Part shown: positions 1-64,000 of the stretch, in pieces | Numbering within the stretch: the stretch's first letter is position 1 | Layout of the letters: every line of letters begins with the position of its first letter | DNA from: an uncultured Lachnoclostridium sp. | GTDB lineage: Bacteria > Bacillota > Clostridia > Lachnospirales > Lachnospiraceae | Assembly: GCA_946499505.1 (NCBI GenBank) | Contig: CAMMSL010000009.1 | Span: 33,317 to 97,316, forward strand | DNA: 64,000 nt | Reading direction: 5' to 3' | Made by a program: the position numbers and the translations under genes | The notes under the pieces: generated by a model | Databases searched by the model: none | Told to the model about the DNA's origin: nothing | What the model saw: only the letters and a program-made list of their open reading frames with translations

Positions 1-371
1 AAGACAGCTTATCTGACCTGAATTTTGCTGTTGAAGCAGGAAGCGCAGGAGAAGAACAGGTCAGCGAGAGAGGTCTGAACTATACTGCAGTGACAGCACA
101 GGCAGACGCTCTGATGGAGGTCGCTGCGGGAACCTCGGATGCGGCAGTGATCGATTCTCTGATGGCAGCAGCTATGATCGGAGAGGGAACAAGCTATTCT
201 GACCTTACATATACAATCAGCTTAAACAGTGAAGAGTACGGCGTAGGATTCCGCAAAGGCTCTGATCTGGCGGAAGAGCTGAACAATTTCTTTGCACAGA
301 GCTATGAGGATGGAACAATGCAGGCTTGTGCGGAGAAATACAAAGTACAGGCTGCACTGATCGAGCAGTAA
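1..371 (+). CDS. Amino-acid ABC transporter substrate-binding protein, C-terminal fragment
   Basis: The reading frame is open from base 3 to the stop at 369-371, so the gene begins outside the window; 122 codons are visible. The fragment has the look of the second lobe of a family 3 solute-binding protein: a stretch with YGVGFRKGSDL followed by a helix EELNNFF and a C-terminal helix ending in EKYKVQ, which is how polar amino-acid binding proteins usually end. It lies 25 bases upstream of a HisM-type permease and an amino-acid-type ATPase, so the three form one importer operon. The substrate (cystine, glutamine or another amino acid) cannot be told from this part. Confidence 0.85.
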   Translation, partial: DSLSDLNFAVEAGSAGEEQVSERGLNYTAVTAQADALMEVAAGTSDAAVIDSLMAAAMIGEGTSYSDLTYTISLNSEEYGVGFRKGSDLAEELNNFFAQSYEDGTMQACAEKYKVQAALIEQ

Positions 372-396
372 TTAAAAAAGAGACAGAGGTTGCAAC

Positions 397-1083
397 ATGG
401 ATTTGATAATGGAACAGTTTCCTATTGTTTTCAGTGCACTGAACGTAGGATTTTTACAGACGTTAAAACTGTTTTTTGTGACACTTCTGGGAGCAATCCC
501 GCTGGGACTGGTCATATCTTTCGGATCGATGTCACGGTTCAGACCGCTAAGCTATATTACAAAGATTATTGTATGGATCATCAGAGGTACTCCTCTGATG
601 ATCCAATTGCTGATTATCTTTTATTTTCCGGGGATCGTTCTGGGCAATAATATCTGGGGCGGAAGCGAGAGCGGAAGGTTTCTGGCGGCGTCAGTCGCTT
701 TTATCTTCAATTACGCCTGCTACTTCTCCGAGATTTACAGAGGCGGCATCCAGGGAGTGCCAAAGGGCCAGGAAGAGGCAGGACTTGTGCTGGGCATGAC
801 CAGAAGCCAGATTTTCTTTAAGGTTACGCTGCTCCAGATGATCAAGCGTATCGTGCCGCCGATGGCAAATGAGATCATCACGCTTGTAAAGGATACCTCA
901 CTTGCACGTATCATTGCGCTGCAGGAGATCATATGGGCAGGGCAGGCGTTCTTAAAAGGATCACAGGGCATTGCCGGTGAGATCTGGCCGCTGTTCTTTA
1001 CCGCTGTCTACTATCTGATCTTCAGCGGAATTCTGACGGTCCTTCTGGGACGTCTTGAGAAGAAACTGGATTATTTCAGATAG
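397..1083 (+). CDS. Amino-acid ABC transporter permease (HisM/GlnP family)
   Basis: This 228-residue integral membrane protein forms the channel of a polar amino-acid importer. Hydrophobic segments are visible near residues 15-40, 55-80, 90-110 and 195-215. The cytoplasmic EAA loop that docks on the ATPase is clear around residues 125-150 ([20 protein letters not shown]), followed by [16 protein letters not shown], typical of the His/Glu/Gln/Arg permease family. An in-frame ATG four codons downstream is an alternative start. The gene sits between the binding protein and the ATPase with short gaps (25 and 11 bases), so co-transcription is very likely. The family normally works as a homodimer or as a pair of permeases; only one permease is present here. 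Confidence 0.93.
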
Positions 1084-1094
1084 GAGGGAAGCAA

Positions 1095-1880
1095 ATGGCG
1101 ATTCTTGAAGTAGAACATTTAAGTAAGAATTTTGAACGTACGGAGGTGCTCAGGGATATCAGCTTTTCGCTGGAAAAAGGAAAAGTACTGTCCATTATCG
1201 GTTCCTCCGGAAGCGGTAAGACAACGCTGCTCCGGTGTCTGAACTTCCTTGAACGTCCGGATGGAGGCTCAATCCGTGTGAACGGAGAGACATTATTCGA
1301 CATAAACGATCCAATCACGACTCAGGAAGCAGAGATACGCAGGAAGAGACTGCATTTCGGTCTGGTGTTCCAGTCATTTAATCTGTTCCCTCAGTATATG
1401 GCTCTCGGCAATGTCATGCTCGCTAAAGAGCTCCTTGAGAAAGAACGTCCGGATTATAAGTCAAAAAAGAAAGAAATACATGCGCAGATTGAGCAGGAGG
1501 CGAAAAATCTGCTGGATCAGATGGGACTTTCAGACAGAATGAACAATTACCCGCATCAATTGTCGGGAGGACAATGCCAGCGTGTCGCGATTGCGAGGGC
1601 ACTTGCACTGAAACCGGACATTTTGTGCTTCGATGAGCCGACATCTGCACTTGACCCGGAGCTGACAGGAGAGGTGCTGAAAGTGATCCAGTCTCTTGCA
1701 GATCAGGAGACGACCATGATCATCGTCACTCACGAGATGGCGTTTGCCCGGGATGTTTCGAGTCAGGTGATCTTCATGGATGACGGCTGTATCCTGGAAC
1801 AGGGAACGCCGGAGGATGTGTTTGAAAATCCGAAAGAAGAGCGTACACGGCAATTTTTGTCACGTTACACAAAAGGTTAA
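1095..1880 (+). CDS. Amino-acid ABC transporter ATP-binding protein
   Basis: The 261-residue ATPase powers the importer encoded just upstream. The Walker A motif GSSGSGKT lies at residues 36-43, the signature [15 protein letters not shown] near 155, the Walker B region [14 protein letters not shown] near 177, and the switch histidine in IVTHEM near 216. This order and the wording SALDPE are typical of the polar amino-acid (GlnQ/HisP) branch. The start is an ATG with a strong ribosome site (AGGAGG) formed right at the stop of the permease. It is the last gene of the operon; no clear intrinsic terminator follows. The insert near residues 115-140, rich in Lys and Glu, is longer than in typical GlnQ but occurs in clostridial members. 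Confidence 0.95.
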
Positions 1881-1981
1881 AAAATGGCAGATGAATTATA
1901 GGCAAAATTGATAAATCTGACATTATTTATTAGACATACTTATAAAATGCCTTGCGATAAAATAATGAGCCGGGCAGATAC

Positions 1982-2016
1982 AAGGCAGGGGGGATTGTTG
2001 ATTTTCCACCTGCCTT
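1982..2016. repeat. Inverted repeat overlapping the purF -35 box
   Basis: AAGGCAGG at 1982-1989 is the exact inverse complement of CCTGCCTT at 2009-2016. After one mismatch the stem continues with four more pairs, leaving a nine-base loop. The right arm lies in the spacer and the loop contains the -35 box of the purF promoter. It could be a binding site for a repressor or a weak terminator of the upstream transporter operon, but it lacks a proper T run. Confidence 0.45.
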
Positions 2017-2026
2017 ATATTATAAT
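1998..2026 (+). promoter_or_regulatory. Promoter for purF-purB
   Basis: TTGATT (1998-2003), a 17-base spacer and a perfect TATAAT (2021-2026) form a strong vegetative promoter 80 bases before the purF start. The inverted repeat at 1982-2016 overlaps the -35 region. Confidence 0.75.
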
Positions 2027-2106
2027 CGAATTTGCAGACGGGCTTATGATCTGCCAGTCTGCACGAAACAGATTACCTGAACAGACCAGTAAGGAGCAGG
2101 ATTTAG

Positions 2107-3534
2107 ATGACAGAATTTAGCAGGGTATCTACCGGACTCGGTGAGGAATGCGGAGTCTTTGGAGCTTATGATATGGACGGGCATGATGTGGCACCGTCAA
2201 TTTATTATGGATTGTTTGCATTGCAGCACAGAGGACAGGAGAGCTGCGGAATTGCAGTGACAGATACAAAGGGGCAAAGAAAAGTCCTTTCAAAGAAAGG
2301 GCTTGGCCATGTAAATGATGTGTTTGACGAGGGAACTTTACATGAACTAAAAGGAAATCTCGGAGTGGGACATGTCCGTTACTCTACGGCAGGAGGAACC
2401 AGGGTCGAGAATGCGCAGCCGCTAGTGATCAACTATGTAAAGGGTACACTGGCGATCGCTCATAATGGAAATCTCGTCAATGCGATCGAGCTGCGAAAGG
2501 AACTCGAGTATACCGGAGCGATTTTCCAGACGACGATCGATTCGGAAGTGATCGCGTATCATATCGCAAGGGAACGGTTGAATACAGGGACTGCTGAAGA
2601 AGCAGTGAAGAGTGCGATGAAAAAGATAAAGGGCGCTTATGCTCTCGTCGTTAACAGCCCTCGGAAGATGATCGGGGCAAGGGATCCTTTCGGACTTAAG
2701 CCTTTGTGTATCGGGAAACGCGACAACACCTACTTCCTCGCATCCGAGAGCTGTGCGATCACGGCAGTGGATGCAGAGTTTGTACGCGATGTGCAGCCGG
2801 GTGAGATCGTAACGATCACACAGAAGGGGATTGCATCGGATATGAGCATGGCTGTCCCGGAGGAGAAGCGTGCAAGGTGCATCTTTGAGTATATCTATTT
2901 TGCACGAACGGACAGCAGGATCGATGGGGTTGACGTCTATCATTCAAGGATACTGGCAGGGAAAGCTCTGGCAGAGTCTTATCCGGTGGAAGCGGATCTT
3001 GTGGTCGGCGTTCCGGATTCCGGACTGGTGGCCGCAAAGGGATATTCTGAATATTCGGGAATCCCGTATGGTATGGCTTTTCACAAGAACAGCTATGTGG
3101 GAAGGACTTTTATCAAGCCAAAGCAGAGTGACCGGGAGTCAAGTGTAAAGATCAAACTGAATGTGATCCCGGAGGTAGTGAGAGGAAAGAGGATCGTCAT
3201 GGTCGATGATTCTATCGTGCGGGGAACGACTTGTGCGAATATCATAAAGATGCTGAAAAGCGCAGGGGCAACGGAAGTACACGTACGTATCAGTTCACCG
3301 CCGTTTCTGCATCCCTGCTATTTCGGAACGGATGTCCCTTCCGATGATCAGCTTATTGCCCATTCACATACACCGGAGCAGATCCGGCAGATGATCGGGG
3401 CAGACTCATTGGGATATATGGAGATCAGTAAACTGAAGAATATGGTTGGCGACTTAAAGTACTGTGATGCATGCTTTACAGGAAATTATCCTATGGAAGT
3501 TCCGGGAGAGGATATCAGCCACGCTTTTGAATGA
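2107..3534 (+). CDS. purF: Amidophosphoribosyltransferase (glutamine PRPP amidotransferase)
   Basis: PurF makes phosphoribosylamine from PRPP and glutamine, the first committed step of purine synthesis, in the cytoplasm. The 475-residue protein has an N-terminal Ntn glutaminase domain in which Cys15 (ECGVFG) should become the N-terminal nucleophile after removal of a 14-residue propeptide. The C-terminal phosphoribosyltransferase domain holds the PRPP loop IVMVDDSIVRGTT at about 363-375. Cysteines 258, 404, 453 and 456 match the spacing of the [4Fe-4S] ligands of the Bacillus-type enzyme. The start has AAGGAG ten bases upstream. purB follows after 52 bases, so two steps of the same pathway are paired; no other pur genes are adjacent. 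Confidence 0.97.
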   Translation: MTEFSRVSTGLGEECGVFGAYDMDGHDVAPSIYYGLFALQHRGQESCGIAVTDTKGQRKVLSKKGLGHVNDVFDEGTLHELKGNLGVGHVRYSTAGGTRVENAQPLVINYVKGTLAIAHNGNLVNAIELRKELEYTGAIFQTTIDSEVIAYHIARERLNTGTAEEAVKSAMKKIKGAYALVVNSPRKMIGARDPFGLKPLCIGKRDNTYFLASESCAITAVDAEFVRDVQPGEIVTITQKGIASDMSMAVPEEKRARCIFEYIYFARTDSRIDGVDVYHSRILAGKALAESYPVEADLVVGVPDSGLVAAKGYSEYSGIPYGMAFHKNSYVGRTFIKPKQSDRESSVKIKLNVIPEVVRGKRIVMVDDSIVRGTTCANIIKMLKSAGATEVHVRISSPPFLHPCYFGTDVPSDDQLIAHSHTPEQIRQMIGADSLGYMEISKLKNMVGDLKYCDACFTGNYPMEVPGEDISHAFE

Positions 3535-3586
3535 TACGGCCTGTCCGTGTATTAATAATAAAAATGATAAAAAGGAGATTGCAATT

Positions 3587-5020
3587 ATGTCAAATGACCG
3601 CTATGTAAGCCCGCTTTCTGAGCGCTACGCAAGTAAAGAAATGCAGTACATTTTTTCACCGGACAAAAAGTTCCGTACCTGGAGAAGGCTCTGGATTGCT
3701 CTGGCTGAAACAGAGAAAGAGCTGGGACTCAATATTACGGACGAGCAGATCGAAGAGCTGAAAAGCCACGCGGATGACATCAACTATGATGTGGCAAAAG
3801 AGAGAGAAAAAGTTGTCCGTCATGACGTTATGTCCCACGTCTATGCCTATGGTGTTCAGTGCCCTAAGGCAAAGGGAATCATCCATCTCGGCGCTACGTC
3901 CTGTTATGTAGGAGATAATACAGACATCATCATCATGTCTGAGGCGTTGAAACTGGTGAGAAAGAAACTGATCAATGTGATCGCAGAACTGGCGAAATTT
4001 GCGGATGCGCAGAAAAGCCAGCCCACACTTGCCTTCACGCATTTCCAGCCGGCACAGCCTACAACAGTAGGAAAACGTGCAACTCTGTGGATGCAGGAAT
4101 TTGAGATGGATCTGGAGGATCTGGACTATGTACTGGGAAGCCTGAAGCTGCTTGGTTCCAAAGGCACGACAGGAACGCAGGCTAGTTTCCTCGAGCTCTT
4201 TGACGGGGATCAGGAGACAATTGACAAAATCGATCCGATGATTGCGGAAAAGATGGGCTTTAAGGCATGCTATCCTGTATCCGGACAGACATATTCCAGG
4301 AAGGTGGATACAAGAGTACTCAATGTACTGGCCGGAATTGCGGCAAGCGCCCATAAGTTCTCCAACGATATCCGTCTCCTTCAGCATTTAAAAGAAATCG
4401 AGGAACCATTCGAGAAGACGCAGATCGGTTCTTCCGCCATGGCATATAAGAGAAATCCGATGCGTAGTGAACGTATCGCCTCTCTGTCCCGCTATGTAAT
4501 GATCGATGCCCTGAATCCTGCGATCACATCGGCAACGCAGTGGTTTGAACGTACCCTGGATGATTCTGCCAACAAGCGGTTGAGCGTTCCGGAGGGGTTC
4601 CTTGCCATCGACGGTATCCTGGATCTGTGCCTGAACGTAGTGGACGGCCTCGTGGTATATCCGAAAGTGATCGAGAAGCATCTGATGTCTGAGCTGCCGT
4701 TTATGGCGACAGAAAATATCATGATGGATGCAGTAAAAGCAGGTGGGGACAGACAGGAACTGCATGAGAAGATCCGTGAGCTTTCCATGGAAGCCGGGAA
4801 AAATGTAAAAGAAAAAGGACTGGATAATAATCTGCTTGAACTGATCGCAGCGGATCCGGCTTTCAATCTGAGCCTGGAGGATCTGCAGAAAACGATGGAT
4901 CCGTCAAAATATGTGGGACGTGCAAAAGAACAGGTAGAAGCATATCTTAAAAATGTGATCAATCCGCTCCTTGAAGAGAATAAAGAAGTGCTTGGCATGA
5001 CGGCGGAGATCAATGTGTGA
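3587..5020 (+). CDS. purB: Adenylosuccinate lyase
   Basis: PurB splits fumarate from SAICAR and from adenylosuccinate, so it serves both IMP and AMP synthesis. The chosen ATG has AAAGGAG ten bases upstream and gives 477 residues, the length of the longer class of the family; a longer open frame reaching back into purF is ignored because it would overlap purF by 70 bases and has no ribosome site. The fumarase/aspartase superfamily signature is present as GSSAMAYKRNPMRSE near residues 280-295, with the helix-rich lyase core around it, and the catalytic-histidine region reads TFTHFQPAQPTT-like (AFTHFQPAQPTT here). A strong terminator follows, closing the purF-purB unit. Confidence 0.97.
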   Translation: MSNDRYVSPLSERYASKEMQYIFSPDKKFRTWRRLWIALAETEKELGLNITDEQIEELKSHADDINYDVAKEREKVVRHDVMSHVYAYGVQCPKAKGIIHLGATSCYVGDNTDIIIMSEALKLVRKKLINVIAELAKFADAQKSQPTLAFTHFQPAQPTTVGKRATLWMQEFEMDLEDLDYVLGSLKLLGSKGTTGTQASFLELFDGDQETIDKIDPMIAEKMGFKACYPVSGQTYSRKVDTRVLNVLAGIAASAHKFSNDIRLLQHLKEIEEPFEKTQIGSSAMAYKRNPMRSERIASLSRYVMIDALNPAITSATQWFERTLDDSANKRLSVPEGFLAIDGILDLCLNVVDGLVVYPKVIEKHLMSELPFMATENIMMDAVKAGGDRQELHEKIRELSMEAGKNVKEKGLDNNLLELIAADPAFNLSLEDLQKTMDPSKYVGRAKEQVEAYLKNVINPLLEENKEVLGMTAEINV

Positions 5021-5060
5021 TCCCGGAATTTCCCGGCAGACCGTATAAAGAAAACCGCAA

Positions 5061-5095
5061 AGGAATGTTGCTAAAGATTGCGACATTCCTTTTTC
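5061..5095 (+). terminator. Intrinsic terminator after purB
   Basis: An 11-pair stem (5061-5071 with 5080-5090, one G-T pair), an eight-base loop and a run of T at 5090-5094. It lies 40 bases after the purB stop. Confidence 0.88.
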
Positions 5096-5174
5096 TCTGG
5101 TATCTTATTTTCTGAAGAATCCTATGGAAAATATTTCCATAAGGCTGTTGTGGTGATGAAAGGAAAGGGAGACA

Positions 5175-6218
5175 ATGGAATTACACGAGATACTTTACGA
5201 AGAACGGTTTTCTGCAGATGTACTGTCAAGGTTTACAAAAATGATACTGGTATTTCTGGTATTCTTTACGATGGCAGCAAATGTATGTTTTAGCAATCCG
5301 GCTGCCGGACAAAACATATCATCTGCCCCTGAGACAGTCTTGCCGATCAGCTCAGATGCGGAGAGTAATGTGGGATTGGATGAAGCAGATGCGCTATTTG
5401 TCACTGAACTGGTGCTGCAGCCGATCATTTCTGGATCAGATAAATTTATGATTTCTGCGGATCCGGCATCGGCAGTAGTATTTCCGGCAAAGGTGGAGAA
5501 TGGTATTTTGGATATGCTGGAAAAGACTGCAGCAGCTGTACCAGATGAATCTGAGGCAACAGTACCGGAAGGGCCTGCATTGTCCGTGCCGGATGGCCCC
5601 ACAGCGGTGATACCGGAAGATACCGCGACAGTGATGCCGGAGGAACCTGAAGCAATAGTGCCGGAAGATCCTGCCGTATCTGTGCCGGAAGAACCTACAG
5701 TTCCGATTCCGCCCGAGAATGCCGTATCCGAAAGTGTAACTGGCGTGATCGATGGATTTCTTGTCAATGAATCCGGTATCATTTACGGGATTTCAGATCC
5801 TGATCTGGTTGTAAATGACGGATATCTTGAGTTCCCGGCTGAGGGATGTACAGGGATCGCCGCGGGAACATTCGGCGGCGGGCTTCCATCTGTCCGCGAG
5901 ATTTTTATCCCGGCTAATATTACATATATTGAAGAGGGCGCTTTTTCAGGACTTACGAATATGGAATGGTTTGAAATGGAATCAACGGGTGCTTATTATA
6001 CAGAAGAAGGCATACTCTTCTCTGAAAGTGGAACGTGCCTTCTGGCGTTTCCTGCCGGACGGACCGGCAATTATAAAGTGCCGTCCCATGTTGAGCGGTT
6101 TGCAGCCGGAGCCTTTGACAGTGCTCAAATCGAGGTGCTCGATGCGACGGCATGCACTCTCACAGATGTTTCCGGTATCCCGGAAAATATCAGCCTGCTT
6201 GTCAGAGAAACGCCCTAG
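5175..6218 (+). CDS. Secreted or anchored protein with Pro/Glu repeats and BspA-like leucine-rich repeats
   Basis: I do not recognise an orthologue. The 347-residue protein begins with a charged segment and then a hydrophobic stretch around residues 23-40 (MILVFLVFFTMAANVCF), which would act as a signal peptide or membrane anchor. Residues about 120-190 are a low-complexity stalk made of a repeated unit of the form VPEEP / VPDGP / VPEDP, rich in Val, Pro, Glu and Asp. The C-terminal third resembles BspA-type (LRR_5) leucine-rich repeats: IPANITYIEEGAFSGL and VPSHVERFAAGAFDS are spaced like repeat units. The gene stands alone between the purB terminator and the next promoter. A surface-binding role is an inference from the architecture only. 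Confidence 0.7.
   Translation: MELHEILYEERFSADVLSRFTKMILVFLVFFTMAANVCFSNPAAGQNISSAPETVLPISSDAESNVGLDEADALFVTELVLQPIISGSDKFMISADPASAVVFPAKVENGILDMLEKTAAAVPDESEATVPEGPALSVPDGPTAVIPEDTATVMPEEPEAIVPEDPAVSVPEEPTVPIPPENAVSESVTGVIDGFLVNESGIIYGISDPDLVVNDGYLEFPAEGCTGIAAGTFGGGLPSVREIFIPANITYIEEGAFSGLTNMEWFEMESTGAYYTEEGILFSESGTCLLAFPAGRTGNYKVPSHVERFAAGAFDSAQIEVLDATACTLTDVSGIPENISLLVRETP
5530..5730 (+). repeat. Degenerate tandem repeat coding for a VPE(E/D)P-type stalk
   Basis: Units of roughly 24-36 bases encode variants of a Val/Ile-Pro-Glu/Asp-(Glu/Asp/Gly)-Pro motif, at least seven copies. The DNA copies are related but not identical, so the tract is an old, diverged repeat. It separates the membrane-proximal part from the leucine-rich repeats. 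Confidence 0.6.
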
Positions 6219-6223
6219 TATTG

Positions 6224-6252
6224 TTGAAGAATCCTCTGAATTGTTTTATAAT
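6224..6252 (+). promoter_or_regulatory. Promoter for the sirtuin-like gene and gltX
   Basis: TTGAAG (6224-6229), 17-base spacer, TATAAT (6247-6252), 61 bases before the ATG at 6314. Confidence 0.65.
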
Positions 6253-6313
6253 ATTGGGTATATTACAGAAACATGACCTGCTGATGTAGAGGCAGCAGAA
6301 GGGAGGGATCTTT

Positions 6314-7066
6314 ATGAGAGAGAAAAACATGCTTCAGATTTTAAAAGACAGCAGATATACTGTAGTCTTAAGCGGAGCCGGACTGATGGTTGAGAGCGGG
6401 TATCCGCTTCTGCGCGATGGAAAAGAATCCTATGAAATAGAAGAAAAATATGGATATTCTTTTGAGGAGATATTCAGCAGCGCATTCTATTCCGCGAGAA
6501 AAGACCTGTTTTTCCGTTTTTATAAAGAATTCATCCTGAAGGCAACGGAAGTCCCGCCCGGAAAGGGATTTTATGCCCTGAAAACCCTGCAGGATCACGG
6601 GCTGATCGATTCGATCATCACCCGGCGGATCGCAGGGCTTGAAGATCGGGCAGGGTGCAGGAATGTGCTGAATATGAAGGGGACGATTTATGAAAATGTG
6701 TGTCCTTCCTGTGGGAGAAAATACCCTGTTGAATATATGAAAGAGGCAAAAGGGGTACCGCTTTGCGAAAAATGTATGACTGCCATCCGGCCGCAGGTAT
6801 GTCTGTTCGGAGAGATGCTCAATAACGCGCTTGTTACAAGAGCTGCGGAAGAGGTCGGGAAAGCAGATACTTTGCTGGTGCTCGGTGCCAATCTGACAAC
6901 GCCTCTGTGCAGTCAGTTCCTGCAGTATTATACCGGACCAAACCTGATCCTTGTTACAGAGAAAGAGCACTATTCGGATCAGAGAGCGGACATCATCATC
7001 CGCGGAAGATGCGATGAATTCCTTGCCGACATGGTATCTGAATATGAAAAGCAAAATAAAGACTGA
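6314..7066 (+). CDS. Sir2-like protein lacking the catalytic histidine
   Basis: The 250-residue protein keeps the sirtuin fold markers: a Rossmann start VVLSGAGLMVESGYP near residues 17-31, two zinc-binding Cys pairs (CPSCG and CEKC), and the late motif LLVLGANLTTPL. However the residues that define NAD-dependent deacylases are changed. The usual NID...LH segment reads ITRRIAGLEDRAG, and the catalytic histidine of the LHGS motif is replaced by lysine (NMKGT, Lys122). On family knowledge this should abolish ordinary deacetylation. The segment EEKYGYSFEEIFSSAFY resembles a subgroup common in clostridia. It is 15 bases upstream of gltX, implying co-transcription. It may be an NAD or ADP-ribose binding regulator; that is inference. 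Confidence 0.75.
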   Translation: MREKNMLQILKDSRYTVVLSGAGLMVESGYPLLRDGKESYEIEEKYGYSFEEIFSSAFYSARKDLFFRFYKEFILKATEVPPGKGFYALKTLQDHGLIDSIITRRIAGLEDRAGCRNVLNMKGTIYENVCPSCGRKYPVEYMKEAKGVPLCEKCMTAIRPQVCLFGEMLNNALVTRAAEEVGKADTLLVLGANLTTPLCSQFLQYYTGPNLILVTEKEHYSDQRADIIIRGRCDEFLADMVSEYEKQNKD

Positions 7067-7081
7067 AATTGGAGAGAAGAA

Positions 7082-8545
7082 ATGAGTAACCGAGTAAGAA
7101 CAAGATTTGCACCCAGCCCGACAGGCAGGATGCACGTGGGCAACTTAAGAACTGCGCTTTATGCGTATCTGATCGCGAAACATGAGGGAGGAGACTTTAT
7201 CCTGCGTGTGGAAGATACGGATCAGGAGCGTTATGTGGAGGGAGCCACGGATATTATATACAGGACACTTGCAAAGACAGGACTGATCCATGATGAAGGA
7301 CCGGACAAGGACGGTGGATACGGACCATATATTCAGAGTGAGAGACAGGCATCAGGTCTTTATCTGAAATATGCAAAGCAGCTTGTGGAACAGGGGGACG
7401 CATACTACTGTTTCTGCGATAAAGAGCGTCTTGAATCGCTGAAAACATCTGTATCTGAGGACGGGACTGATATTGTTGTATATGATAAGCACTGCCTCGG
7501 CTTAAGCCGCGAAGAGGTGGAGGCCAATCTGGCGGCGGGAAAACCGTGGGTGATCCGCCTGAACGTGCCGAATGAAGGAGAGACTACGTTCCATGACGAG
7601 ATATACGGTGATATTACGGTCCCGAACTCAGAACTTGACGATATGATCCTTATCAAATCAGATGGTTTCCCGACTTATAATTTCGCTAATGTGGTGGATG
7701 ACCATTTAATGGGAATTACACACGTGGTAAGAGGCAATGAGTATCTGGCGTCAGCTCCGAAGTACAATCGCCTCTATGAAGCGTTCGGGTGGGAAGTACC
7801 TGTGTATGTACACTGTCCGCTGATCACAGATGAGAACCATAAAAAACTGAGCAAACGCAGTGGCCATTCTTCTTATGAAGATCTTATTGACCAGGGATTT
7901 GTCTCAGAGGCTGTTGTCAATTATGTGGCTCTTCTGGGGTGGTGTCCTTCTGACAACAGAGAGATTTTTTCACTGGAAGAACTGGTAAAAGAATTCGACT
8001 ATCACCATATGAGCAAATCTCCGGCAGTGTTTGACACGACGAAGTTGAAATGGATGAACGGGGAATATCTGAAGGCAATGGACTTTGATAAATTCTACGA
8101 GATGGCGGAACCTTATATCAGGAAGACGGTTACAAAGGACTACGATCTCAGAAAGATAGCCGCGCTTGTCAAGACCAGGATCGAGATTTTCCCGGATATC
8201 AATGACCAGATTGACTTTATCGAGGAACTTCCGGATTATGACTGCGAGCTCTACAGGCACAAGAAAATGAAGACGGATCCGGAAAAAGGCCTGGCTCTTT
8301 TAGAAGAGGTGCTCCCCCTTCTGGAAGCTCAGGAGGATTACAGCAATGATGCGCTGTTCGAGATGCTCAAGGGATTTGCCGGCGAGAAAGGATACAAGAT
8401 CGGATATGTGATGTGGCCGCTGCGCACGGCTGTTTCCGGAAAGCAGAGCACGCCGGGCGGTGCCACAGAGCTGATGGAAGTATTTGGAAAAGAGGAATCT
8501 CTGCGCAGGATCCGCAGAGGGATAGAGAAGTTACATGAAGTTTAA
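7082..8545 (+). CDS. gltX: Glutamate--tRNA ligase
   Basis: GltX charges tRNA-Glu (and in many Firmicutes also tRNA-Gln, later amidated) with glutamate. The 487-residue class I synthetase has the HIGH motif as HVGN in [17 protein letters not shown] at residues 10-26, and the KMSKS loop as KKLSKRSG near 254-261. The C-terminal helical anticodon-binding domain runs from about 330 to the end. The start is preceded by GGAGAG. Its end overlaps the start of the helicase gene by 11 bases in another frame, so the two are translationally coupled. Length and domain order are normal for bacteria. Confidence 0.97.
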
Positions 8546-10367
8546 TGACATGCAGCAGAAAGCGGTCGTTCACAGAACCGGGCCCTGTCAGGTATTGGCA
8601 GGGCCCGGTTCGGGTAAGACGCTCACGGTCGTAAACCGGATCCGATATCTGATCGAAAAGTGTAATGTAAGGCCTGAGGAAATCCTGGTCGTTACATTTA
8701 CCCGGTATGCGGCTGCTGAGATGAAATCAAGACTGGCCGCTCTCATGGGCAGAAAAAACATTCCTGTGACAGCGGGTACTTTTCACGGGATTTATTACGG
8801 GATTCTGAAATGGGCTTACAAATTTGACAGCCGCAATATTCTTTCAGAAGAAGAAAAGTATCAGATCCTCAGATCTGTCATATCCGGACAGGATCTGGAG
8901 GTGTTCGATGAGGAGGACTTTCTCAGGGATATTGCGGAAGAGATCGGAAAGATCAAAAATAACAGGCTTCCGGTGGACGAATTCGTGTCTGCAAAAGTGA
9001 ATGCAGGGGCATTTCGGGATATATACCGGGCGTATGAAGAAAGGCGGAAGTCTCTCAGAAAAATAGATTTTGACGATATGCTGGTCGTGTGTTATGAGCT
9101 CTTCCGGTCCAGACCGGATGTGCTTGCCATGTGGCAGAAGAAGTTCCGATATATCCTGGTGGATGAATTTCAGGATATCAACCGCGTGCAGTATGATGTG
9201 ATCCGCATGCTCGCCCTCCCGGAAAATAATCTCTATGTTGTTGGAGATGACGATCAGGCGATTTACGGTTTCAGGGGTGCTGATTCCGAGCTGATGTTTC
9301 AGTTCCTTAAGGATTACCCGGATGCTGAGCAGATCGTGCTGGGAACAAATTATCGTTCTACGGGAAATATCGTGAAAAATTCTCTGAAAGTGATCAGTCA
9401 TAATAAGAGGCGTTTTCAGAAAGAGCTGAAAGCAGTAAAGGACAGCGGAAAATGCCTGCATGTCCAGGAACTTGGGAGCCCGGCAGAAGAAGCAGAGTAT
9501 GTGGCGGATCAGATTGAAAAGTATATTGACACCGGAAATGCCGCGGAGGAGACTGCTGTCCTGTTCCGGATCCATACAGATGCCCGTCCTCTTGTGGAGG
9601 AACTCATCAAACGGCATATCCCGTTTCAGATCAAAGAGCATCTTCCCAATATTTATGACCATTTTATTGCAAAAGATATACAGGCTTATCTGCGTCTGGC
9701 AATCGGCAGCAGAGAACGGAGGGATTTCCTTCAGGTTATGAACCGGCCGAAACGCTATATCGGCCGGGACAGTCTTTCGGGGACAAAGATTTCGTTTGAG
9801 GATATCAGGAAATTTTACTGTGACAAGGACTGGATGATGGATCGGATCGATCAGTTCGAGTGGGATGTGAAAATGCTGACAAAGATGGCGCCCTATGCAG
9901 CAATCCAGTACATCCGCAAGCGGATCGGATATGACGACTTTATCAAGGATTATGCCTATACTCATAATGTGGACCGCGCGGAGCTGAATGAAATCCTTGC
10001 CGAGCTGGAGGAGTCGGCAAAGCCCTGCTCATCTATTGAAGAATGGTTCCGGCATATTGAGGAGTACACAGAAACATTGCGCCTGAAAGAACGGCAGAAA
10101 AGTATGGACCAGGAAGGTGTGCGGCTGATGACTCTGCACGCCGCCAAAGGACTTGAGTTTGATGCTGTCTGGCTTATCGAGGCCATGGAGGGTCAGATCC
10201 CCTATAAAAAGGCAAAGACGGATAAGGAGACAGAGGAAGAGAGAAGGCTGTTCTATGTGGGAATGACAAGAGCAAAGGAGCAGCTTACGGTCTGCTATAC
10301 AAAAACAAAAAACGGGAAAGCTGCAGAACCTTCCCGTTTTGTAGATGAATTATTGGAAGACGGATAA
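8535..10367 (+). CDS. UvrD/PcrA-like superfamily 1 DNA helicase
   Basis: A 610-residue ATP-dependent 3'-5' helicase of the UvrD/Rep family, expected to act in repair and in clearing blocked forks. Motifs in order: AGPGSGKT (22-29), TGTFHG-type motif near 75 ([11 protein letters not shown]), DEFQD near 209, [13 protein letters not shown] near 236-248, and [16 protein letters not shown] near 530. It is about 100 residues shorter than PcrA and so belongs to the short UvrD-like group; the true PcrA may lie elsewhere. It starts inside the last codons of gltX. Its last bases contain a hairpin that looks like the terminator of the convergent DUF1292 gene. Confidence 0.92.
10299..10340 (-). terminator. 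Minus-strand terminator placed inside the helicase coding region
   Basis: AAAACGGGAA (10309-10318) pairs with TTCCCGTTTT (10331-10340). Read on the minus strand, the stem is followed by TTTTTTGTTTTTG, a good T tract. It sits 33 bases past the DUF1292 stop and within the last codons of the convergent helicase gene. Confidence 0.7.
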
Positions 10368-10372
10368 ACGGC

Positions 10373-10678
10373 TTACTCGATGTCATCCAGGTCAATATCG
10401 CCGAAATCCTGATCTTCCATCCATTCGTTAAATGCTTCAGATACCCGGTCAAATTCTTCGTCCTCCAGAATATTTTCAAGCCCGGGTTCCTCCTCTTCGC
10501 CATTGTCGATCAGACGGTAGAGATAGATCTGGCCGTCATCGCTTTCCCCGTCATCATTTAAGGGAAGCAGCGCGATGTACTGCTGTCCATCGACTTCAAA
10601 AATGGTGAGGACATCGCATTCCAGTTCCTCATCATTTTCCAGTGTCAAAGTTACAGTGAGTGATTCATTTTCATTCAT
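10373..10678 (-). CDS. DUF1292 family small acidic protein
   Basis: A 101-residue, very acidic protein. The start at 10678 is chosen over longer options because AAAGGAG lies nine bases upstream. The middle part, FEVDGQQYIALLPLNDDGESDDGQIYLYRL, is the pattern of DUF1292 (YrzB-like) proteins, which are widespread in Firmicutes and often found near ruvX or glutamate-rich operons; their function is unknown. The C-terminus is a run of Glu and Asp with aromatic residues. It is convergent with the helicase gene, with only five bases between the stops. Confidence 0.85.
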   Translation of the reverse strand: MNENESLTVTLTLENDEELECDVLTIFEVDGQQYIALLPLNDDGESDDGQIYLYRLIDNGEEEEPGLENILEDEEFDRVSEAFNEWMEDQDFGDIDLDDIE

Positions 10679-10770
10679 ATGGTCTTTCTCCTTTGGCATG
10701 CCCGTTGATTTACGGCATTTATGTACCATGATGGTATCAGATAGCGAGGGAAAAAGCAAGTTGCAATCTA

Positions 10771-10798
10771 TTGACATTCCCCTGAAACACGGTAGAAT
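10771..10798 (+). promoter_or_regulatory. Promoter for the 10843-14161 operon
   Basis: TTGACA (10771-10776), 16-base spacer, TAGAAT (10793-10798). The transcript would start about 40 bases before the lipoprotein gene. Confidence 0.75.
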
Positions 10799-10842
10799 GA
10801 AAGAGAAGAGCACTAGAAAAACCGGATCAGGAGGAATACGAA

Positions 10843-11832
10843 ATGAAGAAAGAGAAAACGATACTTGTCCTGATGGCTTTATTTGCGGTACTTTTTATTT
10901 CGGGATGTAAACAGAACGTAGGTACTCCTGAGGATAATGCTGTAGTAGAAGAAACAGAGGAAGAAGAGGATCAGACGGGTGGCCATATTTATGGATTCTG
11001 CGCTTCGGATCTGTCAGATCCTTTTTATGATGTGTTGAAAGAATCGGTAGGGACCACCGCCAGTGAAGAGGGGAGCCGTATGCTCGTGCGAGATGCGGAC
11101 GGTGATGCAGAACTGCAGATCAGCCAGATCCGGGAACTGATCGGCAAGGAAGTAGAAGCGGTCTTTCTCTGCCCGGTGGATCCGTCTGCGGTCACGCCCG
11201 CCCTGGAGGCACTCGGTGAGGCGGATATTCCTGTTGTGAATCTGGATGTGCGGGTGGACGAGACCGGACTGACGGAAGCGTTTGTGGGCTCGGATGATTA
11301 TAATGCGGGAAAACTATGTGGTGAGGATCTGACCGGCAGAAAGCCGGACGGAGGTTCGGTAGTGATCGTTGACAGCCTGGATTCTGCAGCGGCCAATGAG
11401 CGCATCACAGGTTTTGAAGAGGCGATCAGCAAGGTGGGCTTTGAAGTTATGAGGATCGATACAGGAAATGATTACACCACGATCCCGGGTCAGCTTCGGG
11501 AGATCCTTACTGGCGGAGAACAGATAGATGCCATTATGTGCGCGGACGACTGTATGGCTGAACAGGTGCTGGAAACGCTGGATGCAGAGGAGAGAAATGA
11601 TATTCCTGTATACAGCGTAGGGGGATCCCCGGCGGTGAAGACCGCCCTGGCGGATCTCGCCAGCCCGATGACGGGAGTCGGGGCAAGGTCCCCGATCAAT
11701 ATGGGGAAGACAGCCGTAAAGACAGCGGCTGCGATCCTGGAAAACAGTGCCTATGAACCGGAGACATATGTTGAGACGTTCTTTATCGATAAGGATAATG
11801 TAGACATGTATGGAACAGATGGCTGGCAATGA
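10843..11832 (+). CDS. Orphan sugar-type periplasmic-binding lipoprotein
   Basis: The 329-residue protein has a lipoprotein signal with lipobox ISGC (Cys22), an acidic linker (VEETEEEEDQ), and a type I periplasmic-binding fold resembling ribose/galactose binding proteins: GFCASDLSDPFYDVLKES, then DIPVVNLDVRV, then ERITGFEEAI and IDAIMCADDCMAEQVLE. Such proteins normally deliver sugars or autoinducer-2 to an ABC importer, but no permease or ATPase is nearby. Instead it precedes a GlgX-like protein with a 14-base gap, suggesting a sensing or binding role linked to carbohydrate. A good ribosome site (AGGAGGA) precedes the ATG. The ligand cannot be read from the sequence; AI-2 or a pentose are guesses. 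Confidence 0.85.
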   Translation: MKKEKTILVLMALFAVLFISGCKQNVGTPEDNAVVEETEEEEDQTGGHIYGFCASDLSDPFYDVLKESVGTTASEEGSRMLVRDADGDAELQISQIRELIGKEVEAVFLCPVDPSAVTPALEALGEADIPVVNLDVRVDETGLTEAFVGSDDYNAGKLCGEDLTGRKPDGGSVVIVDSLDSAAANERITGFEEAISKVGFEVMRIDTGNDYTTIPGQLREILTGGEQIDAIMCADDCMAEQVLETLDAEERNDIPVYSVGGSPAVKTALADLASPMTGVGARSPINMGKTAVKTAAAILENSAYEPETYVETFFIDKDNVDMYGTDGWQ

Positions 11833-11846
11833 GAAAGGAACGGAAT

Positions 11847-13631
11847 ATGAAGAAGATAACAGGAAGACCACAGCCCTTTGGCACTGTAGTCGAAGGGACA
11901 AAAGTAAATTTTGCATTGCGTGTTCCCGCGGGAAAGGAATGTGAGCTTTTACTGTACAGAGAGGGAAAGACAAGACCGGAATGTACGTTTGACATGCCGG
12001 AGAACGAGGGGATCGGAGAAGTACGCTTCCTGGCAGTTGACGGCATTGATGCCGGACAGTATGAATATAATTTCCGTATAGACGGGAAAGTATGTCTTGA
12101 TCCTTATGTGAGAGAAGTCGCAGGCAAAGAGGCTTTTGGGAAAAAGAGAGATCTTCAGAAACATGAGATCCGCGGGAAGATCGTTTCACCGGAGTATGAC
12201 TGGGAAAATGACCGGAGACTTCATCTCCCGTGGAATGAAGTCGTGGCATACAGCCTCCATGTAAGAGGATTTACGAAGCACAGTTCGTCAAGAGTGATCC
12301 ACAAAGGGACTTATCTCGGACTTATTGAGAAAATTCCTTACCTGCAGCAGCTCGGCATCAATCAGATCCAGTGCATGCCGGTCTATGAATTTGAAGAATG
12401 CGGGAAGACAAAAGTCAATTACTGGGGATACGGACCGGCTCATTATTTTGCGCCGAAAGAAGCGTATGCTGCAGGAAATTCGGCTGTCCATGAACTTAAA
12501 GATATGGTCAAAGAGTGCCACAGGGCCGGGATCGAGGTGGTTCTGGAGATGCCTTTCACAGAAGGTGTACCCGCGCAGACTGCGCTGGAGTGCCTGAGAT
12601 TTTATATGCTCGAGTATCATGTGGACGGTTTCGTCGTAAATCCGTACTGTGTGCCATGGGAGATGCTCTGTGAGGACCCGTTGCTCAAGGATATCAAGCT
12701 GATGAGGAAGGACGATGCATTCCAGAATATCATGCGGCGGTTCCTCAAGGGCGATGAGAATATGGTAAATGATGTGATATGGGCTCTGCCGCATCATTCC
12801 GCTTCAGACGGGAAATGTAACTATATCACTACGCAGACGGGATTTACCCTGTGGGATCTTGTTTCCTACGACTGTAAGCACAATGAAGCCAACGGTGAAA
12901 ACAATACGGACGGACCGGATTATAATTACAGCTGGAACTGCGGAGCAGAAGGACCGAGCCGCAAGCGCGCTGTCACGACGCTCAGAAAAAATCAGGTGAG
13001 AAATGCCTTTGCACTCCTGCTTCTGGCGCAGGGCACGCCCTGCATTCTTGCGGGGGATGAGTTCTACAACAGTCAGAAGGGAAATAATAATGTCTATTGT
13101 CAGGACAATGAGATCGGATGGGTTGAGTGGAATAAATTAAAGACTGACGATACGCTTTTCAATTATGTCAGGGAGCTGATCGCTTTCCGAAAGAAACATC
13201 CGTGTCTTCACCGTGCAGAAGAACTCAAAGGTCTGGACCGGACGGCATGCGGAGTGCCGGACGTGTCCTATCACGGTGAAAATGCATGGCAGGTAAAATC
13301 AGAAGTGTACAGCAGGCAGCTCGGGGTGCTTTATGCAGGAGAGGACCTGGGAGACACAGAATGTTTTATCGCATATAACATGCACTGGCTTCCCCATGAT
13401 TTTGCATTGCCGTCCCCGGGAAAGGAGAAGAGATGGTGTCTCGTGGCCGACACAGAGAAAGGATTTGTATCTGCGCCGGTTCTGCTGGAAGACCAGAAGA
13501 AGATTGCTCTCCCGGAGAGGAGCATCGTTGTCCTTGTGAGTGAAAAGCAGCCGAAAAAGGCAAAGAAGCCGTCTCCGCGGACAAGGGCAAGAAAAACAGT
13601 GACAAAAATCGGAGAACAGGAGCAACAATGA
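11847..13631 (+). CDS. GlgX/isoamylase-like GH13 protein without catalytic residues
   Basis: The 594-residue protein has an N-terminal CBM48-like domain (residues about 5-95) and a GH13 barrel like glycogen debranching enzymes: YLGLIEKIPYLQQLGINQIQ, VNYWGYGPAHYFAPKEAY, DLVSYDCKHNEANGENN, SWNCGAEGP and LLLLAQGTPCILAGDE. The active-site segments are altered. The DVVxNH segment reads EMPFTE (234-239), the nucleophile motif GFRxD reads GFVVN (Asn265), the acid Glu segment is shortened, and TAHDG reads TTQTG (330-331). It therefore looks like a glycan-binding pseudoenzyme. A basic tail (KKAKKPSPRTRARKT) ends it. The start at 11847 has AAGGAA six bases upstream. It overlaps the next gene by four bases. 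Confidence 0.88.
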   Translation: MKKITGRPQPFGTVVEGTKVNFALRVPAGKECELLLYREGKTRPECTFDMPENEGIGEVRFLAVDGIDAGQYEYNFRIDGKVCLDPYVREVAGKEAFGKKRDLQKHEIRGKIVSPEYDWENDRRLHLPWNEVVAYSLHVRGFTKHSSSRVIHKGTYLGLIEKIPYLQQLGINQIQCMPVYEFEECGKTKVNYWGYGPAHYFAPKEAYAAGNSAVHELKDMVKECHRAGIEVVLEMPFTEGVPAQTALECLRFYMLEYHVDGFVVNPYCVPWEMLCEDPLLKDIKLMRKDDAFQNIMRRFLKGDENMVNDVIWALPHHSASDGKCNYITTQTGFTLWDLVSYDCKHNEANGENNTDGPDYNYSWNCGAEGPSRKRAVTTLRKNQVRNAFALLLLAQGTPCILAGDEFYNSQKGNNNVYCQDNEIGWVEWNKLKTDDTLFNYVRELIAFRKKHPCLHRAEELKGLDRTACGVPDVSYHGENAWQVKSEVYSRQLGVLYAGEDLGDTECFIAYNMHWLPHDFALPSPGKEKRWCLVADTEKGFVSAPVLLEDQKKIALPERSIVVLVSEKQPKKAKKPSPRTRARKTVTKIGEQEQQ

Positions 13632-14161
13632 TAAAAGCACTGGCGCATTTTCATACGATCACAAAGCATAAGATCCTGGTCATGAAAGAATGTTTCCGGG
13701 TGGGGCTGTACCGGCAGGGGCTGCTCCACGATCTTTCCAAGTACAGTCCCACGGAGTTCCGGGTCGGCTGTAAATATTATCAGGGAACAAGGAGCCCGAA
13801 TAACGCAGAGCGGGAGGATAAAGGATATTCCTCGGCATGGCTTCATCACAAAGGAAGAAACAAACATCACTATGAATACTGGATCGATTACAGTCTGGAT
13901 GGAAAACATGTGCTTGCAGGCATGAAGATGCCGGTCAGGTATGTGGTGGAGATGTTTCTCGACAGGATCGCTGCGAGCAAAGTCTATAAAGGCAGCAAAT
14001 ATAAAGACAGCGATCCCATTGAGTATTACATGAACGGAAAGGCGGGGGAGCTGATGCATCCCGAGACCCGCGCCCTGCTGGAAAAACTACTTCATATGCT
14101 GGCAGAGCAGGGGGAAGAGGAGACTTACCGTTATATTAAGAAAGAAGTTTTAAAAAAATGA
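13628..14161 (+). CDS. DUF5662-like protein
   Basis: A 177-residue cytoplasmic protein that I place, with moderate confidence, in the DUF5662 group. It has an HD-like pair in GLLHDLSKYSPTEF near residues 33-46 and a His-rich segment AWLHHKGRNKHHYEYW near 77-92, suggesting a metal site; the reaction is unknown. Its ATG overlaps the stop of the GlgX-like gene (ATGA), so it is translationally coupled and the last gene of that operon. Proteins of this kind are common in Firmicutes and in phages. A large hairpin follows. Confidence 0.7.
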   Translation: MIKALAHFHTITKHKILVMKECFRVGLYRQGLLHDLSKYSPTEFRVGCKYYQGTRSPNNAEREDKGYSSAWLHHKGRNKHHYEYWIDYSLDGKHVLAGMKMPVRYVVEMFLDRIAASKVYKGSKYKDSDPIEYYMNGKAGELMHPETRALLEKLLHMLAEQGEEETYRYIKKEVLKK

Positions 14162-14166
14162 TAGAA

Positions 14167-14224
14167 GCCCCGGACGGGTACTGAAAACGGCGGACAGCCG
14201 GTCTGGTACACGCCCGGGGTTTTA
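14167..14224 (+). terminator. Branched terminator hairpin after the DUF5662-like gene
   Basis: CCCCGG (14168-14173) pairs with CCGGGG (14214-14219), the stem continues with interrupted pairs to GTAC/GTAC, and a smaller CGGC/GCCG hairpin sits in the loop. TTTTAT follows. It lies between converging genes. Confidence 0.65.
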
Positions 14225-14251
14225 TATCCCTCTTGTTTATCTGGATAAAGT

Positions 14252-14731
14252 TCATTCAGGATAATAGAGACGGGAGTCCTGAATGTCCGTGAGGACTTCT
14301 GTGAGGAATCTGCGGGCCATATATTTTTCCATGGGCAGATTCATGTCCAGATAGTTACCGCAGTCCTTTGCAGACGCGCCCGGTATCTCGCCCTCATAAG
14401 AAGCCATAAATGAGAACATTTCTTTCATGAGAGGTACGATATCATGGGAGGAGTAATCACCTGCAAGAAGCAGATAGAATCCGGTCCGGCAGCCCATAGG
14501 ACCGAAATAGATCACCCGGTCCTGCCAGTCTTCATGATTTCTGAGGAAGGTGGCACCAAGATGTTCGATCGTGTGGACCTCTGCAGTATTCATCACCGGC
14601 TCATCGTTCGGACTTGTCATGCGGATATCAAAAGTAGTGATGACAGAGCCGTTTACATTATCCTTTCTGGAGACATAGATGCCTGGTTTCAGGCGGATAT
14701 GGTCAATAGTAAAACTTGCGATTTTCTTCAT
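14252..14731 (-). CDS. luxS: S-ribosylhomocysteine lyase
   Basis: LuxS cleaves S-ribosylhomocysteine to homocysteine and DPD, the precursor of autoinducer-2, as part of the activated methyl cycle. The start at 14731 has AAGGAAG upstream and gives the normal length of 159 residues; a longer open frame upstream would run through its own promoter. Metal ligands His53 and His57 (HTIEHL) and Cys124 (KDCGNY) are present, as is the catalytic Cys81 (GPMGCRTGFY). It is a single-gene unit with its own promoter, divergent from the phosphatase gene. Confidence 0.97.
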   Translation of the reverse strand: MKKIASFTIDHIRLKPGIYVSRKDNVNGSVITTFDIRMTSPNDEPVMNTAEVHTIEHLGATFLRNHEDWQDRVIYFGPMGCRTGFYLLLAGDYSSHDIVPLMKEMFSFMASYEGEIPGASAKDCGNYLDMNLPMEKYMARRFLTEVLTDIQDSRLYYPE

Positions 14732-14767
14732 AATAGACGCTTCCTTTCTCTGTGATCTGTCCTGTTT

Positions 14768-14796
14768 ATTATAGCTGTCCGGGCCGTAAAAAACAA
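14768..14796 (-). promoter_or_regulatory. luxS promoter
   Basis: On the minus strand TTGTTT (14796-14791), 17-base spacer, TATAAT (14773-14768), 37 bases before the luxS ATG. Confidence 0.7.
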
Positions 14797-14816
14797 GGAT
14801 TGCGTCAGTAAATGGT

Positions 14817-14845
14817 TTGCAAATATACCAGACAGAAGGTATACT
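14817..14845 (+). promoter_or_regulatory. Promoter for the phosphatase and nuclease genes
   Basis: TTGCAA (14817-14822), 17-base spacer, TATACT (14840-14845). Confidence 0.6.
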
Positions 14846-14905
14846 TATGTGCACAGGAACGAATCAGTCCTGTCTGCTTTATCAATGATACGAGGAGGAA
14901 TTACG

Positions 14906-15550
14906 GTGATATTATATATCGTTCGTCATGGCGAGACAGATTGGAATAAAATGCATAAAGTGCAGGGGAGGACAGATATCCCCCTGAATGATTACGGCCG
15001 CCGTCTTGCGGAAGAGACAGCAGAAGGAATGAGAGAGATCCCCATTGACCTCGGGTTTACAAGCCCGCTGCTCCGCGCAAAGGAGACGGCCCAGATCATC
15101 CTTGAGGGACGTGATATTCCGCTCTACGATGAGGAACGGATCCAGGAGATCAGTTTTGGGAGATACGAAGGTCTATATTGCGGCGGGGAGAACCGTGATC
15201 CGGACAGCGAGGCGTTTAACCGGTTCTTCAATGACACGGGAAATTACATTCCGCCGGAGGATGCCGAGACAATCCCGCAGCTTTACGAGCGGACAGGAAG
15301 TTTCCTCAGGGAGATATCGGCAAGGGCGGATCTGGCGGATAAGAATATTCTTGTATCGACGCATGGCGCTGCCATGACATCACTTCTGAACAGGATTCGA
15401 GGTAATCTGTCGGTGGAACATTTCTGGAAAGATGAGGTCCCGCCGAACTGCTCGGTCACCATGGTGGAGATAAAAGACGGAAAAGCGCAGATTTTAAAAG
15501 AAGGGATGATCTTTTATAAAGAGAAGGTAAAAAAGTGGAAGACAGTGTGA
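14906..15550 (+). CDS. Histidine phosphatase family protein
   Basis: A 214-residue phosphohydrolase of the phosphoglycerate-mutase-like branch. The catalytic RHGE is at residues 7-10 in ILYIVRHGETDWN, and the second histidine is in VSTHGAAM near residue 150. I choose GTG 14906 as the start because AGGAGG (14893-14898) lies exactly seven bases upstream; in-frame ATG codons further up would place that site inside the gene. The substrate is not evident: members act on phosphoglycerate, adenosylcobalamin phosphate and other sugar phosphates. The next gene is only 35 bases away on the same strand. Confidence 0.88.
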   Translation: MILYIVRHGETDWNKMHKVQGRTDIPLNDYGRRLAEETAEGMREIPIDLGFTSPLLRAKETAQIILEGRDIPLYDEERIQEISFGRYEGLYCGGENRDPDSEAFNRFFNDTGNYIPPEDAETIPQLYERTGSFLREISARADLADKNILVSTHGAAMTSLLNRIRGNLSVEHFWKDEVPPNCSVTMVEIKDGKAQILKEGMIFYKEKVKKWKTV

Positions 15551-15585
15551 TACAATAGAAGAAAAGCGAAAAGGCTGGTGAGACT

Positions 15586-17196
15586 ATGAAACTGACGTTT
15601 ATCGGAGCGGCCCATGAGGTGACGGGAAGCTGCCATTTCCTTCAGGCAGCGGGGAAGAATATCCTGATCGATTATGGCATGGAGCAGGGACCGGATCTGT
15701 ATGAGAATCCCGGACTGCCTGTCCCGGCATCGGATATCGATTATGTGTTTCTGACCCATGCCCATATCGACCACTCAGGAATGCTCCCGAGGCTTGCGAA
15801 AGAGGGGTTTAAAGGACAGATATTCGCAACATTTGCCACCGTGGATCTGTGTAATATCATGCTCCGTGACAGCGCGCACATTCAGGAATTTGAGGCGGAA
15901 TGGCGCAACCGAAAAGGAAAAAGAGCCGGAAAACCGGAGTATGAACCGGTGTATGTGATGCAGGACGCTCTGGATGCGATCGAACTTCTTGTGCCCTGCC
16001 AGTATGGTGAGAGGATCTCCATCTGTGACGGCATAGATATCCGCTTTACGGATGTGGGGCACCTGCTCGGATCGGCAAGCATCGAAGTGTGGGCAACGGA
16101 AGGTGATGTGACAAAGAAGATTGTTTTTTCCGGAGACGTAGGCAATACAGATCAGCCTATCATCAAGGATCCGACTTACACTGCGGCAGCAGATTATGTG
16201 GTCATGGAATCTACCTACGGCGACCGTATCCACACAGCAGAGAAACCGGATTATATCGGTGAATTTACGAGGATCATCAAGGAGACCTTTGACCGGGGCG
16301 GAAATGTCGTGATCCCGTCGTTTGCGGTCGGCAGGACACAGGAGATGCTGTATTTTATCCGTGAGATCAAGGAGAAGAACCTCCTGCCGGAATATGCGGA
16401 TTTTGATGTGTATCTGGACAGCCCGCTTGCTATTGAGGCGACAAAAGTATTCACCATGAATATGAGGGACTGCTTTGACAAAGAGGCCATGGAGCTTGTC
16501 AATTCGGGAATAAATCCTCTTGTATTCCCGGGACTGCACACATCGACGACAAGCGATGACTCCAAGATGATCAATTTTATCGAGAAACCGAAAGTGATCA
16601 TATCCGCATCAGGGATGTGTGATGCAGGCCGTATCCGCCATCATCTCAAACATAATCTCTGGCGTCCGGAGTGTACGATCCTGTTTGTGGGATATCAGGC
16701 CAATGGCACACTGGGACGGAGACTGCTGGAAGGCGAGAAGAACGTAAAGCTCTTCGGTGAGCCCATCGAAGTCCATGCACGGATCGAGAGCCTTCACGGC
16801 GTCAGCGGGCATGCGGATATGAACGGACTTCTGAGATGGGTGGGAGCATTCCGCACGCCGCTTCAGAGAGTTTTCGTTGTGCACGGTGAAGATACGGTGA
16901 CAGAGAAATTTGCCGACACGGTCCATGAACAGTTCGGTTACAGTACATGGGCGCCGTATCCGTGCTGTGAAGTGGATCTTCTCTCGAATGAGATCATAAG
17001 CGAAGGCGTCCGGATACCGGTGAAAGCAAAGAAACCAGCGCAGCGCAGGGCTGATTCCGCATTCGAACGTCTGGTGGCGGCAGGTAAGAGACTGCTTGAT
17101 GTGATCTACAAAAATGAAGGACTGTCAAACAAGGATAAGGCGAAATTTGAGACGCAGATCAATAATCTGTCGGACAAATGGGATATGGATGACTGA
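15586..17196 (+). CDS. Metallo-beta-lactamase/beta-CASP RNA nuclease
   Basis: The 536-residue protein has the order of KH-less Ysh1/CPSF73-like nucleases: an N-terminal metallo-beta-lactamase domain with HAHIDH at 58-63, a beta-CASP insert around 245-390, and an RMMBL-type end with HGVSGHADMNGLLRW. Motifs DSPLA and SASGMCDAGRIRHHL, typical of beta-CASP nucleases, are present. The family processes or degrades RNA with two zinc ions. It is distinct from RNase J, which is longer and lacks this ending. It follows the phosphatase gene with no promoter that I can see between them. Confidence 0.9.
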   Translation: MKLTFIGAAHEVTGSCHFLQAAGKNILIDYGMEQGPDLYENPGLPVPASDIDYVFLTHAHIDHSGMLPRLAKEGFKGQIFATFATVDLCNIMLRDSAHIQEFEAEWRNRKGKRAGKPEYEPVYVMQDALDAIELLVPCQYGERISICDGIDIRFTDVGHLLGSASIEVWATEGDVTKKIVFSGDVGNTDQPIIKDPTYTAAADYVVMESTYGDRIHTAEKPDYIGEFTRIIKETFDRGGNVVIPSFAVGRTQEMLYFIREIKEKNLLPEYADFDVYLDSPLAIEATKVFTMNMRDCFDKEAMELVNSGINPLVFPGLHTSTTSDDSKMINFIEKPKVIISASGMCDAGRIRHHLKHNLWRPECTILFVGYQANGTLGRRLLEGEKNVKLFGEPIEVHARIESLHGVSGHADMNGLLRWVGAFRTPLQRVFVVHGEDTVTEKFADTVHEQFGYSTWAPYPCCEVDLLSNEIISEGVRIPVKAKKPAQRRADSAFERLVAAGKRLLDVIYKNEGLSNKDKAKFETQINNLSDKWDMDD

Positions 17197-17299
17197 TTTG
17201 TCAAGGACTAAAAGTTTATAAAATTTTCTGACTTCCGGAATATCTTATCCGTCAGGTGAGAATCATTCTAAATAGAAATTGCTTAGGAGGATTCTTGCT

Positions 17300-18082
17300 A
17301 TGATGGTGAACAAGGTTGAACTGTGCGGAGTGAATACGTCAAAACTTCCGCTTTTGAAGGAGGAGGAAAAGGCTGAACTTTTTGAACGGATCCAGGCCGG
17401 GGATGAAGAGGCGAGGGAAAAGTACATCAAAGGCAACCTGCGGCTTGTCCTGAGCGTGATCAAGCGCTTCGAAGGCAGCAGTGAGAATGCGGACGATCTG
17501 TTCCAGATCGGCTGCGTAGGACTTATGAAAGCGGTAGATCACTTTGATCCGTCCCGGATGGTGAAATTTTCTACTTATGCGGTCCCTATGATCATCGGAG
17601 AGATCCGCCGGTACCTCCGGGACAACAGCCCGATCCGGGTGAGCCGGTCGCTGCGGGACACGGCGTATAAAGCAATCTATGCAAAAGAGGGGTATATCCG
17701 CCGCTATATGAAAGAGCCCACGGTCCAGGAGATCGCGGATGAGATCGGGATATCCAAGGAGGATGTCGTGTTCGCTCTGGATGCGATCCAGAGCCCCATG
17801 AGCCTGCAGGAGCCGGTGTACAGTGACGGCGGAGATACCCTTTATGTTATGGATCAGGTCAGTGACAAAAAGAACAAAGAAGAAAACTGGGTGGAGGAGC
17901 TCTCGCTTGAGGCAGCCATGGAGCGGCTGAATGAGAGAGAGCGTTATATCATCACGCTGCGTTTTTTTGAAGGAAAGACACAGATGGAAGTAGCGGATCA
18001 GATCAATATTTCCCAGGCTCAGGTGAGCCGTTTGGAAAAAAATGCACTGAAGACCATGCGAAGATATCTCCTGGGAGAATAG
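17300..18082 (+). CDS. sigG: Sporulation sigma factor SigG
   Basis: SigG drives late forespore gene expression. The 260-residue protein opens with VNKVELCGVNTSKLPLLK, nearly the same as known SigG, and continues with region 2 (DDLFQIGCVGLMKAVDHFD, VKFSTYAVPMIIGEIRRYLRD) and region 4 (EGKTQMEVADQINISQAQVSRLEK). The ATG at 17300 is nine bases after TAGGAGG. A SigF-like -10 element (GGTGAGAAT at 17255) and a SigG-like -10 (CATTCTA at 17264) are present upstream, which would fit forespore control, but I find no convincing -35 partner. spoIIGA and sigE, often upstream, are not here. Confidence 0.95.
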   Translation: MMVNKVELCGVNTSKLPLLKEEEKAELFERIQAGDEEAREKYIKGNLRLVLSVIKRFEGSSENADDLFQIGCVGLMKAVDHFDPSRMVKFSTYAVPMIIGEIRRYLRDNSPIRVSRSLRDTAYKAIYAKEGYIRRYMKEPTVQEIADEIGISKEDVVFALDAIQSPMSLQEPVYSDGGDTLYVMDQVSDKKNKEENWVEELSLEAAMERLNERERYIITLRFFEGKTQMEVADQINISQAQVSRLEKNALKTMRRYLLGE

Positions 18083-18118
18083 ACAGTAAGAAAAGATGCA
18101 AAAGCAGGGCAAAAAGAA

Positions 18119-18147
18119 TTGAAATTTCCGGTGCTTCATACTATCAT
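18119..18147 (+). promoter_or_regulatory. Promoter for the HAD phosphatase gene
   Basis: TTGAAA (18119-18124), 17-base spacer, TATCAT (18142-18147). Confidence 0.5.
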
Positions 18148-18215
18148 ATAGGAGGGTTATACAGACTGTTATTCAAAGACAGCATAAGACCGCAGCAGAA
18201 CATATATGAGAGAGG

Positions 18216-18890
18216 ATGAAGAAAGTCATGTACAGAGCCTGTATATTTGATTTGGACGGAACACTGACTGACACTCTGGAATCACTGACTTATTCGGTGA
18301 ATGAGACGATGAAGGAGATCGGACTTCCGGAGATAACTTCTGAACAATGCCGGGAGTTTGTCGGAAACGGTGCAAAGGTACTGATAGAAAAGACTTTAAA
18401 GGCATCAGGAGATGAAGAGTTGACCAGGTTTGATGAGGCATTTGCCGCTTACCAGCGCATATTTGACAAGTGCTGTACCTATCGTGTGAAACCTTATCCT
18501 GGGATACCGGAGATGCTCAGAGAAATGAAAGAACAGGGACTGCACCTTGGTGTGCTCTCCAATAAGCCGGATCGTCAGGCAGTCCACGTGGTGGAAGAAA
18601 TTTTCGGAAAAGGCGTGTTTGACCACATTCAGGGGCAGAAAGATGGTATCCCCAGAAAACCGGACCCGACAGCAGTGCTTTCTATAGCCGGGGAGTTTGG
18701 AATCTCACCGGCAGAAACGCTCTATATCGGTGATTCGGAAGTGGACGGCGCTACAGGAAAAGCTGCTGGAATGGATACAATACTGGTGTCCTGGGGATTC
18801 CGTTCCCGGGACGTGCTGGAGGCGGCAGGACCACTCTGCATAGCAGATACGACAGATAAGATACTGCAGATCATTAGAGAAAAGGAATAG
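18216..18890 (+). CDS. HAD-superfamily phosphatase (phosphoglycolate phosphatase-like)
   Basis: A 224-residue HAD hydrolase. Motif I is DLDGT with the nucleophile Asp12, motif II is LSNKP near residue 112, motif III is the Lys in PRKPDP near 149, and motif IV is YIGDSEVD near 170. A helical cap domain lies between motifs I and II. It resembles phosphoglycolate or pyrophosphate phosphatases; the substrate is not certain. ATG 18216 is used; ATG 18228 is an equally plausible start since both have only a modest ribosome site (GAGAGAGG). The next small gene follows after four bases. Confidence 0.88.
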   Translation: MKKVMYRACIFDLDGTLTDTLESLTYSVNETMKEIGLPEITSEQCREFVGNGAKVLIEKTLKASGDEELTRFDEAFAAYQRIFDKCCTYRVKPYPGIPEMLREMKEQGLHLGVLSNKPDRQAVHVVEEIFGKGVFDHIQGQKDGIPRKPDPTAVLSIAGEFGISPAETLYIGDSEVDGATGKAAGMDTILVSWGFRSRDVLEAAGPLCIADTTDKILQIIREKE

Positions 18891-18894
18891 AGAT

Positions 18895-19158
18895 ATGAGT
18901 GATTACAGTGAAGTATGTTTACAGACGTTTTTAAAAGATCAGGGAAAACTGTTTGATGAACCGGTGGCCCGGAATATGGAGGAAGCTGAGGCTTTCCTGG
19001 AAGACTGCATGGCAGTCGTAGTGGATTCTATCGATGAAGTAAGAGAGTATTTTGAAGAAGAGGGCGTGGATGTAGACGGACTTGGACCGGACGAACTGGA
19101 AGAGGCCTCTGAAGTCTTCCCACTCCCCGATGGGAAATATCTGATCGTAGAAGGGTAA
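18895..19158 (+). CDS. Small acidic protein of unknown function
   Basis: An 87-residue, strongly acidic protein that I do not recognise. It is predicted helical in the first two thirds (MEEAEAFLEDCMAVVVDSIDEVREYFEEEG) and ends in a short strand, FPLPDGKYLIVEG. A good ribosome site (AAAAGGAA) and the four-base gap to the phosphatase gene support that it is real and co-transcribed. It has no signal peptide, no metal motif and no membrane segment. A terminator follows directly. Confidence 0.7.
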   Translation: MSDYSEVCLQTFLKDQGKLFDEPVARNMEEAEAFLEDCMAVVVDSIDEVREYFEEEGVDVDGLGPDELEEASEVFPLPDGKYLIVEG

Positions 19159-19196
19159 GAAGATCGGGGAAAATATCCGCAGTTTCAGAATATTTG

Positions 19197-19227
19197 AAAG
19201 CCGCAGTTTATTTGACTGCGGCTTTTT
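19197..19227. terminator. Bidirectional terminator overlapping the end of a minus-strand gene
   Basis: AAAGCCGCAGT (19197-19207) pairs with ACTGCGGCTTT (19215-19225) around a seven-base loop; T-rich sequence flanks both sides. The stop codon of the minus-strand gene (19208-19210) lies in the loop. Confidence 0.85.
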
Positions 19228-19642
19228 CAACGGCTTCCCGTATCGCGTCCAGTATGATCTGGGATGTATAAGGTGCGTCTTCCGGCAGGGTGATATCGTC
19301 GAGGGACTGGGTCTCGCAGATCTGTTCGGCAATGTCCTCTATGGCCGGCTGTATGAGCGGAAACATGGTCGTCACCGTCTCGTCAAGATTGGAAAAACGT
19401 ATGGAGTTGATCCGGGTTTCGTCAACGGCAACCTCTACCTCGAGATTTGTGTTGTTCAGTGTAAGGGCAGAGGTATAAATGCCGGGAGTATAGCGATTTC
19501 CCGTATCAGTCTGATCTGTCCTGCTGTCCGGCCGGAACATGATGACAAGAAGGATGATCAGTACGATCGCCAGTGCGGCAAAGATCGCGGTATAGATGAT
19601 CTCTTTCATATGCAGGACAATGATTTTAGTTCTGGAACCCAT
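19208..19642 (-). CDS. Membrane-anchored protein with a small extracytoplasmic domain
   Basis: A 144-residue protein whose start at 19642 is set by GGGAGGT upstream; a longer open frame lacks a ribosome site. One transmembrane helix is clear at about residues 16-38 (AALAIVLIILLVIMF), then a 100-residue outside domain with YTPGIYTSALTLNNTNLEVEV and NSIRFSNLDETVTTMFP. This pattern recalls the small FMN-binding-like domain of RnfG-type proteins, but the Thr that carries the flavin is not obvious, so I leave the function open. The last codons and stop are part of a terminator hairpin shared with the convergent operon. Confidence 0.7.
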   Translation of the reverse strand: MGSRTKIIVLHMKEIIYTAIFAALAIVLIILLVIMFRPDSRTDQTDTGNRYTPGIYTSALTLNNTNLEVEVAVDETRINSIRFSNLDETVTTMFPLIQPAIEDIAEQICETQSLDDITLPEDAPYTSQIILDAIREAVEKAAVK

Positions 19643-19738
19643 AGAGTTACCTCCCGATTGATTTAACTGCCGGTGTACGGCGGTCTGCTTTTTTATTAAG
19701 TGTATGACTGAAAACAGGAAAATATTCACGGCTTTTAC

Positions 19739-19767
19739 GTGACAAAGGAGAGCGGATACGGTAAAAT
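19739..19767 (+). promoter_or_regulatory. Promoter for pth-mfd
   Basis: GTGACA (19739-19744), 17-base spacer, TAAAAT (19762-19767), 50 bases before the pth ATG. Confidence 0.5.
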
Positions 19768-19816
19768 AGCTTTTGCACTGAAACAGAAAATGTTTATGAC
19801 ATGGAGGATGAAAGAC

Positions 19817-20401
19817 ATGTTTATAATAGCAGGGCTGGGGAACCCGGACAGACAGTATGAAGGAACGAGACATAATGTGGGATTTGATGTAATAGACAGG
19901 ATTGCTGAAAAATACAATATATCTGTGGATGTTAAAAAGCACAGGGCGCTGCTAGGCAAAGGCGTTATAGAAGGGCAGAAAGTGATCCTGGCAAAGCCCC
20001 AGACATATATGAATTTGAGCGGCGAGAGCATACGCAGTCTTGTGGACTACTATAAGATCGACGGCGAGCATGAGCTGCTTGTCATTTATGATGACATCAA
20101 TTTAGGGGTGGGACAGCTGCGGATCCGCGAGAAAGGAAGTGCCGGCGGACATAACGGGATCAAAAATATCATCGCTCATCTCGGCACGCAGGTATTCCCG
20201 CGGATACGCGTAGGAGTGGGAGAAAAACCGTCCCGATATGATCTGGCGGATTATGTGCTCGGACATTTTTCCAAGGCAGAGAAAGAACTGATGGAGGAAG
20301 GATATGACCATGCAGTGGACGCTGCAGGCATGATCCTTTCCGGACGGATCGGAGATGCAATGAGCGAGTATAACAGGAAGAAGAAAGAGACGCGGCCATA
20401 A
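19817..20401 (+). CDS. pth: Peptidyl-tRNA hydrolase
   Basis: Pth frees tRNA from peptidyl-tRNA dropped by ribosomes. The 194-residue protein starts at ATG 19817 (GGAGG nine bases upstream) with MFIIAGLGNPDRQYEGTRHN; the catalytic His is in TRHNVGF (His20), Asn in GLGNP, and the Asp in IYDDINLGVGQLRI. SAGGHNGIKNI and RIRVGVGEKP complete the family pattern. The ORF could be opened further upstream, but that would run through the promoter. It is followed after 34 bases by mfd, the standard Firmicutes order. Confidence 0.97.
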   Translation: MFIIAGLGNPDRQYEGTRHNVGFDVIDRIAEKYNISVDVKKHRALLGKGVIEGQKVILAKPQTYMNLSGESIRSLVDYYKIDGEHELLVIYDDINLGVGQLRIREKGSAGGHNGIKNIIAHLGTQVFPRIRVGVGEKPSRYDLADYVLGHFSKAEKELMEEGYDHAVDAAGMILSGRIGDAMSEYNRKKKETRP

Positions 20402-20435
20402 CGCACGGCGATAGGAAAAGGGGACAGAATATCAC

Positions 20436-23400
20436 ATGCAGGCTTTACTTGCACCGCTTGGTGAACTTGCGGACTATCAGGAAATCTTAAAAGGCAGGAA
20501 AAAGGGAGAAGGGATCATACAGATCGCAGGATGTGTCGGCTCGCAGAAGACGCATCTGATGTATGCGCTGGGCGATGGCTTTGAATACAGGGTCATCGTT
20601 TTTCCCAGTGAGGAAAAGGCAAAAAAAGCCTTTGATGAATATCGTATTTTTACAGACGATGTGTACTTTTATCCTGCACGCGACCTGCTTTTTTACTATG
20701 CAGATATCAAGGGAAATCTGCTCACTGACAGCCGGATGGGAGTACTGCGCGCCCTGATCGAGAAAGAAAGAGACAAAAGTATTACAGTCGTTACCACAAT
20801 GGATGCATTTCTGGACGGACTGGCAAGCCCTGCAGAACTGAAAAATCACAGGATTGAGCTTGCGGGAGGCGACGTGGTCGATCTGACAGAACTTGAGAAA
20901 AATCTGGCAGAGATGGGATATCAGAGAGAAAGCCAGATCGAAGGCCCCGGACAGTTTGCTGTGCGCGGCGGTATCATGGACGTATTTCCGCTCACGGAAG
21001 AACTCCCTGTCAGAATTGAACTCTGGGGGGATGAGATCGATTCAATCCGAAGTTTCGACACAGAAAGCCAGCGCTCTGTAGAAAATCTGGATAAGGTTAC
21101 TGTTTATCCGGCTTCCGAGAACTGGAAAGAAGAGATGGAAACGGTACCTTTTCTGGAGTATTTTCCAAAAGAGAAGAGTATTCTGTTTCTGGATGAGCCC
21201 CAGCGTCTCCAGGAAACTGCGGAATCTGTGGAACAGGAGTACTTTGACAGCCGCGAGAGCAGGAACGCTTCAGACTTGTCTGATGATGCGGGAGCAGACC
21301 TTACAGTATACGAGACAAAAGATATTATCAGCGCAATGAATCTTTACAGTGGGATCGCCATGACCACATTGGAGTCAAAGTGCGGTCTGTTCCGGGTGCG
21401 GGAGATTTATAGTATACAGGCAAAAGGAGTCAATCCGTATAACAATAGTTTTGAACTTCTCACCCGTGACCTGAAGCGCTTAAAGAGGAACGGATACAGA
21501 GTCGTCCTCTTATCCGGATCAAGAACAAGGGCAAAGCGCCTTGCTGAGGATCTGAGGGATTATGATCTGAGCAGTTTTTACAGCGAGGACATGGAGCGGC
21601 AGGTAAATCCCGGAGAGATCATGGTTTCATGCGGGTATGTGGCCGAGGGATATGAGTATCCTATGCTGAAATTTATGGTCATATCGGAGATGGATATCTT
21701 TGGGAGAAAGAAAAAGAAGAAACGCAGAAAGAAATATGAAGGGCAGAAGATCCAGGATTTCGCAGAACTTAAGCCCGGTGATTACGTTGTCCACGAAAAC
21801 CACGGGATCGGAATCTATAAAGGAATAGAGAAGATCGAGGTAGAAAAAGTCGTCAAGGATTACATGAAGATTGCCTATGCAGACGGAGGCGTGCTCTATA
21901 TCCCGGTGGCACAGATGGACCTGATCCAGAAATATGCCGGAGCGGATGCAAGAAAGCCAAAGCTCAACAAACTGGGGACAATCCAGTGGGGCAGGACGAA
22001 AAGCCAGGTAAAGAAAGCAGTCCAGGCAGTGGCAGAAGATCTGGTGGAGCTCTATGCGGCCAGGCAGCAGTCGGAGGGATTTGTCTACGGACCGGATACT
22101 GTGTGGCAGAAAGAATTTGAGGAGATGTTCCCCTTTGAGGAGACCGAGGATCAGATTCAGGCGATCGAAGATACGAAACACGATATGGAAAGCACGAAGA
22201 TCATGGATCGTCTGATCTGCGGGGACGTGGGGTACGGTAAGACAGAAATTGCGATCCGCGCGGCATTTAAGGCTGTCCAGGAGGGAAAACAGGTTGTTTA
22301 TCTTGTGCCCACTACGATCCTGGCCCAGCAGCATTACAATACATTTGTCCAGAGATTAAAGGATTTCCCGGTCCGGATCGATCTTCTGTGCCGGTTCCGC
22401 TCGTCTTACCAGCAGAAGAAGACAGTGGAAGACCTGAAAAAAGGACTGGTGGATATTGTGATTGGGACCCACCGTGTCCTCTCTAAAGACGTGGGATTCA
22501 AAGATCTGGGACTTCTGATCATTGATGAGGAACAGCGGTTTGGAGTGACACATAAGGAGAAGATAAAAAAACTGAGGGAGAATATAGATGTTCTGACATT
22601 GACGGCCACACCTATTCCCAGAACGCTGCACATGAGCCTGATCGGAATCCGGGATATGAGCGTGCTCGAGGAAGCACCTCAGGACCGTATGCCGATTCAG
22701 ACTTATGTTATGGAATATAATGACGAGATGGTGAGAGAGGCAATTGAGAGAGAACTTTCCCGTGGCGGACAGGTGTACTATGTCTACAACAGGGTCAATG
22801 ACATTGCGGATGTTGCAGGGCATCTTCAGCAGCTGCTTCCGGAAGCAAATATTTCTTTCGCCCACGGACAGATGCGGGAGCGTGAACTGGAAGACATTAT
22901 GTATGATTTTATAAACGGAGATATCGATGTGCTCGTATCCACAACGATCATTGAGACCGGACTTGACATACCGAATGCCAATACTATGATCATTCAGGAT
23001 GCGGACCGGTTCGGACTCTCCCAGCTCTATCAGCTCAGAGGACGTGTGGGACGCTCTAACCGGATGGCATATGCATTCCTTCTTTACCGCAGGGATAAAC
23101 TCTTAAAAGAGGTGGCTGAGAAGAGGCTTGCTGCGATCCGTGAATTTACGGACCTTGGATCCGGTATCAAGATCGCCATGCGGGACCTTGAAATCCGGGG
23201 AGCGGGTAATCTGCTCGGCGAAGCTCAGAGCGGCCACATGGAAGCGGTGGGGTATGACATGTACTGCAAGATGCTCAATGAAGCAGTGCTTAAACTCAAA
23301 GGCGAAGGGGAGGAAGAAAGCTTTACGACTACGATCGATCTGAATATTGACGCCTACATTCCGGATTCGTATATTAAAAATGAATATCAGAAACTTGATA

Positions 23401-23789
23401 TTTACAAGAGAATTGCGACTATTTCCAATGAGGAAGAGATGGATGATATGACAGAGGAATTGATCGACCGGTTCGGCGATATTCCGAAGAAAGTACAACA
23501 GCTTCTGCATATTGCAGCTTTAAAAGGCCTTGCACACTCTGCATATGTGACAGCAGTGGAGCAGAAAGGCGCAGACATACGGTTTACCATGTACGAGAGA
23601 GCTAAGATAGATCCTCAGAAGATTCCGGCAATGATCGCAAGCTACGGAAAAGACCTTGTATTCCGGACGGAAGAACCACCGTATTTCCTTTATCATAAGT
23701 TGGGAAAGAGCGGAAAAGATACAGGGGAGACTGTACTTGATACGGTGCGGAGAGTGTTGGAGGATATCAGGGGAATCGCGATTTCGTGA
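20436..23789 (+). CDS. mfd: Transcription-repair coupling factor
   Basis: Mfd removes stalled RNA polymerase from DNA lesions and recruits UvrA. The 1117-residue protein has, in order, a UvrB-like N-terminal region (to about 330), the polymerase-interaction domain (PGDYVVHENHGIGIYKGIEKI near 445-465), the RecG-like translocase with GDVGYGKTEIA near 596 and DEEQRFGV near 696, TATPIPRTLHM near 720, QLRGRVGRSNR in motif VI, and a C-terminal TRCF domain with YIPDSYI. Length is within the usual range (1100-1180). It is the second gene of the pth-mfd unit. Confidence 0.97.
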   Translation: MQALLAPLGELADYQEILKGRKKGEGIIQIAGCVGSQKTHLMYALGDGFEYRVIVFPSEEKAKKAFDEYRIFTDDVYFYPARDLLFYYADIKGNLLTDSRMGVLRALIEKERDKSITVVTTMDAFLDGLASPAELKNHRIELAGGDVVDLTELEKNLAEMGYQRESQIEGPGQFAVRGGIMDVFPLTEELPVRIELWGDEIDSIRSFDTESQRSVENLDKVTVYPASENWKEEMETVPFLEYFPKEKSILFLDEPQRLQETAESVEQEYFDSRESRNASDLSDDAGADLTVYETKDIISAMNLYSGIAMTTLESKCGLFRVREIYSIQAKGVNPYNNSFELLTRDLKRLKRNGYRVVLLSGSRTRAKRLAEDLRDYDLSSFYSEDMERQVNPGEIMVSCGYVAEGYEYPMLKFMVISEMDIFGRKKKKKRRKKYEGQKIQDFAELKPGDYVVHENHGIGIYKGIEKIEVEKVVKDYMKIAYADGGVLYIPVAQMDLIQKYAGADARKPKLNKLGTIQWGRTKSQVKKAVQAVAEDLVELYAARQQSEGFVYGPDTVWQKEFEEMFPFEETEDQIQAIEDTKHDMESTKIMDRLICGDVGYGKTEIAIRAAFKAVQEGKQVVYLVPTTILAQQHYNTFVQRLKDFPVRIDLLCRFRSSYQQKKTVEDLKKGLVDIVIGTHRVLSKDVGFKDLGLLIIDEEQRFGVTHKEKIKKLRENIDVLTLTATPIPRTLHMSLIGIRDMSVLEEAPQDRMPIQTYVMEYNDEMVREAIERELSRGGQVYYVYNRVNDIADVAGHLQQLLPEANISFAHGQMRERELEDIMYDFINGDIDVLVSTTIIETGLDIPNANTMIIQDADRFGLSQLYQLRGRVGRSNRMAYAFLLYRRDKLLKEVAEKRLAAIREFTDLGSGIKIAMRDLEIRGAGNLLGEAQSGHMEAVGYDMYCKMLNEAVLKLKGEGEEESFTTTIDLNIDAYIPDSYIKNEYQKLDIYKRIATISNEEEMDDMTEELIDRFGDIPKKVQQLLHIAALKGLAHSAYVTAVEQKGADIRFTMYERAKIDPQKIPAMIASYGKDLVFRTEEPPYFLYHKLGKSGKDTGETVLDTVRRVLEDIRGIAIS

Positions 23790-23807
23790 TATATTTGTGA
23801 TTCCTAC

Positions 23808-23836
23808 TTGTTACTTTTTTTAAAACACGTTATAAT
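23808..23836 (+). promoter_or_regulatory. Promoter for the PrsA-like lipoprotein gene
   Basis: TTGTTA (23808-23813), 17-base spacer, TATAAT (23831-23836), 64 bases before the ATG. Confidence 0.75.
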
Positions 23837-23899
23837 GTAGCAGTATGCGGGTATTGCATATATGTAGTATTATTATACCCGAAAAAGAGGAGGATACTT

Positions 23900-24973
23900 A
23901 TGGTACATTTCGGAAAAAAAGCTGCAGTACTGACAGCGGTGGGAGTCCTTGCGGCTACAACCGTGACGGGATGCAGTGGTTCGATCAATACAGATGCAGT
24001 TGTTGCCACAGTAGGCGATGACGAGATCACCCTCGGAGTGGCGAACTTCTATGCAAGGATGACTCAGGGACAGTACGAGACTTATTATGCAGGTATGATG
24101 GGAACTACTGGTGAAGCAATGTGGACACAGGAAGCCGGAGAGGACCAGACATATGAGGAATCTGTGAAAGACGGTCTTATGGAAAATCTGGAGAATATGT
24201 ATCTCATATCCCAGCACGCGGCAGAGTATGATGTGTCGCTGACTGAGGAGGAAGAAGATGCCATCGCGGATGCAGCGGCACAGTTCGATGAAGATAATAC
24301 GGATGAAGCGAAAGAAACTGTATCCGGATACCGCAAGGATATTGAAGAATTCCTCAGACTTGCTACAATTCAGACAAAGATGGACAGCAAGATGAGAGAG
24401 GGCGTGGACGAGGAAGTGTCTGATGAAGAGGCGGCACAGAAAGCAATGAAATACGTCTTTTTCTCATATACAACGACGGATGATTCCGGTAATTCCACAG
24501 AACTTACCGATGAAGAGAAAGAGAACCTGAAGACAGATGCCCAGTCACTTGTGGACAGAGTAAATGCGGGAGAAGATATTTCAACTGTTGCTGAAGAGCT
24601 CGGACAGACGGCATACGATCTTACATTTGATTCGGACAGTACGAGTCCGAATGAGGACCTGATCGCTGCGGTTGACGCTTTCGAGACGGAAGGTCAGGTG
24701 ACGGATGTGATCGAGGCGGACACCGGTCTTTATGTGGGACAGCTTACAAGCCTTCTGGATCGTGATGCGACAGATCAAAAGAAAACTTCGATCGTAGAGG
24801 AGCGCAGGCAGGAACAGTATGATTCACTTCTGGAAGAGTGGAGAAATGCTACAGATATCAAGGTGGATGAGAAAGTCTGGGATAAGGTCGACTTTGAAGA
24901 TACCGGGGTAACGATCATTACATCCGAGACAGAGGATACCTCTGAAGGAAACGCGGACGGTACATCTGAATAA
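23900..24973 (+). CDS. PrsA/SurA-like foldase lipoprotein
   Basis: A 357-residue exported lipoprotein: lipobox VTGC with the lipid-carrying Cys25, then a SurA N-terminal-like helical part (VATVGDDEITLGVANFYARM) and a middle region where PrsA proteins carry the parvulin PPIase domain. That middle region (about 175-290) keeps the outline, with GEDISTVAEELGQ and DVIEADTGLYVGQL, but the usual parvulin catalytic signatures are hard to see, so it may be chaperone-only. Expected role: folding of exported proteins at the outer face of the membrane. It has its own promoter, AGGAGGA ribosome site and a strong terminator. It is very acidic overall. Confidence 0.82.
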   Translation: MVHFGKKAAVLTAVGVLAATTVTGCSGSINTDAVVATVGDDEITLGVANFYARMTQGQYETYYAGMMGTTGEAMWTQEAGEDQTYEESVKDGLMENLENMYLISQHAAEYDVSLTEEEEDAIADAAAQFDEDNTDEAKETVSGYRKDIEEFLRLATIQTKMDSKMREGVDEEVSDEEAAQKAMKYVFFSYTTTDDSGNSTELTDEEKENLKTDAQSLVDRVNAGEDISTVAEELGQTAYDLTFDSDSTSPNEDLIAAVDAFETEGQVTDVIEADTGLYVGQLTSLLDRDATDQKKTSIVEERRQEQYDSLLEEWRNATDIKVDEKVWDKVDFEDTGVTIITSETEDTSEGNADGTSE

Positions 24974-24982
24974 ATAAGCAAT

Positions 24983-25019
24983 AAAAAAACAGTGACCATT
25001 TTACGGTCACTGTTTTTTT
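24983..25019. terminator. Bidirectional terminator
   Basis: AAAACAGTGACC (24986-24997) pairs with GGTCACTGTTTT (25005-25016), flanked by A7 on the left and T7 on the right, so it can end both the PrsA-like gene and the minus-strand flavodiiron operon. Confidence 0.92.
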
Positions 25020-25061
25020 ATATGCTGCGCTTTGCGGCGCGGGTTTTCAGCAGGTACGGGA

Positions 25062-25547
25062 TCAGATATATTCACATTTTTCGAAATAATGCATCAGGAT
25101 ATCCGCGCAGTTTTCTACGCCGAGTTCGGATGTATCGAGAATCATGTGATAATCATTTACATCGCCCCATGTTTTGCCTGTGTGTTCATAATAATAGGCA
25201 GCTCTTTCTTCATCAGTTGTCTCCACTTTTTCCTTTGCTTCGTCATAGCTTAAGTTTTCCTTTTGCATGATCCTGTGGATGCGGTCTTCCTTGTCTGCAC
25301 ATACGAAGATGTTCAGGACATTCATTCTGTCTTTCAGGATATCGGAAGCACAGCGGCCGAGGATAATACACGGTTTTTCCGCCAGTCTGCGTATGGCTTC
25401 CGCCTCACTCTCGTACATATGGTCGTTGACCTTCTGTTCAATGTACGCCTTGTCATATACAGGGATATGAAGCTGTTCGGAAAGTTCTTTTGCGATGATA
25501 CTTGCACCGGTTCCGAAACGGCGGCTCATGGTGATTACTAATTTCAT
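25062..25547 (-). CDS. Cytidylate kinase-like protein
   Basis: The 161-residue protein opens with LVITMSRRFGTGASIIAKELSEQL, the modified P-loop of the cytidylate-kinase-like family seen in many clostridia, followed by the DKAYIEQKV segment and CIILGRCASDIL. It ends with DDYHMILDTSELGVENCADIL-like sequence (here NDYHMILDTSELG), which is typical of the family. It is shorter than true Cmk (about 220 residues), so the physiological substrate is unclear. The start has AAGGAGG. It lies 42 bases downstream of the flavodiiron gene on the same strand and ends at the shared terminator. Confidence 0.85.
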   Translation of the reverse strand: MKLVITMSRRFGTGASIIAKELSEQLHIPVYDKAYIEQKVNDHMYESEAEAIRRLAEKPCIILGRCASDILKDRMNVLNIFVCADKEDRIHRIMQKENLSYDEAKEKVETTDEERAAYYYEHTGKTWGDVNDYHMILDTSELGVENCADILMHYFEKCEYI

Positions 25548-25589
25548 AAGAACTCCTCCTTTGTATTCACAAAAATCAGGTACCTGATA

Positions 25590-26792
25590 TTATAACACTT
25601 CTTCTGCGATTTGTCTTGCAAGAGATTCTATTTCTTCCATCTGTGCTTCCTTTACAGAAGATTTGATCGTTACGGCAGCAACCATAAGAGACATGTCTTT
25701 CATTTCACTGATCTTTGTGCTGATCAGTTTCGTGCTCTGCGGCGCCCAGCTTCCATTTCCGAGAACCGCAATGGTACGGTTTTTAAGAGCAAGGGCTTTC
25801 ATGTCCTCCAGATAGTTGTCCATCAGAGGATAGATACCGTTATTATATGTAGGAGCAGCAAGTACAATGTGGCTGTACTTGAAACTATCAGCGATCAGCT
25901 CAGACACGTGTGTCTTGGAGATGTTGTGCATGCGGATATCTTTGACCCCTGCCTCAGCAAGTTTTGCGGCAAGTATTTCAGCCATATTTTCCGTATTGCC
26001 GTACATGGACGCATATGCGATCATGACGCCTTTTTCCTCCGGCTCGTATCTGCTCCATTTATCGTATTTCCCGATAATGTAATCAAGGTCGGTTCTCCAG
26101 ATTGGACCGTGGAGCGGGCAGAGCATCTGAATGTCGAGGCCGGCAGCTTTTTTCAGCACAGCCTGAACCTGCATGCCGTATTTACCGACAATATTTGTAT
26201 AATAGCGGCGTGCTTCGTCAAGCCAGTCGCGGCCAAAATTTACTTCATCGTTGAAAATATTTCCGTTTAATGCTTTAAACGTGCCGAATGCATCCGCACA
26301 GAACAGAATTTTGTCTGTTTCATCATATGTCATCATGACTTCCGGCCAGTGTACCATCGGCGCCATAACAAAATGAAGTGTATGTTTGCCGGTACAGAAA
26401 GTATCGCCTTCTTTTACTATGACTTTTTTCCCCTCCAGATTGAAATTGAAAAACTGATCGATCATAGGGAAAGTTTTGGCATTGCCGATAATCTGCATAT
26501 CCGGATAGCGCAGCACAAGCTCATCGATCATGGCGCAGTGGTCCGGCTCCATATGATTGACGATCAGGTAGTCCAGTGATCTGCCGTTTAAAGCTGCCTG
26601 AACATTTTCAAGGAACTGGCGTCCGACTGAATAGTCTGCTGAATCAAAGAGAACAGTCTTGTCATCAAGCAGCAGATATGAATTGTAAGATACTCCGTCT
26701 GACAGCGGGAAAATATTCTCGAACAGCTCGATGCGGCGGTCGCTGGCTCCCACCCAGTACAGATCGTCTGTAATTTTTCTGAAACAGTGCAT
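25590..26792 (-). CDS. Flavodiiron protein (FprA family A-type flavoprotein)
   Basis: Flavodiiron proteins reduce O2 or NO to harmless products in anaerobes, in the cytoplasm. The 400-residue protein has an N-terminal metallo-beta-lactamase-like diiron domain with HMEPDH (80-85), a His in VHWPE, an Asp in FCADAFG and a His in CPLHGPIW, all expected iron ligands. A flavodoxin domain starts near residue 255 (AYASMYGNTENMA) and contains APTYNNGIYP. No rubredoxin or other extra domain is fused. The ribosome site is AAGGAGG. Electron donors are not encoded next to it. Confidence 0.95.
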   Translation of the reverse strand: MHCFRKITDDLYWVGASDRRIELFENIFPLSDGVSYNSYLLLDDKTVLFDSADYSVGRQFLENVQAALNGRSLDYLIVNHMEPDHCAMIDELVLRYPDMQIIGNAKTFPMIDQFFNFNLEGKKVIVKEGDTFCTGKHTLHFVMAPMVHWPEVMMTYDETDKILFCADAFGTFKALNGNIFNDEVNFGRDWLDEARRYYTNIVGKYGMQVQAVLKKAAGLDIQMLCPLHGPIWRTDLDYIIGKYDKWSRYEPEEKGVMIAYASMYGNTENMAEILAAKLAEAGVKDIRMHNISKTHVSELIADSFKYSHIVLAAPTYNNGIYPLMDNYLEDMKALALKNRTIAVLGNGSWAPQSTKLISTKISEMKDMSLMVAAVTIKSSVKEAQMEEIESLARQIAEEVL

Positions 26793-26849
26793 GAAAAATC
26801 CTCCTTATAGAAAAAGATTGTGAATGAATAAACAATTATTACCGACTAT

Positions 26850-26877
26850 ATTCTACCATAAAAGTTAAATTTCGCAA
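26850..26877 (-). promoter_or_regulatory. Promoter for the flavodiiron gene
   Basis: On the minus strand TTGCGA (26877-26872), 16-base spacer, TAGAAT (26855-26850), about 58 bases before the ATG. Confidence 0.6.
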
Positions 26878-27018
26878 TATGCATATTTATTTTCATGTCG
26901 GGAACTGCTATCATAATGCTGAAACCCGCGGTAAAACCGGAAAGACCGGGCTCATCGGGCAGATCCGGACGGAACGGACTGAAACAGCGGCGAACAGAAT
27001 TACAGGAGGAGTGAAAGT

Positions 27019-27366
27019 ATGTTATTTTTATGTTATCCGAAATGCAGTACATGTATGAAAGCGAAAAAATGGCTCGGAGAAAAAGGATTTGAATATGAAC
27101 TCAGAGATATTAAAACAGAAAATCCGACAGCAGAAGAGCTCCAGGACTGGTGGAAAAAGAGCGGAATTCCATTGAAACGCTTCTTTAATACGAGTGGAAA
27201 TCTTTACAAAGAAATGAAGCTGAAGGATAAACTGCCGGAGATGAGCGAGGAGGAGCAGATCAATCTCCTGGCATCAGACGGAATGCTGGTGAAACGTCCG
27301 ATACTTGTAGATGATGAAAAAGTACTCGTAGGATTCCGCCAGCAGGAATGGGAGGAAAAATTGTAG
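27019..27366 (+). CDS. ArsC/Spx-family thioredoxin-fold protein
   Basis: A 115-residue protein of the ArsC/Spx/YffB family. It begins MLFLCYPKCSTCMKAKKWL with a CxxC at Cys9 and Cys12, then DIKTENPTAEELQDWWKKSG, and ends with the cis-Pro segment LVKRPILVDDEKVLVGF. The third arsenate-reductase residues are not clear, and no ars genes are nearby, so a redox or regulatory role of the Spx type is as likely as arsenate reduction. AGGAGGA precedes the ATG. It is divergent from the flavodiiron gene, which may point to shared oxidative-stress function. Confidence 0.88.
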   Translation: MLFLCYPKCSTCMKAKKWLGEKGFEYELRDIKTENPTAEELQDWWKKSGIPLKRFFNTSGNLYKEMKLKDKLPEMSEEEQINLLASDGMLVKRPILVDDEKVLVGFRQQEWEEKL

Positions 27367-27384
27367 TAAAAAATTTCATGACCG

Positions 27385-27424
27385 TCTCCTACAGTTTTTT
27401 TATGAATTATTGACACATAGGAGA
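27385..27424. repeat. Inverted repeat around the -35 box of the BMP operon
   Basis: TCTCCTA (27385-27391) and TAGGAGA (27418-27424) are exact inverse complements separated by 26 bases that include the -35 box TTGACA. It may be a split operator; nothing else supports this. Confidence 0.3.
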
Positions 27425-27438
27425 GCAGAGGGTAAAAT
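27410..27438 (+). promoter_or_regulatory. Promoter of the BMP-type nucleoside importer
   Basis: TTGACA (27410-27415), 17-base spacer, TAAAAT (27433-27438). The leader of about 110 bases has a small hairpin (GTTCCGG 27511-27517 with CCGGAAC 27528-27534) before the AAAGGAGG ribosome site. I looked for a purine riboswitch core and did not find one. Confidence 0.8.
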
Positions 27439-27557
27439 ACTATAGTAGCTGTCCGAATACAAAGAAGTTTTCTGAGGTTAGGATGGCGTTTTTATTAACA
27501 AGCAAGAGCGGTTCCGGGCAAAGCCGACCGGAACAACAGCAGAAAAGGAGGAAAAGT

Positions 27558-28730
27558 ATGAAAAAGAAGTTCATCAGCGTATTATTGTGTGCGGCTATGG
27601 CAGTCACCCTGATCGCAGGGTGCGGAGCTCCGGCAGCAGAAACCGGCGGAAATGAGGGGGGAGAGTCTTCCTCAGCAGCATCAGAGGGGATTCCGAAAGA
27701 TGAGATTAAAGTAGGATTTGTACACGTATCGGATCCGAGTGATATGGGGTATACATACAACCAGGACCTCGGTACTCAGGAAATGCAGAAAACACTTGGT
27801 TTAAGTGACGACCAGATCGTAAACAAATACAATGTACCGGAAGGTGCCGAGTGTGATACGGCACTGAGAGAACTTGTGGATGCAGGATGTAACATTATCT
27901 TTGCGACAAGCTTTGGATTCGAAGATTATGTAAAAGAAGTTGCTGCAGAGTATCCTGACATCCAGTTCTGCCATGCAACGGGATATCAGGCGGCTGATTC
28001 CGGTCTGGACAACTTCCACAACTATTTTGCATCTATCTATGAAGGACGCTATCTGGCAGGTATTGCAGCAGGAATGAAGACAGAGACAAATAAGCTCGGC
28101 TATGTCGCTGCGTTCCCGTTTGCAGAGGTTATCAGCGGATATACCGCATTCTATCTGGGAGCAAAGAGTGTAAACCCGGATGTGACAATGGACATCATGT
28201 ACACCAATTCATGGAATGATCCGACAGTTGAGTCTCAGGTTGCTCAGGCACTGATTGACCGCGGATGCGACGTGATTTCGCAGCACTCTGACTCAACAGC
28301 TCCTGCAACAACAGCAGAGGATAACGGTGTATGGCAGGTTGGATACAACAATGATATGATCGAGGCTGCTCCGCATGCATCCCTGATTTCTCCGCGTATC
28401 GACTGGGGAATCTATGTGACAGAAGCTGTTCAGGATGTGATCGATGGAAAAGAGATCCCGGTTGACTGGTGCAGAGGTCTGGAGGACGGCGCTGTTTATC
28501 TGTCACCTCTGAATACAGATATTGCTGCAGAGGGAACACAGGAAGCTATTGATGAGGCACAGGAAAAACTGATCTCCGGCGAGATCCATGTATTCGACGG
28601 ACCGCTTTCCGGTGTGAGCCCGGAGGGTGAAAAGTACGAAGTTCCGGAAGGTGAGTATTATCATGAGCAGGAAGAGTCTTCTGCACCGTCCTGGCTGTAT
28701 ATCATTGACGGCTGCAATGTTGTTGAATAA
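27558..28730 (+). CDS. BMP-family nucleoside-binding lipoprotein
   Basis: The 390-residue lipoprotein (lipobox IAGC, Cys22) is the extracytoplasmic binding subunit of a BmpA/NupN-type ABC importer for purine nucleosides. Family features include KVGFVHVSDPSDMGYTYNQD at the start of the mature domain, DAGCNIIFATSFGFEDYV, GYQAADSGLDNFHNYFASIYEGRYLAGIAAG-like sequence, and VNPDVTMDIMYTNSWNDP. The start is ATG 27558 with AAAGGAGG; the longer open frame has no ribosome site. It is followed by a terminator-like hairpin and then the ATPase and two permeases. Confidence 0.95.
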   Translation: MKKKFISVLLCAAMAVTLIAGCGAPAAETGGNEGGESSSAASEGIPKDEIKVGFVHVSDPSDMGYTYNQDLGTQEMQKTLGLSDDQIVNKYNVPEGAECDTALRELVDAGCNIIFATSFGFEDYVKEVAAEYPDIQFCHATGYQAADSGLDNFHNYFASIYEGRYLAGIAAGMKTETNKLGYVAAFPFAEVISGYTAFYLGAKSVNPDVTMDIMYTNSWNDPTVESQVAQALIDRGCDVISQHSDSTAPATTAEDNGVWQVGYNNDMIEAAPHASLISPRIDWGIYVTEAVQDVIDGKEIPVDWCRGLEDGAVYLSPLNTDIAAEGTQEAIDEAQEKLISGEIHVFDGPLSGVSPEGEKYEVPEGEYYHEQEESSAPSWLYIIDGCNVVE

Positions 28731-28761
28731 TTTTCGGTAATTTTATATTTGTTACAAATAC

Positions 28762-28790
28762 AGAGCCGTCTTCGGACGGCTTTGTTTGTA
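28762..28790 (+). terminator. Intercistronic terminator/attenuator with TTCG loop
   Basis: AGCCGTC (28764-28770), loop TTCG, GACGGCT (28775-28781), then TTGTTTGT. It lies between the binding-protein gene and the ATPase gene, so it probably lets the binding protein be made in excess by partial termination. Confidence 0.75.
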
Positions 28791-28900
28791 TAGCAGTCCT
28801 TTCGCGGCAGAAACAAGACAGCAGCTGAAGAGCACACTTAAACGCGGACAGGCTGCGTTAATTACATGAAAAGAGAAAGAAAGAGAAGGAAGGTGAGATT

Positions 28901-30484
28901 TTGGGAGGAACATCAGAGTATGCAGTAAAGATGCATCATGTAACTAAGACATTCGGAAAGGTCGTTGCAAACAAAGATGTCAATCTCGAATTGAAGACCG
29001 GAGAGATCCTTGCACTTTTGGGGGAAAACGGCAGCGGAAAGACAACTCTTATGAATATGTTGTCAGGTATTTATTTTCCGGATCACGGTGAGATTTTTGT
29101 AAAAGGGCAGGAAGTTACGATTCGTTCACCGAAAGACTCGTTCGCTCTGGGGATCGGCATGATCCATCAGCATTTCAAACTGGTAGATGTGCTGACTGCG
29201 GCGGAGAATATTGTACTGGGACTTGACGGAAAAGCCACAGTGAATCGGAAAGAAATCAACAGGAAAGTGGCGGAGCTCGCAAAGCGCTACGGATTCGAAA
29301 TGGATCCGGCAAAGAAAGTCTACAATATGTCTGTTTCGGAAAAGCAGACTGTAGAGATCCTGAAAGTCCTGTATAAAGGTGCGGACATCCTGATCCTGGA
29401 TGAGCCGACAGCCGTGCTGACTCCTCAGGAGACAGATAAACTGTTCGCCGTGCTCCGAAATATGAAAAAAGACGGTAAATCCATTATCATCATTACCCAT
29501 AAACTCAACGAGGTGCTCGCAATTTCAGACCGGGTAGCGATTCTCCGCAAGGGAGAATATATCGGAGTGGTCAATACAGCGGAGACGGATCAGGCCCAGC
29601 TTACCGAGATGATGGTAGGTCGCCCGGTCAGTCTGGAGATTGAGAGGCCCAAAGTAGAGCGAGGTGAAAAACGTCTTCAGGTGATCGACCTGACCTGTCT
29701 AAACGGTGACGGGGTAAAAGCTCTGGATAACGTGTCCTTTGATGCATATGGCGGTGAGATCCTCGGGGTTGCCGGCATTGCAGGCAGCGGCCAGAAAGAA
29801 TTGTGTGAGGTCATTGCCGGACTGTATCCGTCTATCGGAGGATCTGTTTTGTATTTGGGCGAACACAACGGGATTCCTGTGCAGGAACGCATTCTGGGTC
29901 TGAAGCCGGACGAGATAGTAAAGAAGGGAATCTCTATGGCGTTTGTACCGGAGGACCGTCTGGGAATGGGGCTTGTTGCCGGAATGGATATGACAGATAA
30001 TGTGATGCTCAGAAGCTATAAATCGAAAAAAGGAATTTTTGTAGACAGGAAGGCGCCGAAGGAACTTGCGGAGAAGCTGATCGATGAACTTGAGATCGTG
30101 ACCCCGGGCGTGGATACTCCTGTAGGAAGGCTTTCCGGAGGAAATGTCCAGAAAGTGCTCCTGGGACGGGAGATTGCCTGTCAGCCTTCCGTGCTGATCG
30201 TGGCCTATCCGGTCCGGGGCCTGGATATCAATTCTTCGTACCGGATCTATGATCTGCTCAACGAACAGAAGAAAAGGGGAGTTGCGGTCATTTTTATCGG
30301 TGAAGATCTGGATGTGCTGATGCAGCTTTCCGACCGGATCATGGTCATGTGCGGCGGAAAAGTGAGCGGGATCGTGGATCCTCATGAGGTTACCAAAGAG
30401 GATATCGGTCTTATGATGATCCATACAGAGCATCCGTTTGCGAAAGATAAGAAGGAAGACGAGAAAGGGGAGGTGACAGCATGA
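28901..30484 (+). CDS. Nucleoside ABC importer ATPase, double-domain (BMP/YufO type)
   Basis: The 527-residue protein holds two ATPase domains in tandem, as in ribose/nucleoside importers. Domain 1 has Walker A GENGSGKT at 41-48, signature SVSEKQTVEILK and Walker B LILDEPTAVLTPQ. Domain 2 has the usual altered Walker A GIAGSGQKEL, signature LSGGNVQKVLLGRE and a changed Walker B end, AYPVRGLDIN. The start is a TTG at 28901 with GGAAGGTGAG upstream; no ATG fits. The permease gene overlaps its end by four bases. Confidence 0.95.
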   Translation: MGGTSEYAVKMHHVTKTFGKVVANKDVNLELKTGEILALLGENGSGKTTLMNMLSGIYFPDHGEIFVKGQEVTIRSPKDSFALGIGMIHQHFKLVDVLTAAENIVLGLDGKATVNRKEINRKVAELAKRYGFEMDPAKKVYNMSVSEKQTVEILKVLYKGADILILDEPTAVLTPQETDKLFAVLRNMKKDGKSIIIITHKLNEVLAISDRVAILRKGEYIGVVNTAETDQAQLTEMMVGRPVSLEIERPKVERGEKRLQVIDLTCLNGDGVKALDNVSFDAYGGEILGVAGIAGSGQKELCEVIAGLYPSIGGSVLYLGEHNGIPVQERILGLKPDEIVKKGISMAFVPEDRLGMGLVAGMDMTDNVMLRSYKSKKGIFVDRKAPKELAEKLIDELEIVTPGVDTPVGRLSGGNVQKVLLGREIACQPSVLIVAYPVRGLDINSSYRIYDLLNEQKKRGVAVIFIGEDLDVLMQLSDRIMVMCGGKVSGIVDPHEVTKEDIGLMMIHTEHPFAKDKKEDEKGEVTA

Positions 30485-31578
30485 GTTCACATGGTACACA
30501 GACAAAAGAGCCTCTGATAAGAATGGTAAAGAGAGATACAATGCCGCAGAGGAAAGCGTGGGGGATTCGTGCCATAGCGTTTATCCTCTCTCTTGTGACC
30601 GGAGGGATCGTGATCCTTATGCTGGGGCATAATCCATTTTATGTTTATATTTCGATGGTAAAAGGAGCATGGGGATCAAGCACGGTTATCCATGAGACGA
30701 TCAAGCTGGCAGTTCCCTTGCTGATCACAGCGATCGGTATCTCCTTTGCTTTTAAGATGAAATTCTGGAATATAGGCGGCGAGGGACAGATCCTTGTCGG
30801 GGCGGTAGCAGCCGGCGCTTTCGGACTTTTTACAGCTCATATCTTTCCGAAGCTTCCGCTGGTGCTGCTCATGATGCTTGCCTCTATCGTGGCAGGCGGA
30901 ATCTACGGTCTTCTTCCGGCGGTCTGTAAGGCAAAATGGGGGACAAACGAGACATTGTTTACACTGATGCTGAACTATATCGCGCTGGCGTTTATTAAAT
31001 ATCTGATGAATGGCCCGTGGAAAGCAAAGGGCAGCAGTTATCCGAAGATTGATATGCTCGTACCGGGAGCGCGTCTGACGAAAGTGCTCGGTGTGCACTG
31101 GGGATGGATACTTGCCCTGATTCTTGTAGTGCTGGCTTATATATACTTCAATAAGACCAAACAGGGATACGAGATTGCGGTTGTTGGTGAGAGTAATAAT
31201 ACAGCCAGATATGCCGGCATCAATGTGGGACGTGTTTTCAGACGGACAATGTTTCTCTCCGGTGCGCTCTGCGGTCTTGTGGGAATGCTCCAGTTTGCGG
31301 GAGCTGACTATACGATCACGGAAGGTACTGCCGGCGGAGTCGGATTTACTGCGATCACGGTGGCGTGGCTTGCGAAGATGAACCCATTCGGGATGCTGGT
31401 CGTTTCTGTGTTCATTGCAATGCTGGAGCGTGGGGCGAATGCGATCCAGACTCAGTTCAAAATTCCAGCATCGGCTTCGGATCTCCTGATCGGTATTATA
31501 CTGTTCTTCATGCTCGGCTGTGAATTTTTTATCACATATAAGCTGATCAGAAGAGGAAAGGAGGAACATCATGCTTAG
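30481..31578 (+). CDS. Nucleoside ABC importer permease 1 (YufP-like)
   Basis: A 365-residue permease of the branched-chain/ribose type (BPD_transp_2). It has about nine hydrophobic helices and the family segments NIGGEGQILVGAVAAGAF near residue 98 and NNTARYAGINVGR near 240, followed by GALCGLVGMLQFAG. Its ATG overlaps the ATPase stop (ATGA), and its end overlaps the second permease by eight bases, so the subunits are translationally coupled. It should pair with the next gene product to form a heterodimeric channel. Confidence 0.94.
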   Translation: MSSHGTQTKEPLIRMVKRDTMPQRKAWGIRAIAFILSLVTGGIVILMLGHNPFYVYISMVKGAWGSSTVIHETIKLAVPLLITAIGISFAFKMKFWNIGGEGQILVGAVAAGAFGLFTAHIFPKLPLVLLMMLASIVAGGIYGLLPAVCKAKWGTNETLFTLMLNYIALAFIKYLMNGPWKAKGSSYPKIDMLVPGARLTKVLGVHWGWILALILVVLAYIYFNKTKQGYEIAVVGESNNTARYAGINVGRVFRRTMFLSGALCGLVGMLQFAGADYTITEGTAGGVGFTAITVAWLAKMNPFGMLVVSVFIAMLERGANAIQTQFKIPASASDLLIGIILFFMLGCEFFITYKLIRRGKEEHHA

Positions 31579-32563
31579 TACTTTGAACGGATTGTTTATT
31601 GCGGCAGTTCTGGCGGGAACACCGCTTCTTCTTGGAGCGCTGGGAGAGATACTGACAGAAAAAGCGGGCAACCTGAACCTCGGTGTAGAAGGTATGATGT
31701 TTATGGGAGCCATCACCGGACTTGCCGGTTCCTATTACTACGAGCAGGCAGTGATCGCGGGAGGCGGAAGCCCGAATGGAATCCTCTCGGCGGCAATTGC
31801 CCTTGTGACATCCTTTATCGCGGGAGCGGGAGGAGCGCTGATCTACAGTTTCCTTACGATCACACTGCGTGCAAATCAGAATGTAACCGGCCTTACATTG
31901 ACCATCTTCGGTACTGGTTTCGGTAATTTCTTCGGTGAGTACATCGGGCAGCAGGCAGGCGGATATGTGGCAGTCACGGATGTGACGAAAAAGGCATTTT
32001 CCGGCTTAAACATTCCCGTGCTCTCGGATATCCCGGTGCTCGGACCGCTGCTTTTCCGGTACAACTGGCTTGTTTATTTTGCAATCATTGCAGCGATCAT
32101 TATGGCGTGGTTTTTCAGCAAGTCCCGCGTGGGATTGAATCTGAGAGCTGTAGGAGAAGATCCGGCGACAGCCGATGCTGCAGGTATCAATATTACGCTC
32201 TATAAATATCTGGCCACAGTGATCGGCGGGGGAATCTGCGGGATCGGAGGTATGTATATGAGCATGGTGACTACGTCCGGCGTATGGGTGCATGACTGTG
32301 TCAGCGGCTATGGATGGCTGGCAGTTGCCCTTGTTATCTTTGCAACTTGGAGCCCGGCGCGCGGTATGATCGTGGCCCTCATTTTCGGAGGCTTGACGAT
32401 CATGCGTATGTATATCAATATCCCAGGACTTCCCGCCCAGATCTATGATATGGTGCCATATGTGGCAACGATCATCGTGCTTGTCGTAACAAGTATGCGG
32501 CAGAGTAAAGAACATGCCCAGCCGAAGAGCTGCGGTCTCAATTACTTCCGCGAGGAGCGGTAA
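31571..32563 (+). CDS. Nucleoside ABC importer permease 2 (YufQ-like)
   Basis: A 330-residue permease, the partner of the previous gene. Typical segments are LGALGEILTEKAGNLNLGVEGMMFMGA-like sequence in the first third (residues 22-48) and LRAVGEDPATADAAGINI near residue 195, followed by GGICGIGGMYMSM. It has about eight to nine membrane helices. It is the last gene of the importer; the very long palindrome that starts about 105 bases downstream contains a terminator-like core. Confidence 0.94.
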   Translation: MLSTLNGLFIAAVLAGTPLLLGALGEILTEKAGNLNLGVEGMMFMGAITGLAGSYYYEQAVIAGGGSPNGILSAAIALVTSFIAGAGGALIYSFLTITLRANQNVTGLTLTIFGTGFGNFFGEYIGQQAGGYVAVTDVTKKAFSGLNIPVLSDIPVLGPLLFRYNWLVYFAIIAAIIMAWFFSKSRVGLNLRAVGEDPATADAAGINITLYKYLATVIGGGICGIGGMYMSMVTTSGVWVHDCVSGYGWLAVALVIFATWSPARGMIVALIFGGLTIMRMYINIPGLPAQIYDMVPYVATIIVLVVTSMRQSKEHAQPKSCGLNYFREER

Positions 32564-32647
32564 ATTCGTGTTTGTTGAATAGACACCGCTGTAATATAAA
32601 GACATACTGATCGAACAGCGGACACAGAAAAAGAAGATACTGCAACA

Positions 32648-32967
32648 CTATGATATGCATAGCTTATTCAAACGGATACAGCCGATATGATGCACCTTTC
32701 GGATTAGACGGGATTGTAATGCGGACGGTGACTGTGGAGAAAAGGGTAGTAGATAAACTTTAACCCTGAGATATAGCGTTGATCAGCCGGACGGACTTGT
32801 TTGAGCATTGCGAGTTGTCCGTCCGGCTGATCGTTTTTAGCTATATTTCAGGGTTATTAGTTTTTCTTCCCTTTTGTAACCGGAGCCGGAAGCATTACAA
32901 TCCCGTCTAATTCGAATACGTGAGTTATTCCACCGTATCCGATTGATTTTCGGACGTCTTATCATAG
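32648..32967. repeat. Very long imperfect palindrome (element 1) between the nucleoside importer and recA
   Basis: The 54-base arms 32669-32722 and 32892-32945 align end to end without gaps; their inner 25 bases match except at one position (32698-32722 with 32892-32916). Inside, AAAAGGG, TAACCCTGA(G/A)ATATAGC and finally a perfect 16-base arm GATCAGCCGGACGGAC (32781-32796 with 32817-32832) continue the palindrome to a 20-base loop. CTATGATA/TATCATAG at 32648 and 32960 extend it outward. The core stem is followed by GTTTTTAG on the plus strand, so it can also terminate the importer operon. It could be a MITE-like element or a structured RNA; it holds no ORF and I see no clear target duplication. 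Confidence 0.85.
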
Positions 32968-33363
32968 GATGTCTCTCCGGCAAACACAAATTTTTAAATA
33001 TATATTGCATTTTCCCCCTCTCTATGCTATTCTCACTTTACTGATATCGGCGGCGTTCTTGCTGCTGTATCTTCATCGCCTTAAGGCGTCTCATTTTCGG
33101 CCGGTTCCATATCGGAACATTTATCCGACAATGAATGGTAACTATTGACAGAATGACAGAAAGCCTGATGACAGAAGAACCAGGCGGAAAAGAGGTACTG
33201 TGTATGGCAGATGATCCCCCGATTTGAGATTATCGCACTTGAGATAGTGCGCCGGTATTAGTAGACGGTATTAGTATTAGAAGAGAAAATTTTAGATGAT
33301 GCCCAGAGAAGAGTCCGTTTTAATGTACATGTAAAAATGTATAATAAGAAAGCTAAAATGTTG
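32968..33363. other. Gene-free stretch before recA
   Basis: No ORF with a ribosome site is seen. The stretch has several short hairpins: CGCCTTAAGGCG near 33087, GTTCC/GGAAC near 33113, and CGCACT/AGTGCG near 33236, plus three copies of TGACAGAA between 33147 and 33180 and a repeated GGTATTAGTA near 33253. It looks like decayed or structured noncoding DNA. Its function is unknown. Confidence 0.5.
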
Positions 33364-33392
33364 TTGACATTTTACAATGAGTGTAATACTAT
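33364..33392 (+). promoter_or_regulatory. recA promoter
   Basis: TTGACA (33364-33369), 17-base spacer, TACTAT (33387-33392). A TATAAT at 33390 is also present but is 20 bases from the -35 box. The LexA box starts 11 bases further down. Confidence 0.75.
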
Positions 33393-33403
33393 AATAACAG
33401 ATG

Positions 33404-33417
33404 CGAACAACTGTTCG
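33404..33417. promoter_or_regulatory. LexA (SOS) box of recA
   Basis: CGAACAACTGTTCG is a near-perfect palindrome that fits the Gram-positive SOS box (CGAAC-N4-GTTCG). It lies just after the expected transcription start, so LexA bound there would block recA. Confidence 0.85.
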
Positions 33418-33442
33418 ATGGAGAAAAAGGAGAATTTGATTT

Positions 33443-34564
33443 ATGGCAGTAAATGAAGAAAAGAAAAAAGCTTTGGATGCGGCGATTGCGAAGTTAGAGA
33501 AAGATTTCGGAAAAGGGGCAGTGATGAGACTGGGGGATTCCAGTGCGCATGTGGCTGTTGAGACAGTCCCCACAGGGTGCTTAAGCCTTGATCTTGCGCT
33601 GGGACTTGGCGGAGTACCGAAGGGCCGTGTCATTGAGATATACGGACCAGAGTCCAGTGGTAAGACCACGGTGGCTCTTCATATGATCGCAGAGGTGCAG
33701 AAGCGGGGCGGCATCGCCGGATTTATCGATGCGGAGCACGCAATGGATCCGGTCTATGCAAAGAATATCGGAGTGGACATCGATGAACTCTATATATCCC
33801 AGCCGGACAGCGGGGATCAGGCACTTGAGATTGCGGAGACAATGGTAAGGTCCGGTGCCATTGATATTATCGTTATTGACTCGGTCGCTGCACTGGTGCC
33901 AAAGCAGGAGATTGAAGGCGATATGGGTGACAGCCATGTGGGGCTCCAGGCACGACTGATGTCACAGGCGCTGCGTAAACTTACTCCGGTGATCAGCAAA
34001 TCAAACTGTGTAGTGATCTTTATCAATCAGCTTCGTGAGAAAGTAGGCGTAATGTTCGGTAATCCGGAGACAACGACCGGCGGCCGTGCGCTGAAGTTCT
34101 ATGCTTCTGTCCGCATGGATGTCAGAAGGATCGAGACGTTGAAACAGAGCGGCGAGATGGTAGGAAACCGGACTCGTATCAAGATTGTGAAGAATAAGAT
34201 TGCACCGCCGTTTAAAGAGGCAGAGTTTGATATCATGTTCGGAAAAGGGATTTCCCGTGCCGGTGATATTCTTGATCTTGCAACGGGAATTGATCTGGTG
34301 AAAAAGAGCGGCGCATGGTACGCTTATGAGGGCGAGAAGATCGGACAGGGCAGAGAAAATGCGAAAGCTTATCTGGAAAATCATCCGGAAGTTATGGAAG
34401 AACTGGATCGGAAGGTGCGTGCGCACTATCACCTGTCCGGAGCAGGAGAGGATGCGGAAACCGCAGGAGATAATGCAGACCAGAAAAGCGGGAATAAAAA
34501 GAGTGATGTGAAGAAGGCTGGGACAGAGAGTGATCTCTCGCTTGCAGGCGGTAAGAAAGAATGA
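33443..34564 (+). CDS. recA: Recombinase RecA
   Basis: RecA catalyses strand exchange and triggers LexA self-cleavage. The 373-residue protein has Walker A GPESSGKT at 68-75, Walker [13 protein letters not shown] near 142, loop regions with [20 protein letters not shown] and the [20 protein letters not shown] signature. The C-terminal 45 residues are acidic and then Lys-rich, longer than in Bacillus. The ribosome site is AAAGGAG. It overlaps recX by four bases. Control by LexA is indicated by the box at 33404-33417. Confidence 0.98.
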
Positions 34565-35175
34565 TCGTTACAGAAATCGAGCCTTATACCAAGACAAAAT
34601 TTAAAGTATATTTAGACGGGAGGTTTGCCTTTGTATTATACAAGGGCGAACTTTCTCGTTATGGTATTCGCAAAGAAGAAGAAATATCTGACGGAACCGT
34701 GGAGAAGATTGAAACAGAAGTAATCCTGAAGAGAGTGAAACTGCGGGCGATGCATTTGCTGGAGGATATGGATCGGACAGAGGCAGCCTTGAGAGAAAAA
34801 CTGAGGCAGGGATGTTATACACAGGAGATGATCGACAAGGCTGTTGACTATGTAAAGTCTTTCGGATACCTTGATGATGCCCGTTATGCAGAGAATTTCG
34901 TCAGAAGCAGGCAGGGATCAAAGAGCAGAAAAGAAATCCGGGCGGCGCTCATGCAAAAAGGTGTGGCTGCCGAATTGATTGAGCAGGCTTTCGAGAACTG
35001 TTATGCGGATGGTGGGGAAGAAGAGGCTGTACGCAGCATACTCCGAAAAAAAAGATTTGATCCGATGACGGCGGAAGAGACGGAAAAACAGCGAATCTAC
35101 GGGTATCTGGCAAGAAAAGGATTTAAATATGAGACTGTCCGTCAAGTGATACAAAATTATGAGGACAATGCTTGA
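34561..35175 (+). CDS. recX: Regulatory protein RecX
   Basis: RecX binds RecA filaments and limits their activity. The 204-residue protein has the three-helix repeat pattern of the family, with [44 protein letters not shown] and [13 protein letters not shown]. It starts with ATG overlapping the recA stop, so RecX amount is tied to RecA translation. The -35 box of the next promoter covers its stop codon. Confidence 0.93.
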
Positions 35176-35200
35176 CATTGTTGTGAAAACAGTATAAAAT
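35172..35200 (+). promoter_or_regulatory. rny promoter
   Basis: TTGACA (35172-35177) overlaps the recX stop; 17-base spacer, TAAAAT (35195-35200). Confidence 0.75.
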
Positions 35201-35256
35201 TTAACTGTTGTATTTAAGTAATATGTACAATGAAAATTGAATAAGGAGGTGCTCCT

Positions 35257-36816
35257 GTGCAATTAAGTTTAGGCTTATGTATAGTAATTGCCGTGGCCCT
35301 CGCGTTGATAGTCGGGATTATTTCTCATTTTGTGACGATTTCCAATCTGAAGAAGAATGCTGAAAGCAAGATTGGAAATGCAGAGGCAAAAGCAAGAGAG
35401 ATTATCGATGATGCTGTGAAAAATGCAGAGACGACGAAAAAAGAAGCTCTTCTGGAAGTGAAGGAAGAATCCATCAAGACAAAGAATGATCTTGAGAAAG
35501 AGACAAAAGAGAGAAGAGCGGAGCTGCAGCGCTATGAGAAACGAGTGCTTGCGAAGGAAGAGGCGGTCGAGAAACGTTCAGATGCTCTCGAACACCGTGA
35601 AAACAAGCTTTCGTCAAAGGAAGAACAGCTGCGTCAGCGTGAAGCCAAGGTAGAAGAACTGAGTCAGAAACGTGTGCAGGAACTGGAACGAATCTCAGGA
35701 CTTACCTCCGAACAGGCAAAAGAATATCTGTTGAAAACTGTTGAAGAAGATGTCAAGCATGACACTGCGAAGATGGTCAGGGAGCTGGAAAGCCAGGCAA
35801 AAGAGGAAGCAGACAAAAAGGCGAAAGAGTATGTCGTCAATGCGATCCAGAGATGCGCGGCTGACCATGTCGCAGAAACGACGATTTCTGTCGTACAGCT
35901 GCCGAGCGATGAGATGAAAGGCCGTATCATCGGGCGCGAAGGAAGAAATATCCGCACGCTCGAGACGTTGACGGGTGTTGAACTGATCATTGACGATACG
36001 CCCGAAGCAGTCGTATTATCAGGGTTTGATCCGATCCGCCGTGAAGTCGCCAGGATCGCTCTTGAGAGACTGATCGTAGACGGCCGTATCCATCCGGCGA
36101 GAATTGAAGAAATGGTAGAGAAGGCGCAGAAGGAAGTCGATACCATGATCCGGGAAGAAGGAGAGGCTGCAGCGCTTGAAGTAGGCGTGACCGGCATTCA
36201 CCCGGAACTGATCCGGCTTCTTGGCCGCATGAAGTTCAGAACGAGTTACGGACAGAATGCGTTGAAACATTCGATCGAAGTTGCCCAGCTGGCAGGACTG
36301 CTCGCGGGGGAGATTGGCATTGACGTGAGAATGGCAAAGCGCGCCGGACTTCTTCATGATATAGGAAAGTCAATTGACCATGATGTAGAAGGGTCACATA
36401 TCCAGATCGGTGCAGATCTCTGTAGGAAATATAAAGAGTCTGCGACTGTTATCAATGCGGTGGAATCACACCATGGTGATGTGGAACCGCAGACTTTGGT
36501 TGCGTGCGTAGTTCAGGCTGCCGATACTATTTCGGCTGCAAGACCTGGTGCGAGACGAGAGACCATCGAAACATATACAAACAGATTAAAACAGTTAGAA
36601 GATATTACCAACCAGTTTAAAGGTGTGGAAAAATCTTTTGCCATTCAGGCAGGTAGAGAGATTCGTGTTATGGTAGTTCCGGAGCAGGTATCTGATGATG
36701 ATATGGTGCTTCTGGCCAGGGATATTGCAAAACAGATTGAGTTTGAACTGGAATATCCGGGACAGATCAAGGTAAATGTTATCCGTGAGTCACGGGCAAC
36801 AGATTACGCAAAATAA
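35257..36816 (+). CDS. rny: Ribonuclease Y
   Basis: RNase Y starts mRNA decay at the membrane in many Firmicutes. The 519-residue protein has an N-terminal membrane helix (residues 4-27), a long charged coiled coil (30-200), a KH domain with [15 protein letters not shown] near 227, and an HD domain with [12 protein letters not shown] (His367, Asp368). The start is GTG 35257, six bases after AAGGAGGT. The next gene is separated by a terminator. The length is normal (about 520). Confidence 0.97.
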
Positions 36817-36845
36817 TCAGGATCATAACAACTAATGAAAGACCG

Positions 36846-36876
36846 GCCCTTGTCGAAAGACGAGGGCTTTCTTTTA
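36846..36876 (+). terminator. Terminator after rny with GAAA loop
   Basis: GCCCTTGTC (36846-36854), loop GAAA, GACGAGGGC (36859-36867, one G-T pair), then TTTCTTTTAT. Confidence 0.85.
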
Positions 36877-36960
36877 TATAGAGCAATAACAGCGGGCAGT
36901 TTTCACCAGTATGTGCTGTCAGCTGCTGAGAAAAAACAAGGAAGGATGAGGAGATACAAG

Positions 36961-37500
36961 ATGGGCGAACATATCAAACGATTAAACAGAGAACTTAAAT
37001 TTAAAGGGAAGATTATTGATTTCTATCAGGATACGATCGAAGTGGATGGAGATCATACGGTCGTATGGGATTTTATCAAGCATAAAGGGGCTGCAGCGGT
37101 CGTTCCTGTAACAGAGGATGGGAAAATACTCATGGTAAGACAGTATCGCAATGCCCTGGACCGCTACACGCTTGAGATTCCGGCGGGAGCTTTGGATGCT
37201 GAGGATGAGCCGGGACTTACATGTGCTTCCCGGGAGCTGGAAGAAGAGACGGGGTACAGGAGTGAGAATCTGGAATGGCTGATCACTCTGCGGACGACGG
37301 TCGCATTCTGCAATGAACGAATCGAGGTATATGTGGCAAAAGACCTGATCCCGTCAAAGCAGCATCTTGATGAAGATGAATTTATTGACCTGAAGGCTTA
37401 TTCAATAGATGAATTAAAGAATAAGATATTTACCGGTGAGATCGAGGATGCGAAGACGGTAGCTTCCCTGATGGCATATGCTGTAAAGTATCACGAATAA
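36961..37500 (+). CDS. Nudix hydrolase (ADP-ribose pyrophosphatase-like)
   Basis: A 179-residue Nudix protein. ATG 36961 is used because GAGGAG lies just upstream and the longer frame would cross the rny terminator. The Nudix box is GALDAEDEPGLTCASRELEEETGY (about 77-100), with the catalytic RELEEE. KILMVRQYRNALDRYTLEIPAG precedes it, typical of ADP-ribose pyrophosphatases (NudF/YqkG). It is 73 bases before spoIIM on the same strand. Substrate assignment rests on family resemblance. Confidence 0.9.
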   Translation: MGEHIKRLNRELKFKGKIIDFYQDTIEVDGDHTVVWDFIKHKGAAAVVPVTEDGKILMVRQYRNALDRYTLEIPAGALDAEDEPGLTCASRELEEETGYRSENLEWLITLRTTVAFCNERIEVYVAKDLIPSKQHLDEDEFIDLKAYSIDELKNKIFTGEIEDAKTVASLMAYAVKYHE

Positions 37501-37573
37501 TCATAATACCCCGGCATATAATGAAATATCAAAGAAGTATACAAGCACTGTTCATTGCAAAACAGGAGGCAGC

Positions 37574-38113
37574 ATGAAGATATTTCATACGAGGAAACAG
37601 TTCCTTGCTTTTTTTATGCCGGGGTTTTTACTCGGAGTTATTTATGTGAATTTTATAGCAAAAAAGTATGTGGCGGATCCAGGCATATTCAGCGATTATT
37701 TCCTGAATCAGTTCCTGGATGTACAGATTGATGCGAGGGAATATCTCTGGTATCTGCTGCGCCTCCGCGCTATTCCATTTCTTGCACTGGCTGCTCTTTC
37801 TTTTACCAAAGTGCGAAGAGTGTCTGTTATTTTATTCCTTGTCTGGACGGGAGCTTCCGGAGGCATCCTGCTTTCCTCTGCAGCTGCTGATCTTGGGATA
37901 AAAGGGTGTCTGCTGTGTGTGACCGCACTTTTCCCTCAGTTTTTGTTTTATATACCAGCTTTTGTCGTTCTGCTCTGGTTCTGCTATACAGCACCTCAGA
38001 GCCGCTGGAACAGACAGAAGACAATCTTTGTTATCCTGACTATGGCTCTGGGACTTATTACGGAATTGTATGTAAATCCGATCGTAGTAAAAGCGTTTCT
38101 TGCTACTCTTTAG
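37574..38113 (+). CDS. spoIIM: Stage II sporulation protein M-like membrane protein
   Basis: The 179-residue protein has four to five membrane helices and the pattern of clostridial SpoIIM: GFLLGVIYVNFIAKKYV at the start, GIFSDYFLNQFLDVQIDAREYLWYLLRLR, then GASGGILLSSAAADLGIKGCLLC, FPQFLFYIPAFVVL and a final ELYVNPIVVKAFLATL. SpoIIM joins SpoIID and SpoIIP in the complex that dissolves septal wall and drives engulfment. AGGAGG precedes the ATG. Its last 11 bases overlap the end of the convergent flippase gene. Confidence 0.8.
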   Translation: MKIFHTRKQFLAFFMPGFLLGVIYVNFIAKKYVADPGIFSDYFLNQFLDVQIDAREYLWYLLRLRAIPFLALAALSFTKVRRVSVILFLVWTGASGGILLSSAAADLGIKGCLLCVTALFPQFLFYIPAFVVLLWFCYTAPQSRWNRQKTIFVILTMALGLITELYVNPIVVKAFLATL

Positions 38114-39419
38114 AAGTCTGGGTGAGAAGGACCGTAAAAGCCAGGACAGAAACAGCAAGCTGGCTTACAAGGAGGCCCCACAGGTAACCTTGTATACCAA
38201 AATACGGGATGATGAAGAAGACGCTGCCGATGCGTATAAGGAGCCCGCACGTGTTGATGAGGAATGTAAATCCTGTCTTGCCATATCCATTGATCGCGCT
38301 GAACAGAGAGGTATTTGTATACAGAAATGGACAGATCCAGGCCAGCGTGATAATAAATCGGCCGGCAGTATCGCTGTGAAACAGGAGTGTTCCGATGAAC
38401 CGGCCGAAAATCAGAAAGAAGAGACAGCATGACAGCCCGAGGATGAAACAGCTTCCGACTGCTTTTTTTAGCAGGCGGATGATGGCTGTGCGGTTTCCTG
38501 TAGTGCTTGTCGCGCTGACTGCCGGCATGAGGACGGTTCCAACGGAATTTGTAATAGCAGAGGGAAACTGAATACAGGGCAGCGCCATACCGGTCAGAAC
38601 GCCGTACAGACTGAGTGCTTCGGAAGTGCCCAGTCCATACAGTTTGAGACAGATGGGGATGGACGCTGCCTCTATGCTTTGGAGCAAGGTGACGATGGTC
38701 CGGTTTGCTGTCAGCGGGACGGATAGCCCGAGCAGTTCACGGAGGTTTTTACCCAGGTTTTTCACGGAAAATGTCTGCGGCAGTCTGCTGCGCCGGGAAA
38801 GAGAGTGTGCGGCGAACAGAGCAGAGACAAATTCTCCTGCCGCGATACCTGCCGCAGCAAGGTGGATGGACGGTGTTCTGCCACTTTTTTGTGTAATGGC
38901 AAAGAGGAGCAGAACGGACAGGATGCGGACAGCCTGCTCGATCAGCTGGCTGACTGCAGGCATCCCGGTTTTTTGCAGACCGAGATAATAGCCACAGATG
39001 CAGCTGTGTATGGCTGCGCATGGGAGTGCATAAGATATGATCATGAGCAGATCCGTACACCGTTCGTCGCCAAGAAATGATATGGCGATAAAAGCAGCAT
39101 TATTCTGTACAAATAATATTTCTACAATAGAGATCAGAAGTGTGAGACCGAGGGCGATTCCGAGAATGTCCCCAGTCTCTGTTTTTCTGTTGAGTGCTGT
39201 TTTTTCTGCCGTCATGCGAGAAACAGCGGTCTGAATACCGGACGTGCTGAGAGCAAGGCAGAGAGCATATACTGGGAAAACAAGCTGATACAGCCCCATA
39301 TTTTCTTCTCCGAATGCATGGCTTAAAAAAATGCGAAAAAAGAATCCCATGATACGGCTTACAAAACCGGCAGCCGTAAGGATCATGGCTCCTTCGAAAA
39401 GTTTGTGTTTTGATGACAT
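38103..39419 (-). CDS. SpoVB-like MOP-family flippase
   Basis: A 438-residue membrane protein of the oligosaccharidyl-lipid flippase family with about 12-14 helices. It starts KLFEGAMILTAAGFVSRIMGFFFRIFLSHAFG and has FPVYALCLALSTSGIQTAVSRM, like the SpoVB/YtgP group that moves lipid-linked wall precursors. The ATG at 39419 is chosen; the ribosome site is weak (GGGGT), so the start is uncertain by a few codons. SpoVB is used in spore cortex synthesis, which fits the neighbour spoIIM, but a vegetative role cannot be excluded. Confidence 0.85.
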   Translation of the reverse strand: MSSKHKLFEGAMILTAAGFVSRIMGFFFRIFLSHAFGEENMGLYQLVFPVYALCLALSTSGIQTAVSRMTAEKTALNRKTETGDILGIALGLTLLISIVEILFVQNNAAFIAISFLGDERCTDLLMIISYALPCAAIHSCICGYYLGLQKTGMPAVSQLIEQAVRILSVLLLFAITQKSGRTPSIHLAAAGIAAGEFVSALFAAHSLSRRSRLPQTFSVKNLGKNLRELLGLSVPLTANRTIVTLLQSIEAASIPICLKLYGLGTSEALSLYGVLTGMALPCIQFPSAITNSVGTVLMPAVSATSTTGNRTAIIRLLKKAVGSCFILGLSCCLFFLIFGRFIGTLLFHSDTAGRFIITLAWICPFLYTNTSLFSAINGYGKTGFTFLINTCGLLIRIGSVFFIIPYFGIQGYLWGLLVSQLAVSVLAFTVLLTQTSKE

Positions 39420-39475
39420 AGGAATTGTTACCCCAATGCTTCTTCCAGTTTTTATAACATATGTGAAATCCCGGG

Positions 39476-39504
39476 TTGACAGAACTGTCTGGGAATGATA
39501 TTCT
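39476..39504 (+). promoter_or_regulatory. Promoter of the iron-sulfur cluster operon
   Basis: TTGACA (39476-39481), 17-base spacer, TATTCT (39499-39504), 85 bases before the regulator start. Confidence 0.6.
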
Positions 39505-39512
39505 ACAAGAGG

Positions 39513-39545
39513 AAATCCTAGTAAAAAGATAGGGTATAAAATACC
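39513..39545. promoter_or_regulatory. Candidate Rrf2/IscR operator
   Basis: Just after the promoter, GGTATAAAATACC (39533-39545) is a perfect palindrome around AAA, and ATCCTA/TAGGGT forms an overlapping near-palindrome from 39515. Position after the -10 box and next to an Rrf2 gene suggests autoregulation. Confidence 0.5.
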
Positions 39546-39588
39546 AGGGATTAAAACCCGGAGAATATGGAACAGAGAGGGTGAGAAC

Positions 39589-40044
39589 TTGAAACTTTCT
39601 ACGAAAGGAAGATACGGGCTGCGTGCGCTGATCGACCTGGCCCAGTACAGCGGAGAAGCTCCGGTCTCGATCACGAGTATATCTGCACGACAGGATATCT
39701 CGGAGCGCTATCTGGAACAGCTCATGGCCATGCTAAAAAAGGCTGGTCTTGTCAGTAGTGTACGAGGAGCCGGAGGCGGATATATTCTGGCGAAAGATAT
39801 GAGAGAGATTTCAGTGGGAGATATCCTGAGAGCCCTTGAAGGAAGTCTGGAACCGGTGGAATGTCCGGGACTGGAGCCGGACGGCGAGTGCAAAGCTGCT
39901 GACAGCTGCGTGACGAAATACGTCTGGAAGCGGATCAATGACAGTATCAACCGGACAGTTGATGAGATCATGCTGGACCAGCTTGTGGAAGAGAGCAGAA
40001 AGAAGTGCAGTATAGATATTGATCATCGGGCATGTAAGAACTGA
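39589..40044 (+). CDS. Rrf2-family regulator (IscR-like)
   Basis: The 151-residue regulator has a winged helix starting MKLSTKGRYGLRALIDLA, with the recognition region DISERYLEQLMAMLKKAGLVSSVRGAGGGY. Cysteines 92, 101 and 107 match in order and place the three ligands of the [2Fe-2S] cluster of IscR. It stands first in front of nifS and nifU, so it probably senses cluster supply and controls this operon. The start is a TTG at 39589 after AGAGGGTGAG; no ATG fits the conserved N-terminus. Confidence 0.9.
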   Translation: MKLSTKGRYGLRALIDLAQYSGEAPVSITSISARQDISERYLEQLMAMLKKAGLVSSVRGAGGGYILAKDMREISVGDILRALEGSLEPVECPGLEPDGECKAADSCVTKYVWKRINDSINRTVDEIMLDQLVEESRKKCSIDIDHRACKN

Positions 40045-40087
40045 AAACAGCAGAAAATATATGATAAAGAAATACGGAGGTAACAGA

Positions 40088-41287
40088 ATGGAAAAACTGA
40101 TTTATCTGGACAATGCGGCAACGACGAAGACGTCTCCGGAAGTCGTCAATGCGATGCTGCCTTATTTTACAGAACACTTCGGTAATCCGTCCAGTGTATA
40201 CGGATTTGCTGCAGCAAACAAAGAGGTCATTACAAAGCAGCGGGAGATCATCGCCGGAGTTCTCGGGGCTAAGGCAAACGAGATCTATTTTACAGCCGGC
40301 GGGACAGAGTCGGACAACTGGGCGCTGACAGCGACAGCAGAGGCTTATGAATCCAAAGGAAAGCATATCATCACAAGCAAGATCGAACACCATGCGATCC
40401 TGCATACGTGTGAATATCTTGAAAAAAGAGGTTACGAAGTGACGTATCTTGACGTGGATGAGAACGGACTGGTCGATCCGAAAGCAGTGGAGGCTGCCAT
40501 CCGTCCGGATACGATCCTTATTTCTATAATGTTTGCAAATAATGAGATCGGAACAATTGAACCGATTGCAGAGATTGGCCGGATCGCCCATGAGCACGGT
40601 GTCCTGTTCCATACAGATGCGGTACAGGCTTTTGCCCATGTCCCGATCAATGTGGATGAGTGCAATATCGATATGCTCAGCGCCAGCGGCCACAAGCTGA
40701 ACGGCCCGAAAGGAATCGGTTTCCTTTATATCAGGAAAGGCGTGAAGATCCGCTCTTTTATCCATGGAGGTGCTCAGGAGAGAAAGCGCCGTGCAGGTAC
40801 GGAAAATGTTCCGGGAATCGTCGGCCTTGGCAAAGCAGTGGAGCTTGCGGCAGCGTCCATGAAAGAACGTATGGATTATGAGACAGAGCTCAGGGATTAC
40901 CTGATCAGCCGGATCGAGAAAGAGATCCCATATTGCAGGCTGAACGGAGATCGTGTAAAACGGCTCCCGAATAATGTAAACTTCAGCTTCCAGTTCATTG
41001 AGGGCGAGTCGCTTCTGATCATGCTGGATATGAAAGGAATCTGCGCTTCCAGCGGGTCTGCCTGCACATCGGGATCACTGGATCCGTCCCATGTGCTTCT
41101 CGCTATCGGATTACCTCATGAGATTGCCCACGGGTCACTTCGCATGACTTTGGATGAGGAGACAACGAAAGACGATCTGGATTATGTAGTGGACAATTTA
41201 AAAGAAATCGTTGCACAGCTGCGAAGCATGTCACCACTGTATGAAGATTTTGTAAAAAAACAGGAAAAAAATAAGACTGAAGCATAA
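40088..41287 (+). CDS. nifS: Cysteine desulfurase (NifS/IscS)
   Basis: NifS removes sulfur from cysteine as a persulfide for cluster assembly and tRNA thiolation. The 399-residue PLP enzyme has MEKLIYLDNAATTKTS at the start, the PLP lysine in SASGHKLNGPKG near residue 203, and the mobile catalytic-Cys loop SSGSACTSGS near 325. ATG 40088 has GGAGG seven bases upstream. It follows the Rrf2 gene by 43 bases and precedes nifU by 71. Confidence 0.97.
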   Translation: MEKLIYLDNAATTKTSPEVVNAMLPYFTEHFGNPSSVYGFAAANKEVITKQREIIAGVLGAKANEIYFTAGGTESDNWALTATAEAYESKGKHIITSKIEHHAILHTCEYLEKRGYEVTYLDVDENGLVDPKAVEAAIRPDTILISIMFANNEIGTIEPIAEIGRIAHEHGVLFHTDAVQAFAHVPINVDECNIDMLSASGHKLNGPKGIGFLYIRKGVKIRSFIHGGAQERKRRAGTENVPGIVGLGKAVELAAASMKERMDYETELRDYLISRIEKEIPYCRLNGDRVKRLPNNVNFSFQFIEGESLLIMLDMKGICASSGSACTSGSLDPSHVLLAIGLPHEIAHGSLRMTLDEETTKDDLDYVVDNLKEIVAQLRSMSPLYEDFVKKQEKNKTEA

Positions 41288-41358
41288 AAGCGCCGGAAGA
41301 TAATAACAGAAGAAAAATATTGAGAAAATATGACAGAAATATCAGGAGGAATCATATT

Positions 41359-41802
41359 ATGTATACAGAGAAAGTAATGGATCATTTTCAGCATCCGAGA
41401 AACGTAGGAGAGATTGAGAACGCAAGCGGTGTCGGTACCGTAGGAAATGCGAAATGCGGCGATATCATGAGAATTTATCTCGATATTGACGAGAACCAGA
41501 TCATCCGTGATGTAAAGTTTAAGACGTTCGGATGCGGTGCCGCAGTTGCGACCAGCAGTATGGCTACAGAGCTTGTCAAAGGAAAGAATATCCAGGAAGC
41601 AATGCAGGTGACGAATAAGGCAGTTATGGAAGCACTGGACGGGCTTCCGCCGGTAAAAGTGCACTGTTCCCTGCTTGCGGAAGAGGCAATCCATGCAGCA
41701 CTTTGGGATTATGCTGAGAAAAACGGCATCAAGATTGAAGGACTGGAAAAACCGAAGTCTGATATCCATGAGGGAGAGGAAGAGGAAGAAGAGGAATACT
41801 GA
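41359..41802 (+). CDS. nifU: Iron-sulfur scaffold protein NifU/IscU
   Basis: The 147-residue scaffold has all three cluster cysteines: NAKCGDIM (with the Asp that speeds cluster release), KTFGCGAAVATSS and VHCSLLAEEAIHAAL. It starts MYTEKVMDHFQHPRNVGE, the standard opening. The C-terminus is a run of Glu. AGGAGGA precedes the ATG at 41359; its stop shares one base with the start of mnmA. It receives sulfur from the upstream desulfurase. Confidence 0.97.
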   Translation: MYTEKVMDHFQHPRNVGEIENASGVGTVGNAKCGDIMRIYLDIDENQIIRDVKFKTFGCGAAVATSSMATELVKGKNIQEAMQVTNKAVMEALDGLPPVKVHCSLLAEEAIHAALWDYAEKNGIKIEGLEKPKSDIHEGEEEEEEEY

Positions 41803-42884
41803 TGAGTAAAGTAGTTGTCGGGATGTCAGGAGGAGTAGACTCTTCTGTGGCGGCCTATCTGCTGAAAAAACAGGGATATGACGTGATCGGCGTTACCATG
41901 CAGATCTGGCAGGAAGAAGACGCCTGTTCCATTGAGGAAAACGGCGGATGCTGCGGCTTGAGCGCCGTGGAGGATGCCAGAAGAGTCGCTTCGGCTCTCG
42001 GGATCCCTTACTATGTCATGAATTTCAGGAAAGAATTCAAAGAGAATGTGATTGACTATTTTACAGGCGAATATCTGAACGGGCGCACACCGAATCCGTG
42101 TATCGCCTGTAACAGGTATGTGAAATGGGAGGCACTCCTGAACCGCAGTATGGCTATCGGTGCAGACTATATCGCTACCGGTCATTATGCAAGGATAGAC
42201 AGGCTGCCGAACGGGCGATATACGCTCCGGCGTTCGGCAACGCTGGCAAAAGACCAGACCTATGCCCTTTATAATCTTACTCAGGAACAGCTTAAGAGGA
42301 CACTGATGCCGGTCGGGGCTTATTCGAAAGATGAGATCCGTTCTATTGCAGAGAAGATCGGGCTCATTGTGGCAGACAAGCCGGACAGTCAGGATATCTG
42401 TTTTGTCCCGGACGGGGATTATGCCTCTTTTATTGAGGATACGGTAAGAAAAAAGACCGGGAAAGAGCTTCCTACAGGAAACTTTGTGACTCCGGACGGG
42501 CATATCCTCGGGCAGCATAAAGGAATCATCCACTATACGGTCGGACAGCGCAAAGGACTGGGACTGGCGCTCGGCTACCCTGCATTTGTCCTTGAAATCC
42601 GGCCGGAGACAAATGAAGTCGTCATCGGTACTTATGAGGAATCACTGACCCATACCGTGCGGGCAAATCATGTGAATTTTATGGCGGTAGATGATCTGGC
42701 AGAACCCAAACGCGTATTTGCCAAGATCCGCTACAATCACAGAGGCGCGTGGTGTACAGTAGAAAAGTCAGGAGAAGACGAGATCATATGTCATTTTGAA
42801 GAACCTCAGAGGGCAGTGACGCCCGGACAGGCGGTTGTGCTGTATGACGGAGAGTACGTGCTCGGGGGAGGTACGATAGTATGA
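41802..42884 (+). CDS. mnmA: tRNA-specific 2-thiouridylase
   Basis: MnmA puts sulfur on U34 of tRNA for Lys, Glu and Gln. The 360-residue protein has the PP-loop GMSGGVDSSVAAYLL at the start, the catalytic Cys in NPCIACNRYVKWEAL near 100 and the second Cys in DSQDICFVPDGDY near 200, followed by GQHKGIIHYTVGQRKGLG. It starts within the stop of nifU (TGATG), and overlaps the PHP gene by four bases. Placement after nifS shows the sulfur path: NifS to MnmA. Confidence 0.97.
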   Translation: MSKVVVGMSGGVDSSVAAYLLKKQGYDVIGVTMQIWQEEDACSIEENGGCCGLSAVEDARRVASALGIPYYVMNFRKEFKENVIDYFTGEYLNGRTPNPCIACNRYVKWEALLNRSMAIGADYIATGHYARIDRLPNGRYTLRRSATLAKDQTYALYNLTQEQLKRTLMPVGAYSKDEIRSIAEKIGLIVADKPDSQDICFVPDGDYASFIEDTVRKKTGKELPTGNFVTPDGHILGQHKGIIHYTVGQRKGLGLALGYPAFVLEIRPETNEVVIGTYEESLTHTVRANHVNFMAVDDLAEPKRVFAKIRYNHRGAWCTVEKSGEDEIICHFEEPQRAVTPGQAVVLYDGEYVLGGGTIV

Positions 42885-43717
42885 AACTCGATCATTCTAT
42901 GATACGATGTGATTCCCATATGCATACGGTGTTTTCCACTGACAGTGAAGCGTCTGTCAAAAGTATGCTGGATGCCTCCGTGAAACGGGGACTCCAGTCT
43001 ATATGCATTACAGATCATCTGGATCTGGATTATCCGGAGGACGAAGAACTGGGGCCGGATCCGTTTCAGCTCAATCTGAGACAATATTTTGAAATGCTGA
43101 CACAGATCCGGGAAGAGTACAGGGAAAAACTGAATGTGCGTATCGGAGTGGAGCTGGGGCTGCAGCCTCATCTGGGAAAAACTTATGAAAAATTGGTCCA
43201 GGAATACCCTTTTGATTTTGTGATCGGTTCTCTTCATCTCGTACACGGAATGGATCCATATTATGGAAAAGTTTTTGAAGGAAAGACAGACGGCGAAGTG
43301 TATCGAGAGGCATTCTGCGAAACACTGTGCTGTCTGGATAAGGTTTCTTGTTTTGATGTTCTTGGACATCTGGACTATGTGGTGAGATATGGCAGGAATA
43401 AAGCGCAGGAGTATTCTTACAGAGAATTTTCTGACGAGATTGATGAGATCCTGAAAAAAGTGATCTCTGCGGGAAAAGGCCTGGAAATGAACATGGGGGG
43501 AGTAAAATATGGCCTCGGTTTTGCAAATCCTCATCCGGATGTCCTGAAACGGTACCGGGAACTTGGCGGAGAGATCGTGACAGTAGGAGCTGATGCCCAC
43601 AGGCCTGACCATGTTGCCTATGATTTTGAGGAGGCGGGGGATATCCTGAAATCCTGCGGATTTCATTATTATGCAGAATTTATTGGGCGCAAACCGGTAT
43701 TTAAGAGGATTCCGTGA
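42881..43717 (+). CDS. PHP-family phosphatase (histidinol-phosphatase-like)
   Basis: A 278-residue metal-dependent phosphoesterase of the PHP family. The first metal motif is CDSHMHTVFSTDSEAS near residues 9-24; others are TDHLDLDYP, GVELGLQPH, GSLHLVHGMDP and VTVGADAHRPDHVAYDFE near the end. It resembles HisK/HisJ, which makes histidinol, but there are no his genes here, so the substrate is open. It ends the iron-sulfur operon, coupled to mnmA by a four-base overlap. Confidence 0.85.
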   Translation: MKLDHSMIRCDSHMHTVFSTDSEASVKSMLDASVKRGLQSICITDHLDLDYPEDEELGPDPFQLNLRQYFEMLTQIREEYREKLNVRIGVELGLQPHLGKTYEKLVQEYPFDFVIGSLHLVHGMDPYYGKVFEGKTDGEVYREAFCETLCCLDKVSCFDVLGHLDYVVRYGRNKAQEYSYREFSDEIDEILKKVISAGKGLEMNMGGVKYGLGFANPHPDVLKRYRELGGEIVTVGADAHRPDHVAYDFEEAGDILKSCGFHYYAEFIGRKPVFKRIP

Positions 43718-43768
43718 CATTGAATGCAAGATTATGCGATATTTGCATGCTAAAAATGTATTTGGGAC

Positions 43769-43797
43769 TTGAATTTTTGTTTCTGGTTTAGTACAAT
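43769..43797 (+). promoter_or_regulatory. gap promoter
   Basis: TTGAAT (43769-43774), 17-base spacer, TACAAT (43792-43797). The start of transcription would be near 43804. Confidence 0.8.
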
Positions 43798-43807
43798 TAT
43801 TCTAGTT

Positions 43808-43846
43808 AATGAATCCTTTACAATCATGATTTTGTAAGGATTCATT
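43808..43846 (+). promoter_or_regulatory. Hairpin at the 5' end of the gap mRNA
   Basis: AATGAATCCTT(T)ACAA (43808-43823) pairs with TTGTAAGGATTCATT (43832-43846) with one bulged T. There is no T run after it, so it is not a terminator. As it starts within a few bases of the expected transcript start, it is either a stabilising 5' hairpin or an operator. Confidence 0.6.
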
Positions 43847-43899
43847 GCCATGACTGGGTTACAGTCAAATATTTTTTAAACTTTTAGGAGGAATTAATC

Positions 43900-44919
43900 A
43901 TGGCAGTAAAAGTAGCGATTAATGGATTTGGACGTATCGGACGTCTCGCTTTCAGACAGATGTTTGGAGCAGAAGGATTTGAGATCGTGGCAATCAACGA
44001 CCTTACATCCCCGAAAATGCTGGCTCACTTACTGAAATATGACTCAACACAGGGCAGATATGCACTGGCTGACAAAGTTGAGGCAGGAGAGGATTCCATC
44101 ACTGTTGACGGAAAAGAAATCAAAATCTATGCTGAGGCTGATGCTAACAACCTTCCTTGGGGAGAGATCGGTGTTGACGTAGTTCTTGAGTGTACAGGAT
44201 TCTACACAAAGAAAGAGAAAGCTCAGGCACACATCAATGCAGGTGCTAAGAAAGTTATCATCTCCGCTCCGGCTGGAAATGACCTTCCGACAATCGTTTA
44301 CAATGTAAACCACGAGACACTGACAAAGGATGACGACATCATTTCTGCAGCATCCTGTACAACAAACTGCCTCGCTCCGATGGCTAAGGCTCTGAACGAC
44401 CTTGTACCGATCAAATCCGGTATCATGTGCACAATCCACGCTTACACAGGCGATCAGATGACACTTGACGGACCGCAGAGAAAAGGCGATCTGAGAAGAT
44501 CACGTGCAGCAGCTGTTAACATCGTTCCGAACAGCACAGGTGCAGCAAAAGCTATCGGTCTTGTTATTCCGGAACTGAACGGCAAACTGATCGGATCCGC
44601 TCAGCGTGTTCCGACTCCGACAGGATCTACAACAATCCTGACAGCAGTTGTTGACGGAGAAGTTACAGTTGATCAGATCAACGCAGCTATGAAAGCAGCT
44701 TCTAACGAGTCTTACGGCTACAACGAGGATCAGATCGTATCCAGCGATATCGTTGGTATGACATATGGTTCTCTGTTCGATGCTACACAGACAATGGCTC
44801 TTCCGGTTGGCGACGGAACAACAGAGGTTCAGGTTGTTTCATGGTATGACAACGAGAACTCTTACACAAGCCAGATGGTAAGAACAATCAAATACTTCGG
44901 AAAACTGCTTGAGGCTTAA
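43900..44919 (+). CDS. gap: Glyceraldehyde-3-phosphate dehydrogenase
   Basis: GAPDH converts glyceraldehyde 3-phosphate, NAD and phosphate to 1,3-bisphosphoglycerate. The 339-residue protein has the NAD fold [16 protein letters not shown], the catalytic SCTTNC with Cys153, and the RVPTPTGS and [14 protein letters not shown] segments. Codon use is very biased, as expected for a highly expressed gene. TAGGAGG precedes the ATG. A hairpin separates it from pgk. Confidence 0.98.
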
Positions 44920-44981
44920 TTCATTCTAAGCAATGAGGACAAGCGCTCAGAAGATAATTCTGAATCATTGACTCACAATGG

Positions 44982-45016
44982 GGTCCGGTCTTGTTGTAGG
45001 ACCGGACCTTATTTAG
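44982..45016 (+). terminator. Hairpin between gap and pgk
   Basis: GGTCCGGTC (44982-44990) pairs with GACCGGACC (45000-45008), nine-base loop, then TTATTTAGTTT. It likely causes partial termination so that gap is made in excess of pgk and tpiA; no new promoter is evident before pgk. Confidence 0.75.
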
Positions 45017-45043
45017 TTTAAAAAGTATCAGGAGGCTATTAAA

Positions 45044-46243
45044 ATGGCAGCACTTAACAAAAAAACAGTAGATGATATCAACGTAAAGGACAAAAGAGTC
45101 CTTGTAAGATGTGATTTCAACGTACCGCTTAAGGACGGAAAGATCACAGATGAGACACGTATCGTGGCAGCTCTTCCGACAATCAAAAAGCTGATCGCTG
45201 ACGGCGGAAAAGTAATCCTCTGCTCACACCTCGGAAAACCGAAGGGAGAGCCGAAACCGGAACTGTCACTTGCACCGGTTGCAGTAAGACTTTCTGAGCT
45301 TCTCGGTCAGGAAGTTAAATTCGCAGCTGATCCGGAAGTTGTAGGACCGAACGCAAAAGCGGCTGTAGAGGCTATGAAAGACGGAGACGTTGTACTTCTT
45401 GAGAACACACGTTACAGAGCAGAAGAGACAAAGAACGGCGAAGAGTTCTCCAAAGAACTTGCATCTCTCTGCGATGTATTTGTAAACGATGCATTCGGAA
45501 CAGCTCACAGAGCTCACTGTTCAAACGTCGGTGTCACAAAATATGTTGATACAGCAGTTGTCGGATATCTGATGGAGAAAGAAATCAAATTCCTCGGAAA
45601 CGCTGTAGAGAATCCGGAGAGACCGTTTGTTGCTATCCTTGGCGGATCTAAAGTGTCCAGCAAGATTTCTGTTATCAACAATCTTCTCGAGAAAGTCGAC
45701 ACTCTGATCATCGGCGGTGGAATGTGCTATACATTTACAAAAGCTCAGGGCGGAAATGTAGGTAACTCTCTTCTTGAGGAAGATTATCTGCAGTACGCAC
45801 TTGATATGGTTAAAAAAGCAGAAGAAAAAGGCGTAAAACTTCTTCTTCCTGTTGACGCGGTTGCAGCAGACGCATTCTCAAATGATGCAAATACAAAAGT
45901 TGTTGCTCAGAACGAGATTCCGGACGGCTGGATGGGCCTTGACATCGGACCGAAGACAGCTGAGATGTTCGCTGACGCTGTGAAATCAGCTAAGACAGTT
46001 GTATGGAACGGACCGATGGGATGCTTCGAGATGCCGAAGTTCGCAGACGGAACAAAAGCAGTTGCAGAAGCTCTTGCAAGCACAGATGCAGTGACGATCA
46101 TCGGCGGCGGAGATTCCGCGGCAGCAGTAAACCAGCTTGGTTACGGCGACAAGATGACACATATCTCAACAGGCGGCGGCGCTTCCCTTGAGTTCCTTGA
46201 AGGAAAGGAACTGCCGGGTGTAGCAGCAGCAAACGATAAGTAA
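45044..46243 (+). CDS. pgk: Phosphoglycerate kinase
   Basis: Pgk makes ATP from 1,3-bisphosphoglycerate. The 399-residue protein has [22 protein letters not shown] near the start, the [18 protein letters not shown] segment, the hinge and nucleotide-binding region with [10 protein letters not shown] and GGGDSAAAV. The length is normal (about 395). AGGAGG precedes the ATG. It is 30 bases from tpiA. Codon use is strongly biased. Confidence 0.98.
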
Positions 46244-46273
46244 AAAGCTTAGTGAAAATAGGAGAAGAGTAAA

Positions 46274-47023
46274 ATGGCAAGAAAGAAAATCATTGCAGGC
46301 AACTGGAAAATGAACAAAACTCCGAGCGAGGCAGTTGCACTGGTAGAAGAACTGAAACCGTTAGTAGCAAACGAGGAAGTTGACGTAGTATTCTGCGTAC
46401 CGGCTATCGATATCGTTCCTGTTGTTGAGGCGACAAAAGGAACAAACATCCAGGTCGGAGCTGAGAATATGTATTTCGAGGAGAGCGGAGCTTACACAGG
46501 CGAGATCTCACCGGCTATGCTTGTAGACGCAGGTGTTAAATACGTAGTTCTCGGACACTCTGAGAGAAGAGATTACTTTGGAGAGACAAACGAGGATGTA
46601 AATAAGAAAGTCCTTAAAGCATTCGAGCATGGTATCACACCGATCATGTGCTGCGGAGAGACTCTGGAGCAGAGAGAGCAGGGCGTGACAATGGATTTCA
46701 TCCGTCAGCAGGTTAAGGTCGGCCTTCAGAACGTAACAGCTGATCAGGCTAAGACAATGGTTATCGCTTACGAGCCGATCTGGGCTATCGGTACAGGCAA
46801 GACAGCTACAACAGAGCAGGCTGAGGAAGTATGCAAAGGCATCCGTGAGTGTGTTGCTGAAGTATATGACGAGGCTACAGCAGAAGCAATCCGCATCCAG
46901 TACGGCGGATCTGTAAACGCAGGAAATGCTGCAGAGCTGTTCGCTCAGGCTGACATCGACGGCGGCCTTGTAGGAGGAGCTTCACTGAAAGCTGATTTCG
47001 GTAAGATCGTAAACTACAAATAG
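46274..47023 (+). CDS. tpiA: Triosephosphate isomerase
   Basis: TpiA interconverts dihydroxyacetone phosphate and glyceraldehyde 3-phosphate. The 249-residue barrel begins [14 protein letters not shown] with the active Lys, has His in [12 protein letters not shown] and the catalytic Glu in [16 protein letters not shown], and ends with [11 protein letters not shown] and [14 protein letters not shown]. The ribosome site is AGGAGAAG. A strong terminator follows and ends the gap-pgk-tpiA run. Confidence 0.98.
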
Positions 47024-47037
47024 GAATTTTCTGTGTC

Positions 47038-47068
47038 GGGCGCGGAGGGAATCCGCGCTCTTTTTTTT
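47038..47068 (+). terminator. Terminator after tpiA
   Basis: A nine-pair stem (47038-47046 with 47052-47060, one G-T pair), five-base loop, and eight T at 47061-47068. Confidence 0.93.
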
Positions 47069-47141
47069 GATGGCGGCATGAGCCAGGCTGGGTAATATCT
47101 ATGTAAAGTAAGACGATTAACGAGAGGAGCTATTTGCCATC

Positions 47142-48374
47142 GTGAATGAAAAGATTTTAAAACACAGTATTCTTTTATCCGCAGCGGTTTCCGTGATTCT
47201 GGGAGTTGTGGTTATGTTTTTGTTTCTGGGAGAAGGAGACAGTCTTACAGGGGGCTTCATTGCAGGCCTGCTGATCGGAATTTTTGCAATTTATCCGTTC
47301 ATACTGACTCTTGTTAATTTCGCGGCTATATTTTGCGGCTGTAAAGATCCCAAGCTGATCCGGAAGGGGAAACATTTTGAATGGATTACCATTGTACTGG
47401 GAACACTCTATTCTTTGCTTATACTTCTGTTTACCGATATTACGTTTTCCGACTGGACAGTCACCCTTCACAATGCTGAGAAACACACGCCGATCTGGAC
47501 AGAAGGAGCGCTTACGGTACTGATTCTTGCAGTGGTCGGGATTCTGGGATATCTGTTCCTCTCATGCAGCCGGATTTCAAAGGTGCCGCCCCTCATTACA
47601 GTGCTGGAGATTGCGGCGATGTATCTGGGGATGCTGCAGTGTATTCTGTGGATTATTCAGATTATCCGTCTGGAAACTGTCTATCTATATCTGTGCCTGT
47701 TCCCATTGAATTGTATTTTGATCGGGATTAAGGTAATCCGCCAGAAAATTATGGAGTGGGGGAAGATACAGCGTGAAGAGAGCAAAAAGGACGGAGCGGT
47801 CAGCGGATTCCGAAACCGGTATCTGGAATGGCTGAACCGGCATCTGGAACGCTCTTCTGTCTGGCCGGCGGCTGCGTTTCTCCTTATGTGGCCTATGCTG
47901 GGGATCATTATCTGTGTCCTGATCTTATTCGGTCAGCGGCCGGACAGTGCCATACGCGCGTGGACCGAGACAAGTGACTGGAATCTGTCCTGGGAAATCG
48001 CTCCGCAGAATATCTATTATGATGAACACTATCTCTGCACCGTTGCCGCAGGCGGCCACAGAAAAGTGGTAAAACCGATCCGTATGGGAGCGAGGCACGG
48101 ACATCCTGTGATCGTGAACCGGCAGCTCTGTGTGGCGAACGCATTTGAACAGATACTGGAGGAACGCATGCCGAACCTGCACCGGAATATCAGAAACTTT
48201 TATGACAGATATGGATTTCCGGTGGCTAAGATGATCCGTTCACCATATATTGCCGACGTGATTTACATCATGATGAAGCCGTTGGAGTGGATTTTTCTTG
48301 CCGTGATTTACATGACGGACGTGAAGCCGGAGAATCGAATCGCGGTGCAGTACCTTCCAAAGAGAACGGCATGA
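47142..48374 (+). CDS. Multi-pass membrane protein of unknown function (possibly DUF6688)
   Basis: A 410-residue protein with about six to seven membrane helices in the first 310 residues and a conserved soluble tail containing YLCTVAAGGHRKVVKPIRMG and VNRQLCVANAFEQILEER. I associate this tail with the DUF6688 group, with moderate confidence; no function is known. The start is a GTG at 47142 after AGAGGAGC with a rather long gap of 11 bases. It lies between tpiA and gpmI but the tpiA terminator and a separate gpmI promoter suggest it is not part of a glycolytic operon. The base usage is less biased than that of its neighbours. Confidence 0.75.
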   Translation: MNEKILKHSILLSAAVSVILGVVVMFLFLGEGDSLTGGFIAGLLIGIFAIYPFILTLVNFAAIFCGCKDPKLIRKGKHFEWITIVLGTLYSLLILLFTDITFSDWTVTLHNAEKHTPIWTEGALTVLILAVVGILGYLFLSCSRISKVPPLITVLEIAAMYLGMLQCILWIIQIIRLETVYLYLCLFPLNCILIGIKVIRQKIMEWGKIQREESKKDGAVSGFRNRYLEWLNRHLERSSVWPAAAFLLMWPMLGIIICVLILFGQRPDSAIRAWTETSDWNLSWEIAPQNIYYDEHYLCTVAAGGHRKVVKPIRMGARHGHPVIVNRQLCVANAFEQILEERMPNLHRNIRNFYDRYGFPVAKMIRSPYIADVIYIMMKPLEWIFLAVIYMTDVKPENRIAVQYLPKRTA

Positions 48375-48438
48375 CAGGGGTATTTTGAGAGTCCTTTCGA
48401 AGCGGGAGTAGTTCATGGCCTAAGGATGATAGTGCATC

Positions 48439-48467
48439 TTGAAAAATGTATGAAAAGCGGTTACAAT
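48439..48467 (+). promoter_or_regulatory. gpmI promoter
   Basis: TTGAAA (48439-48444), 17-base spacer, TACAAT (48462-48467). It resembles the gap promoter (TTGAAT, TACAAT). Confidence 0.75.
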
Positions 48468-48515
48468 AAGTAACGGGACAAGGCTCCCAAATGTACAATA
48501 AAAGGAGATATGGAT

Positions 48516-50054
48516 ATGAGCAAGAAACCAACCGTATTGATGATATTAGACGGCTACGGCTTAAGAGATGACAAGCATGGTAATGCTGTTGCAGAGGCAG
48601 CTACACCGGTTATGGACAAACTGATGGCTGAGTGCCCGTTCGTGAGAGGAAATGCCAGCGGTATGGCAGTAGGACTTCCGGACGGACAGATGGGAAACTC
48701 TGAGGTAGGACATCTGAACATGGGTGCAGGCCGTATCGTATATCAGGATCTTACAAAGATCACAAAGGCGATCCAGGATGGAGATTTCTTTGAGAATAAA
48801 GCGCTTGTGGAAGCATGTGAGAATGTAAAGAAAAATAATTCTGCACTTCATCTGATGGGACTTGTATCTGACGGAGGCGTGCACAGCCACAATACACATA
48901 TTTACGGACTTCTCGAGCTGGCAAAGAGACAGGGAATCGAGAAGGTATATGTACATTGCTTCCTTGACGGACGTGACACACCGCCGGCATCCGGTAAAGA
49001 GTATGTAGAAGAGCTGGAAGCAAAGATGAAAGAAATCGGTGTGGGCGAGGTTGCTACAGTTGCAGGACGCTACTATGCAATGGATCGTGACAACCGCTGG
49101 GACCGTGTAGAGAAAGCCTACAGAGCTCTCGTAAATGGAGAGGGAGACCAGGCAGATTCCGCTGTAGAGGGAATTCAGGCTTCTTATGATAAGGACGTGA
49201 CAGATGAGTTCGTTGTGCCGATGGTAATTATGAAAGACGGCGCTCCGACAGCGACGGTAAAAGACGGAGATTCCGTTATCTTCTTTAATTTCCGCCCGGA
49301 CCGTGCAAGAGAGATCACGAGAACATTCTGTGATGATGATTTTACAGGATTTGACAGAGGCGAGAGAGTGAAGACAACATATGTATGCTTCACAGAGTAC
49401 GATGTGACAATTCCGAACAAACTGGTCGCATTTGTAAAGGAAGAGATCACAAATACATTCGGCGAGTTCCTTGCAGCTCACAATCTGAAGCAGGCACGTA
49501 TCGCCGAGACAGAGAAGTATGCTCATGTAACATTCTTCTTTAACGGCGGCGTAGAGGAGCCGAATCCGGGAGAGGACCGTATCCTTGTAAAATCTCCGAA
49601 GGTTGCCACATACGACCTGAAACCGGAGATGAGCGCGTATGAAGTGTGTGATAAATTATGCGAAGCGATCCGCTCCGGAAAATACGATGTGATCATCATC
49701 AACTTCGCGAACCCGGATATGGTAGGACATACAGGAGTTGAGAATGCAGCGATCAAGGCAATCGAGGCTGTTGACGAGTGTGTAGGAAAAGCAGTTGACG
49801 CTATCAAGGAAGTTGACGGCCAGATGTTCATCTGCGCTGACCACGGAAATGCGGAGCAGCTGATCGACGAGGAGACCGGAGAGCCATTTACAGCTCATAC
49901 GACTAATCAGGTTCCGTTCATCCTGGTAAATGCAGATCCTTCCTATAAACTGAGAGAGGGCGGCTGCCTTGCGGACATCGCTCCGACTCTGATCGAGATG
50001 ATGGGAATGGAACAGCCGAAAGAGATGACAGGAAAATCACTGATCGTGAAATAA
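48516..50054 (+). CDS. gpmI: 2,3-bisphosphoglycerate-independent phosphoglycerate mutase
   Basis: GpmI converts 3- to 2-phosphoglycerate using manganese. The 512-residue protein has VLMILDGYG at the start, the phosphorylated Ser in [15 protein letters not shown] near residue 60, [11 protein letters not shown], and the metal ligands in [14 protein letters not shown]...[11 protein letters not shown] and [10 protein letters not shown] use ATG 48516, eight bases after AAAGGAG; ATG 48510 is too close to the site. Codon use is biased. A weak hairpin without a T run follows. Confidence 0.97.
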
Positions 50055-50095
50055 GGATATTTGCGTCAGCACAGAGGTCATAAATACAAATATAT

Positions 50096-50265
50096 ACAGG
50101 GGCACGGCATAATGCCGCGCCTCTGTCTGTATGTCAGGATTTGGTGCGATACGCTTGTAGAGGTGCTATGTGTCAGTGGCACGTGTCCAGCACCGACTGG
50201 AGAGGAGACCGTCGAGCGGTAATGGCGCAAGATGAGCGAGGTATCGCGTTGAGCGGATAGACCGC
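50096..50265 (+). ncRNA. Candidate structured leader RNA before greA
   Basis: The 242-base gap between gpmI and greA contains a set of compatible stems: ACAGGGGC/GCCTCTGT with CGGCA/TGCCG inside (50096-50126); a long-range stem GCGATAC (50146-50152) with GTATCGC (50241-50247) enclosing GGTGCT/AGCACC (50162/50189), GTGTC/GGCAC and ACCG/CGGT (50208/50217); and GCGG/CCGC (50253/50262). The density of stems is above what I see in other gaps. I match it to no known riboswitch class. Confidence 0.35.
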
Positions 50266-50296
50266 AATAACAGCAGGAAAGAAGGAAACAGAACGT

Positions 50297-50800
50297 ATGC
50301 GTGAGAAACTGACAAAAAGCGATATAGAAAAGATCCAGGCTGAGATTGACCACCGTAAGCTTGTAGAGAGAAAAGAACTGATCGAGGCGGTGAAAGAAGC
50401 CCGTTCCCACGGGGATCTCAGTGAAAACTTTGAATATCATGCGGCCAAAAAAGAAAAAAACAGAAATGAAAGCCGCATCCGCTATCTGGAGAGAATGCTC
50501 AAGACGGCGATTATCGTGGAAGATCATTCCAAGGCTGACGAGGTGGGGCTTAACAACACAGTTGAAATCTACTGTGAGGACGACGACGAGGTGGAGACTT
50601 ACCGGATTGTGACATCTGTACGCGGCAGTTCTCTGAACGGACTGGTCAGTATCGAGTCTCCGATCGGAAAAGCTCTTCTGGGTCATAAAGAAGGCGACAG
50701 GGTCTATGTTAAAGTGAATGACGACTACGGGTATTATGTCGTGATCCGAAAAGTGATCAAGACAGAGAGCGAAGATGGAGACCAGATCAGGAGCTATTAG
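50297..50800 (+). CDS. greA: Transcript cleavage factor GreA
   Basis: GreA helps backtracked RNA polymerase to cleave and resume. The 167-residue protein has the N-terminal coiled coil whose tip carries the acidic residues, in EARSHGDLSENFEYHAAKKEK (residues about 34-54), and the C-terminal FKBP-like domain with SSLNGLVSIESPIGKALLGHKEGD and VYVKVNDDYGYYVVIRKV. This is normal GreA, with Phe in place of the usual Ala at SENxEY. AAGAAGGAAA precedes the ATG. The HAD gene follows by 20 bases. Confidence 0.93.
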   Translation: MREKLTKSDIEKIQAEIDHRKLVERKELIEAVKEARSHGDLSENFEYHAAKKEKNRNESRIRYLERMLKTAIIVEDHSKADEVGLNNTVEIYCEDDDEVETYRIVTSVRGSSLNGLVSIESPIGKALLGHKEGDRVYVKVNDDYGYYVVIRKVIKTESEDGDQIRSY

Positions 50801-50820
50801 AAAATAGGAAAGGGAAAAAG

Positions 50821-51477
50821 ATGAGATATATAACCGCTATTTTTGATCTGGACGGAACAATCACAGATTCCGGACAGGGAATTATGAATGCGATCCGGTA
50901 TGCAGTAAAAAAACATGGCCTTCCGGAAATTTCAGAGGAAGTGCTGCGCTCTTTTATCGGACCGCCGCTGAAAGAACAGTTTCAGTCCGTCTTCGGATTG
51001 TCAGAAGAAGAGGGCGCGGTTATGGTTGCCACATATCGGGAATATTACAGTGACAAAGGAATCTTCGAGAACCGGGTTTATGATGGTGCAGCAGAGATGC
51101 TCGAAAGGCTGAAAACAGCGGGAGTCAGGATATTGATGGCTACGTCAAAACCAGAGAAATATGCAAAACAGATTGCAGAACATTTCGGATTTGATATGTA
51201 TTTCGACTTTATTGGCGGTGCGTGCATGGACGGGAGAAGAACAGACAAATACGAGGTGATCGAGTATGTACTCGAGTCCTGCGCTGTTGTCAGGGAAACG
51301 GCTGTCATGATCGGAGACCGCAGTCATGATATGATAGGAGCCAGAAAATCCGGACTCAATAGTATCGGTGTGCTATACGGATATGGGAGTAAAGAGGAGC
51401 TTGAGAAAGCTGGCGCGCTGGAATTGGCAGCTCTTCCTGCTGATGTCGCAAAAATAGTACTGGGACAGACTGAATAG
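50821..51477 (+). CDS. HAD-superfamily phosphatase (PGP/PpaX-like)
   Basis: The 218-residue HAD hydrolase has motif I IFDLDGTITDSGQGI (Asp9, Asp11), motif II MATSKPEKYAKQI near 106, motif III around RRTDKYEV and motif IV VMIGDRSHDMIGA near 165. The helical cap contains RSFIGPPLKEQF, a feature of phosphoglycolate phosphatase-like proteins. The substrate is not known. It is co-directional with greA with a 20-base gap, so it is probably co-transcribed. It is only a distant relative of the HAD protein at 18216. Confidence 0.88.
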   Translation: MRYITAIFDLDGTITDSGQGIMNAIRYAVKKHGLPEISEEVLRSFIGPPLKEQFQSVFGLSEEEGAVMVATYREYYSDKGIFENRVYDGAAEMLERLKTAGVRILMATSKPEKYAKQIAEHFGFDMYFDFIGGACMDGRRTDKYEVIEYVLESCAVVRETAVMIGDRSHDMIGARKSGLNSIGVLYGYGSKEELEKAGALELAALPADVAKIVLGQTE

Positions 51478-51641
51478 CCTCTATGCTGTTAACGGGTGCG
51501 GGCGGTTTTACATAAATTTTTCAAAACATAGAGTATGGTTTTTACATTCTCCGTTTACACTAAAGATGTAACAGAAAGCGAAAGCTGATTTTTCTGTTTT
51601 TACGGATCTTATTTATATATTAAACGGATGGAGGATGTAAA

Positions 51642-51887
51642 ATGTACAGAGGACTTTGGAACATTATTACAAGACACATAGATAACAGCCATGCAGTATC
51701 AGTGTTCCTTCCGATCATGATCATAGGCTGGACTATAGCGGGTGTGTTAGCCGGACTTATTGTCTGTGCTTTTACCGGCACAGGTGTTGTTTCCGCACTT
51801 GCAGACCTGATCTGCGCCGGAGGGTATGCGGGGCTGATACTGGGACTTTTCGGAGGATGCCTCTTCCTCTATAGAACAGGAGTGTAA
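51642..51887 (+). CDS. Small two-helix membrane protein
   Basis: An 81-residue protein that I do not recognise. It has two to three hydrophobic stretches (FLPIMIIGWTIAGVLAGLIVCAF and ICAGGYAGLILGLFGGCLFLY) with Gly-rich faces, as in small membrane-packing or holin-like proteins. GGAGGATG lies upstream with good spacing, so the start is convincing. It is monocistronic and followed by palindromic elements A and B. No function is assigned. Confidence 0.65.
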   Translation: MYRGLWNIITRHIDNSHAVSVFLPIMIIGWTIAGVLAGLIVCAFTGTGVVSALADLICAGGYAGLILGLFGGCLFLYRTGV

Positions 51888-51900
51888 TATAAAGATTTCT

Positions 51901-52117
51901 TCAAGGGATAAGCTTCCGTTTCGCCGGGAGATGCCTCAGAACAAAACCGTTCCGCTCTACCTCAAAGATTTGAATGGATGTAACGCCGGAATCAAATGTT
52001 CGTCCAATGGGACTCCATTTGACACCGCCTGACATCCAGAACAAATGCTTTTCGGAACGCTCTCACTTAATGTTTTGGTCTGAGGCATCTCCCGGCGAAA
52101 CTGGTTTTATCCCTCTC
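51901..52117. repeat. Long imperfect palindrome (element 2)
   Basis: The outermost matching arms are AGGGATAA (51904-51911) and TTATCCCT (52107-52114). The best part is an exact 23-base arm at 51918-51940 that is the inverse complement of 52079-52101. Further pairs continue inward (CAAAAC, TGGATGT, CAAATG) to a small apical hairpin GTCC-AATG-GGAC (52002-52013). It has no ORF on either strand that could be real. It is similar in layout to elements 1 and 3, but its sequence is different. Confidence 0.85.
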
Positions 52118-52264
52118 AGACAGTTAAGCAGAAACTGGTACAGTATTCCTTTTAATTGGAAAGAACGGCTGATGAAGTGTAATATAACTTTCCGACAGCG
52201 TCATACTTAATTGAACAGAGTCGACTGCCGGAACTGACAGAAAATTTTATATTGGATGAGCCTG
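52118..52264. other. Spacer between the two palindromes
   Basis: A 147-base A/T-rich stretch with a weak TTCC/GGAA hairpin near 52147. I see no ORF, promoter or target duplication. Confidence 0.4.
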
Positions 52265-52451
52265 CGAGAAATACGTCTCTGCTGCGTGAGCGGTGCATTC
52301 AAGCGGAACGTTCCGAATACACCCGGTTCTCCATGTTAGAGAAAGGAAATGCGAATTCCTATGGATGAGCATTTCCTTTTTCGTTACATGGATTCCGGGG
52401 GATGAGGTAGAGTGAAGCGGGCACTGCGATGCAGCAGAGACGTATTTCTCG
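52265..52451. repeat. Long imperfect palindrome (element 3)
   Basis: The 21-base arms 52265-52285 and 52431-52451 are exact inverse complements. Inward, CCCGG, CCATGT and finally AAAGGAAATGC (52342-52352) with GCATTTCCTTT (52369-52379) continue the stem around a 16-base loop. The apical stem is followed by TTTTT, so on the plus strand it looks like a terminator for the small membrane protein gene. No ORF. Confidence 0.85.
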
Positions 52452-52471
52452 AGACGTTCTACATATAAAAT

Positions 52472-52500
52472 ATCCCCTGCCAGTTTGTCCGGCAGGGGAT
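52472..52500 (-). terminator. Terminator of the activase gene
   Basis: ATCCCCTGCC (52472-52481) pairs with GGCAGGGGAT (52491-52500), nine-base loop; on the minus strand it is followed by ATTTTATAT. It lies 17 bases past the activase stop. Confidence 0.8.
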
Positions 52501-52516
52501 TCTCTGTGAGAAATCT

Positions 52517-55500
52517 TTATTTTTCCTTCTCAAGATTTTTGAACGCTGCTGACAGCATCAGTTTGATTCTGTTCAGCTGGTTTACTTCACTTGCGCCCGG
52601 ATCGAAGTCGATCGCGACGATGTTTGATTCGGGATGGCGTCTTCTCAGCTCTTTGATTACTCCCTTACCTACTACGTGGTTCGGCAGGCAGGCGAACGGC
52701 TGTGTACATACGATGTTTCCGGCGCCGTTGTGGATGAGCTCGAGCATCTCTCCGGTCAGGAACCAGCCCTCGCCGGTCTGGTTGCCGATAGATACGATCT
52801 CGGATGCCATCTTAGCCAAATCTTCGATGTGAGCCGGCGGATCAAAGTGTTTACTCTGGGCAAATGCTTTGGATGCCGGTGAGCGGAGCCATTCTACGGC
52901 TGCGATTCCCAGATTGCCGATCAGCGCCTTGGATTTCTTGAATCCCAAGTGCGATACCTTGAAGTTCTGGTTGTAGAAGCAGTACTGCATGAAGTCGATC
53001 AGGTCGGGAACGACCGCCTCGGCTCCCTCTGCCTCCAGCAGATCTACCAGATGATTGTTGGCAGCCGGCAGGAATTTTACAAGAATCTCGCCGACTACAC
53101 CGACGCGCGGCTTCTTGATATCAAGGATTTCAATGTTATCAAAGTCGTTAATGATATCGCGGCAGAGTTTTTTGAACTTCCGGCGTGACGGATATCCCTC
53201 GGATACAAACTTCTGTACGACTTCAACCCATTTGCGGTGTACGGCGTTTGTTGTGCCGGGTACTGCCTCGTAGGGGCGCATCCGGTACACGCATTTCATA
53301 AAGATATCACCGAACACAGCCGCATAAGCAACACGGATGGCGAGCGGCAGAGTGATCTTGAATCCCGGGTTTGCCTCCAGACCGCTTAGGTTGATAGAGA
53401 TAACCGGAATATGTGCGTATCCGGCTTTTTTCAGCGCACGGCGGATAAAGCCGATATAGTTGGATGCACGGCAGCCGCCTCCGGTCTGGCTGATAATAAC
53501 GGCCAGATGGTCGGTATCATAATTGCCTGAAAGGATAGCGTCCATGATCTGTCCGACAACGATGAGGGATGGATAACATGCATCGTTGTTTACATATTTC
53601 AATCCCATGTCAACTGCCTGACGGTTGTCGTTCGGAAGCACTTCGATCTTATAGCCGGCAGCCCGGAATGCAGGCTCCAGCAGCTCGAAATGGATCGGGG
53701 ACATCTGCGGGCAGAGGATCGTGTAGGTCTTTCGCATCTCTTTTGTAAACGGTACCTTCTCAATGGAAGCCGGACGGATCGTACGCTGGGCGTTTTTCTG
53801 CTCGCGCACGCGGATGGCAGCGAGAAGAGAACGCACACGGATACGGGCGGCTCCGAGGTTATTTACTTCGTCGATCTTCAATGTTGTATAGATCTTATCG
53901 GATCCGGTCAGGATGTCAGCAACTTCATCTGTGGTTACGGCGTCCAGTCCGCAGCCGAAAGAGTTGAGCTGGATGAGATCCAGGTTCTCTGTTGTCTTCA
54001 CATAGTTTGCCGCTGCGTACAGACGGGAATGATACATCCACTGGTCCATGACGTTCAGCGGACGCTCTACCGGGTTCAAATGAGATACGGAATCTTCTGT
54101 CAGCACGGCGATATTATAGGATGTGATCATCTCCGGCAGACCGTGGTTGACTTCCGGGTCGATATGATACGGACGGCCTGCAAGAACGATACCTCTGTTG
54201 CCGGTCTCGTTTAAGAACTTGATCGTCTCCTCGCCCTTTTTGCGCATATCCTGACGGCATGCGGCAAGCTCATTCCACGCATCGTGTACGGCAGATTTAA
54301 TCTCGTTCTCGCTTAAGGAGAATTTCTCGCCCAGCTCCTCGATCAGACGGTAGGAGAGTGTCTCTTCGCTCTGGAATGAGAGGAACGGATGGATGAAATC
54401 GACCTCGCCGTTTACGATCGGGTCCATATTGTTTTTTATGTTCTCCGGATAGGAAGTAACGATCGGACAGTTGTAGTGGTTATTGGCGTCCTCAAATTCG
54501 TTACGCTCGTAAGGAACGGACGGATAGAAGATATGTTTTACGCCTTTGTTGATCAGCCACTGTACATGTCCGTGCGCCAACTTGGCCGGGTAACACTCAG
54601 ATTCACTTGGGATGGACTCAATGCCCAGCTCGTAGATCTTTCTTGTGGAAGCCGGTGAGAGTACCACGCGGAAGCCCAGTTTTGTAAAAAATGTAAACCA
54701 GAACGGATAGTTCTCATACATATTCAGGACTCGCGGGATACCGATCACGCCGCGTTTTGCTTCTTCTTCCGAAAGAGGCTCATAGTCAAAATAACGGTGG
54801 AACTTGTAGTCGAACAGGTTTGGCATGGTGTTCTTTGACTTTTCTTTTCCAAGTCCGCGCTCACAGCGGTTTCCGGTGATGAACTTACGGCCGCCGCTGA
54901 AGTGGTTGATGGTCAGACGGCAGGTGTTGGTACATCCGCGGCATTTTGTCATTGTCGTGGAGTATTCCATGTTCTTGATCTCATCGATGGAGAGCATGGT
55001 CGTACCTTCGCAGTCTGTATATCTCTCGCGGGCGATCAGGGCCGCTCCGAAAGCTCCCATGATACCTGCGATATCCGGGCGGATCGCCTCGCAGTCCGCA
55101 ATCTTTTCAAAGCTTCGCAGGACAGCATTGTTGTAGAAAGTACCGCCCTGTACGACGATATGATTTCCAAGCTCGGATGCGCTGGATACTTTGATAACCT
55201 TAAAGAGCGCATTTTTGATGACAGAGTAGGCAAGTCCGGCAGAAATGTCCGCAACGGAAGCCCCTTCTTTCTGCGCCTGTTTTACCTTGGAATTCATAAA
55301 TACTGTACAACGTGTTCCCAGATCAATAGGATTCTGGGCGTAGAGAGCCTCATGGGCGAAATCCTCTACCGTATAGTTCAGTGACTTGGCAAAAGTCTCG
55401 ATGAAAGAGCCGCATCCGGAGGAGCAGGCTTCATTGAGCTGTACACTGTCAACAGTCTGATTCTTGATCTTGATACATTTCATATCCTGACCGCCGATAT

Positions 55501-56764
55501 CCAGGATACAGTCTACGTCAGGCTCAAAGAATGCAGCCGCATAATAGTGAGCGACCGTCTCGACCTCGCCTTCGTCCAGCATGAGGGCGGCCTTGATCAG
55601 CGCTTCGCCGTAACCGGTGGAGCAGGAGTGTACGATCTCCACGCCTTCCGGGAGTTTATCATAAATGTCCTTGATAGCACTGATGGTTGTCCCCAGCGGG
55701 TCGCCGTCATTGTTGTGGTAGAAAGAGTAGAGAAGCGTTCCGTCTTCCCCTACCAGAGCGGCTTTTGTGGTCGTGGAACCGGCGTCGATTCCGAGAAATG
55801 CCTTTCCGCGGTAAGTGGACAGATCTTTTACCGGCACCTGATGCTTCGCGTGGCGGGCAGTAAATTCTTCATATTCAGCATTCGTGGCGAACAGAGGATC
55901 CAGACGCTCTACCTCAATCTCCATCTTTACTTTGCGCTCCAGTCTGTTCTGAAGTTCCCTTAAGGCTACCGGAGTATCTTTCTTTGAGTTCAGGGCAGAA
56001 CCGATGGCGGCGAACAGATGGGAATGGTTCGGGGCAATCGTGTGCTCATCATCCAGTTTCAATGTGCGGATAAAAGCTGCGCGCAGCTCTGAGAGGAAGT
56101 GAAGAGGCCCTCCAAGGAATGCCACGTGGCCGCGGATCGGTTTTCCGCAGGCAAGACCGCTGATCGTCTGGTTTACCACTGCCTGAAAGATTGACGCGGC
56201 AAGGTCTTCCTTTGACGCTCCGTCGTTGATGAGCGGCTGGATATCAGATTTGGCAAATACACCGCAGCGGGCCGCGATGGAGTAAAGCGCCTTATAGTTT
56301 TTTGCGTACTCGTTCAGCCCGGATGCATCCGTCTGAAGCAGGGAAGCCATCTGGTCGATGAATGAGCCTGTACCGCCGGCACAGACACCGTTCATTCTCT
56401 GCTCTACATTGCCGCCTTCAAAGTAAATGATCTTGGCGTCCTCGCCGCCCAGCTCGATGGCAACATCTGTCTGGGGAGCGTAATCCTGAAGCGCCGTTGA
56501 CACGGCTATAACCTCCTGAACGAAGGGTACGCCAAGATTCTTGGCAAGTGTCAGACCGCCGCTTCCGGTGATGACCGGGGAGACGTAGATCGGCCCGAGT
56601 TTGTAAAGGGCGCGCCCCAGAAGGTCTGACAGAGTCTCCTGAATATTTGCATAATGCCTTTCATAGTCGGAGAAGAGTACTTCGTTTTCTTCGTCCAGAA
56701 TCGCAATTTTGACTGTTGTAGAACCGATATCGATTCCAAGAGTATGTAATTCTTTCGGATTCAT
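52517..56764 (-). CDS. Giant 2-hydroxyacyl-CoA dehydratase activase
   Basis: This 1415-residue protein contains two BadF/BcrA-type ATPase modules: the first starts [16 protein letters not shown] and has GGTGSFIDQ near 135; the second starts [17 protein letters not shown] near 325 and has [17 protein letters not shown] near 455, with cluster-binding Cys. A DUF2229-like region ([29 protein letters not shown]) and a C-terminal HgdB-like part ([33 protein letters not shown]) follow. Family members pump electrons for difficult dehydrations; the fused giants are of unknown substrate. ATG 56764, eight bases after GGAGA, is preferred over the TTG at 56779. It stands alone. Confidence 0.9.
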
Positions 56765-56844
56765 TAATAAATTCTCCAATCTTCTGTATAATTTATATGT
56801 GTTATTTCCTATTTAATGTGTTTCCACATTTTGCAGCACCATAC

Positions 56845-56873
56845 ATTATACGACAGAATTTTTAAAAAGACAA
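56845..56873 (-). promoter_or_regulatory. Activase promoter
   Basis: Minus strand TTGTCT (56873-56868), 17-base spacer, TATAAT (56850-56845). Confidence 0.7.
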
Positions 56874-56968
56874 TTGTTATTATTATGAGGTGTTTGAAAA
56901 TAATTCCTGCGGTTATGGATAAATTATATAAAGATTATGTTAAACACATGAAAAGAAATAACAACTGT

Positions 56969-56997
56969 TTGACAAACGGTAAGGCGGAATGTACAAT
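56969..56997 (+). promoter_or_regulatory. Promoter of the rhomboid-like gene
   Basis: TTGACA (56969-56974), 17-base spacer, TACAAT (56992-56997). Confidence 0.8.
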
Positions 56998-57078
56998 TGT
57001 AGAGGATTAACAGCCAAAATACAGTACTGACAAATGCAGTTTAGAAACAAATTTTAAAGAAAGTAAGGAGTAATTTTT

Positions 57079-57924
57079 TTGAACTGGCTTGACAAATTAG
57101 AAAGAAAATTCGGACGTTTTGCTATTCCGAATCTGACCGTGTATCTGCTCGTTGGATATGTGATCGGTTTCGGTATAGTATATCTTATGCCTGACATGAT
57201 CGGGTATCTTACGCTGGAACCTGCGCTGATCTTAAGAGGGCAGGTGTGGAGAATTATCTCATGGATACTTATTCCGCCGACGACAAATGTGATTTCCCTT
57301 GTATTTCTTGTACTGTTATATTATTCTCTGGGGACGGCGCTTGAGAGAACATGGGGAAGTTTCCGGTACAATGTATATATCTTTTCCGGATTACTGTTTA
57401 CCGTACTTGCCGAGTTCGGTCTGTATGCGTATTTCCTGATCAGATATGGTGTGGAAATGCCGTTGTCCATGGTCGGACTTGTCAGCACGAACTATATTAC
57501 AATGTCTATTTTCCTTGCTTTTGCAGCGATTTATCCCGATATGGAAGTGCTGCTGTACTTTATTCTGCCTATTAAGATGAAATGGATGGCACTTGTCTAT
57601 GTGGTGATGGCAGGATATTATTTCTTCCGGGGAGGAATGATGACGAAAGTGGCAATTGGAGCATCGCTCCTCAACTTTGTCATCTTTTTCCTGTCCAGCC
57701 GTAATATGAAACGGTTTGGTCCGAGAGAGCAGGCGAGAAAAGCGAGATTTAAGCGGCAGTCGGCACCTCATATGAAGTATTCAAATGGAGCAAAACACCG
57801 CTGTGCGGTCTGCGGACGCACGGAGCTGGACGACCCGTGTCTGGAGTTCCGTTTCTGCTCGAAATGCAATGGCAATTATGAGTATTGTCAGGATCATTTA
57901 TTTACACATGAACATGTAAAATAA
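57079..57924 (+). CDS. Rhomboid-like membrane protein with a zinc-binding tail, catalytic motif missing
   Basis: The 281-residue protein has six hydrophobic segments with rhomboid-like features: LRGQVWRIISWILIPP, then LVFLVLLYYSLGTALERTWGSFRYN, and YPDMEVLLYFILPIKMKWMAL. The GxSG of active rhomboids reads STNY, and no His is present in the last helix, so proteolysis is unlikely. A basic linker (MKRFGPREQARKARFKR) leads to a zinc ribbon or treble-clef tail with CAVC, CSKC, C and HLFTHEH. The start is TTG 57079, eight bases after AAGGAG. It is followed after 67 bases by pyk; the partner protein is not known. Confidence 0.78.
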   Translation: MNWLDKLERKFGRFAIPNLTVYLLVGYVIGFGIVYLMPDMIGYLTLEPALILRGQVWRIISWILIPPTTNVISLVFLVLLYYSLGTALERTWGSFRYNVYIFSGLLFTVLAEFGLYAYFLIRYGVEMPLSMVGLVSTNYITMSIFLAFAAIYPDMEVLLYFILPIKMKWMALVYVVMAGYYFFRGGMMTKVAIGASLLNFVIFFLSSRNMKRFGPREQARKARFKRQSAPHMKYSNGAKHRCAVCGRTELDDPCLEFRFCSKCNGNYEYCQDHLFTHEHVK

Positions 57925-57991
57925 AAGTTTGGAATTCTGAGTAAATTTCAGCGACAGCAATGCAGTATGACATGAAAGGAATGGATTATTT

Positions 57992-59428
57992 ATGAAAAAA
58001 ACTAAAGTAGTATGTACAATGGGACCAAATACAAATGACAGGGAACTGATGAAAAACCTGATGCTGAACGGGATGGATGTTGCCCGCTTCAATTTTTCAC
58101 ATGGAGATCATGAAGAACAGAAGAGCAGAATGGATCTGCTTAAGCAGCTCAGGGAAGAACTTCACACAAATACGGCCATCCTTCTGGACACGAAAGGACC
58201 GGAGATCCGTACTGGTAAGCTGAAGGACGGAAAGAAAGTAATTTTGGAAAATGGAGCGTCATTTACTCTTACGACAGAGGAGATCATAGGCGATGCTACA
58301 AAAGTGTCCATCACTTATACAGGACTTCCAGAGGACGTAGACAAAGGAAGTACTATCCTTATCGATGACGGCCTGATCGGATTGAAAGTTGTATCAAAGA
58401 CAGAGAAAGAGATCCGCTGTGAAGTAGTAAATGGAGGAGAACTGGGTGAAAAGAAAGGGGTCAATGTCCCGAATGTAGCCGTGCGTCTTCCTGCGATCAC
58501 AGAGAAAGATAAAGATGATATCAGGTTTGGGGTAGAGCAGGACATTGATTTTATTGCAGCATCTTTTGTGAGAAATGCAGAGTGTGTTCTTGAAATCAAG
58601 GCATACCTGAAAGAGCTGGGAGCTCCGTATATACCGATCATCGCAAAGATCGAGAATGCAGAGGGAATCCGCAACATTGACGAGATCATCCGCGCAGCGG
58701 ACGGAATCATGGTGGCAAGAGGAGATCTGGGCGTGGAAATCCCGGCTGAGGAAGTGCCATATCTGCAGAAGATGATGATCCAGAAATGTAATAATAATTT
58801 TAAAACTGTTATCACGGCGACACAGATGCTTGATTCCATGATTCGCAATCCTCGCCCTACACGTGCAGAAGTGACAGATGTGGCAAATGCGGTTTATGAC
58901 GGAACAGATGCAGTGATGCTTTCCGGCGAGACAGCTCAGGGCAAATATCCTCTGGAGGCACTGCAGATGATGGTTCATATTATTGAAAATACGGAGCAGC
59001 ATCTGGACTATGATACAATGCTCAATAAGACAGGTGAGCAGTTAAAGAGCGGACTGAGCAGTGCAATCGGGTATTCTTCTGTACTTGCAGCCGCAACCTT
59101 GAATGCAAAATGTATCATTACTCCGACGGTGAGCGGCGCAACGACAAGAGTTGTATCAAATCTGCGCCCGAAACAGGATATTCTCGGAGTGACTCCGAAT
59201 GACAGAACCCTGCGCAGAATGTCTATTTACTGGGGTGTGCGTCCTCTTAAGACCATACAGTATAATACTACAGATGACATGTGCAACGGAGCAATCGAAC
59301 TGGCAACGGTGAAGCAGTATATTGAGCCGGGCGATGTGGTTGTACTGACAGCAGGCATCCCGTCCCAGAATATCAGCCAGGAACGCACTGCAACAAGCAA
59401 TATGATGAGAATTGCAACCGTAGAGTAA
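57992..59428 (+). CDS. pyk: Pyruvate kinase
   Basis: Pyruvate kinase makes pyruvate and ATP from phosphoenolpyruvate. The 478-residue protein begins KKTKVVCTMGPNTNDRELMKNLMLNGMDVARFNFSHG, with LDTKGPEIRTGK, the signature IIAKIENAEGIRN and MVARGDLGVEIP, and ATQMLDSMIRNPRPTRAE. It has no extra PEP-utilising C-terminal domain, unlike some Bacillus forms. AAAGGAA precedes the ATG. It is 33 bases from the lysA gene and probably co-transcribed with it. Confidence 0.97.
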   Translation: MKKTKVVCTMGPNTNDRELMKNLMLNGMDVARFNFSHGDHEEQKSRMDLLKQLREELHTNTAILLDTKGPEIRTGKLKDGKKVILENGASFTLTTEEIIGDATKVSITYTGLPEDVDKGSTILIDDGLIGLKVVSKTEKEIRCEVVNGGELGEKKGVNVPNVAVRLPAITEKDKDDIRFGVEQDIDFIAASFVRNAECVLEIKAYLKELGAPYIPIIAKIENAEGIRNIDEIIRAADGIMVARGDLGVEIPAEEVPYLQKMMIQKCNNNFKTVITATQMLDSMIRNPRPTRAEVTDVANAVYDGTDAVMLSGETAQGKYPLEALQMMVHIIENTEQHLDYDTMLNKTGEQLKSGLSSAIGYSSVLAAATLNAKCIITPTVSGATTRVVSNLRPKQDILGVTPNDRTLRRMSIYWGVRPLKTIQYNTTDDMCNGAIELATVKQYIEPGDVVVLTAGIPSQNISQERTATSNMMRIATVE

Positions 59429-59461
59429 GTCGGATCTTAATGAAATAAGGAGATAAAACTG

Positions 59462-60742
59462 ATGATAAAGAAACCATTTGTAACGAAAGAACAGGTTGAA
59501 GAAATTGTTAAGACATACCCGACTCCTTTTCACCTTTATGATGAGAAAGGGATCAGAGAAAATGCAAAAGCGCTGAAAGAAGCGTTTTCCTGGAATCCGG
59601 GATATAAAGAGTATTTTGCCGTAAAGGCAACTCCCAATCCGTTCCTTATCAACATTTTGAAAGAGTATGGCTGCGGCTGCGACTGCTCCTCTTATACAGA
59701 GCTGATGATGTCGGAGGCGCTTGACATTACCGGAGAAGATATTATGTTTTCTTCCAATGACACACCGGCGGAGGATTTTATTCTCGCTGATAAGCTGGGC
59801 GCGATCATCAATCTTGATGATATCACTCATATCGAGTTTCTGGAAAAGGCCATCGGACACATTCCGGAGACGATCAGCTGCCGTTTCAATCCAGGCGGAC
59901 TTTTTAAGATCAGCAATGATATTATGGATAATCCGGGGGATGCCAAATACGGTATGACTGCGGACCAGATCCTTGAGGCATACAAAACACTGAAAGCAAA
60001 AGGCGCGAAAGAATTCGGACTGCACGCATTCCTTGCAAGCAATACAGTGACTAACGATTACTATCCGATGCTGGCGAAGGTGCTGTTCGAGCAGGCGGTA
60101 CGGCTTTCAAAAGAAGCGGGAGTACACATTAAATTTATTAACCTTTCCGGCGGTATCGGTATTCCCTACAGACCGGATCAGGAGCCGAATGATATTTATG
60201 CGATCGGTGAAGGTGTGCGCAAGGTTTACGAAGAAGTGCTTGTTCCGGCAGGCATGGGTGATGTGGCAATTTACACCGAGCTGGGCCGCTATATGGTGGG
60301 GCCGTACGGATGTCTGGTGACAAAGGCGATTCATGAAAAACACACTTATAAAGAATATATCGGTGTGGATGCCTGCGCGGTCAATCTGATGCGTCCGGCT
60401 ATGTATGGGGCTTATCATCATATTACTGTTCTCGGTAAAGAGGATCAGCCGTGTGACCATAAATATGATGTGACAGGTTCTCTGTGTGAGAACAACGATA
60501 AGTTTGCCATTGACCGTATGCTCCCGAAGATCGATATCGGTGATTATCTCGTTATTCACGATGCAGGGGCACACGGATTTTCCATGGGATATAATTATAA
60601 TGGAAAATTAAAATCCGCAGAACTGCTCTTGAAAGAAGACGGAAGTGTCCAGCTGATCCGGAGAGCTGAGACGCCGGCAGACTATTTTGCTACTTTCGAT
60701 TGCTTTGATATCGGAAAAAAGCTGCTGAATGCGGATAAGTGA
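59462..60742 (+). CDS. lysA: Diaminopimelate decarboxylase
   Basis: A 426-residue PLP-dependent decarboxylase of the alanine-racemase fold. The PLP Lys is Lys55 in YFAVKATPNPF; other motifs are HAFLASNTVTND, GGIGIPYRPDQ and GVDACAVNLMRPAMYGAYH, and GDYLVIHDAGAHGFSMGYNYNG near the end, which is typical of LysA. It makes lysine, and its substrate is also a wall precursor. The start has AAGGAG. The placement next to pyk is unusual but common in related genomes as far as I recall. Other members of the fold use carboxynorspermidine; LysA is the better match. Confidence 0.87.
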   Translation: MIKKPFVTKEQVEEIVKTYPTPFHLYDEKGIRENAKALKEAFSWNPGYKEYFAVKATPNPFLINILKEYGCGCDCSSYTELMMSEALDITGEDIMFSSNDTPAEDFILADKLGAIINLDDITHIEFLEKAIGHIPETISCRFNPGGLFKISNDIMDNPGDAKYGMTADQILEAYKTLKAKGAKEFGLHAFLASNTVTNDYYPMLAKVLFEQAVRLSKEAGVHIKFINLSGGIGIPYRPDQEPNDIYAIGEGVRKVYEEVLVPAGMGDVAIYTELGRYMVGPYGCLVTKAIHEKHTYKEYIGVDACAVNLMRPAMYGAYHHITVLGKEDQPCDHKYDVTGSLCENNDKFAIDRMLPKIDIGDYLVIHDAGAHGFSMGYNYNGKLKSAELLLKEDGSVQLIRRAETPADYFATFDCFDIGKKLLNADK

Positions 60743-60759
60743 AGAAAAACACAGCGCAA

Positions 60760-60788
60760 TTGCAGTTTCTTTCTCTGTAGGGTATAAT
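60760..60788 (+). promoter_or_regulatory. Promoter of the lipoprotein gene
   Basis: TTGCAG (60760-60765), 17-base spacer, TATAAT (60783-60788). Confidence 0.75.
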
Positions 60789-60864
60789 AATATTGGCTAT
60801 GTAAACGTACTGTTCCCGTGTTTAAAATAATACAGGTCTACAGGGAAAGGAAGGAAAAAAGCAA

Positions 60865-61500
60865 ATGAAAAAGAAGAAAATTGCAGGAGTTGTGCTCGCA
60901 GCCGTAACAGCATTAAGTATTACCGCCTGCGGAGGATTCAGCGCGGAGGATGCATCTGCGTATGTGAAATCTGCACTGGACGCCGAGTACAAGGCAGATT
61001 TTGACGAGTACATCAAACAGACAGATTCTACTCAGGAAGAAGCTGAGGCGATGTATCAGGAAGGACTGGATACGATAACAGCAGGCTTCGGGCTTGATTC
61101 GCTGGGAATCTCGGATGAGCTTGCAGAGCAGTATCGTGATGTTGCTGCAGATTTGCTGGCACTTGCTAAATACGAAGTGAAAGATGCGGCGGAAGAAGGA
61201 GACGGGTATGCAGTAGAAGTATCCTATGAACCATATGTGGGAATGCAGAACCTTGATCAGGACTTAAATGCCGCGTTGGAAGAAATTACTGCATCGATAT
61301 CAGATATTCAGAGTGAAGAAGAATTAAATGAGATGGTGTACCAGAAAGTATTGGAAATTCTTCAGCAGAAGGTTGCAGAGCCAGAGTATGGAGAGGAAGA
61401 AACGTATACGATACATGTGACAAAAGGATCAGATAACGTATATACTATAACTCAGGATGACCTGGTGGGACTGGATTACGCGATGTTCCCGAGCGAATAA
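60865..61500 (+). CDS. Acidic lipoprotein of unknown function
   Basis: A 211-residue exported lipoprotein with lipobox ITAC (Cys22). The mature part is mainly helical and acidic (SAEDASAYVKSALDAEYKADFDEY) and ends with a short beta-rich tail (EEETYTIHVTKGSDNVYTITQDD). It resembles the many clostridial lipoproteins that look like DUF5105-type proteins; I cannot give a function. AAAGGAAGGAAA precedes the ATG. It is monocistronic, followed by the promoter of the tRNA gene. Confidence 0.78.
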   Translation: MKKKKIAGVVLAAVTALSITACGGFSAEDASAYVKSALDAEYKADFDEYIKQTDSTQEEAEAMYQEGLDTITAGFGLDSLGISDELAEQYRDVAADLLALAKYEVKDAAEEGDGYAVEVSYEPYVGMQNLDQDLNAALEEITASISDIQSEEELNEMVYQKVLEILQQKVAEPEYGEEETYTIHVTKGSDNVYTITQDDLVGLDYAMFPSE

Positions 61501-61508
61501 TTTGTGTA

Positions 61509-61537
61509 TTGCAATTGGTTTTTAAAGGTGATATAAT
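61509..61537 (+). promoter_or_regulatory. tRNA-Leu promoter
   Basis: TTGCAA (61509-61514), 17-base spacer, TATAAT (61532-61537). Confidence 0.8.
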
Positions 61538-61540
61538 CAT

Positions 61541-61566
61541 ATCTGGCTTCTTTGAAGAAGCCAGAT
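61541..61566 (+). promoter_or_regulatory. Perfect hairpin in the tRNA-Leu leader
   Basis: ATCTGGCTTC (61541-61550) pairs exactly with GAAGCCAGAT (61557-61566), loop TTTGAA. It fills the leader from the expected start of the transcript to five bases before the tRNA. Confidence 0.7.
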
Positions 61567-61571
61567 AATAA

Positions 61572-61653
61572 GCCGCTGTGGCGGAATTGGCAGACGCACT
61601 TGACTCAAAATCAAGCGGTTCACCCCGTGCCGGTTCGAGTCCGGCCAGCGGCA
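61572..61653 (+). tRNA. tRNA-Leu (anticodon CAA)
   Basis: The acceptor stem GCCGCTG (61572-61578) pairs with CAGCGGC (61646-61652), discriminator A61653. The anticodon stem CTTGA/TCAAG encloses the loop CTCAAAA, giving anticodon CAA for the UUG codon. The T arm CCGGTTCGAGTCCGG and a long variable arm, as in class II leucine tRNAs, are present. CCA is not encoded. Confidence 0.96.
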
Positions 61654-61664
61654 TTAACAAATTC

Positions 61665-61696
61665 AGCTCTTTAGCTTTTGGCTAGAGAGCTTTTTT
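61665..61696 (+). terminator. Terminator after tRNA-Leu
   Basis: AGCTCTTTAGC (61665-61675) pairs with GCTAGAGAGCT (61681-61691, one G-T pair), five-base loop, then a T run. Confidence 0.88.
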
Positions 61697-61772
61697 GTCA
61701 AAAGTTCTAACTTACTGCCTTTTCAATTTTCGCTGCCGTCTGTTCTGTTTCTGTTCCTGATATATATCTTGA

Positions 61773-62315
61773 TTAGCAAATTTTCAATAAGCATTGATTT
61801 GGTACGCCTTTTGCCAACATCGGAAGAATTTCGTTTTCCCGATCTGCCAATAAATTGTCCAAGTGTTCTTTTTGCACATCTGTTAAGTCTTCAGATGTAT
61901 TGATTACATTACCCTGTTCGTCTATTTCAATATCTCCCGGATATAATGCTAAATATAGTTTTCTGTTCTTATCAATATTTATAGTAATATCCATATCGTC
62001 TTTACGGGCAGTAAGTACAAAATTATCTGTGTCTAATTCATATTTTCCAATGCTTTTAGGCTCTACCAGATAATCAACGCCATTCTCTGTTAATGCATAA
62101 TATCCCTGATACCTTTCAATAAAATCCTCTGTTATTTCTTTGGTAAATCCGGCATCCTCAACTTTATCATACATATGATTATGTTGAATTTTATATACGC
62201 CTATATATATACCTGCTATTACCCCAACAGCTAAAAAAGCTAGCAACTTACCTTTACATACTTTAAAGAAATAGAAAAACGTGATTTTTCCATATATTTC
62301 CTGCATTGTATACAT
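61773..62315 (-). CDS. AT-rich single-pass membrane protein, orphan
   Basis: A 180-residue protein that I do not recognise. A membrane helix lies near residues 23-42 (GKLLAFLAVGVIAGIYIGVY), then an outside domain with EDFIERYQGYYALTENGVDYL and DITINIDKNRKLYLALYPGDIEI, which may be a small beta sandwich. Start at 62315 or at the ATG three codons later; neither has a clear ribosome site. The gene is visibly richer in A and T than its neighbours and lies directly after a tRNA gene on the opposite strand, which hints at acquisition by transfer. No integrase or attachment repeat is seen. Confidence 0.6.
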   Translation of the reverse strand: MYTMQEIYGKITFFYFFKVCKGKLLAFLAVGVIAGIYIGVYKIQHNHMYDKVEDAGFTKEITEDFIERYQGYYALTENGVDYLVEPKSIGKYELDTDNFVLTARKDDMDITINIDKNRKLYLALYPGDIEIDEQGNVINTSEDLTDVQKEHLDNLLADRENEILPMLAKGVPNQCLLKIC

Positions 62316-62433
62316 GCATACGATGTGGGAAAAAATTGACTTGCATCTTGTGGAGGATGATGTTAAGCTAAATATGTATCAGTATCTATGTCATAAATAA
62401 TTAGTAAGGTGTAAGGAGGGAAGTATACATAAG

Positions 62434-64000
<1,567 letters not shown>

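What the first reader, a model, noticed from the sequence alone, without database searches (positions are those of the whole stretch)
32648..32967. A roughly 280-bp near-palindrome between the nucleoside importer and recA
The left and right 54-base arms (32669-32722, 32892-32945) are the same length and match almost perfectly in their inner 25 bases. The pairing then resumes through AAAAGGG and TAACCCTGA-ATATAGC to a perfect 16-base stem with a 20-base loop. As RNA it would fold into one very long rod; as DNA it could form a cruciform. It contains no gene and does not look like a simple terminator, although the core stem is followed by T5. It may be a MITE-like nonautonomous element, a noncoding RNA, or a site bound by a protein. 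Its place just before the SOS-controlled recA gene adds interest.
Basis: seen in the sequence. Interest (0 to 1): 0.7.

Follow-up and report, generated by a model that had tools for sequence, protein, structure and literature searches.

The report
Rod-shaped RNA repeat at gene ends
The odd palindrome beside recA is one damaged copy of a large, apparently undescribed family of repeated rod-shaped RNA elements that sit right at the stop codons of genes in gut bacteria and differ in content at the same site between species.

Summary
The palindrome is real (fold z = -13.8) but longer than reported: about 32564-32992, starting just after the permease stop codon. It is one copy of a dispersed family. 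A covariance model of its core finds 38 strong copies in this genome, and matches 48 of 58 genomes of the genus (named relatives are mostly Mediterraneibacter MAGs) and 31 of 298 other Lachnospiraceae genera sampled. Rfam has no matching family. Helices change but stay paired (44 of 54 core pairs change on both sides), internal-loop motifs are conserved, and one strand is favoured, so the selected form is probably RNA. In 28 of 30 copies examined the element's 3' end lies at the stop codon of an antisense gene. The same stop-to-stop slot holds different modules, or nothing, in different species. This window's copy breaks the rule; it is inverted relative to a related genome. Mobiliser and function are unproven. 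Best guess: an exchangeable gene-end RNA element that shields genes from antisense transcription. The recA neighbourhood is incidental.

The parts
32561..32563 (+). TAA stop codon of the permease gene; the element starts at the next base
   Evidence: ORF 31571-32563; sequence; the same kind of junction in related copies
32564..32652 (+). One arm of a different palindromic module ('C-type'), left over from a composite element
   Evidence: Query 4-93 of window:32560-33000 matches G003:C70:97604-97693 at 94%, and 3-93 matches G000:C25:11071-11161 at 92%
32668..32992 (+). The A-type rod: long imperfect hairpin with conserved asymmetric internal loops; its left outer arm is missing in this copy
   Evidence: Alignment with other copies; consensus fold of 16 other rods with 106 pairs
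32726..32892 (+). Core matched by covariance model R1 (166.7 bits)
   Evidence: G000:C9:66042-66208, converted with window = G000:C9:33317-97316; the window copy is itself one of the 28 sequences of the model
32781..32832 (+). Apical 16-bp stem with 20-nt loop; the stem sequence differs between copies but stays paired, while the loop TGAG(N5-6)YGAGTT is largely conserved
32833..32839 (+). GTTTTTA, the 3' side of a conserved internal loop next to the apical stem; U-run on this strand only
32980..32992 (+). Right terminus GCAAACACAAATT, inverted match to the left terminus ATTCGTGTTTG

Best explanation
The palindrome is a copy, here inverted and partly deleted, of a multi-copy family of about 390-nt rod-shaped RNA elements of Lachnospiraceae, best seen in Mediterraneibacter. 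Shown: dispersed copies; RNA-type covariation with one strand favoured and with conserved internal loops and apical loop; a fixed position and orientation, the rod's 3' end lying at, usually touching, the stop codon of an antisense gene; two rods in one slot pointing outward; different modules at the same stop-to-stop slot in different species; gene pairs that differ between genomes with the change lying at the element. Inferred: copies spread and are swapped by recombination between shared termini and arms, or by an unidentified enzyme. The likely function is a gene-end barrier: RNA polymerase approaching a gene's 3' end in antisense transcribes the rod, whose structure (apical hairpin plus U-run, and loops that may bind a factor) ends or processes that transcript before it enters the gene. 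About 0.9 for a structured-RNA repeat family; about 0.35 for the barrier function.
For: Copies: 38 strong cores in this genome, 48 of 58 genus genomes, 32 of 299 family genomes, both counts including this one. Pairing: 44 of 54 core pairs with changes on both sides; 95.9% of cells paired against 76.5% in column shuffles and 36-44% with partners slid; 16 full rods: 106 pairs, 45 changed on both sides. Strand: + folds better than - in 29 of 30 elements, mean -18.7 kcal/mol; in Watson-Crick-only folds, single mismatches are G-U 79, A-C 41; in the core alignment G-U 126 against A-C 11, or 75 against 11 without GU-dominated columns. Position: an antisense stop (70 or more open codons) 60-140 nt after the core in 28 of 30 copies of this genome, against 0-2 of 30 in each of nine other 40-nt bins; in 24 loci of other Mediterraneibacter, 19 (list). 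Orientation: the 7 pairs of full cores less than 700 nt apart are all divergent. Slots: one convergent gene pair is empty in G042, C-only in G003, C+A in G019 and G052, other modules in G000; a second slot varies among five genomes.
Against: No transcript data. The window copy has the orientation that the barrier idea does not predict. In 9 loci from other genera only 3 have the antisense stop 60-140 nt after the core. A barrier does not explain the conserved internal loops. Ten of 58 genus genomes had no match. Shuffles ignore relatedness of copies, and the RNAalifold structure admits G-U but not A-C, so the 126-to-11 count is biased; G-U excess could also reflect strand-biased C-to-T mutation.
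Confidence: 0.45

Rival explanations
1. A purely selfish palindromic repeat (REP/BIME- or MITE-like) moved in trans by an unidentified enzyme that targets gene ends; the RNA structure only serves its own spread.
For: Different interiors share similar inverted termini (about ATTCG...CGAAT), and modules A-D occur in different combinations at the same slot. REPs also favour 3' ends and convergent gene pairs (PMC3733652, passages).
Against: The RAYT-like gene loci carry no A-type element, and element-rich genomes G067, G071, G051 and G069 had no Y1 hit. No RVT_1 hit in G000 or G052. No near-identical full-length copies among the 20 G052 loci compared. No clear target duplication. Random insertion does not explain junctions at the stop codon with TAA, TGA and TAG alike.
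Confidence: 0.33
2. A trans-acting or cis-antisense small RNA: the + strand RNA pairs with the 3' UTRs of the genes whose ends it abuts, including those of other copies.
For: The + strand is antisense to the region after the abutting gene in 28 of 30 copies, and the longer DNA matches between copies are 70-91% identical, so cross-pairing is possible.
Against: No conserved promoter was seen by eye; the scan of the window region found 5 promoter-like sites against 2.7 expected, one of them the recA promoter. The RNA is mostly self-paired, which leaves little free for target pairing.
Confidence: 0.12
3. A DNA-level element: cruciform or protein-binding palindrome for chromosome organisation or recombination.
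For: Long paired stretches; at 2 of 6 comparable sites the gene pair around the element differs between G052 and G000; the element is inverted between G000 and G003.
Against: The strand asymmetry (29 of 30 fold better on one strand; G-U excess) is not expected for a DNA palindrome.
Confidence: 0.08

Closest known systems
REP / BIME / REPIN elements (IS200/IS605-type RAYT-associated palindromes)
   Same: Dispersed extragenic palindromes, mostly 3' of genes and between unidirectional or convergent genes; inverted pairs; G-T pairing taken as a sign of transcription; some REPs supply a stop codon (PMC3733652, passages; PMC8266576, passages).
   Different: REPs are 20-50 nt with a GTAG or CGTC foot. 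These rods are about 390 nt with a conserved apical loop and internal-loop motifs, a fixed antisense orientation at the stop codon, and no A-type element at the RAYT gene.
MITEs
   Same: Non-coding, multi-copy, inverted terminal similarity.
   Different: No parent transposase or target duplication demonstrated; strong covariation with conserved loops; position at the stop codon. (MITE definition recalled.)
Palindromic structured-RNA candidates of human microbiomes (PMC8040213)
   Same: That survey reports 250 palindromic candidates, 230 predicted to form intrinsic terminators (passages).
   Different: The four examples named in the passages are 80-132 bp, mostly or entirely from Bacteroidetes.
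Intrinsic terminators
   Same: Stem-loop followed by a U-run at gene 3' ends.
   Different: Long loop, often A-T-rich stem, U-run interrupted in some copies, embedded at the tip of a long rod.

Membership tests
REP/BIME/REPIN | Palindrome of about 20-50 nt, single or as an inverted pair | tested here: not met
   Rods of about 390 nt; size of REPs from PMC3733652 and PMC8266576
REP/BIME/REPIN | GTAG or CGTC tetranucleotide at the foot | tested here: not met
   A-type termini are about ATTCGTGTTTG..CAAACACGAAT, judged by eye
REP/BIME/REPIN | Associated RAYT transposase flanked by the same element | tested here: not met
   No hit of the A-type profile at E <= 10 in 7 RAYT-like loci; other module types were checked only by BLAST against the loci then held, one 59-bp match
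REP/BIME/REPIN | Extragenic, 3' of genes, often between convergent genes | tested here: met
MITE | Inverted terminal repeats | tested here: met
   by eye
MITE | Target-site duplication | tested here: inconclusive
   Empty slot in G042 has overlapping stops and could not be aligned base by base
MITE | Transposase source with the same ends | tested here: inconclusive
   Only Y1_Tnp and RVT_1 were searched; other transposase families were not
Any Rfam 15 family | Match at the gathering score | tested here: not met
   Window: only a tRNA elsewhere; 18 loci: none; permissive scan of the window element gave four sub-threshold hits
Intrinsic terminator | Strong stem directly followed by a U-run | tested here: inconclusive
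   U-run on + strand but interrupted in some copies; not flagged by the scan
Retroelement using an RVT_1 reverse transcriptase | RVT_1 protein in genomes rich in the element | tested here: not met
   No hit in G000 or G052, both rich in the element; 28 of 58 genus genomes do have RVT_1
Structured noncoding RNA | Compensatory base changes | tested here: met
Structured noncoding RNA | Transcribed | not testable with these tools
   No RNA-seq available

The most novel reading that the evidence does not exclude
A new class of bacterial gene-end RNA: a rod with conserved loop motifs, scattered through the Lachnospiraceae, that is placed antisense with its 3' end at a stop codon, recognised by an unknown protein or by RNA polymerase, and kept as an exchangeable cassette that insulates genes from convergent transcription.
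Probability: 0.3. Interest if true: 0.85.

Novelty: new variant of a known kind. Interest (0 to 1): 0.64.

Why it matters
If right, dozens of gene ends per genome in some gut bacteria carry the same large RNA device, placed within a few bases of the stop codon and swapped between sites. That would make two questions directly testable: how bacteria keep convergent genes from interfering, and how repeats find gene ends. The repeats also lie at contig ends of several draft genomes and at points where gene order differs between species.

Tried and rejected
Protein-coding origin: both arms can be read as FGSGGIVM-like peptides, but changes between copies do not look synonymous (judged by eye); dropped. 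Reverse-transcription origin: no RVT_1 hit in element-rich G000 and G052. RAYT origin: the seven RAYT-like loci hold no A-type element, and G067, G071, G051 and G069, all rich in the element, had no Y1 hit. Rfam, permissive scan: only microRNA-like and other sub-threshold hits. Recent transposition in G052: among 20 loci the 45 largest matches listed are 75-92% identical. The single Myxococcota hit (L117) reads like a coding sequence and was treated as chance.

Literature: the nine searches that ran showed no description of this family in their listings; I saw titles and starts of abstracts, and passages of three papers only. Searches returned no paper at all, and one search returned mostly eukaryotic work. 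Subscription papers and preprints are not in the library.

Limits of the counts: context was measured on 30 of the 38 strong cores of this genome (locus cap), on 24 other Mediterraneibacter loci (L131 has too little flank to judge) and on 9 from other genera; L155-L159 were left out because their strand was not listed. Scored candidates were capped at 50 per genome and 9, with stricter filters, so copy numbers there are lower bounds. Module names A-D are mine; B, C and D were assigned by eye and by BLAST or profile similarity.

Full report
Observation. The window lies at G000:C9:33317-97316 of a 3.08-Mb, 84-contig genome. Positions 32640-32980 fold as RNA to -161.5 kcal/mol, z = -13.8 against 100 shuffles.

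A dispersed family. A DNA search of the same genome gave long matches of 70-91% identity on many contigs, with shorter ones besides. In a search of 41 genomes, 12 including the own genome matched the DNA query, all of the same genus. A degenerate motif of the apical loop found 40 stretches in a collection of named genomes; 39 are from MAGs titled Mediterraneibacter, Lachnospiraceae, Lachnoclostridium, Ruminococcus or Eubacteriales, and one, in a Myxococcota record, looks like chance. The host of the window is therefore most likely a Mediterraneibacter species; no tool gave its name. Contig lengths suggest that G052 is the record titled Ca. M. faecavium and G003 the one titled Ca. M. surreyensis.

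The core as RNA. I aligned 28 cores, the window copy among them (A1). Of 54 consensus pairs, 44 have at least one sequence changed on both sides with the pair kept. In a direct count 95.9% of cells are paired, against 76.5% in column shuffles and 36-44% when partners are slid. For 16 full rods 106 pairs were predicted and 45 have changes on both sides. The apical stem differs wholesale between copies while the loop TGAG(N5-6)YGAGTT, the GYTTTTAG side of an internal loop and the TTAG/TTA motifs are largely conserved. The strand matters: the + strand is more stable in 29 of 30 elements, and in folds that allow only Watson-Crick pairs the single mismatches are G-U 79 times and A-C 41 times. In the core alignment the ratio is 126 to 11, or 75 to 11 without columns where G-U is commonest, but that structure was predicted with G-U allowed. 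This favours selection on an RNA of the + strand; related copies are not independent, and strand-biased mutation could add to it.

Extent. The covariance model R1 finds 38 cores of 103-179 bits in this genome; the remaining 8 of 46 rows are weak, truncated or reverse-strand echoes. It matches 48 of 58 genus genomes and 32 of 299 family genomes, each count including this genome. Nine distant loci that I read keep most of the loop motifs but not the outer arms. Rfam 15 has no match to the element in the window or in 18 loci.

Position rule. For 30 of the 38 cores I had flanks. With ORFs of at least 90 codons, an antisense gene's stop lies 84-108 nt beyond the core in 24 of 30. Asking for an antisense stop with at least 70 open codons 60-140 nt beyond the core gave 28 of 30, with TAA 21, TGA 4 and TAG 3. 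Nine other 40-nt bins between -20 and 420 gave 0-2 of 30 each. In 24 loci of other Mediterraneibacter, 19 have such a stop within 60-140 nt (list); in the binned count there the two bins hold 15 and 4 of 23, and the other bins 0-4 of 21-23. In 9 loci of other genera 3 have it within 60-140 nt and 6 within 140 nt, so the rule is looser there or unproven. The two exceptions in this genome are L167 and the window copy, L169. Two full cores less than 700 nt apart are divergent in 7 of 7 cases; two further slots with one truncated partner agree. This follows if each rod belongs to the gene whose stop it touches.

Exchange and rearrangement. At one convergent gene pair G042 has no element and overlapping stop codons, G003 has only a C module, G019 and G052 have C plus A, and G000 has other modules at two contig ends. 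At a second pair five genomes hold at least four different contents, G070 and G000 sharing an extra gene, and the neighbouring gene's TAG stop is kept in all five. Comparing 20 G052 loci with the G000 loci held, 6 had both flanks identified: 4 keep their gene pair and 2 join genes that lie at different elements in G000 (glyA with the gene of L172; aroA with recA). At the recA site G003 has the A and C parts on the opposite strand to G000 while recA keeps its direction, and G003 obeys the position rule. I therefore read the window copy as an inverted and partly deleted derivative. In G041 and G004, which lack the element there, hairpin-plus-T sequences overlap the permease stop codon.

Mobiliser. 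A mostly single-copy RAYT-like gene of about 275 codons occurs in many of these genomes, but seven such loci carry no A-type element, and four element-rich genomes had no Y1 hit. RVT_1 was not found in G000 or G052. Other enzyme families were not searched. The 45 largest matches listed between 20 G052 loci are 75-92% identical, so I saw no sign of a recent jump there.

Function. I prefer a barrier to antisense transcription at the gene's end because it accounts together for orientation, the stop-codon junction, the strand bias and the outward pairs. It does not explain the conserved loops, the U-run is imperfect in some copies, and no expression data exist here. A selfish repeat with an unknown mobiliser is nearly as likely. 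REPs are the nearest known kind: they also lie 3' of genes and between convergent genes, show G-T pairing and can supply a stop codon (PMC3733652, passages), but their size, foot and RAYT link are not met here. The listings of the nine searches that ran showed no paper on this family; that covers only the open-access library.

Noticed in passing
L213 1948-2775 (G000:C16), also L214-L219: RAYT-like Y1 transposase gene at the same place beside a glyS-like gene (by eye) in 7 of 7 loci looked at; not linked to this element.
   Followed up: partly
L222, L229, L243, L255 and loci such as L100, L105, L107: Contig ends coincide with these elements in several drafts, so they may fragment short-read assemblies.
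   Followed up: no
G003 and G062, for example G003:C31:11717-12353 and C60:61223-61855: A C-type module is frequent there, often as back-to-back inverted pairs.
   Followed up: no
L242 and L255 (second slot, G070 and G000): What looks like an extra short gene lies inside the stop-to-stop slot together with B-type hairpins.
   Followed up: no
L065, L066 (G041, G004): Terminator-like hairpins overlap the permease stop codon where the element is absent.
   Followed up: partly
window 33364-33417: recA promoter-like site TTGACA-17-TACTAT followed by CGAACAACTGTTCG, which looks like a LexA box (recalled motif).
   Followed up: no
G052 (L208) against G000: aroA rather than the permease precedes recA in G052, whose RecA is 98% identical.
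   Followed up: partly
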